Assembly: GCA_016742275.1 (NCBI GenBank)
Contig: JACVCD010000005.1
Location: 62,001-126,000, forward strand
Direction: 5' to 3'
From: Gemmatimonadaceae bacterium
GTDB taxonomy: Bacteria > Gemmatimonadota > Gemmatimonadetes > Gemmatimonadales > Gemmatimonadaceae
DNA length: 64,000 bases
Below, piece after piece: positions 1 to 64,000 of this stretch. Both the position numbers and the translations under genes were made by a program. The first letter of the stretch is position 1, and every line of letters starts with the position of its first letter. A model generated the notes under the pieces. It searched no databases and was not told the DNA's origin. It worked only from the letters and a program-made list of their open reading frames with translations.

Positions 1-1344
1 GCTGATGGTGTGGTGAAGCTCGAAGACGACGCGCGGAAATGGCTACCGGAACTTCCCACCTACGATCGCCCCATCACGGTGCGTCATCTGCTGACGCACA
101 CCAGTGGTCTTCGTGAGTGGAGCAATCTCGTGGCATGGCAGGGATGGCCACGCGGCACGCGCATGCACATCCAGCCCGATGTGTTTGCACTGATCACATC
201 GCAGAAGGTCACCAACTATCCGGTGGGTGCGCACTACTCGTACACCAACTCCGGATTTCTGCTGCTGCGCACACTGGTTGAGCGCGCCAGCAAGCAGACC
301 TTCAGCAACTTCACACGCACGCGCATCTTCGAACCGCTGGGAATGAAAAATTCATCCTGGCGTGAAGATTACACACGTATTGTGCCGGGATTGGCGCAGG
401 CGTATGAGCCCGTAGGTAGTGGATTCCGGCTCGATATGCCGTTCGACAACATCATTGCCGCCGGTGGCATGTGGACCACCGTGGGTGATTGGCTCAAGTG
501 GAACGAAGCGCTTACCAACAAGACGCTGGGCAGCGCGGTTGTCGACTCCATGACGCAGCGTATGCGTCTCAACAACGGTCTCGAGATTGCGTACGCACTG
601 GGACTCACGGTTGGTCAGTACCGTGGCACGCCGGAGATTCAGCACTCGGGTTCCACCGCTGGCTACAGCACCTTCCTTGCTCGCTATCCATCACTGGGCA
701 ATCTCTCCATCGCCGTGATGTGCAACGTGGCCGGCGCCGGTGCTACCGGCTACACCCGCGCGTTGGTGGATGCGCTGCACCCCGAACTGCCGCGTGCTGC
801 CGCTCCGGACACGATCACCACCGATCAGTCTCGCCTGCTTGAATGGCGCGGGTACTACGAAGACACACGCTGGCACACGATCACGCGCATCGACACGGTG
901 GGTGGTGTCATGCGACAGGGAGCTACACCGCTGCGCGCACTGCGCGATGGCTCGTATCTCGCCGGTGGCCAGCGCATGCGCTTTGCAATGGACGCTGATG
1001 GCAAAACACGCACCACGCGCTTCACCACCAGCGATGGTGATTCAGTGGTGTGGAAGTGGCGGGCTGACGCACCGTGGCGCCCGACTGCAACTGAGCTGGC
1101 GGCATTCGAAGGTCGTTACCGCAGTGGGGAGATTGACGCCACCTGGACCGTATCGGTCCGAAATGGCCAACTCACCATGAGTCCACGCGCCGGTCTCGTT
1201 CGCGCACTGGTGCCTACCGTACGCGATGCATTTGATAGCCCGGGTGAGGCCGTGTGGTTTACCCGCGATCGCAAAGGACGCGTGACTGCCATGCACTTTG
1301 GCTCGGCCCGCGCCTGGGATTTTGTTTTCGAACGGCTGCCCTGA
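1..1344 (+). CDS. Serine hydrolase, beta-lactamase class C family (5' end cut off by window)
   Basis: Partial gene. The frame is open to base 1, so the true start lies upstream; GTG at 10 is only the first in-window start codon. The product belongs to the class C beta-lactamase / penicillin-binding-protein-like serine hydrolases, probably exported and acting on a peptide or ester. The visible start (LEDDARKWLPELP, then RHLLTHTSGL) is the region that normally follows the SxxK nucleophile motif, so the catalytic serine is outside the window. The second motif appears as YSYTNSGF (Tyr-x-Asn) and the third as HSGSTAGY. About 150 C-terminal residues follow the hydrolase core, as in many of these proteins. 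It ends 12 bp before the SDR gene and may be its operon neighbour, but no shared function is evident. Confidence 0.85.
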   Translation, partial: ADGVVKLEDDARKWLPELPTYDRPITVRHLLTHTSGLREWSNLVAWQGWPRGTRMHIQPDVFALITSQKVTNYPVGAHYSYTNSGFLLLRTLVERASKQTFSNFTRTRIFEPLGMKNSSWREDYTRIVPGLAQAYEPVGSGFRLDMPFDNIIAAGGMWTTVGDWLKWNEALTNKTLGSAVVDSMTQRMRLNNGLEIAYALGLTVGQYRGTPEIQHSGSTAGYSTFLARYPSLGNLSIAVMCNVAGAGATGYTRALVDALHPELPRAAAPDTITTDQSRLLEWRGYYEDTRWHTITRIDTVGGVMRQGATPLRALRDGSYLAGGQRMRFAMDADGKTRTTRFTTSDGDSVVWKWRADAPWRPTATELAAFEGRYRSGEIDATWTVSVRNGQLTMSPRAGLVRALVPTVRDAFDSPGEAVWFTRDRKGRVTAMHFGSARAWDFVFERLP

Positions 1345-1356
1345 TTTCAACTCGAC

Positions 1357-2130
1357 ATGTCCAACACCGCTACTCCTGTAGTTCTTATCACCGGCGCCGC
1401 TACTGGTATTGGCGCGGCATGCGCCCTCGCTTTTGCCGACGCCGGCTGGCGTGTCGGCATTGCCACGCTGCCCTCCACTCGTGACGAAGCCGATCAGGTT
1501 GCCGCACAGTGTGTGGCGCGTGGCAGTGCAGCGCTCGTCTTGCCACTCGATGTCACGAACGACGCCCAGTGCCGTGAGTCGGCCAACGCGCTCGAGGCAC
1601 ACTTTGGCCGAATCGACGGATTGGTCAACTGCGCCGGTGTGACGCGCTTCGTGCCGCATCATGATCTTGAAGGACTGCCATCGAGTGAGTTCGGCCGCAC
1701 CAACGATGTGAATGTGCTGGGCACCTTTCAGATGATTCGCGCCTGTCGCGGTGCACTGGAGCGGAGCGGACGCGGTGGCGTCGTGAACTACTCCTCCATC
1801 GCCGGTCTGTCGGGCGTGGGTTCCTCAGCCGCGTACGCAGCAAGCAAGGGTGCGGTCATTGCGCTCACCCTTTCGATGGCGCGCGCGCTGGCTCCACACA
1901 TCCGGGTCAATGCGATCGCTCCAGGTTATGTGGCAGGCGGATTGCCAAGCCGAGTACTGGATGCGGATGCACTGGCGGCTGTTGAAGCGAAGTATCTCGA
2001 AACACAGCCGCTCAAGCGTCTCCTGGTGCCCGACGAAATCGCGGCGCTCACGCTCTTCCTGCTGAATGGCCCGGCTGGCATCACCGGCGAAGTCATTCGC
2101 ATCGACAACGGTCTGCACCTCAACGGGTGA
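1357..2130 (+). CDS. SDR family NAD(P)-dependent oxidoreductase
   Basis: A 257-residue classical short-chain dehydrogenase/reductase, the usual family length. The N-terminal Rossmann motif is TGAATGIG. The catalytic centre is Ser in NYSSIAG followed by YAASKGA (Tyr-x-x-x-Lys). The C-terminal PAGITGEVIRIDNG is the normal family ending. It would oxidise or reduce a secondary alcohol or ketone in the cytoplasm; the substrate cannot be read from sequence. It is followed 16 bp later by a HIBADH-family dehydrogenase and then a dehydratase, so the three probably form one catabolic or acid-processing operon (inference). Confidence 0.9.
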   Translation: MSNTATPVVLITGAATGIGAACALAFADAGWRVGIATLPSTRDEADQVAAQCVARGSAALVLPLDVTNDAQCRESANALEAHFGRIDGLVNCAGVTRFVPHHDLEGLPSSEFGRTNDVNVLGTFQMIRACRGALERSGRGGVVNYSSIAGLSGVGSSAAYAASKGAVIALTLSMARALAPHIRVNAIAPGYVAGGLPSRVLDADALAAVEAKYLETQPLKRLLVPDEIAALTLFLLNGPAGITGEVIRIDNGLHLNG

Positions 2131-2146
2131 GTCACAGGTGAATCCC

Positions 2147-3070
2147 ATGACAGCAAGCGCATCACCGTCCATCGCGTTCATTGGCACCGGCTTGATTGGC
2201 ACGCCCATGGTGGAGCGTTTGCTCGAATGTGGACGTCAGGTCACCGTGTGGAATCGCACACGCGACAAGCTGGCTCCATTGCTTGCGGCCGGAGCAAAGG
2301 AAGCGAGCAGCGCGCGTGCGTGTGCTGACGGCGCGGCGTTGGTCTGTCTCTGTCTCACGGACACGACAGCGGTAGAAGAGGTGATGTTCGGCAACGACGG
2401 AGTGGCCACAGTGCTCAATGCGTCGCAGCTCGTGATCGATCTCTCGAGCATTGCACCAGATGCCACCGCTCGCATGGCCACCCGTCTTCGCGAACAGTGT
2501 GGTGCGCATTGGCTGGATGCGCCGGTATCAGGCGGCACACCGGCGGCACGCGCCGGCCGTCTCATCGTATTTGCCGGTGGCGAAGCCGACGACATCACGC
2601 GCGCCGCGCCCGTGTTTGATGCGCTCTCGCAGCGTGTGACGCATATGGGCGGAAACGGGGCCGGCCAGTTGGCCAAGAGCTGCAATCAGCAGTTGGTGGC
2701 GTGCAATCTCATGGTCATCGCCGAGATGATTGCGTTTGCCGAAAAGTCTGGCGTGGATGCGTCGCGCATGCCGGCCGCGCTGGCCGGTGGCTGGGCCGAC
2801 TCACTGCCACTGCAGGTGTTTGGCCCTCGTATGGCGGGTAATATCGATACGCCGCGACTTGGTGCCGTGGCCACGTTCCGGAAGGACATCGAGCAAGTCG
2901 TGCGACTGGCAGAGGATGTTGGCGCCGATGTGCCCATCACCTACGCGGCACTCAGTGAGTACCGCCGCGCCATCGCCGATGTGGATATCGGGCCTGATGC
3001 TGATGCCTCGCGCCTGGTGCGGCTCAGGCGCACATCGGAAGACAGCAGTCTCGCGGAGGCATTTTCGTGA
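2147..3070 (+). CDS. NAD(P)-dependent oxidoreductase, 3-hydroxyisobutyrate dehydrogenase family
   Basis: I place the start at ATG 2147, which gives [18 protein letters not shown] and the expected N-terminal dinucleotide motif GTGLIGTPM. An upstream in-frame start at 2066 would add 27 residues overlapping the SDR gene. The 307-residue length is typical of the HIBADH / 2-hydroxy-3-oxopropionate reductase family. Family signatures are [14 protein letters not shown] and the lysine region [11 protein letters not shown] (a GxxxKxxNN-like motif; here the run reads KSCNQQ). It should reduce or oxidise a beta-hydroxyacid. The stop overlaps the GTG start of the dehydratase gene by 4 bp (GTGA), which implies translational coupling. 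Confidence 0.9.
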
Positions 3071-4770
3071 GCACACCCAAGGACCAATCGACCAACGCGC
3101 CGCGTCGATTCCGTTCGCAGGCTATTCACGAAGGCACGGTTCGCGCGGTCACGCACGGTTTCCTCGAAGCACTCGGCCAGGACGCCGACGAAGTCGCGCG
3201 CCCGCACATCGGAGTGTTTCACACCGGTGGCGAGATGAGTCCGTGCAATCTCGCGCTGCGTGATCAGGCCATGCACGCGCGCACGGGCATCTATGCGCAT
3301 GGTGGTATGCCGCACGAGTGTCCCGTAGTATCGGTAAGTGACGGGCTCAGTGTAGCGCATCGTGGCATGCGGTACTCTCTCGTGTCACGTGAGCTCATTG
3401 CCGACAGCGTGGAAGCCAGCACCGAAGGCCATCAGTGGGATGGCATTTTTTCTATTGGTGGCTGCGACAAGAACTTGCCCGGTCTCATTATGGGCATACT
3501 GCGCTGCAATCTTCCAGCGGTGTTTGTGCACGGCGGCGCCACGCTTCCCGGGCATTGGGAAGGGCGCGACACGCATGTCGGCGAGACATACGAAACCATT
3601 GGACGCGTGCTCGCCGGTGAAGCCACGGAGGAGGAGCTTCGCGCGCGCGCATCGATCTGCATCCCGACGGCCGGCGCGTGCGCGGGTCAGTTCACCGCCA
3701 ACACGATGGGCATGGTGGCGGAGGCACTGGGTCTGTCACCCATTGGCTCGAGCACCATTCCCACCGTGTACAGTGCGCGTGCGCCGATGCTGCGCCGCGC
3801 CGCCGCCGTACTGATGCGTGCCGTGATGCACAATGCACCTCTGCCACGCGATATCGTGACACGACAGGCGCTCGAGAATGCCTGTGCTGTGGTGAGTGCA
3901 ACGGGTGGTTCCACAAATGCAGCGCTGCATCTCCCGGCCATTGCAAGAGAAGCCGGTGTGGAATTCACGGTGCATGATGTGGCCGCGGTGTTTGCTCGCA
4001 CGCCGCTCATTGCTGATCTGCAGCCTGGCGGCAAGTTCCTCGCACGGGACGTGCACCACATTGGAGGCGCTGGCGTCGTCATGCGCGCGCTACTGGAAGC
4101 GAATCACCTGCATGGTGACGCCATGACATTCACCGGCCGCACACTGGCCGAAGAGTTGGCAGCTTGTGCTCCACCGGACGGCAATGTTGTGCGCCAGGTG
4201 ACCAACGCACGCTCACCGAATGGCGGTGTCACCGTGCTCACAGGCTCACTCGCGCCTGACGGTGCGCTGCTCAAGGTGGCAGGTCTCGACGCGCTGGTGC
4301 ATCGCGGACCAGCGCGTGTGTTCGAATGCGAAGAAGACGCGCAGGAGGCGGTGGTGAATCGTCGCTATGAAGCCGGCGATGTCATCGTCATTCGCAACGA
4401 AGGCCCCCGAGGCGGCCCCGGCATGCGTGAGATGCTCGGCATTACGGCCCTGCTCTATGGTCAGGGCATGGGGCAGCGTGTGGCGCTGGTCACCGATGGT
4501 CGCTTCAGTGGCGCCACGCGTGGTCTCTGCATCGGGCATGTCTCACCCGAAGCCGCGGTTGGTGGCCCGCTCGCGGCGGTGCGCGACGGAGACATCATCG
4601 CCATCGACGCACGACCTGAGGCCACCAGCATTTCACTCGAAGTGATTGCAGAGGAACTGGCTCAGCGATTGGCTTCAACGCCTGATCGTTCGCAGCCGGT
4701 CGCGAGCGGTGTACTAAGCAAGTACCGACAGCTCGTGGGTTCAGCAGATCGGGGCGCGACGACGCACTGA
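3067..4770 (+). CDS. ilvD: Dihydroxyacid dehydratase-like protein (IlvD/Edd family)
   Basis: A 567-residue IlvD/Edd-family dehydratase that would remove water from a 2,3-dihydroxy acid using an Fe-S cluster. The three candidate cluster cysteines are in [14 protein letters not shown] and GACAGQ. The CDKN form and the block [14 protein letters not shown] look more like dihydroxyacid dehydratase than the CDKT-type sugar-acid dehydratases. The start is GTG 3067, inside the end of the preceding gene. If it is true IlvD it serves valine/isoleucine synthesis, but the SDR and HIBADH neighbours and the absence of ilvBNC suggest a separate acid-degradation role. Family assignment is firm; the exact substrate is not. 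Confidence 0.8.
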
Positions 4771-4772
4771 AA

Positions 4773-5261
4773 TCAACTCAAGGTATCGCGCGGCGCCGCT
4801 GGCAGAGCCTTCATGCACATGGCGTACACGTGATACCGCACTTCGCCCGGCTTGAGGACACGCTGGTCACCGGCGGTATCCTCAGCGTCGGTCATGAGCA
4901 TTGGCGGTCCGTACACATTGAACAGACAGTCGGCGTCGCCCTTGCGGAACCGCAGTGAGCCTTCGTTCGGTGCGTCACGCGGATCGGGTGTGCGAACCCA
5001 GCCGGTCGCACGCACACGCTCATAAAAGAACACCGCCTCGGGCTGCACACCACGTGTGGTCCCACCCGCTGCGGTGACCTTGCAGCCGACCTGCTTCTTT
5101 CGAGTGCGCCAGTCGTCGACCGTGTCGTGTTCGACCACGGTCTTCATCTGTCGATCACCGCGGAGGAACGCGTCGGCGTCCACGCACAACGGGTGATTTA
5201 CTGGCTGCGCGGGCGACATCGCAAATGCGAGCGATACGAGAACGGCGAGTGTGGGAGCCAT
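4773..5261 (-). CDS. Small exported protein of unknown function
   Basis: A 162-residue protein that I do not recognise. The N-terminus (MAPTLAVLVSLAFAMSPAQP) looks like a short signal peptide, so it is probably periplasmic. The mature part has four cysteines, which could form two disulfides, and a mix of charged and aromatic residues with no catalytic motif I can name. It ends 2 bp after the dehydratase stop on the opposite strand (convergent). Its 5' side carries the inverted-repeat element at 5315-5429, so any promoter must lie in or beyond that element. Confidence 0.65.
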   Translation of the reverse strand: MAPTLAVLVSLAFAMSPAQPVNHPLCVDADAFLRGDRQMKTVVEHDTVDDWRTRKKQVGCKVTAAGGTTRGVQPEAVFFYERVRATGWVRTPDPRDAPNEGSLRFRKGDADCLFNVYGPPMLMTDAEDTAGDQRVLKPGEVRYHVYAMCMKALPAAPRDTLS

Positions 5262-5314
5262 GTATGCAAGCTGTACTCGTTGGCTCGCGGGCGCTACGTG
5301 TGAATCCGGCTTGA

Positions 5315-5429
5315 AACTGATTCACACGGATTGCACGGACAACAGCAGAAACTTCAGGATACTGCTCAACCTCTTTGCATGCGGTTCCTGTGGTTTCCGC
5401 CACTTCCGCAGTTTCCGTGTGAATCAGTT
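5315..5429. repeat. Inverted-repeat element copy E1
   Basis: Perfect 16-bp terminal inverted repeats: AACTGATTCACACGGA at 5315-5330 and its exact reverse complement at 5414-5429. The interior holds further ACGG/CCGT-rich words. It lies between two co-directional minus-strand genes, downstream of the one starting at 6016 and upstream of the one starting at 5261. It is one of a family of similar copies in this window. Confidence 0.85.
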
Positions 5430-5449
5430 GGTGAATCAGCAGCGGTCTT

Positions 5450-6016
5450 TCAACGCCGCCGCACTCCACCTCGCCCACCGACGATGATCGGCACACCAAC
5501 GTAGCCGGAATAGAACGGACGATATCCCATCATTCCGAGCCCACCGTATCCCCATGGTCCGAGTGCGCCGTAGAACCACGGATCATAGAACGGATAGTTG
5601 GCCCACGTGCGACGCGTACCCTGTTCTTCAGTGCTGACTTCGAGCGGTGCCACATTCACCTGCGCGTTGCCTTGTACATCCTTACAGGTTCGCTTCTCCT
5701 TGTTGGCCTTGGCAACGAGCTTGCCATCCATCCAGAGTTCAACGTCCTGCTTGGCCGATGATGTGAACTGCACCTGCTCATGTGCGGCGAGTTCCACCGG
5801 TGATTGCTCACCGCTCTTCTCGACACTGAGCGCCGCCGTGATGGCTTTGTCGCCGTCATTGCGCAGCACGAATGTGTCGTCGCAGAGATAGCCGAATGTC
5901 ACGCGTGAAACGTCGGCAGCATTCGTACGAACGAAGCCGCCAATCTGGGCATATGCGGGTTCGGCAAGCGTCATCGACGCGCCAACCAGCACAACCGTGC
6001 CGAGTGAACGGAACAT
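5450..6016 (-). CDS. Exported protein with Gly/Pro/Tyr-rich tail, unknown function
   Basis: A longer reading from 6067 is possible, but ATG 6016 has AGGAG about 8 bp upstream and gives a clean signal peptide (MFRSLGTVVLVGASMTLA, cleaved near AYAQ). The mature protein of about 165 residues has a central beta-rich domain with two cysteines (YLCDD and RTCKD) and a C-terminal tail rich in Gly, Tyr, Phe and Pro that ends in arginines. It is probably periplasmic or surface-associated. I cannot assign a function. The start faces the dienelactone-hydrolase lipoprotein gene across about 195 bp that contain a short tandem repeat. Confidence 0.65.
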   Translation of the reverse strand: MFRSLGTVVLVGASMTLAEPAYAQIGGFVRTNAADVSRVTFGYLCDDTFVLRNDGDKAITAALSVEKSGEQSPVELAAHEQVQFTSSAKQDVELWMDGKLVAKANKEKRTCKDVQGNAQVNVAPLEVSTEEQGTRRTWANYPFYDPWFYGALGPWGYGGLGMMGYRPFYSGYVGVPIIVGGRGGVRRR

Positions 6017-6114
6017 GAGGTGCTCCTGCTGCCGAAGCAGCCAATGCAGTGTTGGAACGCGCAACATCCGTGTGCGGCGTTCATGAAGAGGAACACCGCT
6101 GAGTCGTGAACACC

Positions 6115-6150
6115 CTATCAGTTGATCTATCAGCTGATCTATCAGCGCAA
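6115..6150. repeat. 12-bp tandem repeat in divergent intergenic region
   Basis: CTATCAGTTGAT (6115-6126), CTATCAGCTGAT (6127-6138) and a partial third unit CTATCAG (from 6139). The middle unit contains the palindrome ATCAGCTGAT. Placed between divergent genes starting at 6016 and 6212, it could be an operator for either one. The role is inferred only. Confidence 0.6.
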
Positions 6151-6211
6151 CCGTCCCATCGGCGTATTAGATTCGACGCGCGTCATCCCACCTCAAGCCA
6201 GGATCCCTCCG

Positions 6212-7354
6212 ATGCGTCCTCGCCCGTCCCGCGCAACTCATGCACTGATTGCGCTGCGTTCCTTCACCCTGCTCTCCGCAGTGTTGGTCGCCGCCGGCTG
6301 CACCACGCAGCGCTATGCCCCCGATCACGCGACGCATACGCCCGTTCCGGTTTCCGACGATGTGACGGCCAACGCGCCGGCTCCGAGTGGCGGGCCAAGC
6401 GCCGATGATCACATGGCGCATATGAGCGCAGCGGATCTCGCGGCTCCCACGATCGCGAGTGGCGCAGTACGCGGCGGATTTTTCCAGGACGCCAAGTTGC
6501 CGGCCAGCAATGCCGGCGCCGCTGAACGTCTCAAGGCCAGCCCGCGCCACAGCGAATGGGTGAAGTTCCCGTCGGCGCCTGGTTCGACCGATTCCGTCAT
6601 GGCGTTTGTCGTGTACCCGTTCAGCAAGACCGCGTCGCAGAAGGCACCGGTCGTGGTGGTGGTACACGAAGTGTTCGGCCTGTCGAGCTGGGTGCGTGGT
6701 GTGGCCGACCAGGTGGCCGCTGACGGCTTCATTGCCGTGGCGCCGGACTTCCTGTCGCGCGTGCGGCCAGGTGGCCCGTCGTCGGTGGAGCTCAACTCGG
6801 ACACGGCGCGCGCCCTCATTCAGCGCGTCAACTACGAGGAGCGCGTTCGCATTGTGAGCGCTGCTGCCAACTACGGCATGATGCTGCCGAGTGCCACGCA
6901 GCGTTATGCCGTGATCGGGTATTGCTGGGGCGGCACCACATCATGGGCGCACGCCGTCAACGGCGGCGTGAAGGGCTTCAGTGGTGCCGTGCCGTTCTAT
7001 GGAGCGCCGTATACCACAGGTGGCCGCCCAGCCACGGCAACCGAACCGGCTGTTCCGGCGTCAGTCGATGCCGACTCGCTCAAGAAGATCACGAAGCCCG
7101 TGCTCATGCTGAACGGCAGCGGCGACGCGCGCATCGGTGCCATGATGCCGGCCATCGATTCCATCATGAAGGCCAACAAGAAAAACTACGAAGGGCACAA
7201 CTATCCGGGAGCCATTCACGGCTTCCTGCGCGCGCAGGGCGACCCACGGGCCACCAATCGCAACGAAGCCGAGGAAGCCGCCAACATCGCGGCCACCAAG
7301 GATGGTTGGCCGCGGACGGTCACCTTCCTCAAGAAGCAGCTTGGGGTGAAGTAA
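6212..7354 (+). CDS. Dienelactone hydrolase family lipoprotein
   Basis: I start at ATG 6212 rather than the in-frame ATG at 6122, because this gives a lipoprotein signal (RSFTLLSAVLVAAGC) with Cys in a lipobox. The product of about 380 residues is an alpha/beta hydrolase of the dienelactone hydrolase family. The candidate triad is Cys238 in GYCWGG, Asp305 in GSGDARI and His336 in AIHGF. Residues between the lipobox and about 90 form a low-complexity linker with a His/Met-rich patch (DDHMAHM). It is probably anchored in a membrane facing the periplasm; the substrate is unknown. Its 3' end overlaps the convergent glycosyltransferase gene by 26 bp. Confidence 0.88.
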   Translation: MRPRPSRATHALIALRSFTLLSAVLVAAGCTTQRYAPDHATHTPVPVSDDVTANAPAPSGGPSADDHMAHMSAADLAAPTIASGAVRGGFFQDAKLPASNAGAAERLKASPRHSEWVKFPSAPGSTDSVMAFVVYPFSKTASQKAPVVVVVHEVFGLSSWVRGVADQVAADGFIAVAPDFLSRVRPGGPSSVELNSDTARALIQRVNYEERVRIVSAAANYGMMLPSATQRYAVIGYCWGGTTSWAHAVNGGVKGFSGAVPFYGAPYTTGGRPATATEPAVPASVDADSLKKITKPVLMLNGSGDARIGAMMPAIDSIMKANKKNYEGHNYPGAIHGFLRAQGDPRATNRNEAEEAANIAATKDGWPRTVTFLKKQLGVK

Positions 7355-8534
7355 GCGCGGGTTCAGTACCAGCTGACACCACCGACTGGCGGACGGCACG
7401 CAGCACACGCACCAGTGCCGCCGCCGGTTCGGTCGGGCTCAATGACACCAATTCATCGGTTGGGCTTTCGAGATTCTCACCGCGGGTGCGGTACACGCCC
7501 CACCCGCTGGCCTTGCCCTCCAGCAGCATGTCGACCACCGGCACCCCCAGGGCGCCCGCTGCATGGGCTATGGACGTATCCGGTGTGAAGACCACATCAG
7601 CGGCTCCGGCCACGGCAAACGCGGCCCTCAGCGACCCCGTGGGCGCGATCGGCGCACCGACCAGATCTGCCAGTTCCTGCGCCCGGTCCCCTTCATGCGG
7701 GGCGGCCATGATCAGCACCTGCAATGAGGGCTCCACCGCCCGCGCCTCGTTGATCACTTCCGCATAGTGAGATGCCGGCCACCATCTAGCGGCCTTTCCT
7801 GCGGAAATGTTCACAAGAAGGCGCAATGCTGTCCCACAACTGGCGTCATTATTGCCGGAGAACGTATTGGTCCAGACAAGCGCCCCACCCACCCGTTCGA
7901 CTTCAGAAAGTACGAGAACCGGGGCTAGGTCGAGCGTGGCATGGTCCGGCCGGAACGGCGGAACCAACAAAGACAGGTGATCGACAATGTGCGACTCGAG
8001 CGGCAGCGACGGAGTGGCCGGATCCAGAATGTGGTCCAACCCACGCCCAGAAGTCCCCACGCGCCGCCGCGCGCCGATGGCCAGCATGATCATCAGCATG
8101 GTCACCGATGGCGCCGTCGGCATGCAGTCCACGATCACATCGTAGTTCTGCGCCCGGGCTTCACGCACCACCCGACGCATGGCCGCAAACCGCTTGCGGT
8201 CAAGCACCAGCACAGCGCGAACGGCGGGTTCGCTGGCAAGCACCGCCGCATTGGCCGGCGCCGCCAGCACATCCATCACGAGTCCTGGAGCCCCACCAAT
8301 GGCGCGGAGCACCCCGGTGGTCACCACCATGTCGCCAATGCGATCAGGACGCAGAAACAGCACCCGCATCGGCCCTTCGGCTCGTGCCCCGCGCGGTAGC
8401 CGATCCCGAACCCAGATGGCACCAGCCAGCACCCGAAACACGCCGCGACGCCACGCCAACTCCAGCGCTTTACCTGCGCGCTGCAGCCGACGACGGGGTG
8501 GGTGAACCGGGGTTGAAGCCAGGAGCTCAGGCAA
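7329..8534 (-). CDS. Glycosyltransferase family 9 (heptosyltransferase-like)
   Basis: A GT9-family protein resembling ADP-heptose:LPS heptosyltransferases. Key blocks are VLFLRPDRIGDMVVTTG at the start of the catalytic region, NISAGKAARWWP in the middle and FTPDTSIAHAAGALGVPVV near the donor site. It likely adds a heptose to lipid A core oligosaccharide at the inner membrane; the hldD gene at 17.2 kb fits such a pathway. The longest reading starts at TTG 8534 (401 residues); an in-frame ATG at 8369 is the alternative. A 48-codon ORF ends 8 bp upstream, which would suit coupling to the TTG start. Confidence 0.85.
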   Translation of the reverse strand: MPELLASTPVHPPRRRLQRAGKALELAWRRGVFRVLAGAIWVRDRLPRGARAEGPMRVLFLRPDRIGDMVVTTGVLRAIGGAPGLVMDVLAAPANAAVLASEPAVRAVLVLDRKRFAAMRRVVREARAQNYDVIVDCMPTAPSVTMLMIMLAIGARRRVGTSGRGLDHILDPATPSLPLESHIVDHLSLLVPPFRPDHATLDLAPVLVLSEVERVGGALVWTNTFSGNNDASCGTALRLLVNISAGKAARWWPASHYAEVINEARAVEPSLQVLIMAAPHEGDRAQELADLVGAPIAPTGSLRAAFAVAGAADVVFTPDTSIAHAAGALGVPVVDMLLEGKASGWGVYRTRGENLESPTDELVSLSPTEPAAALVRVLRAVRQSVVSAGTEPALTSPQAAS

Positions 8535-8542
8535 AGAGGTGA

Positions 8543-8689
8543 TCAGGCAAAGTGGAACGCCAAAGCGCCCACCAGGAGAAGCACCAGGGCATCCCAGCGC
8601 ATCATGGGCTCACGCATCGAGACGTGGTCCTCGGGGTCCAACTCGCCCGCCAGGAACGCAATCGGGTATTCAGCCGTCGTCGAGAACAT
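8543..8689 (-). CDS. Possible 48-residue single-span membrane protein
   Basis: A short ORF from ATG 8689 to TGA 8543. The first 30 residues are polar and acidic (AGELDPEDH). The end, WDALVLLLVGALAFHF, could be one membrane segment. No good ribosome-binding site is visible. It ends 8 bp before the glycosyltransferase TTG start, so it may be a coupled small protein or leader. Support is the ORF, its hydrophobic end and its position only. Confidence 0.4.
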   Translation of the reverse strand: MFSTTAEYPIAFLAGELDPEDHVSMREPMMRWDALVLLLVGALAFHFA

Positions 8690-8793
8690 GCGGTTGACTT
8701 AACGTTGTTTTATAAATGGAACTGCAATTGATACGATATAAAGACACGCAGGGGTTTACAACCCGCGCGGTTGCCGGTCCGAAATCGTCGCCT

Positions 8794-9213
8794 CTACAGC
8801 TTGTGCGTGGACAACAGCAAACTCGTTTCCGTGTTCGCCACCCCACGCACCTTGCCGATTTGCCGCAGGACTTCATCGAACTCCTGCAGCGTTTCCGTCC
8901 CCAGTTCGGCGACGATGTCCCATCGGCCATTGGTGGTGTGCAGGGCCCGCACCTCAGGATAGCCACGTATGACCTTGAGCACCGTATCGGCATCACCCTC
9001 GGTGCGAATCATGGTGACAGCACGCACACGATGCGTCGCGGCCTCCGGAGCCGTACGCACCGTGAAGCCGAGCAGCACTTGCGACGACACCAGCTTGTCG
9101 ATGCGGTTCTGGATGGTGCCGCGTGACACCTTGAGATGCTTGGCCAGCGACGCCACGCTTTCGCGCGCGTTTTCGCGCAGTCGGCTGATGAGACGAACGT
9201 CGAGATCGTCCAT
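8794..9213 (-). CDS. Lrp/AsnC family transcriptional regulator
   Basis: A 139-residue protein from ATG 9213 (a TTG two codons upstream is less likely). The N-terminal winged helix-turn-helix reads LDVRLISRLRENAR, then SVASLAKHLKVSRGTIQNRI. The C-terminal part is the RAM ligand-binding/oligomerisation fold, including the GRWDIVAELGTET region. Lrp/AsnC proteins bind DNA as octamers or dimers and usually sense amino acids. The amino-acid catabolism and transport genes at 15-20 kb are possible targets, but no direct evidence links them. Confidence 0.92.
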   Translation of the reverse strand: MDDLDVRLISRLRENARESVASLAKHLKVSRGTIQNRIDKLVSSQVLLGFTVRTAPEAATHRVRAVTMIRTEGDADTVLKVIRGYPEVRALHTTNGRWDIVAELGTETLQEFDEVLRQIGKVRGVANTETSLLLSTHKL

Positions 9214-9252
9214 GGACAAACGAGAGATTGCCTGGTTACCGGGTTACAAACA

Positions 9253-9280
9253 GCAAACCCCGGCTGGTGCCGGGGTTTGC
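9253..9280 (-). terminator. Strong hairpin, probable terminator of the SusCD operon
   Basis: Perfect 12-bp stem (GCAAACCCCGGC) with a 4-nt loop, located 20 bp beyond the 3' end of the DUF4397 gene on the minus strand. The following T-content is modest (TGTTTGT), so termination is likely but not certain. Confidence 0.75.
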
Positions 9281-9300
9281 TTCCAACCGTGCCGCAGAAC

Positions 9301-10086
9301 TCAGCGATTGTTCGTGTAGTCCATCGCTGGTGCCGATGTGCCTGTGGTACCCATCGTTCCGCGAACGGCGATGGTGTGACTGCGCCCGGCGATGAACGAA
9401 ACACCCGTACGGGTCACCAGGTTCGTGGTCGAACCCGGAGTCCGCAGGAACAGATCGTACACCGCCATCGGCACCGGCGTGAAGGCACCCGCCGTCTTGT
9501 ACGCGACCGCACCACCGATGGGAACTTCCGTTCCGGTGACCTGATTGCGGGCGTACAGAATCATGGGCTGCGAGTTGGCACTCGCATTCACGAGGCGCAC
9601 CAACGACTGCGTGTAGTCGAAGGCTTCCGGAATCGCGTCTTCCACGATGAAGGCTTCGATCGTCTTGGCCGTGGTGTTGTACGTACCACTCAGGTACATC
9701 GTGTAGTTCTTGTTGGCCTCGAGTGCACTGGAGACCGTGCCAACGGCCAGATCCTTGTCAACCGTCGCCACAATACGGGCAGTGAACGTGTACTGCCCTG
9801 GATTGATGGCCGAGTAGAACCCACTGGAACCGACGCCGCCATAGGCGACGCCGGTGGTGGATTCGGCGCCGGTGGCTGACGTGGTCGCAGTCAGTTTGGC
9901 GTCGTTGGCGTAGAAGTGCACGCCGGGTGCACCGACACCAAAGTTGAAGAAGCGAATGCGGGAACCCGGCAAGGTGCCGGTGATGTCCTGCACGGCGTTC
10001 TTCTCACAGGCACCGAGCAGCGCGACCGCCGCGAGAACCGCGGTCACCCGGCCGGCGATCGAGCGAATTGAACGAAGTGATGTCAT
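9301..10086 (-). CDS. DUF4397 domain lipoprotein of SusCD operon
   Basis: A 261-residue lipoprotein. The signal (RVTAVLAAVALLGAC) ends in a lipobox cysteine. The mature part has two beta-sandwich-like halves (RIRFFNFGVGAPGVHFYAN, then LVRLVNASANSQPM), which is the DUF4397 pattern. It probably sits at the cell surface with SusC and SusD, perhaps assisting ligand capture; this role is inferred from position. The gene starts 6 bp after the SusD stop and is the last of the three genes, followed by a strong hairpin. Confidence 0.85.
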   Translation of the reverse strand: MTSLRSIRSIAGRVTAVLAAVALLGACEKNAVQDITGTLPGSRIRFFNFGVGAPGVHFYANDAKLTATTSATGAESTTGVAYGGVGSSGFYSAINPGQYTFTARIVATVDKDLAVGTVSSALEANKNYTMYLSGTYNTTAKTIEAFIVEDAIPEAFDYTQSLVRLVNASANSQPMILYARNQVTGTEVPIGGAVAYKTAGAFTPVPMAVYDLFLRTPGSTTNLVTRTGVSFIAGRSHTIAVRGTMGTTGTSAPAMDYTNNR

Positions 10087-10092
10087 GGCCGG

Positions 10093-11667
10093 TTACGGTT
10101 GAGTGATCCAGAGCGGCTTGGTATGGAAATCGATCGCGCGACCGCCGATGGCGTCGAGAGCCGGCACGTTCCAGATGTATTCCGAGTTGTAACGGGGCCG
10201 GATACGCTGCGCGACCTTGCCACCGTTGTCACCAAAGAGATTGACCGGCGGCGTAAAGCCCGGGAACACCTGCTTGCCGCTGGCCGGATCGATATTGGTG
10301 TAGTTGTAGCGACGCATGTCCATCCACAGCTCGACGTGCGCCCAACCCCACTGCGCGATGTACTTCTGGCTCATGATGTGCGTGAGCGTCAGACCAGCCG
10401 CGGTGGGCATGATGTTGGGGTTTGCCAGGAACGCATCACGTTCGGCGGTGGTGATCTGCGTCGGCGTCTGATTGTCATCACGATTGCGCGCGTTCACGAA
10501 ATCGAAGTGCGACGTGATGCCGTTGCGGTACGCCGCCAGCGCCGTTGCCTTGTCACCAGCCTTGTAGGCCGCTTCCGCCTTGATGAACTGAAGCTGCGAA
10601 TAGGTCATGGCCGGCAGACGCGACTTCTCGGAGAAGATGTAGCGACTCGGCACTCCAAGACCACCGGTGCCGGCGTAGCCGTGGAAGTTGTTCGGCTGCT
10701 GTGCCGCAGCGAGCGCGCCGAAGTTCACCACGTTGATGTCGAGACCGCGATAGACACCATCCGGCGCAGGCGCCAGCATGCGGGACATGCGCGGGTCGAC
10801 GGCACCACCGAACTCGGTACCATCCATCAGACCGACCACAAAACGCGTCTGACGATAGTTGGTGAGGTTGTTGCGCGTACGGGCCCAGAAATTCATGTCA
10901 TCGTTCTGGGTGCCCGGGTACAGCAACAGGGGATCGTCCGCGTTGCTGGCGAGCGACTTGTCCACCGCGGCGATGACATCCTGCGGCTTGTACGTGGACT
11001 TGTTGCTGTAGTGGTTCAGGTTGAGCGCCAGCATGCCATACGCCAGCTTGATCCACTTGGCGCGGTCGCCACCGTAGATGCGGTCGGTGCGGGCAAGATA
11101 GGCCTGATCCACGGCACCGTCGGTGCGCTCCAGGTTCTTGATCGCCTCGGTCAGCAGGCGCTGCACTTCCTGATACGCAAATTCCTGAGTGTCGTAGTCG
11201 AACGAGAAGCGTGATGCATCGATCGCCTGCTTGATGATGATCTCACCATGCACGTCCGTGAGTTGCTGCCAGCCCCACGCCTTGAGGATGTAGGCGACGC
11301 CAAGCAGGTCCCAGCGCTCCTCGGCCTGGGCCTTCGTCGTCATGTCGACGAGGTTCTGCCCCAAGGCCCAGTACACATCACGCCAGAGCTGCGCGCCGTT
11401 GTCGCTGCCGGCGTCATAGCCCATGCGATCCCACGTGCTGATCGTGGTGCCCGGGAGATACCACTGCTGTGTGTAACGGCCGATGAAGCGGCCATCAAAC
11501 TGCGGTGACGTCACCATCCAGTGCAGCATCGGCGTCAGATACAGATTGGCCGACACCGTCTGCGGTGCGTTGGGATTTTCGTTGACGTCGAGGAAGTCGT
11601 CGCAGCCAACGGCTGAGAGCGAGAGGGCGCCGACCAGCAGCGCCGCGGAAAGTCGCATCGTCTTCAT
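10093..11667 (-). CDS. SusD/RagB family outer-membrane lipoprotein
   Basis: A 524-residue SusD-like nutrient-binding lipoprotein (SusD/RagB, probably the SusD-like 2 subfamily). The N-terminal signal ends in LSAVGC, and the next residues DDFLDVNENPNAP are highly typical of the family. Helical TPR-like segments follow. It would lie on the outside of the outer membrane and deliver a glycan or peptide to the SusC barrel. Its ATG overlaps the SusC stop in the string TGATG, so the pair is translationally coupled. The substrate is not evident, since there is no adjacent glycoside hydrolase or peptidase. Confidence 0.95.
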   Translation of the reverse strand: MKTMRLSAALLVGALSLSAVGCDDFLDVNENPNAPQTVSANLYLTPMLHWMVTSPQFDGRFIGRYTQQWYLPGTTISTWDRMGYDAGSDNGAQLWRDVYWALGQNLVDMTTKAQAEERWDLLGVAYILKAWGWQQLTDVHGEIIIKQAIDASRFSFDYDTQEFAYQEVQRLLTEAIKNLERTDGAVDQAYLARTDRIYGGDRAKWIKLAYGMLALNLNHYSNKSTYKPQDVIAAVDKSLASNADDPLLLYPGTQNDDMNFWARTRNNLTNYRQTRFVVGLMDGTEFGGAVDPRMSRMLAPAPDGVYRGLDINVVNFGALAAAQQPNNFHGYAGTGGLGVPSRYIFSEKSRLPAMTYSQLQFIKAEAAYKAGDKATALAAYRNGITSHFDFVNARNRDDNQTPTQITTAERDAFLANPNIMPTAAGLTLTHIMSQKYIAQWGWAHVELWMDMRRYNYTNIDPASGKQVFPGFTPPVNLFGDNGGKVAQRIRPRYNSEYIWNVPALDAIGGRAIDFHTKPLWITQP

Positions 11668-14600
11668 CAGTAGTTCACCCGCAGGCTGAAGGCGATACCA
11701 CGCGGAATCGGGAAGTTGCCGGCGTCGATACCGGCAGCGCCGGAACCACCCACGGCGGCACTGTTGCCGCTCACGATGGGATCAAGACCGGAGTAGTTGG
11801 TGAACACGAACAGGTCGGTAAGCGTGAGCGCAATGCTGGCTTCGCGTGACTTGAGCAGCGACGCCGGCAGGGCGTACCGCAGCGTCATATCGCGGAGGCG
11901 CAGCCAATTGATGTCCTTCTCGATGAAGAGCTCTTCGGACATCGCCGTGTAGTACGCGTTCTGCACCGCCGGAATGACCACGATGCTGTTCTTCGTCGGG
12001 TTGGCCGAGTTCTCCTTGCCATCACGCAGCACGCCATCGATGACACGCGGACGCTCACGATCGAGCGTGCGATCCGTAAGACCGCGCGTGGTCAGCAGGT
12101 GCTGGGTGCCGTTGAACACGTCGCCACCGCGGCGCACATCCCACAGCATGGACATGGTGAACTTCTTGTAGCGGAACTGATTGGTAATACCAACCGTGAA
12201 GTCCGGCTGACGATCATAGCCACGATCGATGAACACCGACGAACGCAGCGGCATACCGGAGGTCGGATCGATCAGCAACGCTCCAGCGTCGTTGCGCAGG
12301 TAGTACCAACCCGTCAGCGAGCGCGTGGAGAGACCCGGCATAAAGCCGCTTCGCACGTTGCCGTAGAGCCAGGTATCCGAGAGGTACGATTCCGGCAGCT
12401 CGTTCGGCAGGCCGAGCACCTTGCCACGTGAGCGATCGAAGTTGGCGATGATGTCCCAGCCGAAGTTGGCCTTGTTGACCATCTTCGCGCGCGTCGTGAT
12501 TTCGAGACCCGTATTGCGCGTGGACGCACCGTTCAGATTGAACAGAATGAAACCGGTGCCGTACGAACCACGGATGTCATTGACGATCTGATCGGTGGTC
12601 TCCTTGCGGTAGGTCGTGACATCGACGCCGAGACGTCCACCGAAGAAGCCCATGTCCGCGCCGTACTCATACGACTTCGCGAATTCCGGGCGCAGATTGA
12701 GGTTCGGGCCGGTGAAGCCGTATCCGTAACCACCACCCGACGTGAGCTTGTACTCGAGCGCCGGACGGAACGCGTATGGACGCGCATCCTTACCCACTTC
12801 GGCATACGCGGCACGCAACCGAGCCGTCATGAACTTCTTGATCGACGGTACCGCGTCATCCAGCACGAAGCTGGTATTGACGGAGGGGTAGAAGAACGAG
12901 TTGCGCTCGACCGGAATGGTGGAGGTCCAGTCGTTACGACCCTGCACGGTGACAAACCAGTAGTCCGACCAGTTGAACACGGCCTGACCGTACAGACCAA
13001 TCAATCGACGCTGCGACATCGTGGTGCGCGGCGTACGCAGGCTGGTGTTGTTGATCGAGACGAAGTTCGGATCCAGGAACTGCATACCCTGAATGGCGTT
13101 CACGTTCGACCGGTAATCGTTGACCTGATTACCTACGAGACCGCTCACCGACAAGCGACTGGTCAGCTTGATCGGCTTGATGCTGAGAACCGTCTGCGTG
13201 TTGATGCTGCGCGTGACATCGGTGGCCACATCGAGCACACCATTGTTGTTGACACCGGCGCCTGCACCGTCCGGGTGACGCAGAATCAGATTTTCTGCGG
13301 TGTACCCATCGGAGCCGATATTGAAGCGCAGATCAGCCCACTTCAGCGGCGTGAGAACGAGGTTGAGATTGGCAACGAGGCGATTGTTCTTGTCTTCGCG
13401 CTTGTTCTTGTTGACCGAGAACCACGGATTGTCGATTTCGCTCGTGGCCGCCAACTGCGTGATACGGCGACGTCCACCTGAAGCCGTGAGGTAGTTCGAC
13501 GCATCATCCGTCTGCGGCCACATCAGGAGGCCCATGAGCGGACCATTCACGCCACCGATGATACCGTCGTTCCGCGCCTGGGTGTACGCCATCGACAGGT
13601 CGACCTTGAGCCAGCTCTTCACCTGCGCCTGGCTCGCACCCGTCAAGTTGATGCGGTTGTATCCGACGTTCGGGATCACACCGACGTTGTCGGTCAGACC
13701 GAGACCCAGACGATAGTTGATGCGATTGTCGCTGGAACCATCGCTGAAGGTCAGATTGTGCTGCTGTGACACGGCCGTGTTGAAGAAGCCGTCCACATTG
13801 TCGTAGAACTTCGTGCCAGCCGGGTACGGGTTGCCGAAGTAGAAGAACGAACCCAGAAGGTCACCAGCGACCGACGTTGACGTGGGTCCATAGACCTGCT
13901 GCAGTTCGGGCTTACTCCGTGTCTGGTCGAAGCGCACGTTGTTGCTGTACGTGAACCCGCCGTTGCCCGCCTGACCACGCTTGGTGGTGATGACGATGGC
14001 GCCGTTGGCGGCGTCGATGCCGTAAAGCGCTGCGGCTTCCGGGCCCTTCAGAATCACCAGGCTTTCGATGTCGTCCGGATTGATGTCGGCCGCACGATTC
14101 GTGAAGTCCACGCCGCGATTCGAAAACGCGGTGAGCGAGCTGCCGTCCGACGCGAACACGTTGGTGTTGGTCGTCTTGTTGTCGAGCGGCAGACCGTCCA
14201 CGATCACGAGCGGCTGGTTGCTGCCGGAGATCGAGCTGACACCACGAATGGTGATGGAGCTCGATGCACCCGGCATACCTGATGTGCTGGTGACTTCGAC
14301 ACCGGCCACACGACCCTGCAGACCGTTGATGAAGTTTTCGCGACCGGTCTGCGCGACATCGGAGCCCTGCACGGTCTGCTGCGACACGCCCAGGCTTCGC
14401 TGTCTCGCCTGCTGACCAAGTGCGGTTGTGACCATCGCGTCAAGATTTGCAGCTGCCTTGTCGAGCATCACGTTGATGATGTTCGCGCTGCTTACCTGAC
14501 GCTCCTGCGGCAGATAACCAATCAAACGGTATTGAATGATCTGACCGACACTGACACGAATGCTGTAATCACCAGTCGTGTTGGTTTGCGTGCTGGTGTT

Positions 14601-14744
14601 GGTCCCCTTCACGATGACAGTAACACCGGAAAGGGGGACACCTGCTTCACGGCTGACCTTGCCGGTCACGACCTTGTCCTGGGCGACGGCAGGCGTCGTC
14701 CAGACCAAGGCGCCTAGTAGCGCCGTGAGGACTCTGATTTTCAT
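11667..14744 (-). CDS. SusC/RagA family TonB-dependent outer-membrane transporter
   Basis: A 1025-residue TonB-linked transporter. Order: signal peptide to about residue 22; a carboxypeptidase-like regulatory domain (about 25-100, VTGKVSREAGVPLSGV); a plug domain (about 105-230) with GLQGRVAGVEV, ITIRGVSS and PLVIVDGLPLD; then a 22-strand-type barrel ending in FSLRVNY with the expected terminal aromatic. It imports a ligand too large for porins using TonB energy, with SusD as lid. A promoter candidate lies 37-66 bp upstream. The start codon is preceded by CTCCCTCCT on the coding strand rather than a Shine-Dalgarno sequence. Confidence 0.95.
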   Translation of the reverse strand: MKIRVLTALLGALVWTTPAVAQDKVVTGKVSREAGVPLSGVTVIVKGTNTSTQTNTTGDYSIRVSVGQIIQYRLIGYLPQERQVSSANIINVMLDKAAANLDAMVTTALGQQARQRSLGVSQQTVQGSDVAQTGRENFINGLQGRVAGVEVTSTSGMPGASSSITIRGVSSISGSNQPLVIVDGLPLDNKTTNTNVFASDGSSLTAFSNRGVDFTNRAADINPDDIESLVILKGPEAAALYGIDAANGAIVITTKRGQAGNGGFTYSNNVRFDQTRSKPELQQVYGPTSTSVAGDLLGSFFYFGNPYPAGTKFYDNVDGFFNTAVSQQHNLTFSDGSSDNRINYRLGLGLTDNVGVIPNVGYNRINLTGASQAQVKSWLKVDLSMAYTQARNDGIIGGVNGPLMGLLMWPQTDDASNYLTASGGRRRITQLAATSEIDNPWFSVNKNKREDKNNRLVANLNLVLTPLKWADLRFNIGSDGYTAENLILRHPDGAGAGVNNNGVLDVATDVTRSINTQTVLSIKPIKLTSRLSVSGLVGNQVNDYRSNVNAIQGMQFLDPNFVSINNTSLRTPRTTMSQRRLIGLYGQAVFNWSDYWFVTVQGRNDWTSTIPVERNSFFYPSVNTSFVLDDAVPSIKKFMTARLRAAYAEVGKDARPYAFRPALEYKLTSGGGYGYGFTGPNLNLRPEFAKSYEYGADMGFFGGRLGVDVTTYRKETTDQIVNDIRGSYGTGFILFNLNGASTRNTGLEITTRAKMVNKANFGWDIIANFDRSRGKVLGLPNELPESYLSDTWLYGNVRSGFMPGLSTRSLTGWYYLRNDAGALLIDPTSGMPLRSSVFIDRGYDRQPDFTVGITNQFRYKKFTMSMLWDVRRGGDVFNGTQHLLTTRGLTDRTLDRERPRVIDGVLRDGKENSANPTKNSIVVIPAVQNAYYTAMSEELFIEKDINWLRLRDMTLRYALPASLLKSREASIALTLTDLFVFTNYSGLDPIVSGNSAAVGGSGAAGIDAGNFPIPRGIAFSLRVNY

Positions 14745-14780
14745 AGGAGGGAGTCGCTGGAGGGTGGGAACTGATTGCCG

Positions 14781-14810
14781 ACATTAGTTCGTAATGGGGG
14801 TCACTGTCAA
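14781..14810 (-). promoter_or_regulatory. Sigma-70-like promoter candidate for susC
   Basis: On the minus strand, TTGACA (14810-14805) is followed after 18 bp by TAATGT (14786-14781). This would place the transcription start about 30 nt before the susC ATG. The match is by eye only. Confidence 0.45.
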
Positions 14811-14825
14811 ACCTTCCAGTTATCA

Positions 14826-14874
14826 GGATGGCACCATCCGTTATCATTTTGTCCAATTATTCTCGCATTTTGTC
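14826..14874. promoter_or_regulatory. Palindrome and direct repeats between susC and arginase genes
   Basis: GGATGG-CA-CCATCC palindrome at 14826-14839 and two copies of CATTTTGTC at 14845-14853 and 14866-14874, 21 bp apart (two helical turns). The region is AT-rich compared with its surroundings and lies between divergent starts at 14744 and 14923. It is a plausible operator zone for either gene; the regulator is unknown. Confidence 0.4.
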
Positions 14875-14922
14875 ATATTTTTGTGCTTGTTGCTGACATA
14901 GGCGTCGACGCAACGTTGTATC

Positions 14923-15855
14923 ATGTCCACGGTACACACGCCTCTATCCACCGATGGCCTCGTACAGCTCATCGGCGTGCCCCTCGACCTTGGCGCCAGC
15001 CGCCGGGGTGTCGATATGGGCCCATCCGCAATGCGGATCTCCAGCTTGGTGCAGCAGCTGTCACGCCTTGGAATAACCGTCCAGGACGTTGGCAACGTCA
15101 CCGTTCCCGAACGGGCCACCCTGTCTGGCGCACCAGACGCGGCATTGCTCGCCATCACCCAAGTGTGCGCGGAGCTCGCTCAGTGGACCGCCACGGCGGT
15201 GCGTGATGGAGTCCGACCAATAGTGATGGGTGGTGATCATTCGATTGCCGCAGGATCTGTGGCGGGGACGGCAACGGCATTCGCAGAGAAAGGCCAGCGC
15301 ATCGGTCTTCTCTGGCTGGATGCCCACGCGGACATCAATACCCCCGAAACCAGTCTGAGCGGCAATGTGCACGGGATGCCGGCCGCCCACCTGCTCGGCC
15401 TTGGTCACCCACCGCTGGCCCAGCTGGCCTCGGTCTATCCGGCCATCCGTCCGGAGCACCTGGTCTATGTGGGACTGCGCGATCTGGACGAGGCGGAACG
15501 GGAAGCCATCCGCGCCCTCGGCATCCGAGCCTTCACCATGCGGGACATCGACGAGCGCGGCCTGCGCAGCGTGATGGAAGAGGCGCTGCAAATCACCACC
15601 ACCGGAACTGCCGGCGTGCACGTGTCCTTCGATCTCGACTGGGTCGATCCTGCGGTGGCCCCTGGCGTGGGAACGCCGGTACAAGGAGGAGCCACGCGCC
15701 GTGAGGCCCATCTGGCCATGGAGATCATCCATGACAGTGGCGCGATGCTGGCCATGGACCTCGTGGAGGTCAATCCGATCCTCGATCATCGCAACGCGAC
15801 CGCCGAACTCGCTGCCGATCTGGTGGCGAGTGCGTTTGGACGCCGAATCCTCTGA
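14923..15855 (+). CDS. rocF: Arginase
   Basis: A 310-residue ureohydrolase that converts arginine to ornithine and urea in the cytoplasm. The N-terminus (GVPLDLGASRRGVDMGPSA) is arginase-type rather than agmatinase-type. Manganese ligands are visible in GGDHS, DAHADINT and SFDLDWVDP. An ornithine aminotransferase gene follows 20 bp downstream, so the two make an arginine-to-pyrroline-5-carboxylate route. The start ATG 14923 is the first that includes the full N-terminal strand. Formiminoglutamase or agmatinase are less likely because of the neighbour and the N-terminal signature. Confidence 0.93.
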   Translation: MSTVHTPLSTDGLVQLIGVPLDLGASRRGVDMGPSAMRISSLVQQLSRLGITVQDVGNVTVPERATLSGAPDAALLAITQVCAELAQWTATAVRDGVRPIVMGGDHSIAAGSVAGTATAFAEKGQRIGLLWLDAHADINTPETSLSGNVHGMPAAHLLGLGHPPLAQLASVYPAIRPEHLVYVGLRDLDEAEREAIRALGIRAFTMRDIDERGLRSVMEEALQITTTGTAGVHVSFDLDWVDPAVAPGVGTPVQGGATRREAHLAMEIIHDSGAMLAMDLVEVNPILDHRNATAELAADLVASAFGRRIL

Positions 15856-15875
15856 ATCCAACAGAGGAGGAACGC

Positions 15876-17120
15876 ATGGAAGCACACACGGCATCTCTGA
15901 CGGAATCGCTCTCACCGCGCACGAGCGAGTTCATCGCGCGCGAAGATCGATTTGGCGCCCACAACTATCGTCCGCTCGATCTGGTGATTGCCGAGGCTCA
16001 TGGGAGCTGGGTCACCGACGTGGATGGTCGTCGCTATCTCGATTGTCTGAGCGCGTACTCCGCCGTGAATCAGGGACATGCGCATCCGCGTTTGCTGCGC
16101 GTGATGACCGAGCAGGCGGCGCGTGTCACGCTCACATCGCGCGCATTCCGCAATGATCAGCTGGGCGCGTTTTGCGAGGCACTGGCGACCCGCTGCGGGA
16201 AGGAGATGGTGCTGCCCATGAACACGGGCGCCGAGGCCGTGGAGACGGCCATCAAGGCGGCGCGTCGTTGGGGGTATCGCACCAAGGGTATTGCCGATGG
16301 ACAGGCGCACATCATTGCCTTCGCCAACAATTTTCATGGGCGAACGACCACGTTGGTCGGTTTCTCGAGCGATGCGTCCTACCGTGCTGATTTCGGGCCC
16401 TTCGCGCCCGGATTTTCGGTCGTACCGTTTGGCGACATTGCGGCCGTGCGCGCGGCCATCACGGCCAACACCTGCGCGGTGCTGGTAGAGCCCATGCAGT
16501 GCGAAGCCGGTGTGCTCATGCCACCAGACGGCTTTCTGCGTGAGCTGGCTGCGCTCTGCCACGAGCAGAACGTGCTGCTGATTGCCGATGAAATTCAGAC
16601 GGGACTTGGCCGCACCGGTGCATGGTTCGCCTGCGACCATGAACAGGTCTCACCAGATCTCTATGTGCTCGGCAAGGCCCTCGCTGGCGGGTTCTATCCG
16701 GTGTCCGCCGTGGTGGGTTCACGCGAAGTGCTGGGACTGTTCGAGCCGGGCTCCCACGGCAGCACATTCGGCGGCAATCCGCTGGCCTGTGCGATCGCCC
16801 GGGAAGCCCTCGCCATTTTGGATGACGAAGGACTGGTGGAGCGAGCGGCCACTGAAGGCGCGTGGCTCGGCCTGCAGCTCGAGGCACTCACGCATCCGGC
16901 CATTCGTGCCGTACGCGGCCGTGGGCTCATGTGGGCTATCGAGTTGAACGAACCAGCGAGGCCGTGGGCGGAGACACTCAAGGCGCGCGGCATTCTCTGC
17001 AAGGAGACACACGGCACGGTACTGCGGCTGTCGCCGCCGCTGGTTACGAGCCGGGATGATCTGGCGTTTCTGGTGCAGCAGTTGCAGGCGGTATTTGAGC
17101 ATCGGAGTGCCGGGATCTGA
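15876..17120 (+). CDS. rocD: Ornithine--oxo-acid aminotransferase
   Basis: A 414-residue class III PLP-dependent aminotransferase that transfers the delta-amino group of ornithine to 2-oxoglutarate, giving glutamate semialdehyde. The PLP lysine is in LGKALAGGFYPVSAV. Cofactor and substrate blocks include MNTGAEAVETAIKAAR, the DEIQTGLGRTG motif and GSHGSTFGGNPLA. A strong ribosome-binding site (GAGGAGGAA) sits 5-6 bp before the ATG. It is in operon with arginase. An acetylornithine aminotransferase is the close alternative, but the length and context favour RocD. Confidence 0.93.
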   Translation: MEAHTASLTESLSPRTSEFIAREDRFGAHNYRPLDLVIAEAHGSWVTDVDGRRYLDCLSAYSAVNQGHAHPRLLRVMTEQAARVTLTSRAFRNDQLGAFCEALATRCGKEMVLPMNTGAEAVETAIKAARRWGYRTKGIADGQAHIIAFANNFHGRTTTLVGFSSDASYRADFGPFAPGFSVVPFGDIAAVRAAITANTCAVLVEPMQCEAGVLMPPDGFLRELAALCHEQNVLLIADEIQTGLGRTGAWFACDHEQVSPDLYVLGKALAGGFYPVSAVVGSREVLGLFEPGSHGSTFGGNPLACAIAREALAILDDEGLVERAATEGAWLGLQLEALTHPAIRAVRGRGLMWAIELNEPARPWAETLKARGILCKETHGTVLRLSPPLVTSRDDLAFLVQQLQAVFEHRSAGI

Positions 17121-17171
17121 AGCGAGCGGTATTTTGCGATTCACGTCTGATCGCTCCCTCTACCGCCGCTC

Positions 17172-18200
17172 ATGTCCAGCCCGCTGCCGCTTCCCGCTGT
17201 TCCGCCCCGTCTCCCGTCGCGCGTACTGGTCACCGGCGGCGCCGGTTTCATTGGCAGTGCGTGCGTATGGGCACTGAACACGCTGGGTGTGGAGCGCATC
17301 GTGGTAACCGATCGTCTCGGTCGCGACGAGAAGTGGCGCAATCTTGTACCGCTGCGTTTCGAGGATTATCTCGAAGCCGATGATCTGATGTCGCGCCTCG
17401 AATCGGGGGCGCTCGGCAAGTTCGATCTCGTTTTGCACCTTGGTGCCTGCTCGGCCACCACCGAACTCGACGCGACATTTCTCGCGCGCAACAACTTCGA
17501 GTTCACCAAGCAACTCGCCCATTGGTCGATGGGTCGTCATGCGCGATTTGTGTATGCCTCCAGCGCGGCCACCTATGGCGACGGCGCTCATGGCATGAGC
17601 GACATCGACAATTCGAACGAAGCACTGACGCGTCTTCGGCCACTCAATGCGTACGGGTACTCCAAGCATCTGTTTGATCAGTATGCCGCGCGCGCGGGCG
17701 TGCTTTCCCGCTTGGTCGGGCTCAAGTACTTCAACGTGTACGGCCCCAACGAAGCGCACAAAGGCGACATGCGTTCGCTCGTGCACAAGGCTTTTGGTCA
17801 GGTGCAGGAGACGGGTCAGGTCAAACTCTTCCGTTCGCACCGGCCCGACTACCGCGATGGTGAACAGCGTCGCGATTTCTTGTATGTGAAGGACGCCGTG
17901 GCGATGACATTGCATCTCGCCATGACCCCGACCGCCGGTGGCCTCTACAACATCGGCAGCGGCGACGCGAACACGTGGGTTTCGCTGACGTCGGCGCTGT
18001 TTGGTGCGCTCGATCGCGCTCCGTCGATCGAATTCATCGACATGCCGATGTCCATCCGTGACAAGTATCAGTACCACACACAGGCTGAGATCGCGAAACT
18101 GCGCACGGCGGGGTACACCGCACCAGTCACACCGCTGGCGGATGCCGTGCGAGACTATGTGCAGGGGTATCTGCTGAACGACCAACGGCTCGGGGACTGA
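17172..18200 (+). CDS. hldD: ADP-glycero-manno-heptose 6-epimerase
   Basis: A 342-residue extended SDR. The NAD(P) motif is GGAGFIGS. The HldD signatures are HLGACSATTELD, YASSAATYGDG, YGYSKHLFDQY (catalytic Tyr/Lys), KYFNVYGPNEAHKGDM and, near the end, RDKYQYHTQAEIAKLRTAGY. It epimerises ADP-D-glycero- to ADP-L-glycero-D-manno-heptose for LPS core synthesis. The N-terminus carries about 15 extra Pro-rich residues before the Rossmann strand. The other heptose candidate here is the GT9 gene at 7.3-8.5 kb; no hldE or gmhA is present. Confidence 0.92.
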   Translation: MSSPLPLPAVPPRLPSRVLVTGGAGFIGSACVWALNTLGVERIVVTDRLGRDEKWRNLVPLRFEDYLEADDLMSRLESGALGKFDLVLHLGACSATTELDATFLARNNFEFTKQLAHWSMGRHARFVYASSAATYGDGAHGMSDIDNSNEALTRLRPLNAYGYSKHLFDQYAARAGVLSRLVGLKYFNVYGPNEAHKGDMRSLVHKAFGQVQETGQVKLFRSHRPDYRDGEQRRDFLYVKDAVAMTLHLAMTPTAGGLYNIGSGDANTWVSLTSALFGALDRAPSIEFIDMPMSIRDKYQYHTQAEIAKLRTAGYTAPVTPLADAVRDYVQGYLLNDQRLGD

Positions 18201-18210
18201 GCCCCTGCTC

Positions 18211-18250
18211 CGCGTTCTCCGTGCCTCTGCGTCTCTGCGTGAGCAGTTAA
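18211..18250. repeat. Solo right arm of inverted-repeat family, copy E6
   Basis: A run of CTCTGCGT-like words ending GTGAGCAGTTAA. It resembles the right arm of copy E3 (ending GTGATCAGTTAA at 34404-34415), but no matching left arm is found upstream. It begins 10 bp after the hldD stop and ends 5 bp before the next gene's start codon, so it forms the leader of that gene. Confidence 0.65.
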
Positions 18251-18255
18251 CGGTC

Positions 18256-19743
18256 TTGGTATGGCTGACAATCTCCTTCATTGCCCTGTCGGCCCCTCTG
18301 CATCTCTCCGCACAGTCCGCTCGCACCTCCCCCCCTCTACCTGTCCTCCGCTGGGGCGGTGACGCCGAAGGCGCCGCGCCATTTGTGGAGGCCGACCCAT
18401 CGGACCCAAGCAAGTTGCGTGGCTTCGATGTCGAGATCGCCACGATGTTCGCCGCCGGACTGGGACGTACACCGCGCTTCGTGCAGGTGGCCTGGTCATC
18501 GATCGAACAGTCGGTTGCGCGTGGCGACTTCGATGTGGGCATGTCGGGGCTAGAGGACCGTCCCGAAGTACGTCAGCGTTTTGCCGTCACGCGCCCCTAC
18601 TACGAATTTCGGGAAGTATTGGCGGTTCGCGCAGCTGACACCGCACGCTTTCGCACGTTGGCTGATCTGCGTGGTCAGCGTGTCGCCACACTGGGCTCCA
18701 CACTCGCCTATCAGTTGCTGCTCGAGGCCGAGCAACAGCACGGTGTGGTACCGGTCTCGTATGACGACGATACACATCCATACACCGATCTGGTCGACGG
18801 ACGCGTATCAGCGGTGCTTCTCGATCACGTCGTTGCCGAGCGCGCGCTCAGACGCACACCGGGATTTGTCATTCAGCCGACCACCATTGCGGTCGGGCAC
18901 TATGTCGCCGTGCTGGCCAAGGGGAATGAGGCACTGCGCGATTCGCTCGATGTCATCCTGAAAGCGCGCATGGCCGACGGGTCGCTCGAAGCGACATTCC
19001 GCCGATGGAATGTGTGGGATGCCAACCAGACCGCCTTTCATGCACGCATGTTGGCGGATTCCGCCACGCAGCGTTTGGAGAGCGTTACGACGCGAATGAG
19101 TACAGGCGAGGCCACCATTCGGTACTTGCCGGCACTGTTTCGAGGAGCTGGTCTGACGCTGCTGATCAGCTTCAGCGCAATGGCGTTGGCGGTACTGATT
19201 GGTGTGGCGGTGGCCAGCGGGCGAGTGTACGGCCCACAACCTGTGCAGTGGCTGCTTACGGCCTACGTGGAAATCATTCGTGGCACCCCGGTGCTGCTGC
19301 AGCTCTTCGTGCTGTACTACGGTTTGAGCAACGTGGTGCGACTGCCCGCACTGCTGGCGGCCATTATCGGATTGGGGCTCAACTACGCCGCGTACGAGGC
19401 CGAGGTGTATCGCGCGGCATTGCAAGCGATTCCGCGGGCGCAGCTGGAAGCGGCGCGCACACTGGGTCTCAGTGAATGGCAAAGCTTTCGACTGGTGCGC
19501 GCACCGCAGGCGCTGCGATTTGCATTGGCGCCCATGACCAATGACTTCGTGGCGTTGCTCAAGGACTCGTCACTGGTGTCGGTCATCACGGTTGTAGAGC
19601 TGACAAAACAGACAGCCATCTACGCCACGAACATCGGCAGCTGGATGGTGCCAGGTGCCATCTGCGCGGCCATGTATCTGGCCATGTCGCTGCCGCTGTC
19701 GCGACTGGCGCGTGCACTCGAAGCGCGGTGGAGGTTGCCATGA
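18256..19743 (+). CDS. Polar amino-acid ABC transporter, fused substrate-binding protein and permease
   Basis: A 495-residue fusion. Residues 1-20 form a signal segment. About 30-260 is a family 3 solute-binding protein (RGFDVEIATMFAAGL and the GDFDVGMSGLEDRPEVR block). About 285-490 is a HisM/GlnP-type permease with several membrane spans and the EAA loop (EAARTLGLSEWQSFRLV). The binding domain would act in the periplasm tethered to its own channel. The likely cargo is a polar amino acid such as glutamine, glutamate or arginine; arginase and RocD nearby make arginine/ornithine attractive but unproven. The start is TTG 18256, just after the solo repeat arm. The stop overlaps the ATPase ATG (ATGA). 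Confidence 0.9.
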   Translation: MVWLTISFIALSAPLHLSAQSARTSPPLPVLRWGGDAEGAAPFVEADPSDPSKLRGFDVEIATMFAAGLGRTPRFVQVAWSSIEQSVARGDFDVGMSGLEDRPEVRQRFAVTRPYYEFREVLAVRAADTARFRTLADLRGQRVATLGSTLAYQLLLEAEQQHGVVPVSYDDDTHPYTDLVDGRVSAVLLDHVVAERALRRTPGFVIQPTTIAVGHYVAVLAKGNEALRDSLDVILKARMADGSLEATFRRWNVWDANQTAFHARMLADSATQRLESVTTRMSTGEATIRYLPALFRGAGLTLLISFSAMALAVLIGVAVASGRVYGPQPVQWLLTAYVEIIRGTPVLLQLFVLYYGLSNVVRLPALLAAIIGLGLNYAAYEAEVYRAALQAIPRAQLEAARTLGLSEWQSFRLVRAPQALRFALAPMTNDFVALLKDSSLVSVITVVELTKQTAIYATNIGSWMVPGAICAAMYLAMSLPLSRLARALEARWRLP

Positions 19744-20525
19744 GCACTGCCGTGAATACCGGTACCCCATTGGCGCTGACGGTTGATGGTCTCCGCACCA
19801 TTCGAGAAGGACGTGAAGTCCTGACCGGTGCGACGCTATCTGTACCCAAGGGCCAGATCTGGGCACTGATGGGCATCTCCGGAGCGGGCAAGAGCACACT
19901 GCTGCGATCGGTGGCGGCACTCGAAGCATTCAACGACGGGCGCATCGTGGTTGATGGCACGGTCGAATTGCGGCCAGGACCGACACCGCCCGAACGGGCA
20001 CTTCGTGCACTGCGCTCACGTGTGGGATTCGTTTTCCAGCAGCACGCGCTATTTGCGCATCTCTCGGTGCTGGACAACATCACGCTGGCCCCGATGCACA
20101 CGCTCCGGCAGTCGCGTCGCGATGCAGAATCACGCGCAGCCACATTGCTCGATCAGCTGGGGGTGTCGCATCGGGCACATGCCCTGCCCGGTCAGATCTC
20201 AGGCGGAGAAGCGCAGCGTGTAGCGATTGCCCGGGCGCTGGCGCTCGATCCGCAGGTACTGCTCATGGATGAACCGACGGCGGCCCTCGATCCGGCGCGC
20301 CGGAGTGCGATGGCCGAATCCCTGCGTACGTTGGCCAGTGAAGGACGCACGCTGCTGATCACGACGCACGACGTGGATTTTGCGCGCTCCGTGTCGGATT
20401 GCGTAGCGGTGCTGGCGCATGGTGCGGTGGTGGAAACCGGCGCCGCATCCCGGGTGCTCACACAACCGATGCACACCGCCACGCAGACATTGCTGGCTGG
20501 AACGCCGCCGGCCAGCCGGTCGTGA
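19740..20525 (+). CDS. Polar amino-acid ABC transporter ATP-binding protein
   Basis: A 261-residue GlnQ/HisP-type ATPase. Walker A is GISGAGKST, the signature is ISGGEAQRVAIARALA, Walker B is VLLMDEPTAALDP and the switch histidine is in TTHDVDFA. ATG 19740 overlaps the permease stop and is preferred to an in-frame start at 19728. It powers the fused importer upstream. Its stop overlaps the GTG start of the DUF1275 gene, so all three are translationally coupled. Confidence 0.93.
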   Translation: MSTAVNTGTPLALTVDGLRTIREGREVLTGATLSVPKGQIWALMGISGAGKSTLLRSVAALEAFNDGRIVVDGTVELRPGPTPPERALRALRSRVGFVFQQHALFAHLSVLDNITLAPMHTLRQSRRDAESRAATLLDQLGVSHRAHALPGQISGGEAQRVAIARALALDPQVLLMDEPTAALDPARRSAMAESLRTLASEGRTLLITTHDVDFARSVSDCVAVLAHGAVVETGAASRVLTQPMHTATQTLLAGTPPASRS

Positions 20526-21301
20526 CACCACTCCGCACGGCCCGGGAGCTCGTGGGTCGCGAGCGCAGCTATCATGCAGACCGGAAACTCGGCTGGTCAT
20601 TGGCTTTCGTCGCCGGCGCCATCAATGCCGGTGGATTCCTGGCCGTTGGTCAGTACACGTCCCATGTCACTGGTGCCGTGTCCTCTGCCGCCGATCATCT
20701 CGTGCTTGGCCAACATCCCCTGGCCTTCACCGCGCTCGGTGCCGTCGTGGCGTTTCTGGCGGGAGCCGTCGCATGCGCAGTCATGGTGAACTACGCACGC
20801 CGACGCGACCTCACCAGCGCGTTTGCACTGCCGCTGCTGCTGGAGGCCCTGCTCATTCTGTTGTTTGGCGTGGCGGGTTCAGGTCTCTCGCAGGAAACCG
20901 CGTTGCTGCTTCCGGCCACCGTGCTGCTGCTGTCCTTTCTCATGGGTCTGCAGAACGCGGTGGTGACCAAACTGTCCGAGCGTGTTATTCGCACCACGCA
21001 CATGACCGGCATCGTGACGGATCTGGGAATCGAACTGGGCAAATGGATTTACTGGAATCGTTCGAAGGATCGCGGCGCCGCTGTGCAAGCTGACCCCGAG
21101 CGGCTTCGTGTACTCGGCGGATTGCTGCTCGCATTCTTCGTGGGTGGCATTGTCGGTGCATACGGATTCAAGACGATCGGCTACACCTTCACGATTCCTA
21201 TCGCGATGGTCCTGCTGCTGGTTGGAGGCGTGCCGTTGGTCGACGACATCAGATCGCGGGGAGCGGGCGTTGCCGGTGACAGCAACAGCAACAGCAACTG
21301 A
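20522..21301 (+). CDS. DUF1275 (YoaK-like) integral membrane protein
   Basis: I start at GTG 20522, overlapping the ATPase stop; a longer reading from 20399 is unlikely. The 259-residue product has about six membrane spans and the DUF1275 landmarks: VAGAINAGGFLAVGQYTSHVTG near the N-terminus, LLSFLMGLQNAVV and RTTHMTGIVTDLGIELG in the middle. Function is unknown in the family. The last residues (DSNSNSN) and the stop codon are written by the CAACAG run and the ACTGATT end of inverted-repeat copy E2, so the native C-terminus may have been replaced. Confidence 0.88.
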   Translation: MTPLRTARELVGRERSYHADRKLGWSLAFVAGAINAGGFLAVGQYTSHVTGAVSSAADHLVLGQHPLAFTALGAVVAFLAGAVACAVMVNYARRRDLTSAFALPLLLEALLILLFGVAGSGLSQETALLLPATVLLLSFLMGLQNAVVTKLSERVIRTTHMTGIVTDLGIELGKWIYWNRSKDRGAAVQADPERLRVLGGLLLAFFVGGIVGAYGFKTIGYTFTIPIAMVLLLVGGVPLVDDIRSRGAGVAGDSNSNSN

Positions 21302-21463
21302 TTAACGCGGATGACACGGAAAGAGACGGAAACCACACGGATTAACTGCAGCTACAAAAAAGAAAAAATGAAAACTGACAGACCACACCACCGCTCCCGA
21401 TTCGCCCCGATCCAATCCTGTAGTTTCCGTCTGTTTCCGTGTCATCCGCGTTAATCAGTTGCT
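21293..21463. repeat. Inverted-repeat element copy E2 (41-bp arms)
   Basis: Left arm 21293-21333 and right arm 21423-21463 are reverse complements over 41 bp with a single mismatch. The outer part reads AGCAACTGATTAACGCGGAT. CAACAG-type triplets flank both ends. The interior includes an A-rich stretch and one more partial ACACGGATTAACTG word. It lies exactly between the convergent DUF1275 and glgA genes and includes the stop codon of the former. It could fold as a very stable bidirectional hairpin. Confidence 0.92.
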
Positions 21464-21477
21464 TTTTGCTGTTGCTG

Positions 21478-22920
21478 TTACCGCCGCACAAACGAGCGCG
21501 CCCAGTCATACAGGTCTCCATACGCCGCCGCTGATCGCGTCCACGAATGATCCGCACGCATACCGCGCTCCCGCACCTGGAGCCAGTCGGCCGGATCGGC
21601 AAAACACGCCAACGCCCGCGCAATGGCATCACGGAAATGCCGCGCATCGAACGGATGAAACACGAATCCGTTGCCATTCAACCCTTCGCGTACGGTATCT
21701 GCCAGTCCACCCGTGGCCCGCACGATGGGCACGCTGCCATAGCGCAGCGCAATCATCTGGCCAAGCCCGCACGGCTCGAAACGTGACGGCATGAGAAACG
21801 CATCGCTGCCAGCGTAGATCTGCTGCGCAAGTGCGACATCGAAGCCCACACGAACGGAGACACGGTCACCGTATTGCTGCGCGGCACGCTGGAACACTGA
21901 CTCAAGATGCGCATCACCGCTTCCGAGCAGTACCAGTTGCGCCGACGTCTCCTGTATGAGCCAGGGCAACGCCGCCTCGAGCAAAACAAATCCCTTTTGC
22001 TCCACCAATCGCGAGACCACACCCAGCAGAGGACGCGTGGCATTCACCTCGAGACCACAACGCTCCTGAAGTGCAGTCTTGCAGGCAGCCTTACCCGATA
22101 CATCATCCGCGGAATACGGCGCAGCGATGTGTGCATCATGTGCCGGATCGTACAGCGCCGTATCAATGCCGTTCAGAATACCGGCCACACGATCATGCCG
22201 ATGACGCAGCAACCCATCGAGTCGCTCACCATACTCCATGGTCATGATTTCGCGGGCGTACGTCGGACTCACCGTACTCACCACATCGGCGAATCGAATA
22301 CCGCGCGCCATGCAGTTGAAACTGTTGGCAATACCGGGCCCGAGACCGTTCTCCACCAGACCACCTTCCGTAAGTCCCGCCAGCGACAAGAGATCAGGAT
22401 GTCCCTGCCCTTGATACGCGAGGTTATGAATGGTGAAAACCGTGGCGATGTGGCCGAATGTGTAGGCGTAGTAGGTCTTGAGATAGTTGATCACGAGCGC
22501 CGCATGCCAGTCGTGCCCGTGCACTACATCCGGCTGCCATCCATCGACTTCGCGCAGATGCTGCATGGCCGCCAGCACGCCGCGTGCAAAGAGAATGAAC
22601 CGCCGATGATCGTCGCGCTCTCCGTATATGGCATCGCGCTCAAAGGCGGCGGGAATATCCAGGAAGTACACAGGAACCGCGCCGTTCGTCCCTGAGAGCA
22701 GCCGCATTTCTTCCGCTCGCTCACCGACCGGAAGAAATGTTGCACCAACAGGGCCATCAGCAGGGACACCGCGCACGCGCATGGCACGATAGCGTGGCAT
22801 GATCACACGTACATCGTGACCTTGTGCCGCCAATGCCGCAGGGAGGGCGCCGGCCACATCGGCCAGTCCGCCGGTCTTCACGAATGGGGCGACTTCGGCC
22901 GCCACGAAGAGAACACGCAT
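21478..22920 (-). CDS. glgA: Glycogen synthase
   Basis: A 480-residue GT5 glycogen/starch synthase that extends alpha-1,4-glucan from ADP-glucose. The N-terminal ADP-glucose site is [14 protein letters not shown]. The GT-B C-terminal half has [11 protein letters not shown] and the acceptor/donor block [18 protein letters not shown]. Length is normal for bacterial GlgA. It is divergent from glgC with 81 bp between the starts, which probably share a regulatory region. Confidence 0.95.
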
Positions 22921-23001
22921 CTCCTACCTTACGCGCTGCGCGCACGCGACGCAAAATGGCGAAGTGGCAGTTCCCTCCCTCTTGCCGGAGTTTATGGCAG
23001 C

Positions 23002-24282
23002 ATGACGTCGCCCAATCGTGGCTCGATTCGTGGCACGCTGGCCCGTTCCGCCATGGCCTATGTGCTGGCCGGTGGACGAGGGTCGCGCCTGTACGAGCTC
23101 ACTGACCGCCGCGCCAAACCGGCCGTGTATTTTGGTGGCAAGACGCGCATCATCGACTTCGCGCTGTCCAACGCCATCAATAGTGGTATCCGGCGCATCG
23201 GCGTTGCCACGCAGTACAAGGCCCACAGTCTGATCCGTCATCTGCAGCGCGGCTGGAACTTCTTGCGCCCTGAGCGCAACGAGAGTTTCGATATCCTGCC
23301 GGCCAGTCAGCGCGTGAATGAAACGCAGTGGTACGATGGCACGGCCGATGCCGTCTATCAGAATCTCGACATCATCGAGGCGTACCATCCGGAGTACATG
23401 GTCATCCTCGCCGGTGACCATATCTACAAGATGGACTACGAGTTGATGCTGCAGCAGCACGTCAACCAGGGTGCCGACGTCACGGTGGGTGTGCTGGAAG
23501 TGCCGCGAGAGGAGGCGAGCGGCTTTGGCGTGATGCATGTGGATGCCAATGATCGCATCGTGCACTTCCTCGAAAAGCCGGCTGATCCGCCCGGTATCCC
23601 CGGCGCGCCGCATCTCGCGCTGGCCAGCATGGGCATCTACGTCTTTCGCACCACCTTCCTCTTCGATTTGCTCAAGCGTGACGCGGCTGATCCCACGTCG
23701 AGTAGAGACTTTGGCAAGGACATCATCCCGTACGTGGTGGAACACGGCAAAGCCGTGGCGCACCGCTTCAAGGACTCCTGCGTCAAGGCCGACCGCGAAA
23801 GCGAGGCCTACTGGCGTGATGTCGGAACCGTGGATGCGTACTGGGAAGCCAACATCGATCTGACAACCGTAGTCCCCACTCTGGATCTGTACGACAACGA
23901 CTGGCCGATCTGGACCTACGCCGAAATCACACCGCCGGCCAAGTTCGTGCACAACGAAGAAGGCCGCCGTGGACACGCGCTGAGTTCTCTCGTCTCGGGT
24001 GGTTGCATCATTTCTGGTTCCAACCTGCACCGTTCGCTGCTGTTTACCGGAGTGCGTGTGCACTCCTACTCAACTCTGGAAGGCGCCGTGGTTCAGCCCT
24101 ACGCCGAGGTCGGCCGTGGCGCGAGACTGACGAACGTGGTTGTTGATCGTGGGGTACTAATTCCTCCGGGGCTCGTGGTCGGAGAAGATCCGATTGCGGA
24201 CGCCGCCCGGTTCCGTCGCAGTGCGCGCGGAACCGTTCTCATCACGCAGCCCATGATTGACCGACTGTCAGAGCACCCGTGA
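23002..24282 (+). CDS. glgC: Glucose-1-phosphate adenylyltransferase
   Basis: I use ATG 23002, giving 426 residues; a longer in-frame reading from 22816 runs into glgA and is unlikely. The enzyme makes ADP-glucose for GlgA. Motifs: [18 protein letters not shown] (nucleotide loop), [27 protein letters not shown] (catalytic Asp) and a C-terminal left-handed beta-helix ([19 protein letters not shown]). It is normally allosterically regulated. The stop overlaps the GTG start of the following small lipoprotein gene. Confidence 0.95.
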
Positions 24283-24740
24283 TCGGAGCATCCGTGATTC
24301 GCCCAATTCTCTCCCGTCGCCTGGCCTTGGTCGCCCTGTGCGTCGCTGCCGTTGGCAGCATGGGGTGTTACAAGAATGGCGTTGTCAGCAGCAGTGGTAC
24401 CGTGGTCCTGATGGTGAACAATCGCGGCTACTTCGATGTGAATGTGTTTGCCGTGCGGTCCACCGGGTCCAGTACCCGTCGACTCGGCCTGGTAAACGGC
24501 AACTCGCAACGCACCATCATGGTGCCGGAAAACGAGTTGCAACCTGGCGGTCTGTTTGTCGTGGGAGTTCGCGCGGTCGCAGGCCGCAACATGTGGACCA
24601 GCCAGCCGGTCCAAATGGGACCTGGTGTGGTCGCGCGCCTTGAAGTCATGACCACCGGTGGCGGCGATCTCAATCAGACCCAGTTCTTTACGCAGTACGC
24701 ACCACCGCCCGAGCCAATCGATACGATCGGCAATCGGTGA
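24279..24740 (+). CDS. Small lipoprotein of unknown function
   Basis: A 153-residue protein starting at GTG 24279 within the glgC stop (GTGA); a second GTG at 24294 is also possible. A lipoprotein signal ends at VGSMGC. The mature part is beta-rich ([19 protein letters not shown]) with a Pro-rich end. I do not recognise the domain. Coupling to glgC is by position only. A modest hairpin follows its stop. Confidence 0.75.
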
Positions 24741-24756
24741 GACTCGGATGAGCTTC

Positions 24757-24780
24757 CGGGAGCGCCGTCTTGCGCTCCCG
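24757..24780 (+). terminator. Hairpin after the glgC-lipoprotein pair
   Basis: Nine-bp perfect stem CGGGAGCGC with a 6-nt loop, 16 bp after the lipoprotein stop. There is no clear T-run afterwards, so it is a weak terminator or an mRNA-end stabiliser. Confidence 0.5.
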
Positions 24781-24876
24781 ACCCTTTGCGTGGGATGTTC
24801 TGCGCGTAGGTGCGGCGAGCTGAACTACTGCTCCCGCACGCGCCACTGACCTCGCTCGGGAGAACACGGACACGCC

Positions 24877-26421
24877 ATGCAGGAATCGACCGCGGCGACC
24901 GTGTTCGAAGCAACGGGCCACTGGATGTGGCTGGTGCAGATGGCCATGTCGCTGGCCTTTGCCACACTGCTCGGCAGCTTCTACCTCAGACTGCGCCGCC
25001 CGCTGATGGGCTGGCTCACGGCGTTCTTCCTGAGCCGCGCGATCCTCGCGTTGGCCTTGGCACTCTATTGGGGTGGTGGACGACAATCGGCGCCCGGCAC
25101 ATTCGTGCTGGCGATCATCGTCGGATCACTCTTTGCCGCGTCTGTCCCATTGGTGACTGGCGCCGTGCGCTCGCTCGGTACACTCCCGTCGGTCACGCGG
25201 CGTTCGCTCGCGACCTGGGCCATCGGTGGCGCCGCCTATTTTGTTGCGGCGACCACACTCAGTCGCCTGCTCGACGCGCGCGAAGACATCATTGTCAATT
25301 TCTGGGGTCGTCCCCTCATTTTTATTGTCACGGCTGGGATGCTCATGGCCGTGGTGAATGGTCGCGGTGTGCCCCAGCGCCAGACCCCAGTATTGCAGTT
25401 GTTGCGCGTCGGATTCGGCAGCCTGTTCGTCTGCCAACTGATCGAATCCGTATTCCGTGTGCGCGTAAGCCTGGCGGCAGATCCATCGTTTGATCTCACG
25501 GCCACTGTGGTCGCGAATCTGTCAGGGCTGTTCCTGCTCGGTATTGCTACGTTGCTGGCAGTCATTGCCGGGGAACGCGCGCAGGTGCAGGCCATGATCG
25601 ATCGCGAAGTGCAACTTGGCGTACAGGATGCCGAGGCTCATCGACTGGAGATTCTCGGTCGGATGGCCAACGGCATTGGCCGCGATTTCAATCGCGTGCT
25701 CTCTACTGTCGCTGGTGAACTGGAACAACTGCGACATACGTGGCGCGGGGGATACGGTCGTTCCCGCGCACACCTCGTGGCCATTCGCGATTCCGCTGCA
25801 CGCGGCAGTCGCCTGACAAGACGATTGCTCATTCTGGCGAGACAACAGGGTGGAGATCATCGCCATTTCCGCCCGGCCGATTTAATTCGGGAGCTGGTCC
25901 CGCTGCTCTCACGAACGGTGAGCCCCAGTCATCATCTGGTGACCACGATCGACAGCGTGCAGTTCGTGAATATGTCGCTCACCCAGTGCGAGCAGTTGGT
26001 ACTCAATCTGGTACTCAATGCGCAGGACGCAGCGCATCGGGAAACCACCATTCAGCTTCGAATCGAGGACATCAATATTACCACGCAGGTGCCGCTCACA
26101 CATGGCACTTGTCACGCAGGAACCTGGGTACGTCTTACAGTAGAAGACAGTGGCGCGGGGATTGCACCCGACCTGCTGCCGCACCTCTTCGATCCTATTG
26201 CAGTAGAACCAAGCGATACGGGGATTGGGCTCGGGTTGATGGCCGTAGCGCAGGCCACACGTAGTGTCGGAGGGCATCTGCATGTAAGCAGTGCGTTGGG
26301 AATGGGAACCCGCATCGAGGCGTGGTTACCGGCCAGCGCACCACAACCAGCGGACACGCAGTCGGATGATCTGCCGCAGACACCACTGCGAGCGGTTCGA
26401 CAGGTAACGGTTGGCGCGTGA
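24877..26421 (+). CDS. Membrane histidine-kinase homologue lacking the phospho-acceptor histidine
   Basis: A 514-residue protein: N-terminal half with about six or seven membrane spans (residues about 15-235), a short coiled segment, a dimerisation helix, and a C-terminal HATPase_c domain. The H-box reads MANGIGRDFNRVL, with Arg269 where the family has His (compare VAHDFNN in the next gene). The ATPase motifs look intact: N-box NLVLNAQDAA, G1 EDSGAGIAPDL, G2 GIGLGL. It therefore may bind ATP but should not autophosphorylate in the normal way. Its TGA overlaps the GTG of the second kinase (GTGA), so the two are made together and could form a heterodimer. No response regulator is adjacent. Confidence 0.85.
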   Translation: MQESTAATVFEATGHWMWLVQMAMSLAFATLLGSFYLRLRRPLMGWLTAFFLSRAILALALALYWGGGRQSAPGTFVLAIIVGSLFAASVPLVTGAVRSLGTLPSVTRRSLATWAIGGAAYFVAATTLSRLLDAREDIIVNFWGRPLIFIVTAGMLMAVVNGRGVPQRQTPVLQLLRVGFGSLFVCQLIESVFRVRVSLAADPSFDLTATVVANLSGLFLLGIATLLAVIAGERAQVQAMIDREVQLGVQDAEAHRLEILGRMANGIGRDFNRVLSTVAGELEQLRHTWRGGYGRSRAHLVAIRDSAARGSRLTRRLLILARQQGGDHRHFRPADLIRELVPLLSRTVSPSHHLVTTIDSVQFVNMSLTQCEQLVLNLVLNAQDAAHRETTIQLRIEDINITTQVPLTHGTCHAGTWVRLTVEDSGAGIAPDLLPHLFDPIAVEPSDTGIGLGLMAVAQATRSVGGHLHVSSALGMGTRIEAWLPASAPQPADTQSDDLPQTPLRAVRQVTVGA

Positions 26422-27860
26422 ACACCTCCACGTACTACCAGGGCGCGAGCGCATTTCTGGCATTCGACGTGTTCATGGTGATTGTGTTCACCGTGGTGCA
26501 GGTCGGTCTGGCTCGTGCGCTACCGCATGCCTTTCTTCGTACGCTGGCTGCGATCTGGCTGGTGCATGTGGTGCGTGTGGCCGAACGCTCTCTGTACTTC
26601 GTTTTGCCCGACCGCACGGGACTCGATGCCTCCTTGCTGATCGGAGTCTTTGCTGCCACCTGCGCACTTCAGATCCCGCTGGTCCAGCATGCGGTGAGGT
26701 TGGACCGAACCGCAGTCTCTCCGGTGCCACGCCACCTGTGGCGTTGGGCACTCGGCGCTTTTCTCGTTGGCACCGCGATCCATGGAGTGACAGCCCGTCT
26801 CGACCCGCAAACGTTCGAGCTTTCGGCAGCGATCTGGTCACGCGCCTTCGCGGTGCTTCCATTGCTGCCACTGCTCGCGATCACGCGGCCATCCGTCGCT
26901 CCAATGTCTGCGGTGCGGCCGCTCTACTGGGGTTTTGTCGCGCAATTGATCGCAGTGTTTATCGACGCCGCCATGCGCATCAAGAGTTTTGCTGTCGGTT
27001 TCAACTCGATTGATTCGCTGATGGTGGCAAGCATGACCCTTGCCTCTACGCTATCCATCGGCATCGCCTCATTGCTGGCGGCCGTGGAGTACGAAAGAGA
27101 GGCGATGTCTATTCGGGCTGCGCGTCTCAAACAGGCACAGGAGCGAGCGGTCGAATCCGAACGCTGGCAGCAGGTCGGTCAGTTGGCGCGTGGCGTAGCC
27201 CACGACTTCAACAACATCCTCGGTGTGATCGTGAGCGGTAGCGATCTCGCCGAGGACGGCATTCGGGACGGTGACCCGACGGTCGAGACGGATTTAACGG
27301 AGATGGATCACGCTGTCACGCGTGGGCGAGCGTTGACGCAGCGTCTGCTGCGGTTCTCCCGTCACCAGCCGATCGAACCGCGGGCCATTGATATAGGCCA
27401 GGTGAGCGGCGAACTGCTGCCAATGCTTCGACTCCTCGCCACGAGCGAGCGAGCCCTCACCTTGCATGTCACGGCGACGCAGACCGTGAATATTGATCCA
27501 ACCGCCGTTGAGCAAATTCTACTGAATCTCGTGGTCAATGCACGTGACGCCACGAAGCGCGACGGCCGTGTTGATGTGCACGTTTCCGACTGCGCGCTCT
27601 CATCCCGGCGTCCCGCTGCCGTGGGTGCGCTCCAGCCGGGAAATTATGTATGCATCGCGGTCGAGGATGATGGCTGCGGCATGTCACCCGCCGTGCTGGC
27701 GCGACTCTGGGAACCGTTCTTCACCACGAAGGGAGAACGGGGATCGGGCATTGGCCTGCCCACGGTCGCGATGGTCACGGTTGAAGCCGGGGGAGCCATC
27801 GTAGTGGAGTCCACCGAAGGCACGGGGACTCAGTTCCAAGTATGGCTCCCGGCGGCGTAG
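26418..27860 (+). CDS. Membrane sensor histidine kinase
   Basis: A 480-residue kinase with the same architecture as the upstream homologue: about seven membrane spans (residues about 10-225), a coiled coil, HisKA and HATPase_c. The acceptor is His262 in GVAHDFNNILG. ATP-site motifs are NLVVNARDA, VEDDGCGM, LWEPFFTTK and GSGIGL. It starts at GTG 26418 inside the preceding stop. The C-terminus ends soon after the ATPase domain, with no receiver domain, so an unlinked response regulator is needed. Confidence 0.9.
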   Translation: MNTSTYYQGASAFLAFDVFMVIVFTVVQVGLARALPHAFLRTLAAIWLVHVVRVAERSLYFVLPDRTGLDASLLIGVFAATCALQIPLVQHAVRLDRTAVSPVPRHLWRWALGAFLVGTAIHGVTARLDPQTFELSAAIWSRAFAVLPLLPLLAITRPSVAPMSAVRPLYWGFVAQLIAVFIDAAMRIKSFAVGFNSIDSLMVASMTLASTLSIGIASLLAAVEYEREAMSIRAARLKQAQERAVESERWQQVGQLARGVAHDFNNILGVIVSGSDLAEDGIRDGDPTVETDLTEMDHAVTRGRALTQRLLRFSRHQPIEPRAIDIGQVSGELLPMLRLLATSERALTLHVTATQTVNIDPTAVEQILLNLVVNARDATKRDGRVDVHVSDCALSSRRPAAVGALQPGNYVCIAVEDDGCGMSPAVLARLWEPFFTTKGERGSGIGLPTVAMVTVEAGGAIVVESTEGTGTQFQVWLPAA

Positions 27861-27869
27861 CACATTGAG

Positions 27870-28805
27870 CTACCGACTGGGAGCCGCGGCCCATGCCTCG
27901 CGCACCGCGCGACCCATGTAGGCGATCACCGCATTGCCTTCGCTCTCGCTCCAGTAGCGTGTGTCGACATTCTCCTTGGTCATCACGCACGCGATCACAC
28001 GAGCCGGTAGATACAGCACACCACAGTCCGTGCGTGAGGCGTCCACGTCACCTGTTTTATGGGAAGCCCGTACGCCGTAGTTGAACCGCATCAACTTTGT
28101 GTCGTCCGTATTGTGTCGCAAAATGTCGAGCATGGTGGAGTCGGCGCGCGCACTCACGGCTTTCCCCTGTACCATCAGCGTGAACAACCGCGCCATCTCA
28201 TTTGGTGTGGTGACCCCCAGCCCGTACTTGACCGAGCTGTCAGGTGCCACGCTACCGATTCGCGTCATCGAGCCGGAATGCACCTTGGTGTGTGGCAAGC
28301 CGAGTGCTTCCATCTTCTGCCACACGCGCCGGATCTTGATCCGATCGAGGATCAGATTGGTGGCGGTATTGTCGCTGAGTGTGCTCATGAGCACGGCGAC
28401 ATCCCACAGCGTGAGCGTGAGCGGTGTGCGGAGATATTGCAGCTGACCGGCACCACCTACCTTGTCGATATCCGTGAGGACCACCGGATCTTCGAGCGTC
28501 AATTGCTTCTGCTCGGCCAGATCGAACAGCGCCACCAGCACAGGTACCTTGATCAGCGACGCAGTCGGGAATGTTTCGTCGCCACGCTGCGCGACCACTT
28601 CACCAGTTTCGAGATTTGCGAAGTGATAGCCCACCACACCACGATGTGCGGCGGAGATGCTGTCGAGTGCACGCCGAAGTCGGACGGTGGCCGATGATGC
28701 GGCAGCTGATGATTGCGCCGCAGCAGACTGCGCGGCCAATGGAGGAATTGGCGTGACGAATGTCGCCACGGCACCTACCAACGCAAGAACGGGGAGGAGT
28801 CGCAT
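27870..28805 (-). CDS. Class A beta-lactamase-like serine hydrolase
   Basis: A 311-residue exported protein (signal to about residue 26, then a Ser/Ala-rich linker). It has the class A order: SxxK at Ser83-Lys86 (TASLIK), SDN at 144-146 and KTG at 250-252. The omega-loop ExxLN element that carries the deacylating glutamate is not visible between SDN and KTG. The family includes penicillin hydrolases and other serine hydrolases; without that Glu, efficient beta-lactam turnover is doubtful. It is convergent with the kinase pair, with 9 bp between stops. Confidence 0.88.
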   Translation of the reverse strand: MRLLPVLALVGAVATFVTPIPPLAAQSAAAQSSAAASSATVRLRRALDSISAAHRGVVGYHFANLETGEVVAQRGDETFPTASLIKVPVLVALFDLAEQKQLTLEDPVVLTDIDKVGGAGQLQYLRTPLTLTLWDVAVLMSTLSDNTATNLILDRIKIRRVWQKMEALGLPHTKVHSGSMTRIGSVAPDSSVKYGLGVTTPNEMARLFTLMVQGKAVSARADSTMLDILRHNTDDTKLMRFNYGVRASHKTGDVDASRTDCGVLYLPARVIACVMTKENVDTRYWSESEGNAVIAYMGRAVREAWAAAPSR

Positions 28806-28923
28806 GCCGGAACATATCTGCCCCGTGTGCGCCTCGCCCCCCGTCTTGCCTCCCTGGACCGCCCCTCAGCAGCCAGTGAGGTAGATCCCTCCCAAGGACC
28901 TATCCTGCATACCCCGAATGTTG

Positions 28924-29835
28924 CTATCCTGTCACAGCAACTGTGAGAGACGCCACCATCCCGTTTGTGTCTCCCGTCACGGTTGCCAACTGCAGATTGC
29001 TGCCATCGCTGAACACGTTGTCGGTTGCCAACGTGATGCCCGCCAGATTGGTTCGGCTACTCGCATAGCCGCTCTGCGCATACACCGTATCGCACGACGC
29101 CTTGGGTAACGCGAGCTGCGAAGTCGCAATGCGATTGGTGAAAGCGCCCGCCAGTGCCACCGAGCGGAACACTTCGAAATGGATGTGCGGCCATCGACCG
29201 GCATAACAACCGGGAAAGATGCTGGTGAAGCTGAGACGGCCCGAACTGTCCGCCGCCTGCACTCCGCGCAACCAATTTTGATTTGTCACGCCAGACGAAT
29301 ACAACGAGTACAGTCCCGCGCGATCGCAGTGCCAGAGATACACCGCATATCCAGACAGCGGCGCGCAGGTCGATGCATTCACCAGCGTGAGATTCACACT
29401 AAGTGGTACACCATCTGCTGACCCGCTGAGACCGGCAAAGCTGGAACGAATGTCCTGACGCACCACGCCCGTCTGATTGAGCACGTTCGCGCCATTCGAT
29501 CCATCACCCGGATACGGACCCGCTGTTTCCTCGGGGATGCGACTGCAACTGCCAGTGTTGTTGTTGGGCGTGCCATCGTCGCCAGACTCCGGCGCCGTCG
29601 TGGCATCCGACCCACCACATCCCAGCAACTGCAGCGCCCCATACCCGAGTCCAAATCGTGCCGCGTGACGCAACAGACTCCGCCGATCGAGCGCCTGCCC
29701 GGTCGCCATCAGATCACGCTGCAACCCGCCATGATCATCATGATCGTCATGGTCATCGTGACCATGCGCGAGATGAATGTTCGAATGATGAAGCGACATC
29801 TGACCGTCCGGCGTTTCAGGGTACGGTGAAAGCAT
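28924..29835 (-). CDS. Exported intradiol ring-cleavage dioxygenase-like protein with His-rich N-terminus
   Basis: A 303-residue protein. Residues 16-35 are very His/Asp-rich (repeats of HDD). A twin-arginine-like segment follows (RRSLLRHAARFGLGYGA) ending in a Cys that fits a lipobox (LLGC, Cys73). The catalytic domain (about 95-300) has EETAGPYPGDG, YLWHCDRAGLYS and PGCYAGRWPHIHFEV; the Tyr and His residues match the Fe(III) ligand pattern of protocatechuate/catechol dioxygenases. It would act outside the cytoplasm on catechol-type or lignin-derived compounds. It is divergent from the flavoprotein gene. Confidence 0.88.
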   Translation of the reverse strand: MLSPYPETPDGQMSLHHSNIHLAHGHDDHDDHDDHGGLQRDLMATGQALDRRSLLRHAARFGLGYGALQLLGCGGSDATTAPESGDDGTPNNNTGSCSRIPEETAGPYPGDGSNGANVLNQTGVVRQDIRSSFAGLSGSADGVPLSVNLTLVNASTCAPLSGYAVYLWHCDRAGLYSLYSSGVTNQNWLRGVQAADSSGRLSFTSIFPGCYAGRWPHIHFEVFRSVALAGAFTNRIATSQLALPKASCDTVYAQSGYASSRTNLAGITLATDNVFSDGSNLQLATVTGDTNGMVASLTVAVTG

Positions 29836-29906
29836 GCAGTTGATCGAAGCGCCGTTGCTCCATGATCACGCGATTCGTACTGAGAACACACGAGTGTAAA
29901 ACAACC

Positions 29907-29960
29907 CCACGTGTCCAACATTTGGCCACGTGTCGTCTGTTCCCTGACGAGTTCGTCAGG
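29907..29960. promoter_or_regulatory. Paired CCACGTGTC boxes and palindrome between divergent genes
   Basis: CCACGTGTC at 29907-29915 and again at 29926-29934 (19 bp apart), then the near-perfect palindrome CCTGACGA-GT-TCGTCAGG at 29943-29960. They sit in the 233-bp gap between the divergent dioxygenase and flavoprotein genes. The spacing and symmetry suggest operators; no regulator gene is adjacent. Confidence 0.4.
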
Positions 29961-30068
29961 TGTTCTGCGAATTTCATGAAGGTGGGTCATTGCCTCACAT
30001 TGCCGGGAATGCGCCGACGCATACAGCGGTGCACGTCGTCGTACGACATCGCCTCTTCCCGGGTCACC

Positions 30069-31559
30069 ATGTCCACTGAATCACGAGTTACCGCAGGCAC
30101 GCCAACGCGTCCGCCAACGCGTTCGCTGCCGCGCATCATTCAAGGTGGAATGGGCATCGGCGTGTCCAATTGGCGACTGGCCAACGCGGTCTCGCGATGC
30201 GGGCAACTGGGTGTGGTATCCGGTACCGTGCTCGACACCGTACTCGTTCGGCGATTGCAGGATGGCGACGCAGGCGGGCACATGCGACGTGCTCTCGCGC
30301 ACTTCCCGATCCCCGGTGTGGCCGACGAAATCCTGCGTCGTTACTTCCGTCCCGAAGGCCGGGGATCGGATGTGCAGTACCATCTGCTGCCCATGTACAA
30401 GCAGAAGGTGACGGCCGCCAGACAGCGCGTCACGGTTGCCGCAGCATTCGTGGAGACATGGCTGGCTCGTGAGGGACATGAGTTTCCCGTGGGCCTCAAC
30501 CTGCTCACCAAGGTGCAGATGCCCAATCTGCCCACACTCTATGGAGCGATGCTGGCAGGTGTCTCGACGGTGATCATGGGCGCCGGCATTCCGCGCGAGA
30601 TCCCCGGTGCACTCGACACTCTCGCATCGCATGCAACAGCAGAGATGCGCTTCGAAGTCGAAGGGCTCCCGCGCGACGTAGCTGAATGGCTGCGCTTTGA
30701 TCCCGCCGACGTGTGGCCGGATCGTGCGGTACCTGACTCACCGTTGCTGCGACCAGCCTTCTACCCCGTGGTATCGGCGGCATCACTGGCTGCCACACTC
30801 GCGCGCAAGAGCAATGGACGTGTCGATGGCTTCATTGTGGAAGGGCCTACTGCAGGAGGCCACAATGCGCCGCCGCGCGGTGCCATGACCCTCGATAGCA
30901 GCGGCCAACCCATCTACGGTGAACGTGACCAGGTAGACCTGGCACGCATGCGTGAACTCGAACTGCCCTTCTGGATTGCGGGAGGCGCTGGCACACCGGA
31001 GGGTCTCTGCACGGCAATGAACGCCGGAGCCGCCGGCGTGCAGGTCGGAACACTGTTCGCCTACTGCAACGAGTCCGGGCTGGCACCCGATATCAAACGC
31101 GATGTCCTGCAGGGCATTCGCGATGGTGTGCTATCGGTTCACACGGATCCGCGGGCGTCGCCCACCGGATATCCATTCAAGGTGGTGCAGCTCACCCGCC
31201 CGAATCCTTCGGCAACCACGTTGGACGGTTCATTGGGCGGTACGCGAGAACGTCTTTGCGACCTGGGCTATTTGCGCGAAGCGGTCCGGCGCGAGGATGG
31301 TCGGTTGGTCTATCGCTGCGCCGCCGAGCCGGTGGAAGCCTATGTGAGCAAGGGCGGGACGGTCGAAGCCTCCGAGGGTCGGCAGTGCCTGTGCAATGGG
31401 CTCCTGGCCGACATTGGGCTTGGGCAGGTGCGTGGGGACACGGTGGAACCGCCCCTGGTCACTAGCGGGGACGATCTGGCATCAGTGGCAAATCTCGCAC
31501 GACATGGCCCATATGGCGCGGCGCAGGTCATCGCCTGGCTACTTGATCCGGCATCGTAA
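30069..31559 (+). CDS. Nitronate monooxygenase-like flavoprotein
   Basis: The start is placed at ATG 30069 (MSTESRVTAG), giving 496 residues; an in-frame ATG at 29862 would add 69 unlikely residues. The core is an FMN-binding TIM barrel of the 2-nitropropane dioxygenase/nitronate monooxygenase family: RIIQGGMGIGVSNW at the start, VEGPTAGGHNAPP and WIAGGAGTPEGL with GVQVGTLFAYC for FMN phosphate binding. It is longer than the usual 320-350 residues, with an extra C-terminal part containing a Cys-containing CLCNGLLADIG block. It is cytosolic. The reaction is uncertain; nitronate oxidation or an enoyl-reductase-like role are both possible. Confidence 0.85.
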   Translation: MSTESRVTAGTPTRPPTRSLPRIIQGGMGIGVSNWRLANAVSRCGQLGVVSGTVLDTVLVRRLQDGDAGGHMRRALAHFPIPGVADEILRRYFRPEGRGSDVQYHLLPMYKQKVTAARQRVTVAAAFVETWLAREGHEFPVGLNLLTKVQMPNLPTLYGAMLAGVSTVIMGAGIPREIPGALDTLASHATAEMRFEVEGLPRDVAEWLRFDPADVWPDRAVPDSPLLRPAFYPVVSAASLAATLARKSNGRVDGFIVEGPTAGGHNAPPRGAMTLDSSGQPIYGERDQVDLARMRELELPFWIAGGAGTPEGLCTAMNAGAAGVQVGTLFAYCNESGLAPDIKRDVLQGIRDGVLSVHTDPRASPTGYPFKVVQLTRPNPSATTLDGSLGGTRERLCDLGYLREAVRREDGRLVYRCAAEPVEAYVSKGGTVEASEGRQCLCNGLLADIGLGQVRGDTVEPPLVTSGDDLASVANLARHGPYGAAQVIAWLLDPAS

Positions 31560-31652
31560 AGGGCACCACTCCGGGAACCGATATTCGGACGTATGGGTTG
31601 CACCGTTGGTGCACCGTCGGTATTCCGACATTCCGAAATCCGAAAATTCTCC

Positions 31653-32753
31653 ATGTTCTTTTCGCGCCACTCCACGTCGAACGCTGCGCCCGTTGCCACC
31701 GTCAGTGCGCCGTCGGACGATGTCGGTCCAGTGCTCGATGCACTGGGTCAGGTGCTCGCGCAGTACACGCAGCACATCATTGACCTGCCGGATCGCCCGG
31801 CCAATGAAGCGCGTGAGCAGCTCGAGGGATGGCGACGTCATGCGGTGATGGGCACACCCATCCCCGGTGTCGAGCGCTCCGCCGGCGGTGAGGACAACTC
31901 GGGCGGGATCAGCCATCGCAACTGGATCGGCGTCACGCAGGCATTCAGCACCCATCGGCGCGATGAACGTCGCTATGTGGAGACAGCGCTGACGGATTTG
32001 CGCGAAGCCCTGTGGACCTGTGTGGAGCGTTCGCACCAGGCCCTCCTGGCCGAACAGCATCACTCGCCCAAAGCGGACGCGCAGGTGGCGCGCGTGCGCA
32101 CCGCACTCGATCGCCTCGAAACGGGGGCGGTCAAGAACGAGATTGCGCAGGCCATGCTCACAATTGAACAGTTGACGCAGGCGCGGCAGGACTCGCAGCG
32201 TGAAGCCTTTGTGCAATTGGCAGCACGTATCGAGCAACTCGGATCGCAGCTCGAGGAAGCACGGCGCGCAAGCGAAACGGACACGCTGACCGGACTCGGC
32301 AATCGTCTGGCATTCGAACGTGCGCTTGGCCGCATTTCTGCGCTGCATGCGCTGGGTGGCCAGCCGCTGAGTGTCGTGGTCATCGATCTCGATTTCCTGA
32401 AAGTGCTGAACGACGTGCACGGACATCATGTGGGTGATGCGGCGCTCGTCGCACTGGCCAACACCTTGCCGCGGGTTTTTCTGCGCGAAGCGGATGTGAC
32501 GTGCCGTTTGGGTGGGGACGAATTCGCCGTTTTGCTGCCCGGAACGCCGCTGACGCTGGCTGAGCGGCTCACTGATCGCTTCCGTGCGCGACTCGCCGCA
32601 CTGCCGTGGGAGTATTCGGAGCAGGCCGGTCCGCTGTCGGCCAGTGCAGGTGCGGCGCAGTGGCAGTCGGCGGAGGTCATCTCCGACTGGCTACGTCGTG
32701 CCGATGCCGCGATGTATCAGGTGAAACTCGCGCGAACTCGCCCGACGGCCTGA
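31653..32753 (+). CDS. Diguanylate cyclase (GGDEF)
   Basis: A 366-residue protein from ATG 31653. Residues 1-200 are a mostly helical region of unknown fold with coiled-coil character from about 140 on. A GGDEF domain follows (about 205-365): DTLTGLGNRLAFE, DLDFLKVLND, and an intact RLGGDEFAVL (GGDEF at 287-291). The inhibitory I-site RxxD is present (READ, 278-281), five residues ahead. It should make cyclic di-GMP and be product-inhibited. No membrane span is visible, so it is a soluble sensor. It begins about 90 bp after the flavoprotein gene. Confidence 0.92.
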   Translation: MFFSRHSTSNAAPVATVSAPSDDVGPVLDALGQVLAQYTQHIIDLPDRPANEAREQLEGWRRHAVMGTPIPGVERSAGGEDNSGGISHRNWIGVTQAFSTHRRDERRYVETALTDLREALWTCVERSHQALLAEQHHSPKADAQVARVRTALDRLETGAVKNEIAQAMLTIEQLTQARQDSQREAFVQLAARIEQLGSQLEEARRASETDTLTGLGNRLAFERALGRISALHALGGQPLSVVVIDLDFLKVLNDVHGHHVGDAALVALANTLPRVFLREADVTCRLGGDEFAVLLPGTPLTLAERLTDRFRARLAALPWEYSEQAGPLSASAGAAQWQSAEVISDWLRRADAAMYQVKLARTRPTA

Positions 32754-32774
32754 TTGGCGCGCTAATTTGATGGA

Positions 32775-34280
32775 ATGCGCTCTCCATTCCGTCAAATCCA
32801 ACGAATCGCGAGCCTGACCGGGCTCACGCTGATATCCGCGGCGATTGCCACATCGCCTATCGCCGCGCAAAAGGCAGCACAGGACGGCATCACCCGTGAG
32901 GAGACAGCCGCACGCCGCAAGGCGCTCGCTGAGCGTCTCGAGAATGGTGTGCTGGTGTCCTATGGTGGCCGCGCGCTGGTGCATGACTTCAGCGCGTTCT
33001 ATCAACTGCCGTCCTTCCGCTATCTCACTGAATTGAACGAGCCAGATCACGCGCTCGTCATGGTGATCAAGGACAAGGTGCCGCAGGCGACGCTGTACCT
33101 CACGCCGCTCGATGCGCGCACAGCCTTCTACTACGGACAGCGTCTGGATTCGGCCACGAGCGTGGCACGTACCGGTATGCCGGCCCGCAGCTTTGGTGCG
33201 TTGGCTGGGGTGCTCGACTCGCTCGCGCGTGCGGGTCAGCCGTTCTGGCACATCCCCGATGTCGAGACCACGGACTTCTCGCGCCTCGACACACTGACAC
33301 GTGGTCAGGAGACGGTGAAAGCGCTTACCAAGGCGTATCCGTCAATCGTGATCAAGAATGCGATGCCGCAGGTGTTGGCGGTGCGCGGTCGCAAGTCGGC
33401 TGCCGAACTCGCGCTTATTCGGAAGGCAGTGGAGATCAGCACAGAAGGCCATCGTTCCGCGATGCTGACGGCCAATCCGTTGCATGAGTACGAGCTGCGC
33501 GCGGCGCTCGAATATGAGTTCACGCGGCGCGGCGCCGAGCGTCCAGCGTATGGCTCGATCGTGGGCGGCGGATACAATGGCACCACGCTGCATTACATGA
33601 AGGACAGCGATCCGGTGAAGCCGGGTGATCTGGTGGTGATGGACGCTGGTGCGGAGTATCGCGGTTATGCGGCCGACATCACGCGCACGATCCCGGTGAG
33701 CGGGAAATTCACCGCCGAACAGCGCGCGTTGTATCAACTGGTGCGCGACGCACAGGCAGCCGCTGAACGCAACTCCAAGCCCGGCATGAATATTCGCGCA
33801 GCGGCCGACTCGTCGGTGGCCGTACGCGTGCGCGGACTCGCGGCGCTCGGGCTCATCGAGAGTGAAGACGCGATGTACGATCCACCCTGGCGCGTGGATT
33901 GCACCGCGTCGCCGGCTTCATGCAAGCAGGCCAATCTGTGGACCATTCACGGCATCACACACGGGATTGGTCTCGCGGTGCACGACCCGATGCAGGCCGA
34001 TGCGCGCCGCGATGGTGTCTTTCATGAAGGGGATGCGTTCACGATCGAGCCCGGTGTGTATGTGAGCACCAAGGCCCTCGATGTGCTGCCCGATACGCCG
34101 CGCAATCGGCAGTTCAAGGCCAAGGTGCTGGCGGCGGTGAAGCGTTACGAGAACACCGGTGTGCGGATCGAGGATGACTACATCATCACGGATAAGGGAC
34201 TCGAGAGGTTGTCGCTCGTGCCGCGCGAGATTGATGAGATCGAGGCGTTGATGGCGCGGAGAAGGGTCATTCAGCCATAG
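32775..34280 (+). CDS. Exported Xaa-Pro aminopeptidase (M24 family)
   Basis: A 501-residue creatinase/aminopeptidase P-type metallopeptidase with a signal peptide (to about residue 31). The C-terminal pita-bread domain shows all the metal ligands: two Asp in MDAGAEYRGYAADITRT, His in HGITHGIGLAVHD, Glu in TIEPGVYV and Glu in GVRIEDDYII. It would release N-terminal residues before proline in the periplasm. An unusual small insertion with two cysteines (DCTASPASCK) lies just before the metal histidine. It ends 20 bp before inverted-repeat copy E3. Confidence 0.92.
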   Translation: MRSPFRQIQRIASLTGLTLISAAIATSPIAAQKAAQDGITREETAARRKALAERLENGVLVSYGGRALVHDFSAFYQLPSFRYLTELNEPDHALVMVIKDKVPQATLYLTPLDARTAFYYGQRLDSATSVARTGMPARSFGALAGVLDSLARAGQPFWHIPDVETTDFSRLDTLTRGQETVKALTKAYPSIVIKNAMPQVLAVRGRKSAAELALIRKAVEISTEGHRSAMLTANPLHEYELRAALEYEFTRRGAERPAYGSIVGGGYNGTTLHYMKDSDPVKPGDLVVMDAGAEYRGYAADITRTIPVSGKFTAEQRALYQLVRDAQAAAERNSKPGMNIRAAADSSVAVRVRGLAALGLIESEDAMYDPPWRVDCTASPASCKQANLWTIHGITHGIGLAVHDPMQADARRDGVFHEGDAFTIEPGVYVSTKALDVLPDTPRNRQFKAKVLAAVKRYENTGVRIEDDYIITDKGLERLSLVPREIDEIEALMARRRVIQP

Positions 34281-34300
34281 TGGCTGCGGAGAGATCGTTA

Positions 34301-34413
34301 AACTGATCACGCAGAGGGAAAGAGACACGGAGGTCGCAGAGGAGGATCTGAGTGCACGCCATTCGGGTCCTCCTCTGTGTTCTTTGCGTCTCTTTCCCTC
34401 TGCGTGATCAGTT
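34301..34413. repeat. Inverted-repeat element copy E3 (GCAGAGG type)
   Basis: Outer arms 34301-34326 and 34388-34413 are perfect 26-bp reverse complements, starting AACTGATCACGCAGAGGG. A second perfect 10-bp pair, CAGAGGAGGA (34337-34346 and 34368-34377), closes the inner loop. It lies between convergent genes. Its body words (GCAGAGGG, GAGAC) differ from the ACGCGGAT words of E1, E2 and E5, while its ends are the same. Confidence 0.92.
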
Positions 34414-34455
34414 AAATCACCTTTCCGATAGACTCGACTTTCTGAAACACACACT

Positions 34456-35850
34456 TCACCGCTTCAATTCTCTCAATTTCACGAACTCCGGCACCGTCCC
34501 CTCAAGTATCTCTGTCACCGCTCGACGATCCGTCTCTACAAGCCCCTGCAGATCGCGCGAAGTGTCCTTGCCACTCAAAATCTCCCACATCCGCGCATAG
34601 ACCGCGCGACGCGCAACAATCGGCAGCGATGTGAATGCTTCCGAGTGAATAAGGAAGCTGCACGGGTACTTGAAGAGCCGCGTCTCCAGATCGAGGTCGC
34701 GCAGCGAGCGTCCCTTGGTATCGCGTCGAGCGTGCTTCTGAAAGTCCGCCGCAAAGGTTGTCGAACCGCGCATGGCACTCGGAAACGGCGCCGCCTTCAC
34801 GAACAACATGGCGCGCACAAGATTCTCCACTGCACCACGAAGTGCCGGGAAATCACTGTGCACCGTGTCTCCACCACCAGGTGTGATGGCCGCCTGCAAC
34901 AGGGCCTGCCTGGCCGCTTCATGCGTGGCGGTAATGAGATTGTGCAGAATGGTCTGATGCGTGAGCACCGTGAGTGCTACGACATCACTCTGCCCATTGA
35001 GATAGACCGTGGTGTCGAACTTGCCAGCCAATGTCCGCACCATGGCGCTTATCGAGTCCTGGGATTCACCGCGGAATCTTGCACGATAGGCCGCCTTGTC
35101 GCTGATCTCCTGACTGAGCATCGGAGAAAAACGATTGGCGGCGTGACCGCCGGTTCCCGTCACATACCATCCACCATAGCGCTCGCCGAGTGGCACGACA
35201 TCGGTGGTGCTTCCCTCATGCATACCAGTGATGGGATACCCATACCGATCCGCGACCGTGGAAAGCACCATGAAGCCACTCACTCCACCGGTAGATATGC
35301 GAGAGGTGTGGCACATGAGGCATGTGCGGCCCTCGCGCTGCAGCACTGGTTGCGTCGACGATGATGCAGGTTGCTGCGGGAGCGTATAGAACACGCCACC
35401 ACGTGAGGGATCGACGGCACCGATCTCGAGGAACGGGCTGTCGAACACGTAGCCCACGTACACGTCGTCATTGAAATACAATGCCCGCGGCGACCAGGGC
35501 GTAATGCGATCCGTTTGCAGACTCGTGCGCGAAAATACGAGCACCTGCGAAGACGTGGGAATATCGAGTGCAGCCAGCAGTGCCGGCAGATACCCCAGCA
35601 CCGAATCATGCGCCAGCGTGACCGCACCACTCTGCATGCGACGCTGCAGCATCGCCACCGGATCGCGCGACGCGTTCGTATCGCGCTGCAATGGTCTTGC
35701 AGCCGACGCAGACACACCGTCGGGTGACTCGGCCGCCGACACCGACGGCGAACTCATGGCGAATCCAGCGACGACCGCACCAAGCAGCAACACACATCCA
35801 ACGCGTGTTACGACACGATGACGCCCCTCGCCGGACTCGCGTCGTGTCAC
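34456..35850 (-). CDS. Exported monohaem c-type protein of unknown function
   Basis: I start at GTG 35850, which overlaps the preceding stop by 4 bp and gives a signal segment (VGCVLLLGAVVAGFAM); a longer reading from 35913 is possible. The roughly 464-residue product has one haem-c motif, CLMCH (about residues 177-181), and no other CxxCH. The rest is unrecognised but globular, with conserved-looking blocks such as GGVFYTLPQQ and RYGGWYVTGTGGH. It may be a periplasmic oxidoreductase or electron carrier. It is coupled to the small membrane protein gene just upstream. Confidence 0.8.
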   Translation of the reverse strand: MTRRESGEGRHRVVTRVGCVLLLGAVVAGFAMSSPSVSAAESPDGVSASAARPLQRDTNASRDPVAMLQRRMQSGAVTLAHDSVLGYLPALLAALDIPTSSQVLVFSRTSLQTDRITPWSPRALYFNDDVYVGYVFDSPFLEIGAVDPSRGGVFYTLPQQPASSSTQPVLQREGRTCLMCHTSRISTGGVSGFMVLSTVADRYGYPITGMHEGSTTDVVPLGERYGGWYVTGTGGHAANRFSPMLSQEISDKAAYRARFRGESQDSISAMVRTLAGKFDTTVYLNGQSDVVALTVLTHQTILHNLITATHEAARQALLQAAITPGGGDTVHSDFPALRGAVENLVRAMLFVKAAPFPSAMRGSTTFAADFQKHARRDTKGRSLRDLDLETRLFKYPCSFLIHSEAFTSLPIVARRAVYARMWEILSGKDTSRDLQGLVETDRRAVTEILEGTVPEFVKLRELKR

Positions 35851-36272
35851 GCCTGCAATTCCTGTCGTCGCTTGGAAGCCAGCGCACTGGCCGCAAGCAA
35901 CGTGAATGGACACACCGTCGCGATGAATACGGAGGCGATGAACACCGATGTGCGCGCCGGAATGGTGGCCGTAGTGGCATCGGGTTCACCGCGCACCAAC
36001 GTGAGAATCAGCATGCAGAGCGGCTGCACTGCCAACACGAGCGCACCCCATCGCCACGCGCGGACGGGCGACAGATATCCCACGAGCCCGGCAGCGGCCA
36101 TCATGAGCAGCAGCCATCCGAACTGCACGGCACCCTGCGGGATGCCCTGCGCACGGAACCATGGAATGGCATCAATGATGGTGTACCCGATCAGTCCCAG
36201 AGCAGCAGAGAGAGCGGCGGCCTTTGCGGCGCCGAGGGTGCCGGGCAACGCGACGGAGGGTGTATCTGACAT
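35847..36272 (-). CDS. Four-span membrane protein, unknown function
   Basis: A 141-residue hydrophobic protein with about four membrane helices (near residues 15-32, 50-67, 75-93 and 108-130) and a basic C-terminus. I do not recognise the family. The stop overlaps the GTG start of the haem protein gene, so it may be its membrane anchor or partner (inference). A 7-bp hairpin (36289-36307, AGGAGCG stem) sits just upstream of its ATG on the transcript. Confidence 0.75.
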   Translation of the reverse strand: MSDTPSVALPGTLGAAKAAALSAALGLIGYTIIDAIPWFRAQGIPQGAVQFGWLLLMMAAAGLVGYLSPVRAWRWGALVLAVQPLCMLILTLVRGEPDATTATIPARTSVFIASVFIATVCPFTLLAASALASKRRQELQA

Positions 36273-36391
36273 GATTCAAAAGTCTCGAAGGAGCGGCAGT
36301 CGCTCCTGCCTGTGTTACGGACGAAACCACGCCCATCGTTGAAGCGTGTTGAAGCATAGCGAAAGCCGCGACCGTCGCCTACATCTCGGAT

Positions 36392-36955
36392 ATGCCCATG
36401 CGTTCCTTCTCCCGATTCGCGCCGTGGGTGGCCACGGCGATCCTCATCGCCTTGTCGGCAATGACCTTCTCTTCATTGCCTGATCGTGTGCCGCAACGTT
36501 TTGGCTTTGACGGCACAGTCACGGCCACGACATCGCGTTCATTACTCGAATGGATGTTGCTACCCGCCATTGCCGTGCTGACGGTACTGCTCATGGAGGG
36601 AATCAGTCGCAAGCTTCCCACCAAGCCGCATCTGTTCAACTATCCCGGCAAGGAAGATCTATTGGCGCTTCCTGCCGAGTATCAGGCGCCGGTGATTGTT
36701 GCCATGCAGTGGACACTCGATTGGATCTCATTCGGCACGGTGCTCATACTGCTCGGCGTGCAGTGGTTGCGCTGGCATGTTGCCACCGGTGGCAGCGGGC
36801 AGACAGGCAATGTCGTACTGCTGCTGTCGATCGTGTTATCGATGCCCCTGATCTTTTTTCTGGTTGGTCGCGTCGGTCGCGCGACTGACGATGCGAAGGA
36901 ACGTCATCACAGCATGACCATGGGCCGCCCTGGCATCAAAGCCCCTATGCGCTGA
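36392..36955 (+). CDS. DUF1648-like membrane protein
   Basis: A 187-residue protein with about four membrane spans. The N-terminal span is followed by LPDRVPQRFGFDGTV, which matches the DUF1648 pattern found in SdpI-type membrane proteins. The later region is membrane spans with a polar segment between (LFNYPGKEDLLALPAEYQ). The exact role is unknown; SdpI relatives act in immunity or signalling. A near start two codons downstream (MRSFSRF) is equally possible. Confidence 0.75.
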   Translation: MPMRSFSRFAPWVATAILIALSAMTFSSLPDRVPQRFGFDGTVTATTSRSLLEWMLLPAIAVLTVLLMEGISRKLPTKPHLFNYPGKEDLLALPAEYQAPVIVAMQWTLDWISFGTVLILLGVQWLRWHVATGGSGQTGNVVLLLSIVLSMPLIFFLVGRVGRATDDAKERHHSMTMGRPGIKAPMR

Positions 36956-37093
36956 AAGATCGATCCGGGCGAATCCCGAAAAGAAACCGGAAGGGAATCC
37001 CGGATCTCCGGATGCGTGACGAAGCGGGCTCGACGACGTAAGCTATGAAAGACGGGCATATAGCCCACGCTTTCTGGCGCGCTCCAGCATCCC

Positions 37094-40000
37094 ATGCGTC
37101 TCTCTCTTTGGCCCACTCTGGCCCTTGGCCCGGTGTTGGGCGCTGCGGTACCGCTCGCCTCACTCGAGGCGCAGACTAGCCAGATCGACGACGCGGCCTA
37201 TGTCACCTATGGCCGCCGCGACGGGCTCCCAGACGCGCCAATCCTGAGCCTCCGTCTCGAACAGAGTGGGTATCTGGTCGCGGGAACCAGCAACGGGGTC
37301 TTTCGATTCAACGGCCGGGGGTGGGAGCCCGAGTCGCTGCCCCCCATGCTCCCTCGCCGGGAGTATCGCGATGTGCTCGAGGCACCGGACAACAAGCGTT
37401 ACTACGTGCACTCGTATGGCGCGGTGGTTCGTCAAAACGATCGATGGATGCGCGCGGCCAGCCTCCCCACCGAGCTTTCACCGATCTACTCCTCGGTCCT
37501 GTGGCGGGACTCCGCTGGCCACACATCGCTCATTGTCGGAGCAGCCGGCGGCGTATTCCGTCTGATTGACGACGCGCGTTTCGAACGCATTGCGCTCCCC
37601 AACAGCATGTCGCCTGTCGACGCCATGGTGGACGTATCGCGATCCCGGGACTCGCATACCGAAGATGTGCTCTGGGTCGGTACGCGGGGCGGCGGTGTTG
37701 CCAGACGTACGAATGGTGGATGGACGCAATGGAGCGTGCAGCACGGCCTTCACTCTCTGGCAGTTGAGCATGTCGCGGCAGCGCCAGCTGGTGACCATGT
37801 GGAAGCAATTGTTGCTACGCAGGGGGGCGCATTCGCTCTGCGCAACGATCGTTGGACATCCGTTGGACCACAGCAGCATTTATCCCGAGCCCTCCGCGTA
37901 TTCTCCAATGGACGCGGTGAGACCTGGCTCGGCGCATTGAGTGGTGAACTCTATCGTGGAGTCGATGGCTCACCATTCACGCTCGTGGAGTTGAGTGGTC
38001 GCACACGTGGATCGCGTGCTCAGGTGCTACGCGCCGTGTCGCATGACAGCGAACGCACCACGGTATATGCGGGATTTCGCAGCGGCTCACTGGTACGGTT
38101 CCTCATCGGTGGCGCTGGCCGACTCAACGTGCCTTCCGCATGGGTCGGCCATCCAGTGACCGCGATGGCGCGCACCATGCGACCGGGCGACAACGGTTTC
38201 TGGGGTTGGATGCTTGGTGTCGGGGCCGTGCATTTCCCCGATCTGCGCACATACGGCACGGGCGATGTGTTTCTCGAAGGCGGCGACGGTCGGGTGCGCA
38301 TCATGCCACTGCAGTCATCCGGACGCCTGTTGTTGTCCGTGGAGTGGCGACTCTTCGAGCATGTGGGCAACGAGTGGAAGAAGATCTTCGAGCTCGGGCG
38401 TGGTGATTACATCTACGCGCTGGTGGAGCTGCCAACACCCAACGGTGGCATGCGACCAGTCGTGGTCGGTGGTCGAGGTGCGTGGTTTCTCGAAGCCGAC
38501 AATCGCACCGTACCGTGGGAGGGATTCCCTGAAGGAATCGTGTCCGTGTTGCATGACACGACACGCGGCGCACCTCATCCCATCATCGGCGTAACTCGTA
38601 ACGGTGACGTGCATCGATCCGACGGCCTGCGATGGTCACCCGTTTCACTGCCCGTGCGTCCGAGTGGTTCGCTGATACGAAGCGCCACACTCGCAAAGCT
38701 GACTGGCGGCGAAACGCTGCTCCTGATGGGAACCGGTGGCGGTGTGAATGCCGTACGACTCTCTGGTGGACCAGCTCAGTGGAAACGCTTCGATGCGGAT
38801 GATCTCTGGGCACTGCAGGGACGCGAAGTCCTGGATCTCAAGACACTTCCCAACGGACTGATCGCCGCTGGCACTCCAGACGGATTGATGTTGATCAATC
38901 CAGGAGCGAGCCTCGAAGAGCCGGCACACATTGTGTCGTCATTCACTGAGGCGGATGGATTACCGCACGCATATGTATCGGCCATCGGCGGTGTCGACGA
39001 ACAGCGACGTCTCTGGGTCGGCACCACGCTTGGTGTAGGTGTCGTGCCTCTGGCCACGATGCAGGCCACACGTCGACCACCGCGCATGCTCGGGCTGTCG
39101 CTCAATGATGGCGCTGACCGCGCCATTGCGAACGCAACACAGATCCCATTCGAGGACAACCGTTTCGACCTCACGGTGTTTGCGACGTCCTACCATCGCG
39201 ATCTCGATATGCGGTATCGCATCGAGCTCGATGGGCGTCGCCTGCATGCAGCTGAATGGACAGACCGCGCCACGCACACCCAGTTGTCGCTCCCGACAGG
39301 TGAGCATCGACTGCGGGTACAAGCCATGGACTACGACGGGCGACTGTCCGAAGTACTGGAGCGCCGTTTCACCGTCCTGCCTCCCTGGTGGCGTTCACCG
39401 TTGGCATTGACCTCGTATGCTGTGCTGATGCTCGCTATCGGAACTGCGGTCGTTCAGTGGCGCACGCGCGGCGCACGTCGACGCGTGCTCGAAGCCGAAG
39501 CCAACGAGCGCCGACTGTCGATCAGTGAGGAGCGTTTCCGACGGCTGTTCGAGGACGGCGTGAATCCGCAGCTGCTCGTTCTGGATGGTGTGGTGTGGAA
39601 GGCCAACGCAACAGCAGAAGCATTGCTCGGCGCGGGCAGTCCGTTGTCCGGTGCTCACATGAAGCACCTGCTACCTTGTTATCCCGCGGGTGACCCGTCC
39701 GATGCCGATGTGTGGCGTCGTGAACTCGATGGACGCACGCTGCATGGAGAGGTGCTGCCACTCGAAGTACGCCGTACGCGCATTCCACTCGAACTCGGCA
39801 CACTCGAACATCTTGAGCTGCTCGACCTGCGGGAACGCAAGCGGCTCGAACAGGAACGACGGGACCTCGAAACACACCTGCGGGAGTCGCAGCGACTGGA
39901 ATCGGTCGGCACCCTGGCCGGCGGTGTGGCGCACGACTTCAACAATCTGCTCACCGTCATTCAGACCAATGCTGAATTGGCAGAGGGTGAGATCGACCCG

Positions 40001-40993
40001 TCGTCACCAGCCGCGGATTCAATCAACCAGGTGCTCGTGGCCAGTCGACGAGCGCGAGATGTTGTGCGGCAGATTCTCACATTCAGTCGCAAGACACCGC
40101 CGCGACGCGCCGAGATCCACTTTGTCGACCTACTGGAAGAAACGCTGACGTTGTTGCGTTCCACCATCCCATCCACCGTCACGCTGGTCGTCGACAATGC
40201 CGCCACTGATGCATGGGTGCACGGCGATGCCACGCAATTACAGCAACTGCTCCTCAATCTGTGCGCCAACGCCGAACACGCGATGCGATCAACTCAGGGT
40301 GGTGTACTCACGATCGCATTGCAGTGGAGTGATGATGCGCAACGGCTGTCGCCGGAACAGCCAACGCTGATTCTTGCTGTACAGGACACCGGATCAGGCA
40401 TGACGGAAGCCGTTCGCGCGCGCGCGTTCGAACCGTTCTTCACCACCAAACCGGTAGGTGAGGGAACAGGGCTTGGCCTGAGCGTGCTGCACGGAATTGT
40501 CGGTGCCCATGGCGGCGATGTGACACTCACTTCGTCTCCTGGGGCTGGCACCGTGGTGTCCATTCGATTGCCGGCACGGAATACACGCCAAGGGCAGCCA
40601 ACTCAGCCAACACCGCCCGCGTCGTCGATCGTGCCTGACCGGCAACGTCTGCTTGTAGTGGACGATGAGACCGCGATTGCGCAGGTGTTGCAGCGCACGC
40701 TCGTGCGCCGCGGATTCGAAGTGGAAATTGCCGCGAACGGCGCCGAGGCTCTGTCGCGGATGCTGCAACAGCCCTCGATCGAGGTGCTCATTACCGATCA
40801 GACCATGCCGGTCATGACCGGCGCCGATCTCATTGCGCGCGTACGAGAGTCTGGCAATGCCTGCCCCATCGTACTCATGTCAGGATTCGGGGCCGCGATC
40901 AGTGATGAACGCCTGGCCCCCTATGCGGATGTACATCGTATCGACAAACCCTTCGCCATCGACGATCTGTTGCGATTGATCCGACGCAACTAG
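37094..40993 (+). CDS. Hybrid sensor histidine kinase with beta-propeller sensor
   Basis: A 1299-residue one-component-like sensor. Order: signal peptide (to about 27); a periplasmic two-component-regulator beta-propeller of repeated GxxGGGV/ NGLIAAGTPDGL-type blades (about 30-660); a Y_Y_Y domain (about 690-765, FATSYHRDLDMRYRIEL); one membrane span (about 775-795); a coiled coil; a PAS-like domain (about 815-915); HisKA with His947 in GGVAHDFNNLL; HATPase_c (NLCANAEHA, DTGSGM, GTGLGL); and a receiver domain with Asp1235 in LITDQTMPVMTG. It should phosphorelay internally. There is no HTH, so the output partner is elsewhere. SusCD-linked regulators often share this sensor type. Confidence 0.93.
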   Translation: MRLSLWPTLALGPVLGAAVPLASLEAQTSQIDDAAYVTYGRRDGLPDAPILSLRLEQSGYLVAGTSNGVFRFNGRGWEPESLPPMLPRREYRDVLEAPDNKRYYVHSYGAVVRQNDRWMRAASLPTELSPIYSSVLWRDSAGHTSLIVGAAGGVFRLIDDARFERIALPNSMSPVDAMVDVSRSRDSHTEDVLWVGTRGGGVARRTNGGWTQWSVQHGLHSLAVEHVAAAPAGDHVEAIVATQGGAFALRNDRWTSVGPQQHLSRALRVFSNGRGETWLGALSGELYRGVDGSPFTLVELSGRTRGSRAQVLRAVSHDSERTTVYAGFRSGSLVRFLIGGAGRLNVPSAWVGHPVTAMARTMRPGDNGFWGWMLGVGAVHFPDLRTYGTGDVFLEGGDGRVRIMPLQSSGRLLLSVEWRLFEHVGNEWKKIFELGRGDYIYALVELPTPNGGMRPVVVGGRGAWFLEADNRTVPWEGFPEGIVSVLHDTTRGAPHPIIGVTRNGDVHRSDGLRWSPVSLPVRPSGSLIRSATLAKLTGGETLLLMGTGGGVNAVRLSGGPAQWKRFDADDLWALQGREVLDLKTLPNGLIAAGTPDGLMLINPGASLEEPAHIVSSFTEADGLPHAYVSAIGGVDEQRRLWVGTTLGVGVVPLATMQATRRPPRMLGLSLNDGADRAIANATQIPFEDNRFDLTVFATSYHRDLDMRYRIELDGRRLHAAEWTDRATHTQLSLPTGEHRLRVQAMDYDGRLSEVLERRFTVLPPWWRSPLALTSYAVLMLAIGTAVVQWRTRGARRRVLEAEANERRLSISEERFRRLFEDGVNPQLLVLDGVVWKANATAEALLGAGSPLSGAHMKHLLPCYPAGDPSDADVWRRELDGRTLHGEVLPLEVRRTRIPLELGTLEHLELLDLRERKRLEQERRDLETHLRESQRLESVGTLAGGVAHDFNNLLTVIQTNAELAEGEIDPSSPAADSINQVLVASRRARDVVRQILTFSRKTPPRRAEIHFVDLLEETLTLLRSTIPSTVTLVVDNAATDAWVHGDATQLQQLLLNLCANAEHAMRSTQGGVLTIALQWSDDAQRLSPEQPTLILAVQDTGSGMTEAVRARAFEPFFTTKPVGEGTGLGLSVLHGIVGAHGGDVTLTSSPGAGTVVSIRLPARNTRQGQPTQPTPPASSIVPDRQRLLVVDDETAIAQVLQRTLVRRGFEVEIAANGAEALSRMLQQPSIEVLITDQTMPVMTGADLIARVRESGNACPIVLMSGFGAAISDERLAPYADVHRIDKPFAIDDLLRLIRRN

Positions 40994-41014
40994 TGATGCG
41001 GCCACTGCCTCTGA

Positions 41015-41506
41015 CTAGGGCAGTGGCTGAAATGCGCGAATGGTGTAGACCGCGTCGCCATCAGCAATGGAGGGCGAGGTGGTGAATGCGGCCTTGATGG
41101 GGTAGCCAACCTGCGGGTCGAACTCGAGTTCGACGCGGTCATAGAAGTCGCTATGTATCGCGTCGCGAATTCGCACGAACAGACTGTCCACAACCGGACG
41201 CCCGTTCCAGTATTGCGCCGGAATCACCCGTCCATCGGCATAGCGCACGTCCACGATCGTGGTGCCATGCACCGTGACCACGGCGGTCGCTGCGACTTCG
41301 GCAGGGCAGAAGCACGACACCGCGAGCTCCATGCGATAGTTGCGGAAGCCGCGATTGCGCCAGAGTGCTTCGGCGCGCGACAACTCGCGCAATTCGGTCA
41401 CCGTGGTAGTCGGGGCATCACTACCACAGGCGGAGACGAGGGGCGCTGTCAAAGTGAGCCCGATGGCCCACAGAAGCGCGCGTGAATGACGGAGGTGGGA
41501 GCGCAT
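41015..41506 (-). CDS. DUF6174-like lipoprotein
   Basis: A 163-residue lipoprotein with a signal ending LVSACG. The mature part follows the DUF6174 pattern: a W-x-x-x-x-F-x-x-Y start (LWRNRGFRNYRMEL), the conserved SCFCP cysteine pair and VTVHGTTIVDVRYADG. Function is unknown. It ends 21 bp from the hybrid kinase stop on the other strand and starts 41 bp from the porin stop; both may be transcribed together from the porin side. Confidence 0.8.
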   Translation of the reverse strand: MRSHLRHSRALLWAIGLTLTAPLVSACGSDAPTTTVTELRELSRAEALWRNRGFRNYRMELAVSCFCPAEVAATAVVTVHGTTIVDVRYADGRVIPAQYWNGRPVVDSLFVRIRDAIHSDFYDRVELEFDPQVGYPIKAAFTTSPSIADGDAVYTIRAFQPLP

Positions 41507-41547
41507 GTTCGTACTACCCCGCCCACGCCGGTTCCGTCACGTGACGA

Positions 41548-42864
41548 CTAGAAGTTGAACTGGGCCTGCAGGCGCATGAGCCGTCCAACCTGCGTATTGA
41601 TGGGACGGGTCTTGTCCTCGAATCGACGATTGCCGTGATACCATGCGGCCACCAGTTCAAAATTGCCGTGCGGCTGCCACTCCATGCCGATTTCGAAATC
41701 GTTCACGTCGTAGCTTCGCGCGTCGCGCTCATGCTTCTTGCCGCCGTTGTAGACCTGGTACCGCGTGAACGGCGAAAAGACCTGTCCGTGTGTCCTGACC
41801 TGATAGGTGGCCGTGATAAAGCCTCCGCGCAGTGTCTGAGTCTCGATGCTGTCCGTGGCCGGATTGTACTCAGGTCCACGACCCACATTGTACTCGGCCA
41901 GAATACCGAACGGCTGCGGCGCGAGCGCGACCGTGGTCAGCACGCGCTCATCGCGGTAGTTCCAGTCGGCATTCCCCTTCACACCGGTGGTGCGCTGATC
42001 AGCCGTGATCTGATACTCACCGCGGTACGCGGCGACCGACGGCTCGATGATCTGCCCGCGCACTTCGAACGGATAGGTCACACGCGCCACGACGTGCTGA
42101 TTGTCGTTTGCTTCTGGGCGATTGGCGGTCTGTCCGTTGTATACACCGACGGCGACGACGCCGTAGTCACCACTGCCCTTGAGATTGTCATTCACGAGGT
42201 GAGCGAAGCGTTCCCGCGTCCTCTTCGGCGCCCACATGAAGAAGGCGCCGAGATCACGTTCGTTGGCATTGGCGCTGTTGGTCGCGTCCGCACGATCGAG
42301 TGGCAGGCGATTCTGACTGCTCTGCATGTTCTCGAAGCTGTACGGCACCTTGCTCTGTCCGACGCGCAGACGGAATTCGTTCGCCTTGTCGATTCCAACG
42401 TCCACATACCAGTCGCGCAACTGCGCCACATTGCCGGTGGTACCGGCCGTGCTCGCAAAATCGGGCTGCAAGTAGATGAACAGCTGCGGATGTACATAGC
42501 CCTGCACAATCACGCGCGCCCGGCGAATGAAGGCTCCACCGTTCTCACCCCAGCTGCGATCACACTGCTCACACTGCAGCTGCGGATTGTTTTCGAGCAG
42601 TCGGTTATAGCGAATCTGCCCGTAACCGCGAATTCGGACCCGATCGTACCAGGCAGGAGACTTTGGTGTCTCGGGTGTCGGCGCCCCGCGAACCGGTGGT
42701 GCCACGGGCGGCGAAGTCGGTGGACCTCCCTGGGCTGACACTGCGCTTTTGCCGAATATCGGAACAACTACCAATAGAACCGCGGATAGCCACAGGCGTG
42801 TGAATCCAGCGGAAAGCCTTCCAGCGATTGTGGCGGCGCGAGCGGCCGAATGCGTTCGGAACAT
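41548..42864 (-). CDS. Phosphate-selective porin O/P-like outer-membrane protein
   Basis: A 438-residue porin with a signal peptide ending near VSAQ and a Pro-rich linker. The barrel begins at IRGYGQIRYN and ends in RLMRLQAQFNF, with the usual terminal Phe. The RRARVIVQGYVHPQLFIYLQPDFA segment is typical of the OprO/OprP (PF07396) group. It would pass phosphate or other anions across the outer membrane, though many relatives have unknown selectivity. A repeat-rich region lies upstream of its start at 42916-42985 (see that entry). Confidence 0.85.
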   Translation of the reverse strand: MFRTHSAARAATIAGRLSAGFTRLWLSAVLLVVVPIFGKSAVSAQGGPPTSPPVAPPVRGAPTPETPKSPAWYDRVRIRGYGQIRYNRLLENNPQLQCEQCDRSWGENGGAFIRRARVIVQGYVHPQLFIYLQPDFASTAGTTGNVAQLRDWYVDVGIDKANEFRLRVGQSKVPYSFENMQSSQNRLPLDRADATNSANANERDLGAFFMWAPKRTRERFAHLVNDNLKGSGDYGVVAVGVYNGQTANRPEANDNQHVVARVTYPFEVRGQIIEPSVAAYRGEYQITADQRTTGVKGNADWNYRDERVLTTVALAPQPFGILAEYNVGRGPEYNPATDSIETQTLRGGFITATYQVRTHGQVFSPFTRYQVYNGGKKHERDARSYDVNDFEIGMEWQPHGNFELVAAWYHGNRRFEDKTRPINTQVGRLMRLQAQFNF

Positions 42865-42915
42865 GACAGCGGTCGAAGGTCAGGCGGCACTCAGCCGATG
42901 AACTGCGACCGAACC

Positions 42916-42985
42916 GTAACGGTCCGTTACAGACAATTGGGTTGCGTGACATGTCCGTTACAGATCTGTGCAGTGTCCGTTGCAC
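42916..42985 (-). promoter_or_regulatory. Palindrome and TGTCCGTT direct repeats upstream of porin gene
   Basis: A perfect palindrome GTAACG-GTC-CGTTAC (42916-42930), then TGTCCGTTACA (42952-42962) and TGTCCGTTGCA (42974-42984), which start 22 bp apart, or two 11-bp steps. An 11-bp register resembles PhoB-type direct repeats, although the sequence is not the Escherichia coli Pho box. Located 50-120 bp before the porin start, it is a plausible response-regulator site. Confidence 0.4.
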
Positions 42986-43000
42986 AACGTGCGCCGGACC

Positions 43001-43050
43001 GAAAAAATGAAGGCGCCAGATCGGGCATTATTGCCGATCGGACGCCTTCA
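43001..43050 (-). terminator. Rho-independent terminator after the 43.1-43.5 kb gene
   Basis: On the minus strand the outer stem TGAAGGCG/CGCCTTCA encloses a second stem around GATCGG, followed directly by a T-run (ATTTTTTC). It lies 34 bp beyond the end of the minus-strand gene 43084-43536. Confidence 0.8.
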
Positions 43051-43083
43051 CTGTAACAGCCACCTCTGCAGGACTGCGGCGAC

Positions 43084-43536
43084 TCAGGACTTGCCGTGAG
43101 CCGCGAGATGAGCTTCTACACGCTTCCTGAAACGTTCCGCGATGAGTCGACCCATACTTGTTTCGTTGGCCACCCACTCAGCATTGCGGAAGCCCAGCGG
43201 GTTGCCCGACTGCTCGCGATAGCCGGCCAGCCACGGTTCGATGCGCGTGTAGAGCAGCAGCCCTTCGCCATTGTTGGTTTCGAGCATGAAATCGGCATGT
43301 ACGACACCATGTCGTGCGAACGCGTAGGCCATCTCCCAGTACGAAGCGCACTGCCGGAATGCGGCATTGAGCGGATGGTCCGGCTTGGTCACGGCCATCA
43401 CTTCTTCGAGACTGGTCGGCAGAAACTTGGTGATCAACTCGCGCCGAGAATCGCGCATGACAGGTTCACGACGGAGCTCATACAGCTTGAGCACCAGCTC
43501 CGCGTCATGATGATCGGGAAAATCCTTGAGGGGCAC
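43084..43536 (-). CDS. Conserved-looking cytosolic protein, unknown function
   Basis: A 150-residue soluble, helical protein that I do not recognise. It contains a Trp/Tyr-rich central block (ASYWEMAYAFARHGVVHADFML) and a basic C-terminus. It has no signal peptide or membrane span. A strong terminator follows it. The TfoX-like gene lies just upstream on the same strand with 22 bp between, so they may be co-transcribed. Confidence 0.7.
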   Translation of the reverse strand: MPLKDFPDHHDAELVLKLYELRREPVMRDSRRELITKFLPTSLEEVMAVTKPDHPLNAAFRQCASYWEMAYAFARHGVVHADFMLETNNGEGLLLYTRIEPWLAGYREQSGNPLGFRNAEWVANETSMGRLIAERFRKRVEAHLAAHGKS

Positions 43537-43558
43537 AGTGGAGTTCGGTGAGTGTGAT

Positions 43559-43990
43559 TCAGCGTTTGCGCGCTGATGTTTTCTTCGCGGTCTTCTTTGC
43601 GCTCGTCTTCTTTACTGCCGTTTTCTTTACTGCCGTTTTCTTTACTGCCGTTTTCTTTACGCTCGTTTTTGTTGTGCTTTTCTTCTTAGGAGCCGGCAGC
43701 GCATCAGCCGTCACTCGGACCAGCCGCACCAACAACTCCGGGTCATCAAGCAAGTCGGTGATCTGAAAGTACGGTTTGGCTCCGGGGTACGGCGCACCGT
43801 ACACAGGTCTTTCCAGTACCGCCAACCCGGCATCGGTCGGCTTAAGAAACACCTGATTGTCGCAGACGAGTATGATCACCTTCTCGTCGAGATACAGGGC
43901 AAACTCACCGAACATCTTTCGCGATGTGACCGTACCAGCACGTGCCAGCTGATCACAGACGTATTGGACGAACGCGGAATCGGAAGCCAT
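43559..43990 (-). CDS. TfoX N-terminal domain protein with histone-H1-like tail
   Basis: A 143-residue protein. Residues 1-98 form a TfoX/Sxy N-terminal domain (VTSRKMFGEFALYLDEKV, then KPYFQITDLLDD). Residues 101-143 are a basic tail built from repeats of VKKTA and ending KKTSARKR, like histone H1 C-terminal tails. TfoX-N proteins are linked to competence regulation in gamma-proteobacteria, but stand-alone ones are mostly uncharacterised. The tail suggests non-specific DNA binding (inference). It is encoded by a 15-bp tandem DNA repeat and could vary in length. Confidence 0.88.
   Translation of the reverse strand: MASDSAFVQYVCDQLARAGTVTSRKMFGEFALYLDEKVIILVCDNQVFLKPTDAGLAVLERPVYGAPYPGAKPYFQITDLLDDPELLVRLVRVTADALPAPKKKSTTKTSVKKTAVKKTAVKKTAVKKTSAKKTAKKTSARKR
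43606..43665. repeat. 15-bp tandem repeat encoding the basic tail
   Basis: Three near-perfect copies and a diverged fourth of a 15-bp unit containing TTCTTTACTGCCGTT, inside the TfoX-like gene. Being a multiple of three, copy-number change keeps the frame and would alter tail length by five residues. Confidence 0.85.
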
Positions 43991-44076
43991 GGCGGATCTG
44001 CAGGAGGCGGGAGAGATGCAATGCAGAAATATGTAGTGTGGTGGCGCCCGACGCCTTTGCGCACCATCCTCAAGGT

Positions 44077-45282
44077 ATGCCCGACATCCTGCGCCCCATT
44101 GTCGCTCGCTGGCTCACATTCCTGGGTCTTCTTGCCTGCTTCGCGCAATCGGGCGCGGCGCAAAGTTCCGCACAGGTGCAGGTCCTGCACATCCAGTCGG
44201 CAATCCTGAGCGAGACCCGTCACGCCCACATCGCGCTGCCCGCCAACTATTCCGTGGCACGCCAGCGATATCCGCTGACCATTCTGCTCGACGGGCAGGT
44301 CCGTGCGTTTCTCGATGTGACAATGGCTGGAGCTTCGTACGATCTGACAGGCGCAGTGCATCCTGTGGGCATGCCGCCACAGATCATCGTGGCTATCGAA
44401 CAGGACGATCGCCAGACGGATCTATTGCGCAACGAAACGAACTTCCGCCGTTTCCTGCTTGAGGAGCTGCTGCCCCGTATTGATCGCCAGTATCGCACCC
44501 TGCCCTATCGCACACTGATTGGTCACTCACTTGGTGGGCGATTCGCTCTGCTCAGCATGTGTCGTGCACCGGGTCAGTTTGCCGCGATCATTGCTGCCAG
44601 CCCTTCACTACCCGACTCCGTAGCCAACGAGGTGATTCGCTGCGTGCGTCAGCGCACCGCAGAGTTTCCGCTGCAACAGTTGGTACTCTCAGCCGGAACA
44701 CTTGAAGCGCGATCGCTGGCGGCGAGTGATCGACTGCTGGACAGTTTGCGAGTCGGTACGCCGAGTGCATGGCGACTGCACCGGGTGGATGCGACAGGAC
44801 TCGAGCACACCGGTACACCGCTCATCACCATCCCACTCGGGTTGCGCTTCGTATTTGATGCTGAAGCATGGGGATTGTCGCTGGCGCAGCGCGACAGTCT
44901 GAGCAAACACCTGGGGAATCCGGGCACGGTACTCAGCGCTGCTGTGGCACAGCGCGCGCAACGGCTTGGTGCACCGATCCCCGCTTCGGCGGACGAGCTG
45001 GCGCTGGTCGTCCGGAGTTGGATGGCCCAGCGGGACACCGCTCAGGCGTTGCAGTCCGCACGGGCGCTGACCGAATCCCACCCGGAATCAATCGACGGGT
45101 GGATGTTGCTGCACGAGGCATACAAAGTGTCCGGTAACGCCTCAGAAGCGCATCGTGCGATGGAACGTGCGCTCAGCCAAAGCAACCGGGTGCTTTGGTT
45201 TGATGAAACCCAGAAAGCACGATTCCAGTCTGATCTGCGGCGCATGCTTCACGATCGCACTCGGCCGCCCACACTCAACTGA
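44077..45282 (+). CDS. Exported esterase (alpha/beta hydrolase, PF00756-like)
   Basis: I use ATG 44077, which gives a signal peptide (RWLTFLGLLACFAQSGAAQ); an in-frame start at 43942 overlaps the TfoX gene and is unlikely. The 401-residue product is a putative esterase of the IroE/esterase D type, with nucleophile Ser151 in GHSLGGR. The candidate acid and His lie later (the His in GLEHTGTPL). Residues about 300-395 look TPR-like (ALQSARALTESHPESIDGW). It probably hydrolyses an ester in the periplasm; the substrate is unknown. Confidence 0.85.
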   Translation: MPDILRPIVARWLTFLGLLACFAQSGAAQSSAQVQVLHIQSAILSETRHAHIALPANYSVARQRYPLTILLDGQVRAFLDVTMAGASYDLTGAVHPVGMPPQIIVAIEQDDRQTDLLRNETNFRRFLLEELLPRIDRQYRTLPYRTLIGHSLGGRFALLSMCRAPGQFAAIIAASPSLPDSVANEVIRCVRQRTAEFPLQQLVLSAGTLEARSLAASDRLLDSLRVGTPSAWRLHRVDATGLEHTGTPLITIPLGLRFVFDAEAWGLSLAQRDSLSKHLGNPGTVLSAAVAQRAQRLGAPIPASADELALVVRSWMAQRDTAQALQSARALTESHPESIDGWMLLHEAYKVSGNASEAHRAMERALSQSNRVLWFDETQKARFQSDLRRMLHDRTRPPTLN

Positions 45283-45297
45283 GAGACCTACACCGGC

Positions 45298-45681
45298 TCA
45301 AGTCGGTGTATACGTCTCACGCGCGATCTCCCAGCCCATCGCACCCAGCCGCCATTCAGCGGTGTAGCGCCCCTGTTGCTCGCGTGTCCGTCCACCAACG
45401 CGCCACCGTCCAACCCAGTTGCCGCGCTCTGTCGCGGTTCGCCCATCGGCGGCCACGTGCACGATCTCGGGCGATCGCACATAGCCCCCAAAGCCCTTCT
45501 CGTTCATCTGCGTCTCCCACGCCTCCAGATTGGCGGAGCGGCCACGCAGAACAGCGCCTCCCGCCACTTGTACCTCGATGTCGTCACTCATGAACGACAC
45601 CACGTAGTTGGCATCGAGCGATGCAATGGCGGCGTTGGACTGTCGGCGGAGCGCCCGGATGGTGGCAGATTGATCGACCAT
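45298..45681 (-). CDS. SnoaL/DUF4440-like (NTF2 fold) protein
   Basis: A 127-residue single-domain protein with the NTF2-like cone pattern: helical start (IRALRRQSNAAIASLDANYV), MSDDIEVQVAGG, then beta strands ending WRLGAMGWEIARETYTP. DUF4440/SnoaL-like proteins are small ligand-binding or isomerase-like proteins. No catalytic residue can be named. It is convergent with the esterase gene, with 15 bp between stops. Confidence 0.85.
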   Translation of the reverse strand: MVDQSATIRALRRQSNAAIASLDANYVVSFMSDDIEVQVAGGAVLRGRSANLEAWETQMNEKGFGGYVRSPEIVHVAADGRTATERGNWVGRWRVGGRTREQQGRYTAEWRLGAMGWEIARETYTPT

Positions 45682-46095
45682 GGGCGAAGAATAGCGAAGA
45701 AACGCATGGGGAAAAGCAAGAAGCGCCGGGACGTGTTGCCCGGCGCTTCTCTATGCCATCCGAGGAGGTTCGTAGCGATCTGTGATCGCGATGGCGCCTG
45801 CAGCCATCTGAGTCCCCGTTGACACCCGATTGGGCAGGAACAATCCCTGGCCAACGGCGCGTTCCACTCTGCGGTGGAATGTTGCAGCGGGTCGATGCAC
45901 GCGGTGCCGTCTCGCTACGCCTCTGTCACCCCGAGAAATCGGGCTCGATCCCCGACCCGCCGAGGCATCGTGGAGGCATCGCCCTCACTCTGCACGACCA
46001 TAGTGCAACGATCGAGGAGAAGCCGCCATAGGGGATTCCTTTACCCAGCCTCAACCGATTGCACCTGGTCGTGTGTACTGCATCACGACAGCGCC
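45682..46095. other. 414-bp stretch without a convincing gene
   Basis: Apart from the hairpin at 45719-45750 I can support no feature. Several short ORFs overlap on both strands, none with a recognisable domain or ribosome-binding site. One minus-strand frame stays open for about 70 codons and ends ITDRYEPPRMA at about 45754, but its start is unclear, so I do not call it. I see no tRNA fold. Confidence 0.5.
45719..45750 (-). terminator. Hairpin terminator-like structure
   Basis: Perfect 12-bp stem AGAAGCGCCGGG with an 8-nt loop. On the minus strand it is followed by CTTGCTTTTCC. It could end transcripts coming from the DUF5916 gene (stop at 46096), although it lies about 345 bp beyond that stop. 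Confidence 0.6.
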
Positions 46096-48441
46096 TCACC
46101 CACCCGTGCCAAACTGTCGTGTGAACTTCACAAACACGGTGCGCTGCTGTGGACGCACCCAATCGAAGAAGCTGTTGGCTTCGCGTCCATCGTTGAACAC
46201 GACAAACAGTCCGGTACCAGCCGTGTTGAGCCAACCGAAGCGCACATTGGCCGACCAGATGCGCTGCTGATTGTTGAACTGTGTGAGCGTCTGCACGAAC
46301 ACACGCGGTGTGAAGAAATAGTTGAGCCGCACCGCTTCAAGGGTTCGCTTGAAATCACCCTGCGGCAGCTTCACATCGTTGTGCTCCATGGTGAGCGAGC
46401 CGGAGAATGTGGCGCCACGACGCACCGTGAGTGTACCGCTTCCACCGCGCCGCGTGCCGGTGTAGAAACCACCGGCATCGAACCGACCATTCACCCACAC
46501 GTTTTCGCTCGGGTCCGTCTGATAGTCAAAGCCTAACGTACCCCAGTCATACTGACCAACCGGAAGCACAACTCCCGGCGCGATCTCAAACGGCGCCTGC
46601 AGACCTTCATGCGAGATGTTGTACTCAGGACCGAATCGTGAGCTGTTGGCAAACTCGATCTCCGTGAGATCGATGTGCCAGTAGCCGGTCTGGTAGTAGT
46701 TGTCCCGCTGCCCGTACACACCGCGGAAGCTGGCGTGCGGATTCCACTGCCGGAACCAGGCCCATTCGGGCTTTCGGACGAGACGCATCATGGACACATC
46801 ATAGGTGCGATAACCACCGGGGCGGCTCATGAAACCCACTTCCGGATTGAAATCCTCGCCGATGTGTGCATAGCGCGCGCTGTGGTTCCACACATTGGTC
46901 TGATAGGCGAGACGAGCGCTGTATGCGTTCTCGTCACCCGAACGGCCCGGCGTGTTCGTGATGGCGGCCCACAGGTCACCGGTCCATGCCTGACCAATAC
47001 CGATACGCCCATCAACAGCATACGTGCGATTCACATCCGCGCTGCTGTCGGTGCTCATGCGCTGCACGAACATGGCGCCCACGCGTGAACGCGACGACAG
47101 TTCGCGAATCACGCGCCCGACAGAGTACGACTGACCGTCACTGAACTCATCCGGCGCATCGGTGACCATCTGCAGCAAACCCACGGTTGTCTTGCCAACA
47201 CGGCCCGAGAGTCGGCCACCGCCCAGGATAGGCTGCGGTGTGCCGTTGTTGGAGATACCGATGCGGCGGGAGAAGAAGAGGTCGACGGCTTGCGGAGTGC
47301 CCGCACTGAACACACCGGCATTTTCTAGGAAGAACGGACGTTTCTCCGGGAAGAACACGGGGAAGCGGGTGAGATTCACACGCTGGTCGTCGACTTCGAC
47401 TTGCGCGAAGTCCGTGTTGTATGTGAGATCGAGCGTGAGTGACGGGGTCACGCCGTATTTGATCTCACCACCAAAGTCTGATGGCGTACGCGACGACTTC
47501 ACTCCGTTGCTCCACTGCTCCTGACTTGAAGTGAGCACGTAGGGCGTAATGGTCTGAATACGACGTACCGGCACATCGAGATTAGCCAGCGTGCCGGCCA
47601 GTGACAGGCGGTACAGATTGAACTGCCGCGGAATGAACGACCAGTAGAGCTCCTCGTTCTTGCGGCGGATCATGCGCGAGACATTGAGCCCCCACGACTG
47701 CTCGTCGTCGCCGGTCTGATAGCGCAGCGTGGAGAACGGGATGCGGAATTCGGCCGTCCACCCCAGCGAATCGATGCGCGTGGCAACGGTCCAGGACGCG
47801 TCCCAGTTCACATTAAAGCCACCCATGGCGCCGGCCTGCATGCGATTCTGTCCGGCGACATTGGCGCCGCCGCCTTCTCCTTCGCGAATGACCTGTCCGT
47901 CGTACTCCACGCCGGCAGGCGTAGTCGCAAACACGAAACCATTCTGCCGATCGTGATAGGTGTCGAAGATGAACGCGATGTAGTCGCTGTTCGCCAGCTG
48001 CACATCGCGGATCTTTTCGCCAGGCACAATGAGACGCGGCTCGCGATCAAACATGCGCGCGCCGATATAGAGATTGGCGCCATCGGTAGCGAAACGCACT
48101 TCGGTACGCTCCGACGCCGGCACGCCTTCATTGAGCTCACGCTGCAAGAACTCGCTGACGATTTCGCCGTCACGCCACACCGCTTCGTCCAGCACACCAT
48201 CGATGGTCGGCGCCGTGGTAATGCGCTGCGCCTTGGTTATCGGTAGCGGACGCGCGCGAGCCGCTCGGGCAAAGGAATCGGCAACAGCGGCATCGAGCCG
48301 AACAGCGGCACTCCCGCTACTGGCAGGCTGTGCGGCAACTCGCGTTGCACCAGCAACCGAAACGATGGAAGAAGCAGAGAAGAGGGCACACAACAACCAC
48401 GGCGCACGGAATCCGTGCGACAAGCGCCACTTGCGCGTCAT
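46096..48441 (-). CDS. DUF5916 outer-membrane protein with CBM9-like N-terminal domain
   Basis: A 781-residue exported protein. After the signal (to about residue 38) comes a CBM9-like beta-sandwich (about 68-250: APTIDGVLDEAVW, LYIGARMFDRE, DYIAFIFDTYHDRQNGFVF). The rest is the DUF5916 barrel-like region, with FPEKRPFFLENAGVFS as a strong signature and a terminal aromatic/Gly-rich end. Such proteins are common next to secreted peptidases and TonB systems and are of unknown function. It probably sits in the outer membrane. It begins 44 bp after the catabolic operon ends, on the same strand. Confidence 0.9.
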   Translation of the reverse strand: MTRKWRLSHGFRAPWLLCALFSASSIVSVAGATRVAAQPASSGSAAVRLDAAVADSFARAARARPLPITKAQRITTAPTIDGVLDEAVWRDGEIVSEFLQRELNEGVPASERTEVRFATDGANLYIGARMFDREPRLIVPGEKIRDVQLANSDYIAFIFDTYHDRQNGFVFATTPAGVEYDGQVIREGEGGGANVAGQNRMQAGAMGGFNVNWDASWTVATRIDSLGWTAEFRIPFSTLRYQTGDDEQSWGLNVSRMIRRKNEELYWSFIPRQFNLYRLSLAGTLANLDVPVRRIQTITPYVLTSSQEQWSNGVKSSRTPSDFGGEIKYGVTPSLTLDLTYNTDFAQVEVDDQRVNLTRFPVFFPEKRPFFLENAGVFSAGTPQAVDLFFSRRIGISNNGTPQPILGGGRLSGRVGKTTVGLLQMVTDAPDEFSDGQSYSVGRVIRELSSRSRVGAMFVQRMSTDSSADVNRTYAVDGRIGIGQAWTGDLWAAITNTPGRSGDENAYSARLAYQTNVWNHSARYAHIGEDFNPEVGFMSRPGGYRTYDVSMMRLVRKPEWAWFRQWNPHASFRGVYGQRDNYYQTGYWHIDLTEIEFANSSRFGPEYNISHEGLQAPFEIAPGVVLPVGQYDWGTLGFDYQTDPSENVWVNGRFDAGGFYTGTRRGGSGTLTVRRGATFSGSLTMEHNDVKLPQGDFKRTLEAVRLNYFFTPRVFVQTLTQFNNQQRIWSANVRFGWLNTAGTGLFVVFNDGREANSFFDWVRPQQRTVFVKFTRQFGTGG

Positions 48442-48485
48442 CTGATGGAGAAACGGAGGGGAATGTGGAGGAGGGACCGCGTAAT

Positions 48486-49649
48486 CTACCGGCCCGGAGG
48501 TATCAGTGCTGTACCTAGACTCGCCGGTGATCCGTCATGCTGCGCATGCCACAGAATTCCGCCACTCTCTCGCGGAAAACCAGCGAACTGAATGCTGGCG
48601 ACATCGCAGTCTCCGTCTTCGCCTGCAAGCCCCATTTGACGAAGTCGCCGCGCAGTCTCCCGCATGACAAACAGTGCGCGAGCAAGGATCTCCTCGCGCG
48701 ATTCATTCGTCTCATTCGTATCATGCAACGCATCGTCCCTCGCGGCGGAGATCATGCGCCCCAGCGACTCCAGGTCCACCTCACGCTTTCGTGCCGCACG
48801 CTCTGCAAAGAACACATGCACCAATGCGGCCCTTTCTGGGCTTCCCAGGCAGCGGGCGAACGCGACTCTCTCGCGAATGAGTCCTTCTTCCCCTGAGCAC
48901 ACGATCGCCGCTTCCACGCATTCCACGATCTGAAGCGCGGCGAATTGCTGCGGCGTGCGCTCCATGATGTCGCGGCGACAATGCCCCACCACCTCCAGCG
49001 CTGCCGTCCGATGAACAATTGCACGTCCTTCGAGAGCGCGTTTCACCGGCCCGCCCGTTTCGGCAAGCTCGCGAGCCCAATGCATGCCCTCATCAAGCGC
49101 GTCATACGCGACACGGTCAACCAGACCCACCGCGCACGCGCGTTCCGCCGACATGCGCGACGCACGCAGCATGAGTTCGAGCGCGCACTCCACACCGGCC
49201 AGCCGCGGCGTGCGCTGAGTACCTCCAGCACCCGGTAATAGCCCGAGCGTAATTTCCGGAAACGCAAACTCTGCGCCGGATGACGCCACACGGTAATGCG
49301 CAGCCAGCGCGATCTCAAAACCACCGCCGAGTGCAGCCCCCTGGATCACCGCGACAATGGGCTTGGTGCACGCTTCATACCGATCACAAACCGTGGCCAG
49401 CAACGGCTCGAGACGGGGGCCGGCAAATTCGCGAATGTCAGCACCGCCAATAAACAGGGCCCCTTCGGCACGCAGTACCATGACACGTAGCTGCGGGCTG
49501 TCTTCGAACTGCTGCAGGGCATCGAGCAGGCCTGCGCGAACCTGCTGTCCCAGCGCATTGACCGGAGGGTTGTCGATGGTCGCAACAAGGATGTCTCCAT
49601 CGACAACCAGACGCACCGGTTGGTGCGCTGCCAGATCTCCGGACGTCAC
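48486..49649 (-). CDS. Enoyl-CoA hydratase fused to remnants of a FadB/FadJ-like dehydrogenase
   Basis: A 387-residue protein starting at GTG 49649. Residues 1-200 are a crotonase domain (IDNPPVNALG, FIGGADIREF oxyanion region, GAALGGGFEIALAAHYR, GLLPGAGGTQR). About 215-290 matches the linker that joins hydratase to dehydrogenase in FadB/FadJ (EEGLIRERVAFARCLGSPE, then LVHVFFAERAARKR). The NAD-binding Rossmann domain expected next is absent. Residues 318-370 resemble the final 3-hydroxyacyl-CoA dehydrogenase C-domain (EEILARALFVMRETARR, then FAGFPRESGGILW). So it looks like a multifunctional enzyme with an internal deletion, last in the aromatic-acid operon. Confidence 0.82.
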   Translation of the reverse strand: MTSGDLAAHQPVRLVVDGDILVATIDNPPVNALGQQVRAGLLDALQQFEDSPQLRVMVLRAEGALFIGGADIREFAGPRLEPLLATVCDRYEACTKPIVAVIQGAALGGGFEIALAAHYRVASSGAEFAFPEITLGLLPGAGGTQRTPRLAGVECALELMLRASRMSAERACAVGLVDRVAYDALDEGMHWARELAETGGPVKRALEGRAIVHRTAALEVVGHCRRDIMERTPQQFAALQIVECVEAAIVCSGEEGLIRERVAFARCLGSPERAALVHVFFAERAARKREVDLESLGRMISAARDDALHDTNETNESREEILARALFVMRETARRLRQMGLAGEDGDCDVASIQFAGFPRESGGILWHAQHDGSPASLGTALIPPGR

Positions 49650-49660
49650 CGTGCGTCGCT

Positions 49661-50056
49661 CTATTCGGGGACGACGGCCGTGACTTCGATCTCCACCACC
49701 GCCCGCGACTCCATGAGCGCCACAACCTGTACGGCGGACATGGCAATGTCGTAGTGCCCAATCAGCTCACGAAACGCCTGACCAATCGAGGGAAGCGCGG
49801 CTCGATAGGCCTCACGATCCGTGATGTACCACGTCATGCGCACGATGTGCTGTGGACCCGCATCCGCTGCCGCCAGCACGGCCAGCACGTTGAGCAACGC
49901 CTGACGCGCCTGTCCTGCAAAGTCATCGGTCTGGAATGTCTCATTGGCATCCCATCCGATCATGCCAGCCACGAACACCTGGCGCCCACGCGCCGCAACA
50001 CCATTGGCATAGCCCTTGGGTCGCTTCCAGCCATCAGGGAGCAGCGGGGTGTTCAT
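49661..50056 (-). CDS. RidA family protein
   Basis: A 131-residue YjgF/YER057c/UK114-type protein. Family blocks are GRQVFVAGMIGWDANE, QARQALLNVLAVLAAA, IVRMTWYITDR and SAVQVVALMESRAVVEIEVTAV. RidA proteins hydrolyse reactive enamines and imines. Within this operon it may deaminate the imine formed from a 2-amino-substituted ring product, which is the main reason to favour 2-aminobenzoate as the pathway substrate (inference). Its ATG overlaps the ligase stop (ATGA). Confidence 0.92.
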   Translation of the reverse strand: MNTPLLPDGWKRPKGYANGVAARGRQVFVAGMIGWDANETFQTDDFAGQARQALLNVLAVLAAADAGPQHIVRMTWYITDREAYRAALPSIGQAFRELIGHYDIAMSAVQVVALMESRAVVEIEVTAVVPE

Positions 50057-51690
50057 GTCGTCTCCATCGTTTCAGCGTCCCGGTCGGAATCCCGCAAACG
50101 AAAACGCTGCAGCTTTCCTGTGTTGGTGCGAGGCAGTGTCGCGACAAACGCCACGGCACGTGGATACTTGTATGGCGCAACGGACTGCTTCACGTAGTCC
50201 TGCAGCGCCTTCACCATGGCAGTATCTGGGGCATAGCCCTCGCGCAGCACCACGTACGCCTTGACGATCTGCCCACGTTCATCATCGGGCACACCGGTTA
50301 CACCACACTCCGCTACGGCCGGATGTTGCAGCAGCACATTCTCTACTTCCGGACCGGCAATGTTGTAGCCGGACGAGATGATGATGTCGTCGGTTCGCGC
50401 GTGATAGTGGAAATACCCATCAGCGTCGATCAGGTAGGCATCGCCCGTGTAGTTCCAGCCATCGCGCACATAGGTGCGCTGCCGCTCATCGCGCAGATAT
50501 CGACAACCCGTCGGACCTTTCACGCGCAACTTGCCGATGGTTCCCACAGGAACCGGCACACCGGCATCATCCACGACCTCGGCGCGATAGCCCGGCACGG
50601 GAACACCTGTTGCACCGGGTCGCGCGTGTGTTTCGTCGGCGGAGATGAAGATGTGCAACAACTCCGTGGCACCGATACCATCAATGAGTTCGATACCGGT
50701 GACCACTCGCCACAGGGCACGTGTTGCGGCCGGCAGTGCTTCACCTGCCGACACACACTTGCGAAGCGCTGTCCCTCTCAAAGCATCGGGGTTGCCCGCC
50801 ATGGCCCGGTACGATGTGGGCGCAGTGAACAACACCGTGGCACCGTATTCCCGAATGCCTTCCAGCAGATGGGGTGGTGACACCTTGTCCAGCAACACGG
50901 TCGAAGCACCGATGGCCATGGGAAACAGCACGAGTCCGCCAAGACCGAATGTGAACGCCAATGGCGGACTGCCCATGAACACATCGTCCGCCGTGGCGCG
51001 CAACACATGCGGAGGCCAGCACTCACAGATCGCCATCACATCGCGATGGAAGTGCATCGTGGCCTTCGGAATTCCCGTCGTCCCGGACGTAAATGCGAGA
51101 AGACATGTGTCATCGCTCGCCGTGGCGACTGTGTCGAATGGCGCATCATGACGCGCCATCGCCGCTTCAAGTCCACTGGCACTTGCATCGTGATAGCAGC
51201 GCACATCACGCAAAATGGGCGCAACCAGTCTCGCCGCTTCAAGCTCTTCGAGGAGCGACGCGTCGCACAGCGCATGCGTGACCTGCGCGATGGCGATCAT
51301 CGTGCTGAGTTCCTTGGCCCGCAGCATCGGCATGGTCGTCACGGCGACAGCACCGACCTTCATGACAGCAAACCAGCAGGCCACGAGCATTGGGTGATTG
51401 GCCCCACGCAGCAGCACCCGATTGCCTGGCACCACGCCCATGTCGCTGACGAGCACGTGGGCAATGCGATCGGCCTTTTCTTGCAGGTCGCGATAGCTCC
51501 AGCGAATGCCAGGTGCGATCAGGCATGGGCGATCACCACCCCCTTGCTGGACGTGCGCATCAAGCAAAGGCGTTGCGCAATTGAGCTGCTCGGGAAATTG
51601 CAACGCCGGCAAGTCGAACAGAAACTCCGGCTGCTCAGCAGCCGGTGGTAGGTGATCACGAGCAAAGGTGTCGATGTGCGCGCTCGGCAT
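50053..51690 (-). CDS. Aryl-CoA ligase, 2-aminobenzoate-CoA ligase-like
   Basis: A 545-residue ANL-superfamily acyl-CoA synthetase. The AMP-binding motif is FTSGTTGIPKATMH. Also visible are GSPPLAFTFGLGG, DGIGATELLHIF, YTGDAYLIDADGYFHY, the hinge DDIIISSGYNIAGPEVE and the terminal catalytic lysine in RTNTGKLQRF. These resemble benzoate/2-aminobenzoate-CoA ligases. It activates the aromatic acid with ATP and CoA in the cytosol, the first step of the pathway. It lies in the middle of the operon with a RidA gene coupled behind it. Confidence 0.88.
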   Translation of the reverse strand: MPSAHIDTFARDHLPPAAEQPEFLFDLPALQFPEQLNCATPLLDAHVQQGGGDRPCLIAPGIRWSYRDLQEKADRIAHVLVSDMGVVPGNRVLLRGANHPMLVACWFAVMKVGAVAVTTMPMLRAKELSTMIAIAQVTHALCDASLLEELEAARLVAPILRDVRCYHDASASGLEAAMARHDAPFDTVATASDDTCLLAFTSGTTGIPKATMHFHRDVMAICECWPPHVLRATADDVFMGSPPLAFTFGLGGLVLFPMAIGASTVLLDKVSPPHLLEGIREYGATVLFTAPTSYRAMAGNPDALRGTALRKCVSAGEALPAATRALWRVVTGIELIDGIGATELLHIFISADETHARPGATGVPVPGYRAEVVDDAGVPVPVGTIGKLRVKGPTGCRYLRDERQRTYVRDGWNYTGDAYLIDADGYFHYHARTDDIIISSGYNIAGPEVENVLLQHPAVAECGVTGVPDDERGQIVKAYVVLREGYAPDTAMVKALQDYVKQSVAPYKYPRAVAFVATLPRTNTGKLQRFRLRDSDRDAETMETT

Positions 51691-51724
51691 GATCCAGTCT
51701 CAGAGAATCGAAGCGGGAGAAGGG

Positions 51725-52906
51725 CTAGGCTGGACGCGCAGCGGTGGACACATCACGCAACAACTCGCGGGCGATGATGAGCTGTTGGACCTCACTGGCT
51801 CCCTCGTAGATGCGGAGCGCGCGAATCTCGCGATACAGCCGTTCCACCGGCATGTCGTGCACCACACCGAGTCCGCCCCACAACTGCACGGCGGCATCGA
51901 TGACTTCCTGCGCACCTTCAGTAGCCACATACTTGGCCATGGCCGCTTCACGTGTCACGGTGTGCCCCTGATCGCGTCGCCAGGCCGCGCGATAGGTGAG
52001 CAATGCCGCTGAGTCGACCGTAGTGGCCATACGGGCCAGCGTAGCCTGCGTGAGCTGCATATCGCTCAGCACACCACCGAACATGCGACGCGTCGTGGCG
52101 CGCTGCAGCGCTTCGTCGAGAGCGCGTCGCGCGAACCCGAGTGCAGCTGCCGCCACCGATGTCCGAAATACATCGAGTGTACGCATGGCGATCTTGAATC
52201 CTTCACCTGCGGCACCGATGCGCTGGGTTACCGGAACGCGACACCAATCGAAACGCAGCCGCGCCAGAGGGTGCGGTGCAATCACATCTATGCGTTCAGC
52301 AATTGAGAAGCCCGGCGAATCGGCATCGACAATGAATGCCGAAATGCCACGAGCGCCCGGCGCCTCACCGGTGCGCGCGAAGACCACATAGAAGTCCGCA
52401 ATACCACCGTTCGAGATCCAGGTCTTTTCCCCGTCCAGGCGATACGCATCGCCATCAAGAACCGCCGCGCACTGCAATGACGCGACATCCGAACCGGAGT
52501 CGGGTTCAGAGAGCGCAAACGCCGCGATCGCCTCACCACTCGCCACACGTGGCAAATACCGCGCGCGCTGTGCATCGGAACCAGCCAGGGTAATGGCGCC
52601 GGAGCCCAAGCCCTGCATCGCGAACGCGAAGTCGGCCAGTCCATCATGACGCGCCAGCGTTTCGCGTGCGAGACAAATGGTCCGAGTATCGATCACATCG
52701 GCGGCACCACCCCATGCCGTGCCACCGACCGCATGCGCCAGCCATCCCGATTCACCCAGATCGCGCACCATCGCACGACACGTCGTGTCCACATCGGTGC
52801 CATGACGACCGTTCAGTGTGCGTGATGCCCACTCATCGAGCGCCGCAGCAAATTCAATATGTCGCGGCTCGAAGAATGGCCATTCGAGAAACTGCGTATC
52901 CGCCAT
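51725..52906 (-). CDS. Acyl-CoA dehydrogenase
   Basis: A 393-residue FAD-dependent acyl-CoA dehydrogenase. Family motifs include [81 protein letters not shown]. The catalytic base appears as Glu in [10 protein letters not shown], as in many members. It would introduce a double bond in a ring-opened or ring-reduced acyl-CoA intermediate. It lies 3 bp after the enoyl-CoA hydratase gene and 34 bp before the ligase gene. Confidence 0.92.
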
Positions 52907-52909
52907 GCT

Positions 52910-53761
52910 TCAACGCCCCTGAAAGACTGGCGTCTCGCGTGCCGCAAAGGCCTCGTACGCGGCGCGGAAATCCTGTGTGAGCATGCACAATGCCTGCGCC
53001 TGCGCTTCCGACTCGATGGCCTGTTCGATGCCCATGTTCCACTCCTGGTGGAGCATGGTTTTCGTGAGTCCATTGGCGAATGTCGGCCCCTCGGCCAGCT
53101 TGCGTGCCATCGCCTGCGCTTCGCTGAGAAGCTGATCGGGCGAATAGAGCTGATTGAAGAAGCCCCATCGCTCGGCCTCGTCACCACCGAGTGCGCGCCC
53201 GGTGAACAGCAGTTCGCTGGCGCGTCCCTGACCGATGATGCGAGGCAGCATGGCACAGGCCCCCATATCACAGCCGGCGAGCCCAACACGATTGAAGAGA
53301 AACGCGACCCGTGTGCGTGCTGTGCCGTACCGGAGATCGGATGCCATGGCGAGAATGGCGCCCGCTCCAGCACACACACCATCCACGGCGGCCACGATGG
53401 GCTGCGGACATGCCCGCATGGCCAGCACGAGATCACCGGTCATACGCGTGAAGCGCAGCAGATCCGGTGCCGACAGGGCAACGAGTGGCGCGATGATTTC
53501 ATGCACATCACCGCCCGAGCAGAAATTGCCACCTGCGCCCGTAAGAACGATCACCTTCACATCGGTGGCCTGCCTCAGGGCACGAAAACAGTCACGCAGC
53601 TCGGCGTAACTCTCGAACGTTAGCGGATTCTTCCGTTCTGGCCGATTGAGCGTGATTGTGGCGACAACACCATCGAGCGACCACCCGAAGTGAGTGGCCA
53701 CAAAGTTGGCCATAGGACGCGTCGTACCGGCATCGAGACCGGTGGATGGCACGGTCGTCAT
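52910..53761 (-). CDS. Enoyl-CoA hydratase/isomerase family protein
   Basis: A 283-residue crotonase-fold protein: [32 protein letters not shown] (oxyanion hole), [27 protein letters not shown], and [22 protein letters not shown] where the glutamate/aspartate pair is usually found. It probably hydrates or opens a ring-derived CoA thioester. The ATG overlaps the MarR stop (ATGA) and the stop is 3 bp from the dehydrogenase start. Confidence 0.92.
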
Positions 53762-54327
53762 GACGCGCGCTCCTTTTTTGAAGGGGAAGCTGGGCGCTGC
53801 GACGCGAGATGCACGCGCAGACGTCCGAGATGGGCATACAGCGCGTCACGATGCGGAGCGTCGAATCCGTCCAACAACTCCACCAGCCATTGCTCATGCT
53901 CGGCGGCTATACGAAGAAATCGCCGACGACCACCTGGTGTGAGCCGCACGATCGTGGAGCGCCCGTCCGTGGGGTCCGCCAAACGCTCTACCCAGCCATC
54001 GGCGATGAGTTGCGTCGTGAGCACGGTCACGTTGCCGCCGGTCACCATGAGATAGCGTGACAAGGCATTGAGGCGAAGACCCGTCGGATGACGTTCGAGC
54101 TGCGCGAGGTAGTCGAAGCGCGGGAGCGTAATGTCGAATCGCTCACGCAATCGGGAGCGAATATGCTGCTCGATCTCAGCGCTGCAGGAGAATAGACGCA
54201 ACCACAGACGTACGGCTGAGTGATCATCCACCGAAGCCCGGGCTTCCTGTCCGATTTCTGCATCGTCCACCACGTGCACACGGGCGAATCGGCGGGCACT
54301 GCCATTGGCGCTCTTGCGTGCACTCAT
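53758..54327 (-). CDS. MarR family transcriptional regulator
   Basis: A 189-residue regulator from ATG 54327, one base after the SDR stop; a start at 54348 is possible. The winged-helix part reads [26 protein letters not shown], then [34 protein letters not shown], which is classic MarR. The N-terminal 40 residues are an extra basic/acidic extension. Lying inside the operon, it is likely an autoregulator responding to an aromatic-CoA intermediate. A near-palindrome at 57492-57509 upstream of the first gene is a candidate operator. Confidence 0.92.
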
Positions 54328-54328
54328 A

Positions 54329-55087
54329 TCACGAAATCTCACCGCCACTCACCGGCATGGCCACACCGGTGATGGCACTTGCTTCGGAGGACACTAACCA
54401 CGAAACCGCCGCAGCCACATCGTCCGGTGTGATGAAGCGTCCCTGTGGATTGTGCGCCGACAGCGTGGCGCGTGCCTCCACTTCAGTGCGACCCGTTCGT
54501 GCCACGATAGTGGCCACACTCTCGCGCAAGATGTCGGTTTCCGTGAACCCGGGGCACACCGCGTTGACGGTCACACCCTTTGTCGCCACCTCGAGCGCCA
54601 ACGCACGTGTCAGTCCGACCACACCGTGCTTGGCGGCAGTGTAGGCCGTGACGTAGGGATAGCCACGCAACGCCGCCGTACTGGCGATCGTCACGATGCG
54701 CCCCCAACCTGATTGCAACATGCCAGGCAACACCGCACGGGCGCACACAAAGGGCGCCGTGAGATTGACGGCCATCATGCGCTGCCAATCTTCGTCGGTC
54801 GTGCGCACCAACGGCGCACTGTGCGCTTGACCTGCATTGTTGATCAGAATGTCGACGGTTGGAATCGCCTGCACCGAGCGGGTGACTGCATCGGAGTCGG
54901 TGACATCGCAGGTCACCACACCAATCACTGACGCACCGAGTCGCTCCGCCACTGCATCCAGCGATTCGCGGGTCCGCCCAAGCAACGTGAGACGGACGCC
55001 ATCAGCGGCCAGCCGCTCGGCAATAGCCGCACCAATACCGCGCCCGGCGCCGGTAATCAGCGCATGCTTTCCGTGCAGTGTGCTCAT
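54329..55087 (-). CDS. SDR family oxidoreductase of aromatic-acid operon
   Basis: A 252-residue classical [21 protein letters not shown] (NAD(P) binding), [14 protein letters not shown]-type catalytic Ser in [24 protein letters not shown] (Tyr-x-x-x-Lys present), ending [14 protein letters not shown]. It is probably a 3-hydroxyacyl-CoA dehydrogenase, supplying the oxidation step that the truncated FadB-like protein of this operon lacks (inference). The ATG overlaps the stop of the first gene. Confidence 0.92.
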
Positions 55088-57471
55088 GAGGCTCCCGATA
55101 CGGCGTCAAAGCCGTCATTGAGCGGTGGTGCAGCGGCCACAGCGGCCCGTGCAAATCCTGCTTCGAGCTGCGGCTTGCCACGGAGATATGGATTGGGCCA
55201 CACGATATCGGTGTAACCGATGCGCGCCGCCTCGGTGAGTGTCCACGACGGATTCGCGAGATGAGGCCTGGCCACAGCGCAGATATCCGCACGACCCGCT
55301 GCAATGATGGAGTTCACGTGATCGGCTTCGCTGATGGCGCCAACCGCAATCGTGTCGATTCCCGCCTCCTGGCGGATGCGATCGGCAAACGGCGTTTGAT
55401 ACATGCGACCGTATGTTGGCTTCTCGCGTGATGTCACCTGGCCCGATGAACAGTCGATCAGATCTGCACCGGCATCCTTGAACGCGACCGCGATGGCTAC
55501 GGCATCAACCGGCGTGATCCCTCCTGCCACCCAATCGTGCGCCGAGATGCGCACCGACATGGGCAGATGCGCAGGCCAAGCCGCACGCACAGCGGTAAAC
55601 ACTTCGAGTGGAAACCGCAGTCGATTGTCGAGCGACCCACCGTATTCATCGGTGCGCTTGTTGGTCAGCGGTGAGATGAAACTGGACAGCAGATAGCCGT
55701 GCGCACAGTGCAGCTCCATCCAGTCGAATCCTGCTGATGCGGCACGACGTGTTGCCGCCACAAACTCGTCGCGGACCTGAATCATCTCAGCGCGCGTGAT
55801 CTCGCGCGCCATGGCACTGACACCTGGGAGATATTGCTGCGGCGATGCGCTCACCAACTCCCAGTTGGCCTCCGGTCCATCATCGGGGAGCGGCAAGTCG
55901 ATACCATCCCATGCCCGTCTGGTGGACCCCTTGGCGCCGCTATGTCCAAGCTGCATGGCGATATGCGCATCGGTGTGGGTGTGTACCCACTCCACGATGC
56001 GACGCCACGCGGTCTCCTGCTCGTCATTCCAGAGGCCCGGACACCCTGGCGTAATGCGCGCCTCCGGTGACGGACATGTCATCTCCGCCATCACCAGTGC
56101 GGCACCCCCCATGGCGCGCGCGCCGAGATGCACCAGATGAAAATCACCGGCCACCCCATCGATCGCGGAGTACTGCGCCATCGGCGACACCATCACGCGA
56201 TTCTTGAGCGTCACGGAACGAACCGTGTATGGCGTGAACATGGGCGGAGTGACACGAGTGCCCACGGTCTTAGTCGCTGACTGTGCTTCGATAGTCTGCG
56301 CAGCAAACCATCGCTCATATCCTTCCAGCCAGTTCCGGTCGCGCAATCTGAGATTTTCATGACTGATACGCTGACTTCGCGTCAGCAGTGAGTACATGAA
56401 CTGCTCAGGCTCGAGTTGATCGCAGTAGCGCGTCCCGCACACCTCGAACCACTCCATCGCATTCCACGCCGCATTCTGAATGCGCAGCGTTTCGATGCGA
56501 CGCGCCTCCTGAAAGGCCGCCAATACGTCGGGAATCTGTTCGGGCGCATCACCAATGCGCTGGAATTGCCGTACCAACTCCACCGCGTCCTCGAGAGCCA
56601 GTTTGGTGCCAGACCCAATGGCGAAATGCGCGGTGTGCACGGCGTCACCCATCAGCACGACGTGACTGCCGTTGGCATTGCGAACCCACCACTGGTCGCA
56701 CACCACCCGCTGAAAATTGAGCCACGCCGAGCCGCGCAGATGCCGGCTATTGGTGAGCAGCGGCGCTCCATCGAGAGTTTCGGCAAACAACTGCTCACAG
56801 AACGCAACCGACGCATCCTGATCCGCCTCGTCGAGCCCGTGAGCGAGCCACACGGATTCAGGGCACTCCACGATGCACGTCGACGTGTTCTCGTCGAACT
56901 GGTAGATGTGTGCCTGAAACCAGCCGTGCTCTGTGCGTTGAAAGTCGAACGTGAAGGCTTCGAATCGGCGCGGCGTACCCAGCCAGATAAAACGATTCGG
57001 CCGCACTACGATGTCCGGCCTGAAGTGCTCGGCGTAGGCCGTGCGAATCTTCGAATTGATGCCGTCGGCTGCGATGATGAGGTCGGCGTCCGGAAACTCC
57101 ATGTCCGATCCGACGTCCTGCTCGAACACCAGCTCCACGCCAAGCGATTCGCAGCGTGCCTGCAACATGTTGAGCAGTTGCTTGCGGCCAATACCTACAA
57201 AGCCATGACCGCCGGAGCGAATGCGTCGCCCTTTGAAGCGCAGCTCGATATCGTCCCAATGACTGAATGCGCGCTCGATGGCATCGGCGGTCTCGCGGTC
57301 CCACCGCCGCATTGTGTCCATGGTGGCGTCCGAAAACACCACACCCCAACCGAAGGTGTCATACGGTCGGTTCCGCTCCACCACCGTAATGTGGTGACGC
57401 GGGTCCAGCCGTTTCATAAGGAGGGCGAAGTACAGTCCGGCGGGCCCGCCGCCGATACACACGATGCGCAT
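55084..57471 (-). CDS. Fused FAD monooxygenase / old-yellow-enzyme, 2-aminobenzoyl-CoA or salicylyl-CoA type
   Basis: A 795-residue two-part flavoprotein. Residues 1-about 385: class A FAD monooxygenase ([55 protein letters not shown]). Residues about 410-790: NADH:flavin oxidoreductase of the OYE family ([61 protein letters not shown]). This arrangement is that of 2-aminobenzoyl-CoA monooxygenase/reductase and of proteins annotated salicylyl-CoA 5-hydroxylase/oxidoreductase. It hydroxylates and then reduces the ring of the CoA thioester. It is first gene of the operon, 31 bp after the TPR gene on the same strand. Confidence 0.93.
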
Positions 57472-57491
57472 CGAGCCACGATACGACCAGA

Positions 57492-57509
57492 TACTTCAAA
57501 CTTCAAGTA
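57492..57509 (-). promoter_or_regulatory. Candidate MarR operator
   Basis: An 18-bp pseudo-palindrome TACTTCAAACTTCAAGTA, with symmetric TACTT/AAGTA ends, centred about 30 bp upstream of the ATG at 57471. It overlaps the stop codon of the upstream TPR gene. Size and place fit a MarR-family binding site for the regulator encoded in this operon; no binding data are available. Confidence 0.4.
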
Positions 57510-59200
57510 ATTGGCGAACCGTCCTCAGCCGGCTGGCCGTCCTTCCAGAGAGGTCCGTACAGCTGCGGACCGCAGCTTTGGCAGATGCCATGGCTGAATG
57601 TCACGTTGGAGCGACGTGCCAGATACGACTCCACCGATGCCCAATAGCCCTGGTCATCGCGGATGTTCTTGCACGACGCGCAGATGGGGATGAGGCCTGA
57701 CAATGTGCGCACCTCTGTCAGCGCTTCAGCCAATTCGCCGTTGGTCTGTGCCAATTCGCCATTGGTACGGGACAACACCGCCAATCGCGCCCGATCCCGC
57801 CGATTGTACGTGATGAGTGCCACCAGCAACGCCGCCACCAGCACGAGAATGAGGGCGCCCAACCCCACAACCAATTGCTGGCGAGCGATCACGGCTGCCT
57901 GCGCTGCCTGTGATGCCTGGAGACGCGCATTGGCTTCGCGCGCTTCCTGCGTCTCCTCGCGAGCTTCCATGGACGCAATGCGCTGCGCCGCCGCCTGATC
58001 AAAGATTGTGTCGCCAAGGGCCTGGTATTCGCGAAGATAGCGGAGAGCCAGTGCGCTGTTGCCGGCGGCTTCCTCCAGCACCGCCAGTCGCTCGAGCGAG
58101 TTGAGCGCCAATACACGCTGTACCACACTGCGCGCCAGGCGGAGCGCCTCGAGATAGAGATTCCGGGCAACGGCCTGATGTCCCATCGCCGCGTGCGCTT
58201 CCGCCTGATACAGGAGTGTCCTCGCCTGCCCTCGAATACTGCCCCGATCCGCTCCAGCCTGGAGCACCGAATCGAGCAATGGCAACGCCGCCGCCGCTGC
58301 GCCCTCACGTACCATCAAATGTGCCCGTGCCGACGCATTGAGCGCCCAGGCATCAACCGTATCGGCGCGAAGCGGCAACCCACCAGGCGTTTCGTAGACG
58401 GCAATCGATTCTTCGATCAGGGCACGCGCCGCCGCGAAGTTGCCGCGATCAATCTCCAGCATGGCGAGACTGTTCAGTGCATAGCCGGACGCGGTGACAC
58501 TCTTTGAACTGCGCCCAGCCGCAACAGCCAATTGCAGCACGTCTCGCGCCCGCGCCAGCTGCCCCCAGTCGTGATACGTCTTACCGATGTTGGCGAGCGT
58601 GCGCGACACACCCGCCGAGTCGCCCTCAGCCCGCCGCATCCTTAACGCTTCAAGAAATGCCTCGAGCGCGGGCTCATACACACCCAGCTGATAGTACGAC
58701 GCGCCAATGCTGTTGTATTCGGCGGACAATCCCCGCTGATCGTTGCGGGCCACGCGATACCGTTTGGCAACCTCGAGATGCACCAGCGCACTGTCGTACA
58801 GATTGGTGCGCCAGTACAAGAGGCCCACCCGGTGTTCGATGTCGGCAAGCGCAAGCGTATCGCGCGCACGCTCAGCCAGCCGGTGGCCCTCACGATATGC
58901 CGCCAGCGCCGGACGAATGTTCTCGGTGGATTCAAGCGCCAATCCGAGTTGCAGATAGGCCGCGCTCGCCGCGCGATGGTCGCGGCCGGTACCGGCCAGC
59001 GAATCGGCTTGACGGCGCAAGGTGGCCACTTTGCCCGGCGCGTCCTGCGCACTGGCGCGTGCCACCGGCGCGCTGATGATGGCGCAACCGGCCAGAAGGA
59101 AGCCCGCTAGCAGCAAACGAACAACGGGAACGGTGCGCTGGCCAGACGCGTCGGCCGTAGCCGATCGGTTCGTGCGAAAAGGATGAATCGCCATCTGCAT
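57503..59200 (-). CDS. TPR lipoprotein/membrane protein with C-terminal Cys-rich domain
   Basis: I choose ATG 59200 (about 565 residues); a TTG at 59254 is also in frame. Signal/lipobox LLLAGFLLAGC, then TPR repeats over residues about 55-430 (e.g. YNSIGASYYQLGVYEPALEAFLEALRMRR). A coiled coil and one membrane span (LVVGLGALILVLVAALLVAL) follow, then a second short coil with NGELAQ repeats. The last 60 residues carry IPICASCKNIRDDQGYW followed by SHGICQSCG, that is two CxxC pairs, as in a small zinc ribbon. I know this end from bacterial signalling proteins but not its function. Probably membrane-anchored, with the Cys domain in the cytoplasm. Confidence 0.8.
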   Translation of the reverse strand: MQMAIHPFRTNRSATADASGQRTVPVVRLLLAGFLLAGCAIISAPVARASAQDAPGKVATLRRQADSLAGTGRDHRAASAAYLQLGLALESTENIRPALAAYREGHRLAERARDTLALADIEHRVGLLYWRTNLYDSALVHLEVAKRYRVARNDQRGLSAEYNSIGASYYQLGVYEPALEAFLEALRMRRAEGDSAGVSRTLANIGKTYHDWGQLARARDVLQLAVAAGRSSKSVTASGYALNSLAMLEIDRGNFAAARALIEESIAVYETPGGLPLRADTVDAWALNASARAHLMVREGAAAAALPLLDSVLQAGADRGSIRGQARTLLYQAEAHAAMGHQAVARNLYLEALRLARSVVQRVLALNSLERLAVLEEAAGNSALALRYLREYQALGDTIFDQAAAQRIASMEAREETQEAREANARLQASQAAQAAVIARQQLVVGLGALILVLVAALLVALITYNRRDRARLAVLSRTNGELAQTNGELAEALTEVRTLSGLIPICASCKNIRDDQGYWASVESYLARRSNVTFSHGICQSCGPQLYGPLWKDGQPAEDGSPIT

Positions 59201-59308
59201 TTCGACGACTGAGGGTGCCGGTTCGCCACCATCGGCGATCTGCCGCTGCTGCAACTTAGCCGCCGGGCCACCGGTAGCGAGGCAGGTCGTCCCTACTATT
59301 TTTCAGGG

Positions 59309-60832
59309 ATGACCACCATCACTCAGGCAGACTTCATCCAGTCCATCGCGGATGCTCTGCAGCACATCTCGTACTATCACCCGCTCGACTACATCGACGC
59401 GCTGGCGGATGCCTACGAGAAGGAACAGTCGCCGGCCGCGAAGGATGCGATCGCGCAGATCCTCACGAACTCGCGCATGTGTGCCGAGGGACATCGCCCG
59501 ATCTGCCAGGACACCGGCAGTGTGGTGGTCTTCCTCAAAGTGGGCATGAATGTGCGATGGGACACGACCATGTCCATTCAGGAGATGGTCAACGAGGGCG
59601 TGCGTCGTGCCTATCTGCTGCCTGACAACATTCTGCGCGCGTCCATCGTGGCCGATCCAGCATTCGGCCGCAAGAACACGCGCGACAATACGCCAGCGGT
59701 GGTGCACGTCGAGCTCGTGCCAGGCGACACGGTGGATGTGAAGCTGGGCGCCAAGGGTGGTGGCTCGGAAAACAAGTCCAAGTTCGCGATGCTGAATCCG
59801 AGTGACAGCATTGTGGACTGGGTGCTCAAGACGGTGCCGCTCATGGGCGCCGGCTGGTGCCCGCCGGGCATGCTGGGTATCGGTATCGGCGGCAGCGCTG
59901 AGAAGGCCATGCTCATGGCGAAGGAGTCGCTCATGGAGCACATCGACATGGCACAGCTCAAGGAGCGCGGTCCGCAAAACAAGATAGAAGAACTCCGCAT
60001 CGAACTGCACGACAAGATCAATGCACTCGGCATCGGTGCGCAGGGGCTTGGTGGTCTCTCCACCGTGCTCGACGTGAAGATCTGGGATTTCCCGACACAT
60101 GCGGCGTCCAAGCCAATCGCGATGATCCCGAACTGCGCGGCCACACGCCATGCGCATTTCGTGCTCGACGGCAGCGGTGTGGCGGAGTTGCCGGTGCCCA
60201 AGCTCTCCGACTGGCCCGATGTCACGTGGCGTCCTGATGTGAACGCCAAGCGTGTCGATCTCGATACGTTGACGCCGGAAGTGGTAGCGACGTGGAAGGC
60301 CGGCGATCGTCTGTTGCTCAATGGCCGCATGCTTACGGGTCGCGACGCGGCACACAAGCGTATCGCCGACCTCTATGCGAGTGGTGAAGGCTTGCCGGCC
60401 GGTGTGGACTTCACGAATCGTGTGATCTACTACGTGGGTCCGGTCGATCCGGTGCGTGATGAGGCGGTGGGTCCGGCTGGCCCGACGACTGCCACACGCA
60501 TGGACAAGTTCACCGAGATGATGCTGGCCAAGACGGGTCTCATCGCGATGATCGGCAAGGCCGAGCGCGGGACGGTTGGTCTTGAGGCCATTCGTAAGCA
60601 CAAGGCCGCGTATCTGATGGCGGTTGGTGGTGCGGCGTATCTCGTGTCGAAGGCCATTCGTGCGTCACGTGTCGTGGCCTTCGAAGACCTCGGCATGGAA
60701 GCGATCTACGAGTTTACCGTGGAAGACATGCCGGTGACTGTTGCCGTTGACGCGGCCGGCGACAATGTGCACGAAACCGGACCGTCGGAGTGGCAGGACA
60801 AGATCCGAAAGGGGTTGCCGGTTCTGTCGTGA
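59309..60832 (+). CDS. Fumarate hydratase, class I (iron-sulfur)
   Basis: A 507-residue single-chain class I fumarase with both alpha- and beta-type domains (FumA/FumB-like). The three [4Fe-4S] cysteines are in RPICQDTGS, GAGWCPPGM and IPNCAATRH. The C-terminal domain has GPTTATRMDKFTEMML and the MAVGGAAYLVSKAIR block. It hydrates fumarate to malate in the TCA cycle; oxygen-sensitive. A CAGGG ribosome-binding site lies just ahead of the ATG. It stands alone and is divergent from the TPR gene. It is followed by repeat copy E4. Confidence 0.95.
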   Translation: MTTITQADFIQSIADALQHISYYHPLDYIDALADAYEKEQSPAAKDAIAQILTNSRMCAEGHRPICQDTGSVVVFLKVGMNVRWDTTMSIQEMVNEGVRRAYLLPDNILRASIVADPAFGRKNTRDNTPAVVHVELVPGDTVDVKLGAKGGGSENKSKFAMLNPSDSIVDWVLKTVPLMGAGWCPPGMLGIGIGGSAEKAMLMAKESLMEHIDMAQLKERGPQNKIEELRIELHDKINALGIGAQGLGGLSTVLDVKIWDFPTHAASKPIAMIPNCAATRHAHFVLDGSGVAELPVPKLSDWPDVTWRPDVNAKRVDLDTLTPEVVATWKAGDRLLLNGRMLTGRDAAHKRIADLYASGEGLPAGVDFTNRVIYYVGPVDPVRDEAVGPAGPTTATRMDKFTEMMLAKTGLIAMIGKAERGTVGLEAIRKHKAAYLMAVGGAAYLVSKAIRASRVVAFEDLGMEAIYEFTVEDMPVTVAVDAAGDNVHETGPSEWQDKIRKGLPVLS

Positions 60833-60844
60833 TGACCTGATACA

Positions 60845-60919
60845 GATTCACGCGGATGAACACGGAAACAAGGGACACCATCAGGAATGAATGGTGTCCC
60901 TTGTTGTTTCAATGTGAAT
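60845..60919. repeat. Inverted-repeat element copy E4 with strong inner hairpin
   Basis: The left arm (60845-60869, beginning GATTCACGCGGATGAACACG) has the family sequence. The inner stem ACAAGGGACACCAT (60868-60881) pairs perfectly with 60891-60904. The right end is a shortened arm, GTTTCAATGTGAAT (60906-60919). It lies between convergent fumarase and GxxExxY genes and likely works as a bidirectional terminator. Confidence 0.85.
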
Positions 60920-60930
60920 ATTGGCCCTGT

Positions 60931-61341
60931 TCATTTGGGCTCTTCATGCAGATCGCCCGATGGACTCCAGACCAAGCGCTTTCGCTGGGGATTCTCGCCG
61001 AAGTTTAGAAGAACACCGACTTCCAGAGATGAAGCGCGAAGATAATTGAGGAGTTGTGCGCTATGCGCCTTCGAGAGCTGGTCCGCCACCTTCAGCTCGA
61101 CTAGTACGGCCCGCTCAACAAGCAGATCACAGCGGAAATTTCCAACCAACTTCCCATCGTAGTAGACGGGTAAGTTCGCCTCGCGTTCGACAGACAGGCC
61201 ACGTTTTCCCAGTGCAATGAGCATGGCGCTCTGATACACGGATTCCACAAAACCCCATCCGAGTGCGTTATAGACATCCAGAAACGCCCCGATGATTTGG
61301 TAGGTGATGCGTTCGTGGCGAAGGTGCACGCGCTGTCCCAT
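60931..61341 (-). CDS. GxxExxY family protein (PD-(D/E)XK-like)
   Basis: A 136-residue protein from ATG 61341 (GTG 61359 is alternative). The defining motif is GFVESVY (residues 30-36). A PD-(D/E)XK-like core is visible: Asp72 in RCDLLVE, and Glu82-x-Lys84 in VLVELKV. The end (YLRASSLEVGVLLNFGE) is the usual family block. Function is unknown; the nuclease-fold resemblance suggests nucleic-acid cleavage or binding. It is bracketed by a left-arm repeat copy (E4) at its 3' side and a right-arm copy (E7) at its 5' side. Confidence 0.9.
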   Translation of the reverse strand: MGQRVHLRHERITYQIIGAFLDVYNALGWGFVESVYQSAMLIALGKRGLSVEREANLPVYYDGKLVGNFRCDLLVERAVLVELKVADQLSKAHSAQLLNYLRASSLEVGVLLNFGENPQRKRLVWSPSGDLHEEPK

Positions 61342-61391
61342 AAAGCACACAATGCCCACGCAACAGCCGACGCGTCCACACCATTTCTACG

Positions 61392-61440
61392 CCACTTCCT
61401 GTCGTTTCCTTCGTGTCCGCCCTTTCCGCGATGGTCGGTT
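61392..61440. repeat. Solo right arm of inverted-repeat family, copy E7
   Basis: The sequence has TTTCC/CCGCG words and ends CCGCGATGGTCGGTT, similar to the reverse complement of the E5 left arm (CCGCGATGATCAGTT). There is no left arm directly beside it; the nearest left arm is E4, on the far side of the GxxExxY gene. Confidence 0.6.
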
Positions 61441-61495
61441 ACATTTCGAAAGCCAACAGCATCAGTCGTAGTATTCCCACCTGCCCGAGCCTGCC

Positions 61496-62803
61496 TTGTC
61501 ACTTCACCGTCGCCTGCTGCTTAGTCTTTCGGCCAGCCTGACCTTGGCTGCCACGGCCGCCGCTCAACCCGCCACGCAGTATCCCACCAGTTGGGATCCC
61601 TCGCTCGCCCAGCGCGCCGATATCAAGGCCGCCATGGCACGCATCGAGCAGAACTTTCCGCAGCAGGTCGCGGAGTGGATCACGCTCACCGAGATGCCCG
61701 CCAAGTCCGGCAAGGAGACTATCCGCGCAGCGCACGTGAAGGCAGCGTTTGAGAAGGAGGGTCTCCGCACCTCCGTCGACTCGATCGGCAACGTGATCGG
61801 CGTGCGCAAGGGCACCGGTGGCGGACCGACCATCGCGATCATGGCACACATGGACGTGGTGTTCGAGAACAACACGCCCAAGAAAGTGCGTCGAAGCGGT
61901 GACACGTTGTTTGCACCCGGTGTCGGCGACAACACGGCATCGGTAGCCAACATGCTGGCCACCATTCGCACCATGAATGCCACGAAGTTCACCCACAAGG
62001 GCGACATCATCTTCATCGGCACGGTGCAGGAAGAAGTCGGCCTCAAGGGCGCTGAATACTGGCTCGCACACAATCCACGTCCTGACCTGCTCATCGCGCC
62101 CGATGGCGCGTTCGGCAGTGTAGCCTACGGTGCACTTGGCATCTACTGGACCAAGTACGTATTCACGAGCCCGGGCGCGCACACGCTCGCCTCACGCGGC
62201 CGTCCGACACCGGTCCGTGCAGTCGCAGAGGCGATCGAGCGTTTGTATCAGCTCGAATTCGGTCCGCTGCCCAATGGTGCTGTCATGAACATCGGACAGA
62301 TCCACGGTGGTGAGATCTTCAACTCGGTGCCGCAGGAGCTCTACTTCACAGTCGATCTTCGCAGCCCGGATCCGGTGCTGCTCGACTCACTCGATCGCAC
62401 CATCACGCGCGTTGTGAAGGAAGTGGCCGACAAGCAGAAGGTCGGACTGCGTGTAGAGATCGATCAGAAGAATCAGGCCGGTGGCACGGAGAAGCAGCTC
62501 GAGGGCGCGCGTGCACATCCGCTCGTGCAGACGGCAGTGGACATCAATCGTTTCCTCGGCATCAGCGCCGGCATGCCCGGCGCGCAGGAAGCCGTACCGA
62601 CGGGCGCGACCGACGCAAACCCGGGCGTCGTGCGCAAGATCCCCAGCATCGCGATCGGTGGTTCACGGGCGAGCGGTGCGCATCAGCTGACCGAGTACGC
62701 GCTTGCTTCCACTGCGCTGCCGTCGACCAAGCTGCTGTATCTGCTCACGGCGACGTTCGCAGATGGCATCAAGACCGTGCCGCCAGCGAAGATCGTTCCC
62801 TGA
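61496..62803 (+). CDS. Exported M20 family metallopeptidase
   Basis: A 435-residue zinc peptidase starting at TTG 61496 with a signal peptide (LLLSLSASLTLAATAAAQ). Metal ligands: His/Asp in AHMDVVF, Asp in PGVGDNTASV, Glu-Glu in GTVQEEVGLKG, Asp in APDGAFG. A final metal His is expected near GASGAHQLTE-like text, here SGAHQLTEYA. It is related to tripeptidase T and carboxypeptidase-like M20 proteins. It likely trims peptides in the periplasm, together with the Xaa-Pro peptidase at 33 kb. Confidence 0.9.
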   Translation: MSLHRRLLLSLSASLTLAATAAAQPATQYPTSWDPSLAQRADIKAAMARIEQNFPQQVAEWITLTEMPAKSGKETIRAAHVKAAFEKEGLRTSVDSIGNVIGVRKGTGGGPTIAIMAHMDVVFENNTPKKVRRSGDTLFAPGVGDNTASVANMLATIRTMNATKFTHKGDIIFIGTVQEEVGLKGAEYWLAHNPRPDLLIAPDGAFGSVAYGALGIYWTKYVFTSPGAHTLASRGRPTPVRAVAEAIERLYQLEFGPLPNGAVMNIGQIHGGEIFNSVPQELYFTVDLRSPDPVLLDSLDRTITRVVKEVADKQKVGLRVEIDQKNQAGGTEKQLEGARAHPLVQTAVDINRFLGISAGMPGAQEAVPTGATDANPGVVRKIPSIAIGGSRASGAHQLTEYALASTALPSTKLLYLLTATFADGIKTVPPAKIVP

Positions 62804-62820
62804 TCAACAGCACATATAGA

Positions 62821-62953
62821 AACAGCAACTGATCATCGCGGATTTCGCGGACAAGGGCGGAAACTACACGGATACAACAAAAGCAGTTGCCTTTATCCGT
62901 GTAGTTTCCGTTTCAATCCGCGTTATCCGTGTGAATCAGTTGCTGTTTTTTTT
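62821..62953. repeat. Inverted-repeat element copy E5 with T8 tract
   Basis: Outer arms AACAGCAACTGAT (62821-62833) and its complement (62935-62947) match perfectly over 13 bp. The inner arms CGGAAACTACACGGAT (62858-62873) and 62895-62910 match over 16 bp, with a diverged middle. Eight T residues (62946-62953) follow on the plus strand, so it can act as a rho-independent terminator for the M20 gene. It lies between convergent genes. Confidence 0.9.
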
Positions 62954-62973
62954 GTTTCGCCTGCAGTCAGCCA

Positions 62974-64000
62974 TCACGGCCACACAAACACGTCGGTCGT
63001 TGGCATGGCCGCGCGAGCCCGCGAGATCCCATCGGGCTCACGCCAGAATAGCCGGGACGCAATGCGATAGCTCACTCGCACATCGAGTCCTTTGGCATGA
63101 CGATCCGGAACTAACGGATACGCGATCTCCACCTTCGCAACGGAGCGCGAAGTCCGCGGTACCGCAGCCAGCAATGACACGCCCGCGCCGGAGCGAAATG
63201 CATTGACGCCAAAGGGCACGCCACCGGCCCACAATTGCCCCGCATCTGCAAATCCGGCCACACCCCAGGCCAACTGATCACCGGCTGACGGCATCAGGAA
63301 TCGGCGCTCGGCGCGCAACACCAATCGCCGCCCACCACCAATGCGTGCACCACGATATCCGCGAATACCCGTTGCCTCGTCAGCGATACCCAGCTGATAC
63401 GGCTGATGCGCCGTCGATGCACCCGCATACTCGGCCGCCCAGACTCGAGTCTGTCGTTCGGAAGGTCGTGCATACCACGCCAGCCGACCACTCAGCACAC
63501 TCTCGCGGAAGTCGCTTCCCACACGCCGTGCATCGGCTCGCAATTGCAGACCGAGATATGACTCGGCCGTACCAACACCGGCGAAGACATCACCACGCAC
63601 ATACGGCCCCACATCATCACCGCTCACGCTGCGTCCAACAGTGAGCAACATCTGCATGCCACGCGCCACGTCCTGCGTGGCTTCAAGTCCATCGAATGCG
63701 CGGGCTTTCACGAATGACAGCGCGCGTATGCCGCCCACAACCCCTACGCGCAACGCCTCGCCGCCACCAAAGCGGTTGCTGAGATCTTCCGATTGCACGG
63801 CAACACGCCCGCTATCCGACAAGTGCACGGCCTCTCCGCCGAACACGCGACGCTCCCAACCGGCAACTCCACCAAGCAACCATGTTTCACGACTCGACGC
63901 CGTAACGCGTGTGGCAAACCCGATATCGGCACGTTCACGCAATGACGACACCGAAAGTGGATCACCTGCATCGCGCGAGAATGTGGCGTAACCTTCATCG
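62974..64000 (-). CDS. Outer-membrane beta-barrel protein, D15/BamA-like (5' end cut off by window)
   Basis: Partial gene: the frame continues to base 64000 (reading DEGYATFSRDAG upstream), so the GTG at 63951 is not the true start. At least 342 residues of C-terminal barrel are visible, with alternating strands. GIRGYRGARIGGGRRLVLRAERRF resembles the GxRGY and lid-lock regions of bacterial surface antigen (Bac_surface_Ag, D15/TamA-like) proteins. It does not end in a simple Phe, but in VFVWP. It probably lies in the outer membrane; the missing N-terminus (POTRA domains or not) would decide the subfamily. Confidence 0.6.
   Translation of the reverse strand, partial: DEGYATFSRDAGDPLSVSSLRERADIGFATRVTASSRETWLLGGVAGWERRVFGGEAVHLSDSGRVAVQSEDLSNRFGGGEALRVGVVGGIRALSFVKARAFDGLEATQDVARGMQMLLTVGRSVSGDDVGPYVRGDVFAGVGTAESYLGLQLRADARRVGSDFRESVLSGRLAWYARPSERQTRVWAAEYAGASTAHQPYQLGIADEATGIRGYRGARIGGGRRLVLRAERRFLMPSAGDQLAWGVAGFADAGQLWAGGVPFGVNAFRSGAGVSLLAAVPRTSRSVAKVEIAYPLVPDRHAKGLDVRVSYRIASRLFWREPDGISRARAAMPTTDVFVWP

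Follow-up and report, generated by a model that had tools for sequence, protein, structure and literature searches.

GxxExxY nuclease-like proteins as proposed cognate enzymes of a widespread family of palindromic DNA elements

GxxExxY proteins are proposed here to be the cognate enzymes of palindromic elements that together form a widespread family, with each gene residing inside its own full-length copy of the element. A probability of roughly 0.7 is assigned to this reading; no binding, cleavage or transposition has been observed, and no screen was made for a RAYT or IS transposase acting in trans. Full-length copies consist of an arm, the GxxExxY gene and an inverted arm, and span about 430–610 bp. 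Gene-less copies, of which there are tens per genome, hold two arms around a short variable interior, and each of them can fold into a long hairpin or a cruciform. The arms are built from two to four degenerate units at a spacing of 8–11 nt and have a lineage-specific outer end. The unit is C[AG]CN[AG]AG in most phyla, and CRCGGAT/CRCGGAA or CGCAGAG in the genus that provided the window (the whole stretch of 64,000 nucleotides analysed). No published description of the pairing between GxxExxY genes and these arms was found in the open papers searched.

A sequence-only reading of the window had placed opposite arms of a dispersed repeat on the two sides of its GxxExxY gene, with one copy described as degenerate (Table 1). 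The observation holds. Scored against other members of the family, the left arm reaches 26 and the right arm 19, above the maximum of 16 obtained from 3000 random 70-bp windows, and the right arm is decayed: in the orthologous locus of genome G022 (L005), which has the same left arm, a much better preserved right arm (GTAACTGATTACCACGGATTTCGCGGACAACCCACGGAAACAGCAGG) is found at the equivalent place. The near-perfect stem that adjoins the left arm is also kept in L005, and its predicted DNA fold has an energy of -18.1 kcal/mol (z -5.5). Between the arms, neither the window locus nor locus L042 of Sphingomonas phyllosphaerae FA2 contains a gene-like ORF except GxxExxY, or a known transposase, and no Rfam family matches the window at its gathering score. 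Gene-less elements of two dialects occur elsewhere in the window. Those at 5315-5429, 34301-34413 and 62820-62948, folded whole, give long hairpins (z -4.9 to -11.7), and the dialect of the one at 34301-34413 (CACGCAGAG) is that found beside the second GxxExxY gene of the same genome (L002).

Table 1. Features of the GxxExxY locus and of the gene-less elements, in window positions
Feature	Position	Strand	Remarks
Gene-less element, dialect 1 (AACTGATTCACACGGATTGCACGG ..)	5315..5429		fold z -4.9
Gene-less element, dialect 1	21283..21472		arms 21290-21337 and 21419-21466, 94% complementary
Gene-less element, dialect 2 (AACTGATCACGCAGAGGGAAAGAG..)	34301..34413		fold z -9.9
Fumarate hydratase gene (fumA), flanking	59309..60832	+	named by reading the sequence, no family search
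Left arm, dialect 1 (..GATTCACGCGGATGAACACGGAAAC, that string from 60845)	60836..60869	+	inward, behind the GxxExxY stop codon
Hairpin stem GAAACAAGGGACACCATC..GATGGTGTCCCTTGTTGTTTC	60867..60905		adjoins the left arm
GxxExxY gene (TIGR04256, PF13366 PDDEXK_3)	60931..61341	minus	136 aa
Right arm, inverted and decayed (reverse complement GTAACCGACCATCGCGGAAAGGGCGGACACGAAGGAAACGACAGG)	61392..61443	minus	upstream of GxxExxY
M20-type peptidase gene, flanking	61496..62803	+	named by reading the sequence, no family search
Gene-less element, dialect 1	62820..62948		fold z -11.7

The start of the GxxExxY gene was set at the ATG at 61341 by comparison with the G022 ortholog. Its product matches the profiles TIGR04256 (134.4 bits, cut-off 35, E = 2e-39) and PF13366 (138.7 bits, cut-off 22, E = 1.5e-40), and the GFVESVY motif and D...ExK core noted in the first reading are present. 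PDDEXK_3 is the sole significant Pfam domain, with no Transposase_17 (HUH Y1) domain. TIGR04256 has no known role, and only passing mentions of it occur in the open full-text literature. The catalytic-type residues of the window protein are E33, D72, E82-x-K84 and Q96xxxY100. All of 77 GxxExxY sequences from many phyla have E38, D77, E87 and K89 (numbered after the first row of alignment A3), and the QxxxY helix is nearly invariant. The AlphaFold model of the protein (pLDDT 90) adopts a PD-(D/E)XK fold, whose closest structure is the Cas4 protein SSO0001 (4ic1; Foldseek E 8.6e-5; superposition Z 9.1, rmsd 5.1 over 100 residues), and the archaeal Hjc resolvase is also near it in Foldseek. This modelled likeness to Cas4 and Hjc is one of fold only, and function is not shown by fold.

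The association between GxxExxY genes and arms was established on 80 fetched loci from about a dozen phyla, as judged by record title, with 594 ORFs on the same contigs as controls. In a motif-free comparison, the 300 bp before each gene were aligned to the reverse-complemented 300 bp that follow it, and a score of at least 22 was reached by 25 of 74 GxxExxY genes and by 7 of the 594 control ORFs (p = 4e-20). The aligned segments consist of consecutive units such as CACAGAG, CGCAAAG, CACGGAG and CGCGGAG, spaced at 8–11 nt, which start after a TTCAC-like outer end and often abut the start codon and the stop. When arms were defined by a two-unit motif (C[AG]CN[AG]AG twice, with units every 8–11 nt), 77/80 GxxExxY genes had one within 300 bp, compared to 42/594 controls, and inward arms on both sides were present in 40/80 versus 1/594. 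Thus, the enrichment beside GxxExxY genes whose absence would have told against the sequence-only reading is found. It persists without Sphingomonadales (inward arms on both sides in 35/64 versus 1/594, p = 3e-39), and arm density drops from about 10 per kb adjacent to the genes to 0.1 per kb beyond 2 kb.

As the motif had been derived from part of the 80 loci, it was tested on a held-out set from Sphingomonadaceae, a single family that is also represented in the discovery set. There, the motif occurred within 300 bp at all 28 analysable loci, and at none of them between 300 and 1500 bp. ParE genes, used as a matched small accessory gene, were bracketed in 0/25 cases by both measures. An explanation by chance, or by an insertion hot spot where repeats pile up in the intergenic regions holding such genes, has only the general intergenic bias of repeats to draw on. 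It is already contradicted by the controls, namely odds ratios between 43 and 700 relative to control ORFs, the held-out validation, the ParE result and the dialect matching described below, and can practically be discarded. The reading frame of some loci, L042 (10360-10420) among them, can extend through the downstream arm, which produces C-terminal tails such as SPRLRVN. The upstream arm, at L042 and elsewhere, contains GGAG, a ribosome-binding-like sequence.

Within the genus of the window, 24 of 25 genomes carry between one and eight GxxExxY genes, compared to 1/16 genomes in the sister genera. Strong inverted arms on both sides are seen in only 3/26 of the genus loci, and most loci have a complete hairpin that is confined to the downstream side. 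The inverted score is weak here because the arms have decayed or are represented by a one-sided hairpin, and a hairpin test (score of at least 19, within 350 nt downstream) was therefore used instead. Long hairpins followed 17/26 GxxExxY genes but only 5/43 control ORFs of the window (p = 7e-6), and the downstream-hairpin site recurs at L002, L006, L007, L019, L028 and L031. The position of most genus hairpins behind the GxxExxY stop codon, together with the GGAG lying innermost in the upstream arm, which can act as a Shine-Dalgarno sequence, might point to ordinary regulation, in which the hairpins would terminate transcription and the upstream arm, rich in purines, would be a ribosome-binding region. 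However, both arms are inverted copies in a dialect that recurs across the genome in gene-less form, control ORFs on the same contigs lack such arms, and all five hairpins beside control ORFs adjoin gene-less elements of the family, which makes a purely regulatory origin very improbable.

Several loci of the genus show further elaborations. The third GxxExxY gene of the window's genome (L003) has near-perfect arms (1312-1440 and 1900-2015) with an IVP-like vocabulary (GAGGAACAGATGGCGTGAGGATKGGAGGATCTGAGGATATGAG) and an additional variable inner stem on each side. The arms at L017 (G012:C69) are expanded to inverted arrays of a ~60-bp unit (AACGGCTCACACGGAGGGCGCCGAGGACGGTGAGGGCGCGGAGG), which extend over ~320 bp per side. 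The hairpin 3' of the gene at L020 is tandemly doubled and is single in the near-identical locus L021, and L022 holds two tandem hairpins.

Dialects are unevenly distributed among these genomes. Dialect 1 (ACTGATNNNCRCGGAT) is present in 20 copies in G000, 14 in G022, 12 in G001 and 7 in G002, and in at most 2 in any other genome. Each of these four genomes has a GxxExxY gene beside a dialect 1 arm, the one in G000 deviating slightly from the exact pattern. Dialect 2 is found in 36 copies in G022, 27 in G001, and 8 each in G000 and G012, with at most 2 elsewhere, and is absent from all the sister-genus genomes.

A match between a gene and its own dialect is seen in the complete genome G192, which encodes eight GxxExxY paralogs, mostly 41-63% identical. 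Their upstream and downstream arms score 22.3 against each other within the same locus versus 11.6 for other pairs (permutation p < 5e-5), L245, without a clear downstream arm, being the exception. The only paralog pair with 83% identity has a common dialect despite different sites. Gene-less arms located more than 1 kb away likewise resemble the gene arms of their own contig (mean rank 0.77, p = 2e-6, 43 loci). Genome G139 holds one gene-bearing and five gene-less elements (~145 bp) with identical arms, the end GGCGCT and variable interiors. No target-site duplication was seen by eye at these six elements, without systematic scoring.

At the genome level, at least two exact three-unit arms are present in 29/41 carriers of the gene among 200 Sphingomonadaceae, compared to 15/159 non-carriers (OR 23, p = 8e-15), and most arms (134) belong to the genome with 8 GxxExxY genes. 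This Fisher p overstates independence because carriers and arms share phylogeny, a problem that does not affect the dialect tests made within one genome. Counts with an exact pattern also underestimate divergent dialects; fewer than two such arms were counted in 12/41 carriers. Had repeat-rich genomes regularly been without the gene, the first reading would have been refuted. Such genomes do exist (G157, G154, G085 and G239 have 13-24 exact arms and no GxxExxY match), but they make up only a minority, as the above fractions indicate. At L256 (G270:C1:1090714-1090779), pairs of arms point outward with ~20 bp between them, as though one element bordered another, an arrangement that resembles BIME clusters.

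The existence of these arm-rich genomes, the excess of gene-less over gene-bearing copies, and the similar bracketing of an unrelated family, IVP (PF05635), would all be compatible with GxxExxY being a passenger, that is, cargo of an element moved by another enzyme in trans, and helping the element or the host in some other way. However, arms bracket this one gene across about a dozen phyla, and the eight paralogs of one complete genome mostly match their own dialects, so that an enzyme and its site are expected rather than cargo. ParE genes, moreover, are never bracketed. The passenger explanation is consequently considered unlikely.

Comparison of allelic sites shows that gene-bearing and gene-less elements both have empty counterparts. 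The 3' end of fumA is a recurrent site for the element: a hairpin plus the GxxExxY gene follows fumA in seven genomes, G012 and G002 carry only a gene-less hairpin there, and G003, G004 and G015 have neither the gene nor dialect arms at the junction between fumA and the M20 gene, which adjoins fumA where the element is absent. In Sphingomonas phyllosphaerae FA2 (L042), the unit (TTCACGCGGAGGCGCGGAGACGCGGAG, gene, CTCCGCGTCTCCGCGCCTCCGCGTGAA) is located between fabD and fabG, which adjoin each other directly in several relatives. The arm-rich non-carrier G239 has a solo right arm at this position, where its relatives carry the gene, and the arm looks like a relic. G001 and G022 have no copy of the gene-less element at 21283-21472, and in both genomes the two flanks of the site can be aligned, but they are too diverged at the empty sites to give an exact insertion point. 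Sites without the gene, which the sequence-only reading had proposed to compare with occupied ones, therefore exist, and they can lack the arms as well. That reading had suggested a gene located within an extended form of the element, or a gene product that acts on the hairpins. This interpretation is supported, while action of the protein on the arms is inferred and has not been shown.

The gene is chiefly chromosomal. GxxExxY was found in 8 of 72,556 plasmids, none of them typed as mobilizable, and tblastn with one query gave no match among 50,697 phage records. One record, NZ_OY725952.1 (Bacteroides finegoldii 'plasmid 50'), has GxxExxY beside radA and an asparaginase gene and looks like chromosomal DNA, and the matches of a within-species search for empty sites on plasmids were chromosome-like records. 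This chromosomal distribution, the Hjc/Cas4-like fold, and stable positions such as fabD–fabG and the recurrent downstream-hairpin site mentioned above would fit a domesticated guard, a nuclease that processes or removes long palindromes like SbcCD or a resolvase, or that acts in defence, with the arms as targets or regulatory sites and without any mobility. Nevertheless, arms are commoner, not rarer, where GxxExxY is present, and gene and arms are gained and lost as one unit. In addition, no PADLOC defence family is matched by GxxExxY, with only weak Cas4/DRT matches (best E 6e-4, Cas4). A guard without mobility is thus held to be decidedly unlikely.

The inference that the arms are moved or processed by the nuclease rests on the matching dialects, on the co-occurrence of gene and arms among genomes, and on the conserved nuclease residues. 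According to the proposed mechanism, the nuclease would bind own-dialect units and make a metal-dependent cut at or beside the folded or phased arms, which might be presented as a cruciform or as a single-stranded hairpin at a replication fork. Host replication and repair would then copy the element elsewhere. The inferred binding, cutting and copying would also explain why arms diverge jointly with their enzyme. In this reading, the enzyme, which is chromosomal, mostly stays in place like a domesticated RAYT, while the gene-less palindromes spread.

These data provide the GxxExxY family, whose role is unknown, with a partner in the form of a dialect-specific palindromic repeat, which makes the family directly testable. 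They also account for many hairpin repeats, so far without a name, in numerous phyla, and the paired dialects form a natural record of protein–DNA co-evolution from which a recognition code could be read. In its broadest form, the proposal is that a stand-alone GxxExxY nuclease mobilises palindromes of regularly spaced micro-repeats in about a dozen phyla as a new class of mobile DNA, with a private dialect for each enzyme, and that a sister class behaves likewise with the four-helix-bundle IVP protein, a generalisation for which the odds are judged to be about even.

The proposed sister class rests on a side observation. Genes for 23S_rRNA_IVP (PF05635; L258-L287 from Bacteroidota, L054 7937-8357 and L094 5994-6369) likewise lie between inverted arms made of micro-repeats. 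Their inverted-arm score is at least 22 in 10/29 and at least 18 in 16/29, compared to 0/25 for ParE. Their arm words differ (AGGCTAAAGGCTAAAGGC, GGTACTAAGTACTAAGTAC, ATGAGACATGAGATATGAG), and the GxxExxY unit is never present there. The intervening sequences of 23S rRNA that encode IVP/S23, such as that of Coxiella, which has 428 nt and is considered a selfish element (PMC4990558), resemble the GxxExxY elements in being units of ~430 nt with inverted ends and one small ORF. In contrast, the GxxExxY elements encode a different protein, use different repeat words and are located outside rRNA.

Among the nucleases, Cas4/RecB-like proteins and Hjc share the fold, the ExK core and the QxxxY motif with GxxExxY. 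GxxExxY differs, however, in being a stand-alone protein of ~130 aa without a conserved cysteine cluster in its alignment, and no CRISPR genes adjoin the window locus. Insertion sequences and their MITEs likewise combine a full copy holding a gene with gene-less derivatives that have common ends, whereas the GxxExxY unit has no DDE or serine/tyrosine transposase, its arms are degenerate, and it is almost absent from plasmids and phages.

The closest parallel is the REP/RAYT system, in which the enzyme gene lies between inverted palindromic repeats and many gene-less paired copies occur per genome, the RAYT (TnpA-REP, an HUH Y1 transposase) being low-copy, chromosomal and not found on plasmids (PMC2817692, PMC8049555). 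GxxExxY genes are similarly low-copy and chromosomal and are flanked by two inverted copies of a repeat that also occurs in many gene-less copies per genome, and clusters of adjacent palindromes are found in both systems. REP elements have no obvious target-site duplication, and none was seen by eye at the six G139 elements. However, GxxExxY is an unrelated PD-(D/E)XK nuclease, and its arms are tandem degenerate units of 8–11 nt in many dialects rather than a palindrome of 20–40 nt headed by GTAG or CGTC. Neither head is present in the GxxExxY elements inspected, whose ends read AACTGAT.., GGCGCTCAC.. and TTCACG... Since the sequence-level features of REP/RAYT are met and the HUH enzyme and the GTAG/CGTC head are missing, the GxxExxY pair is inferred by analogy to work like REP/RAYT without being a member of it. 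This type of partnership between an enzyme and a repeat would thereby gain a second chemistry that is unrelated to the first.
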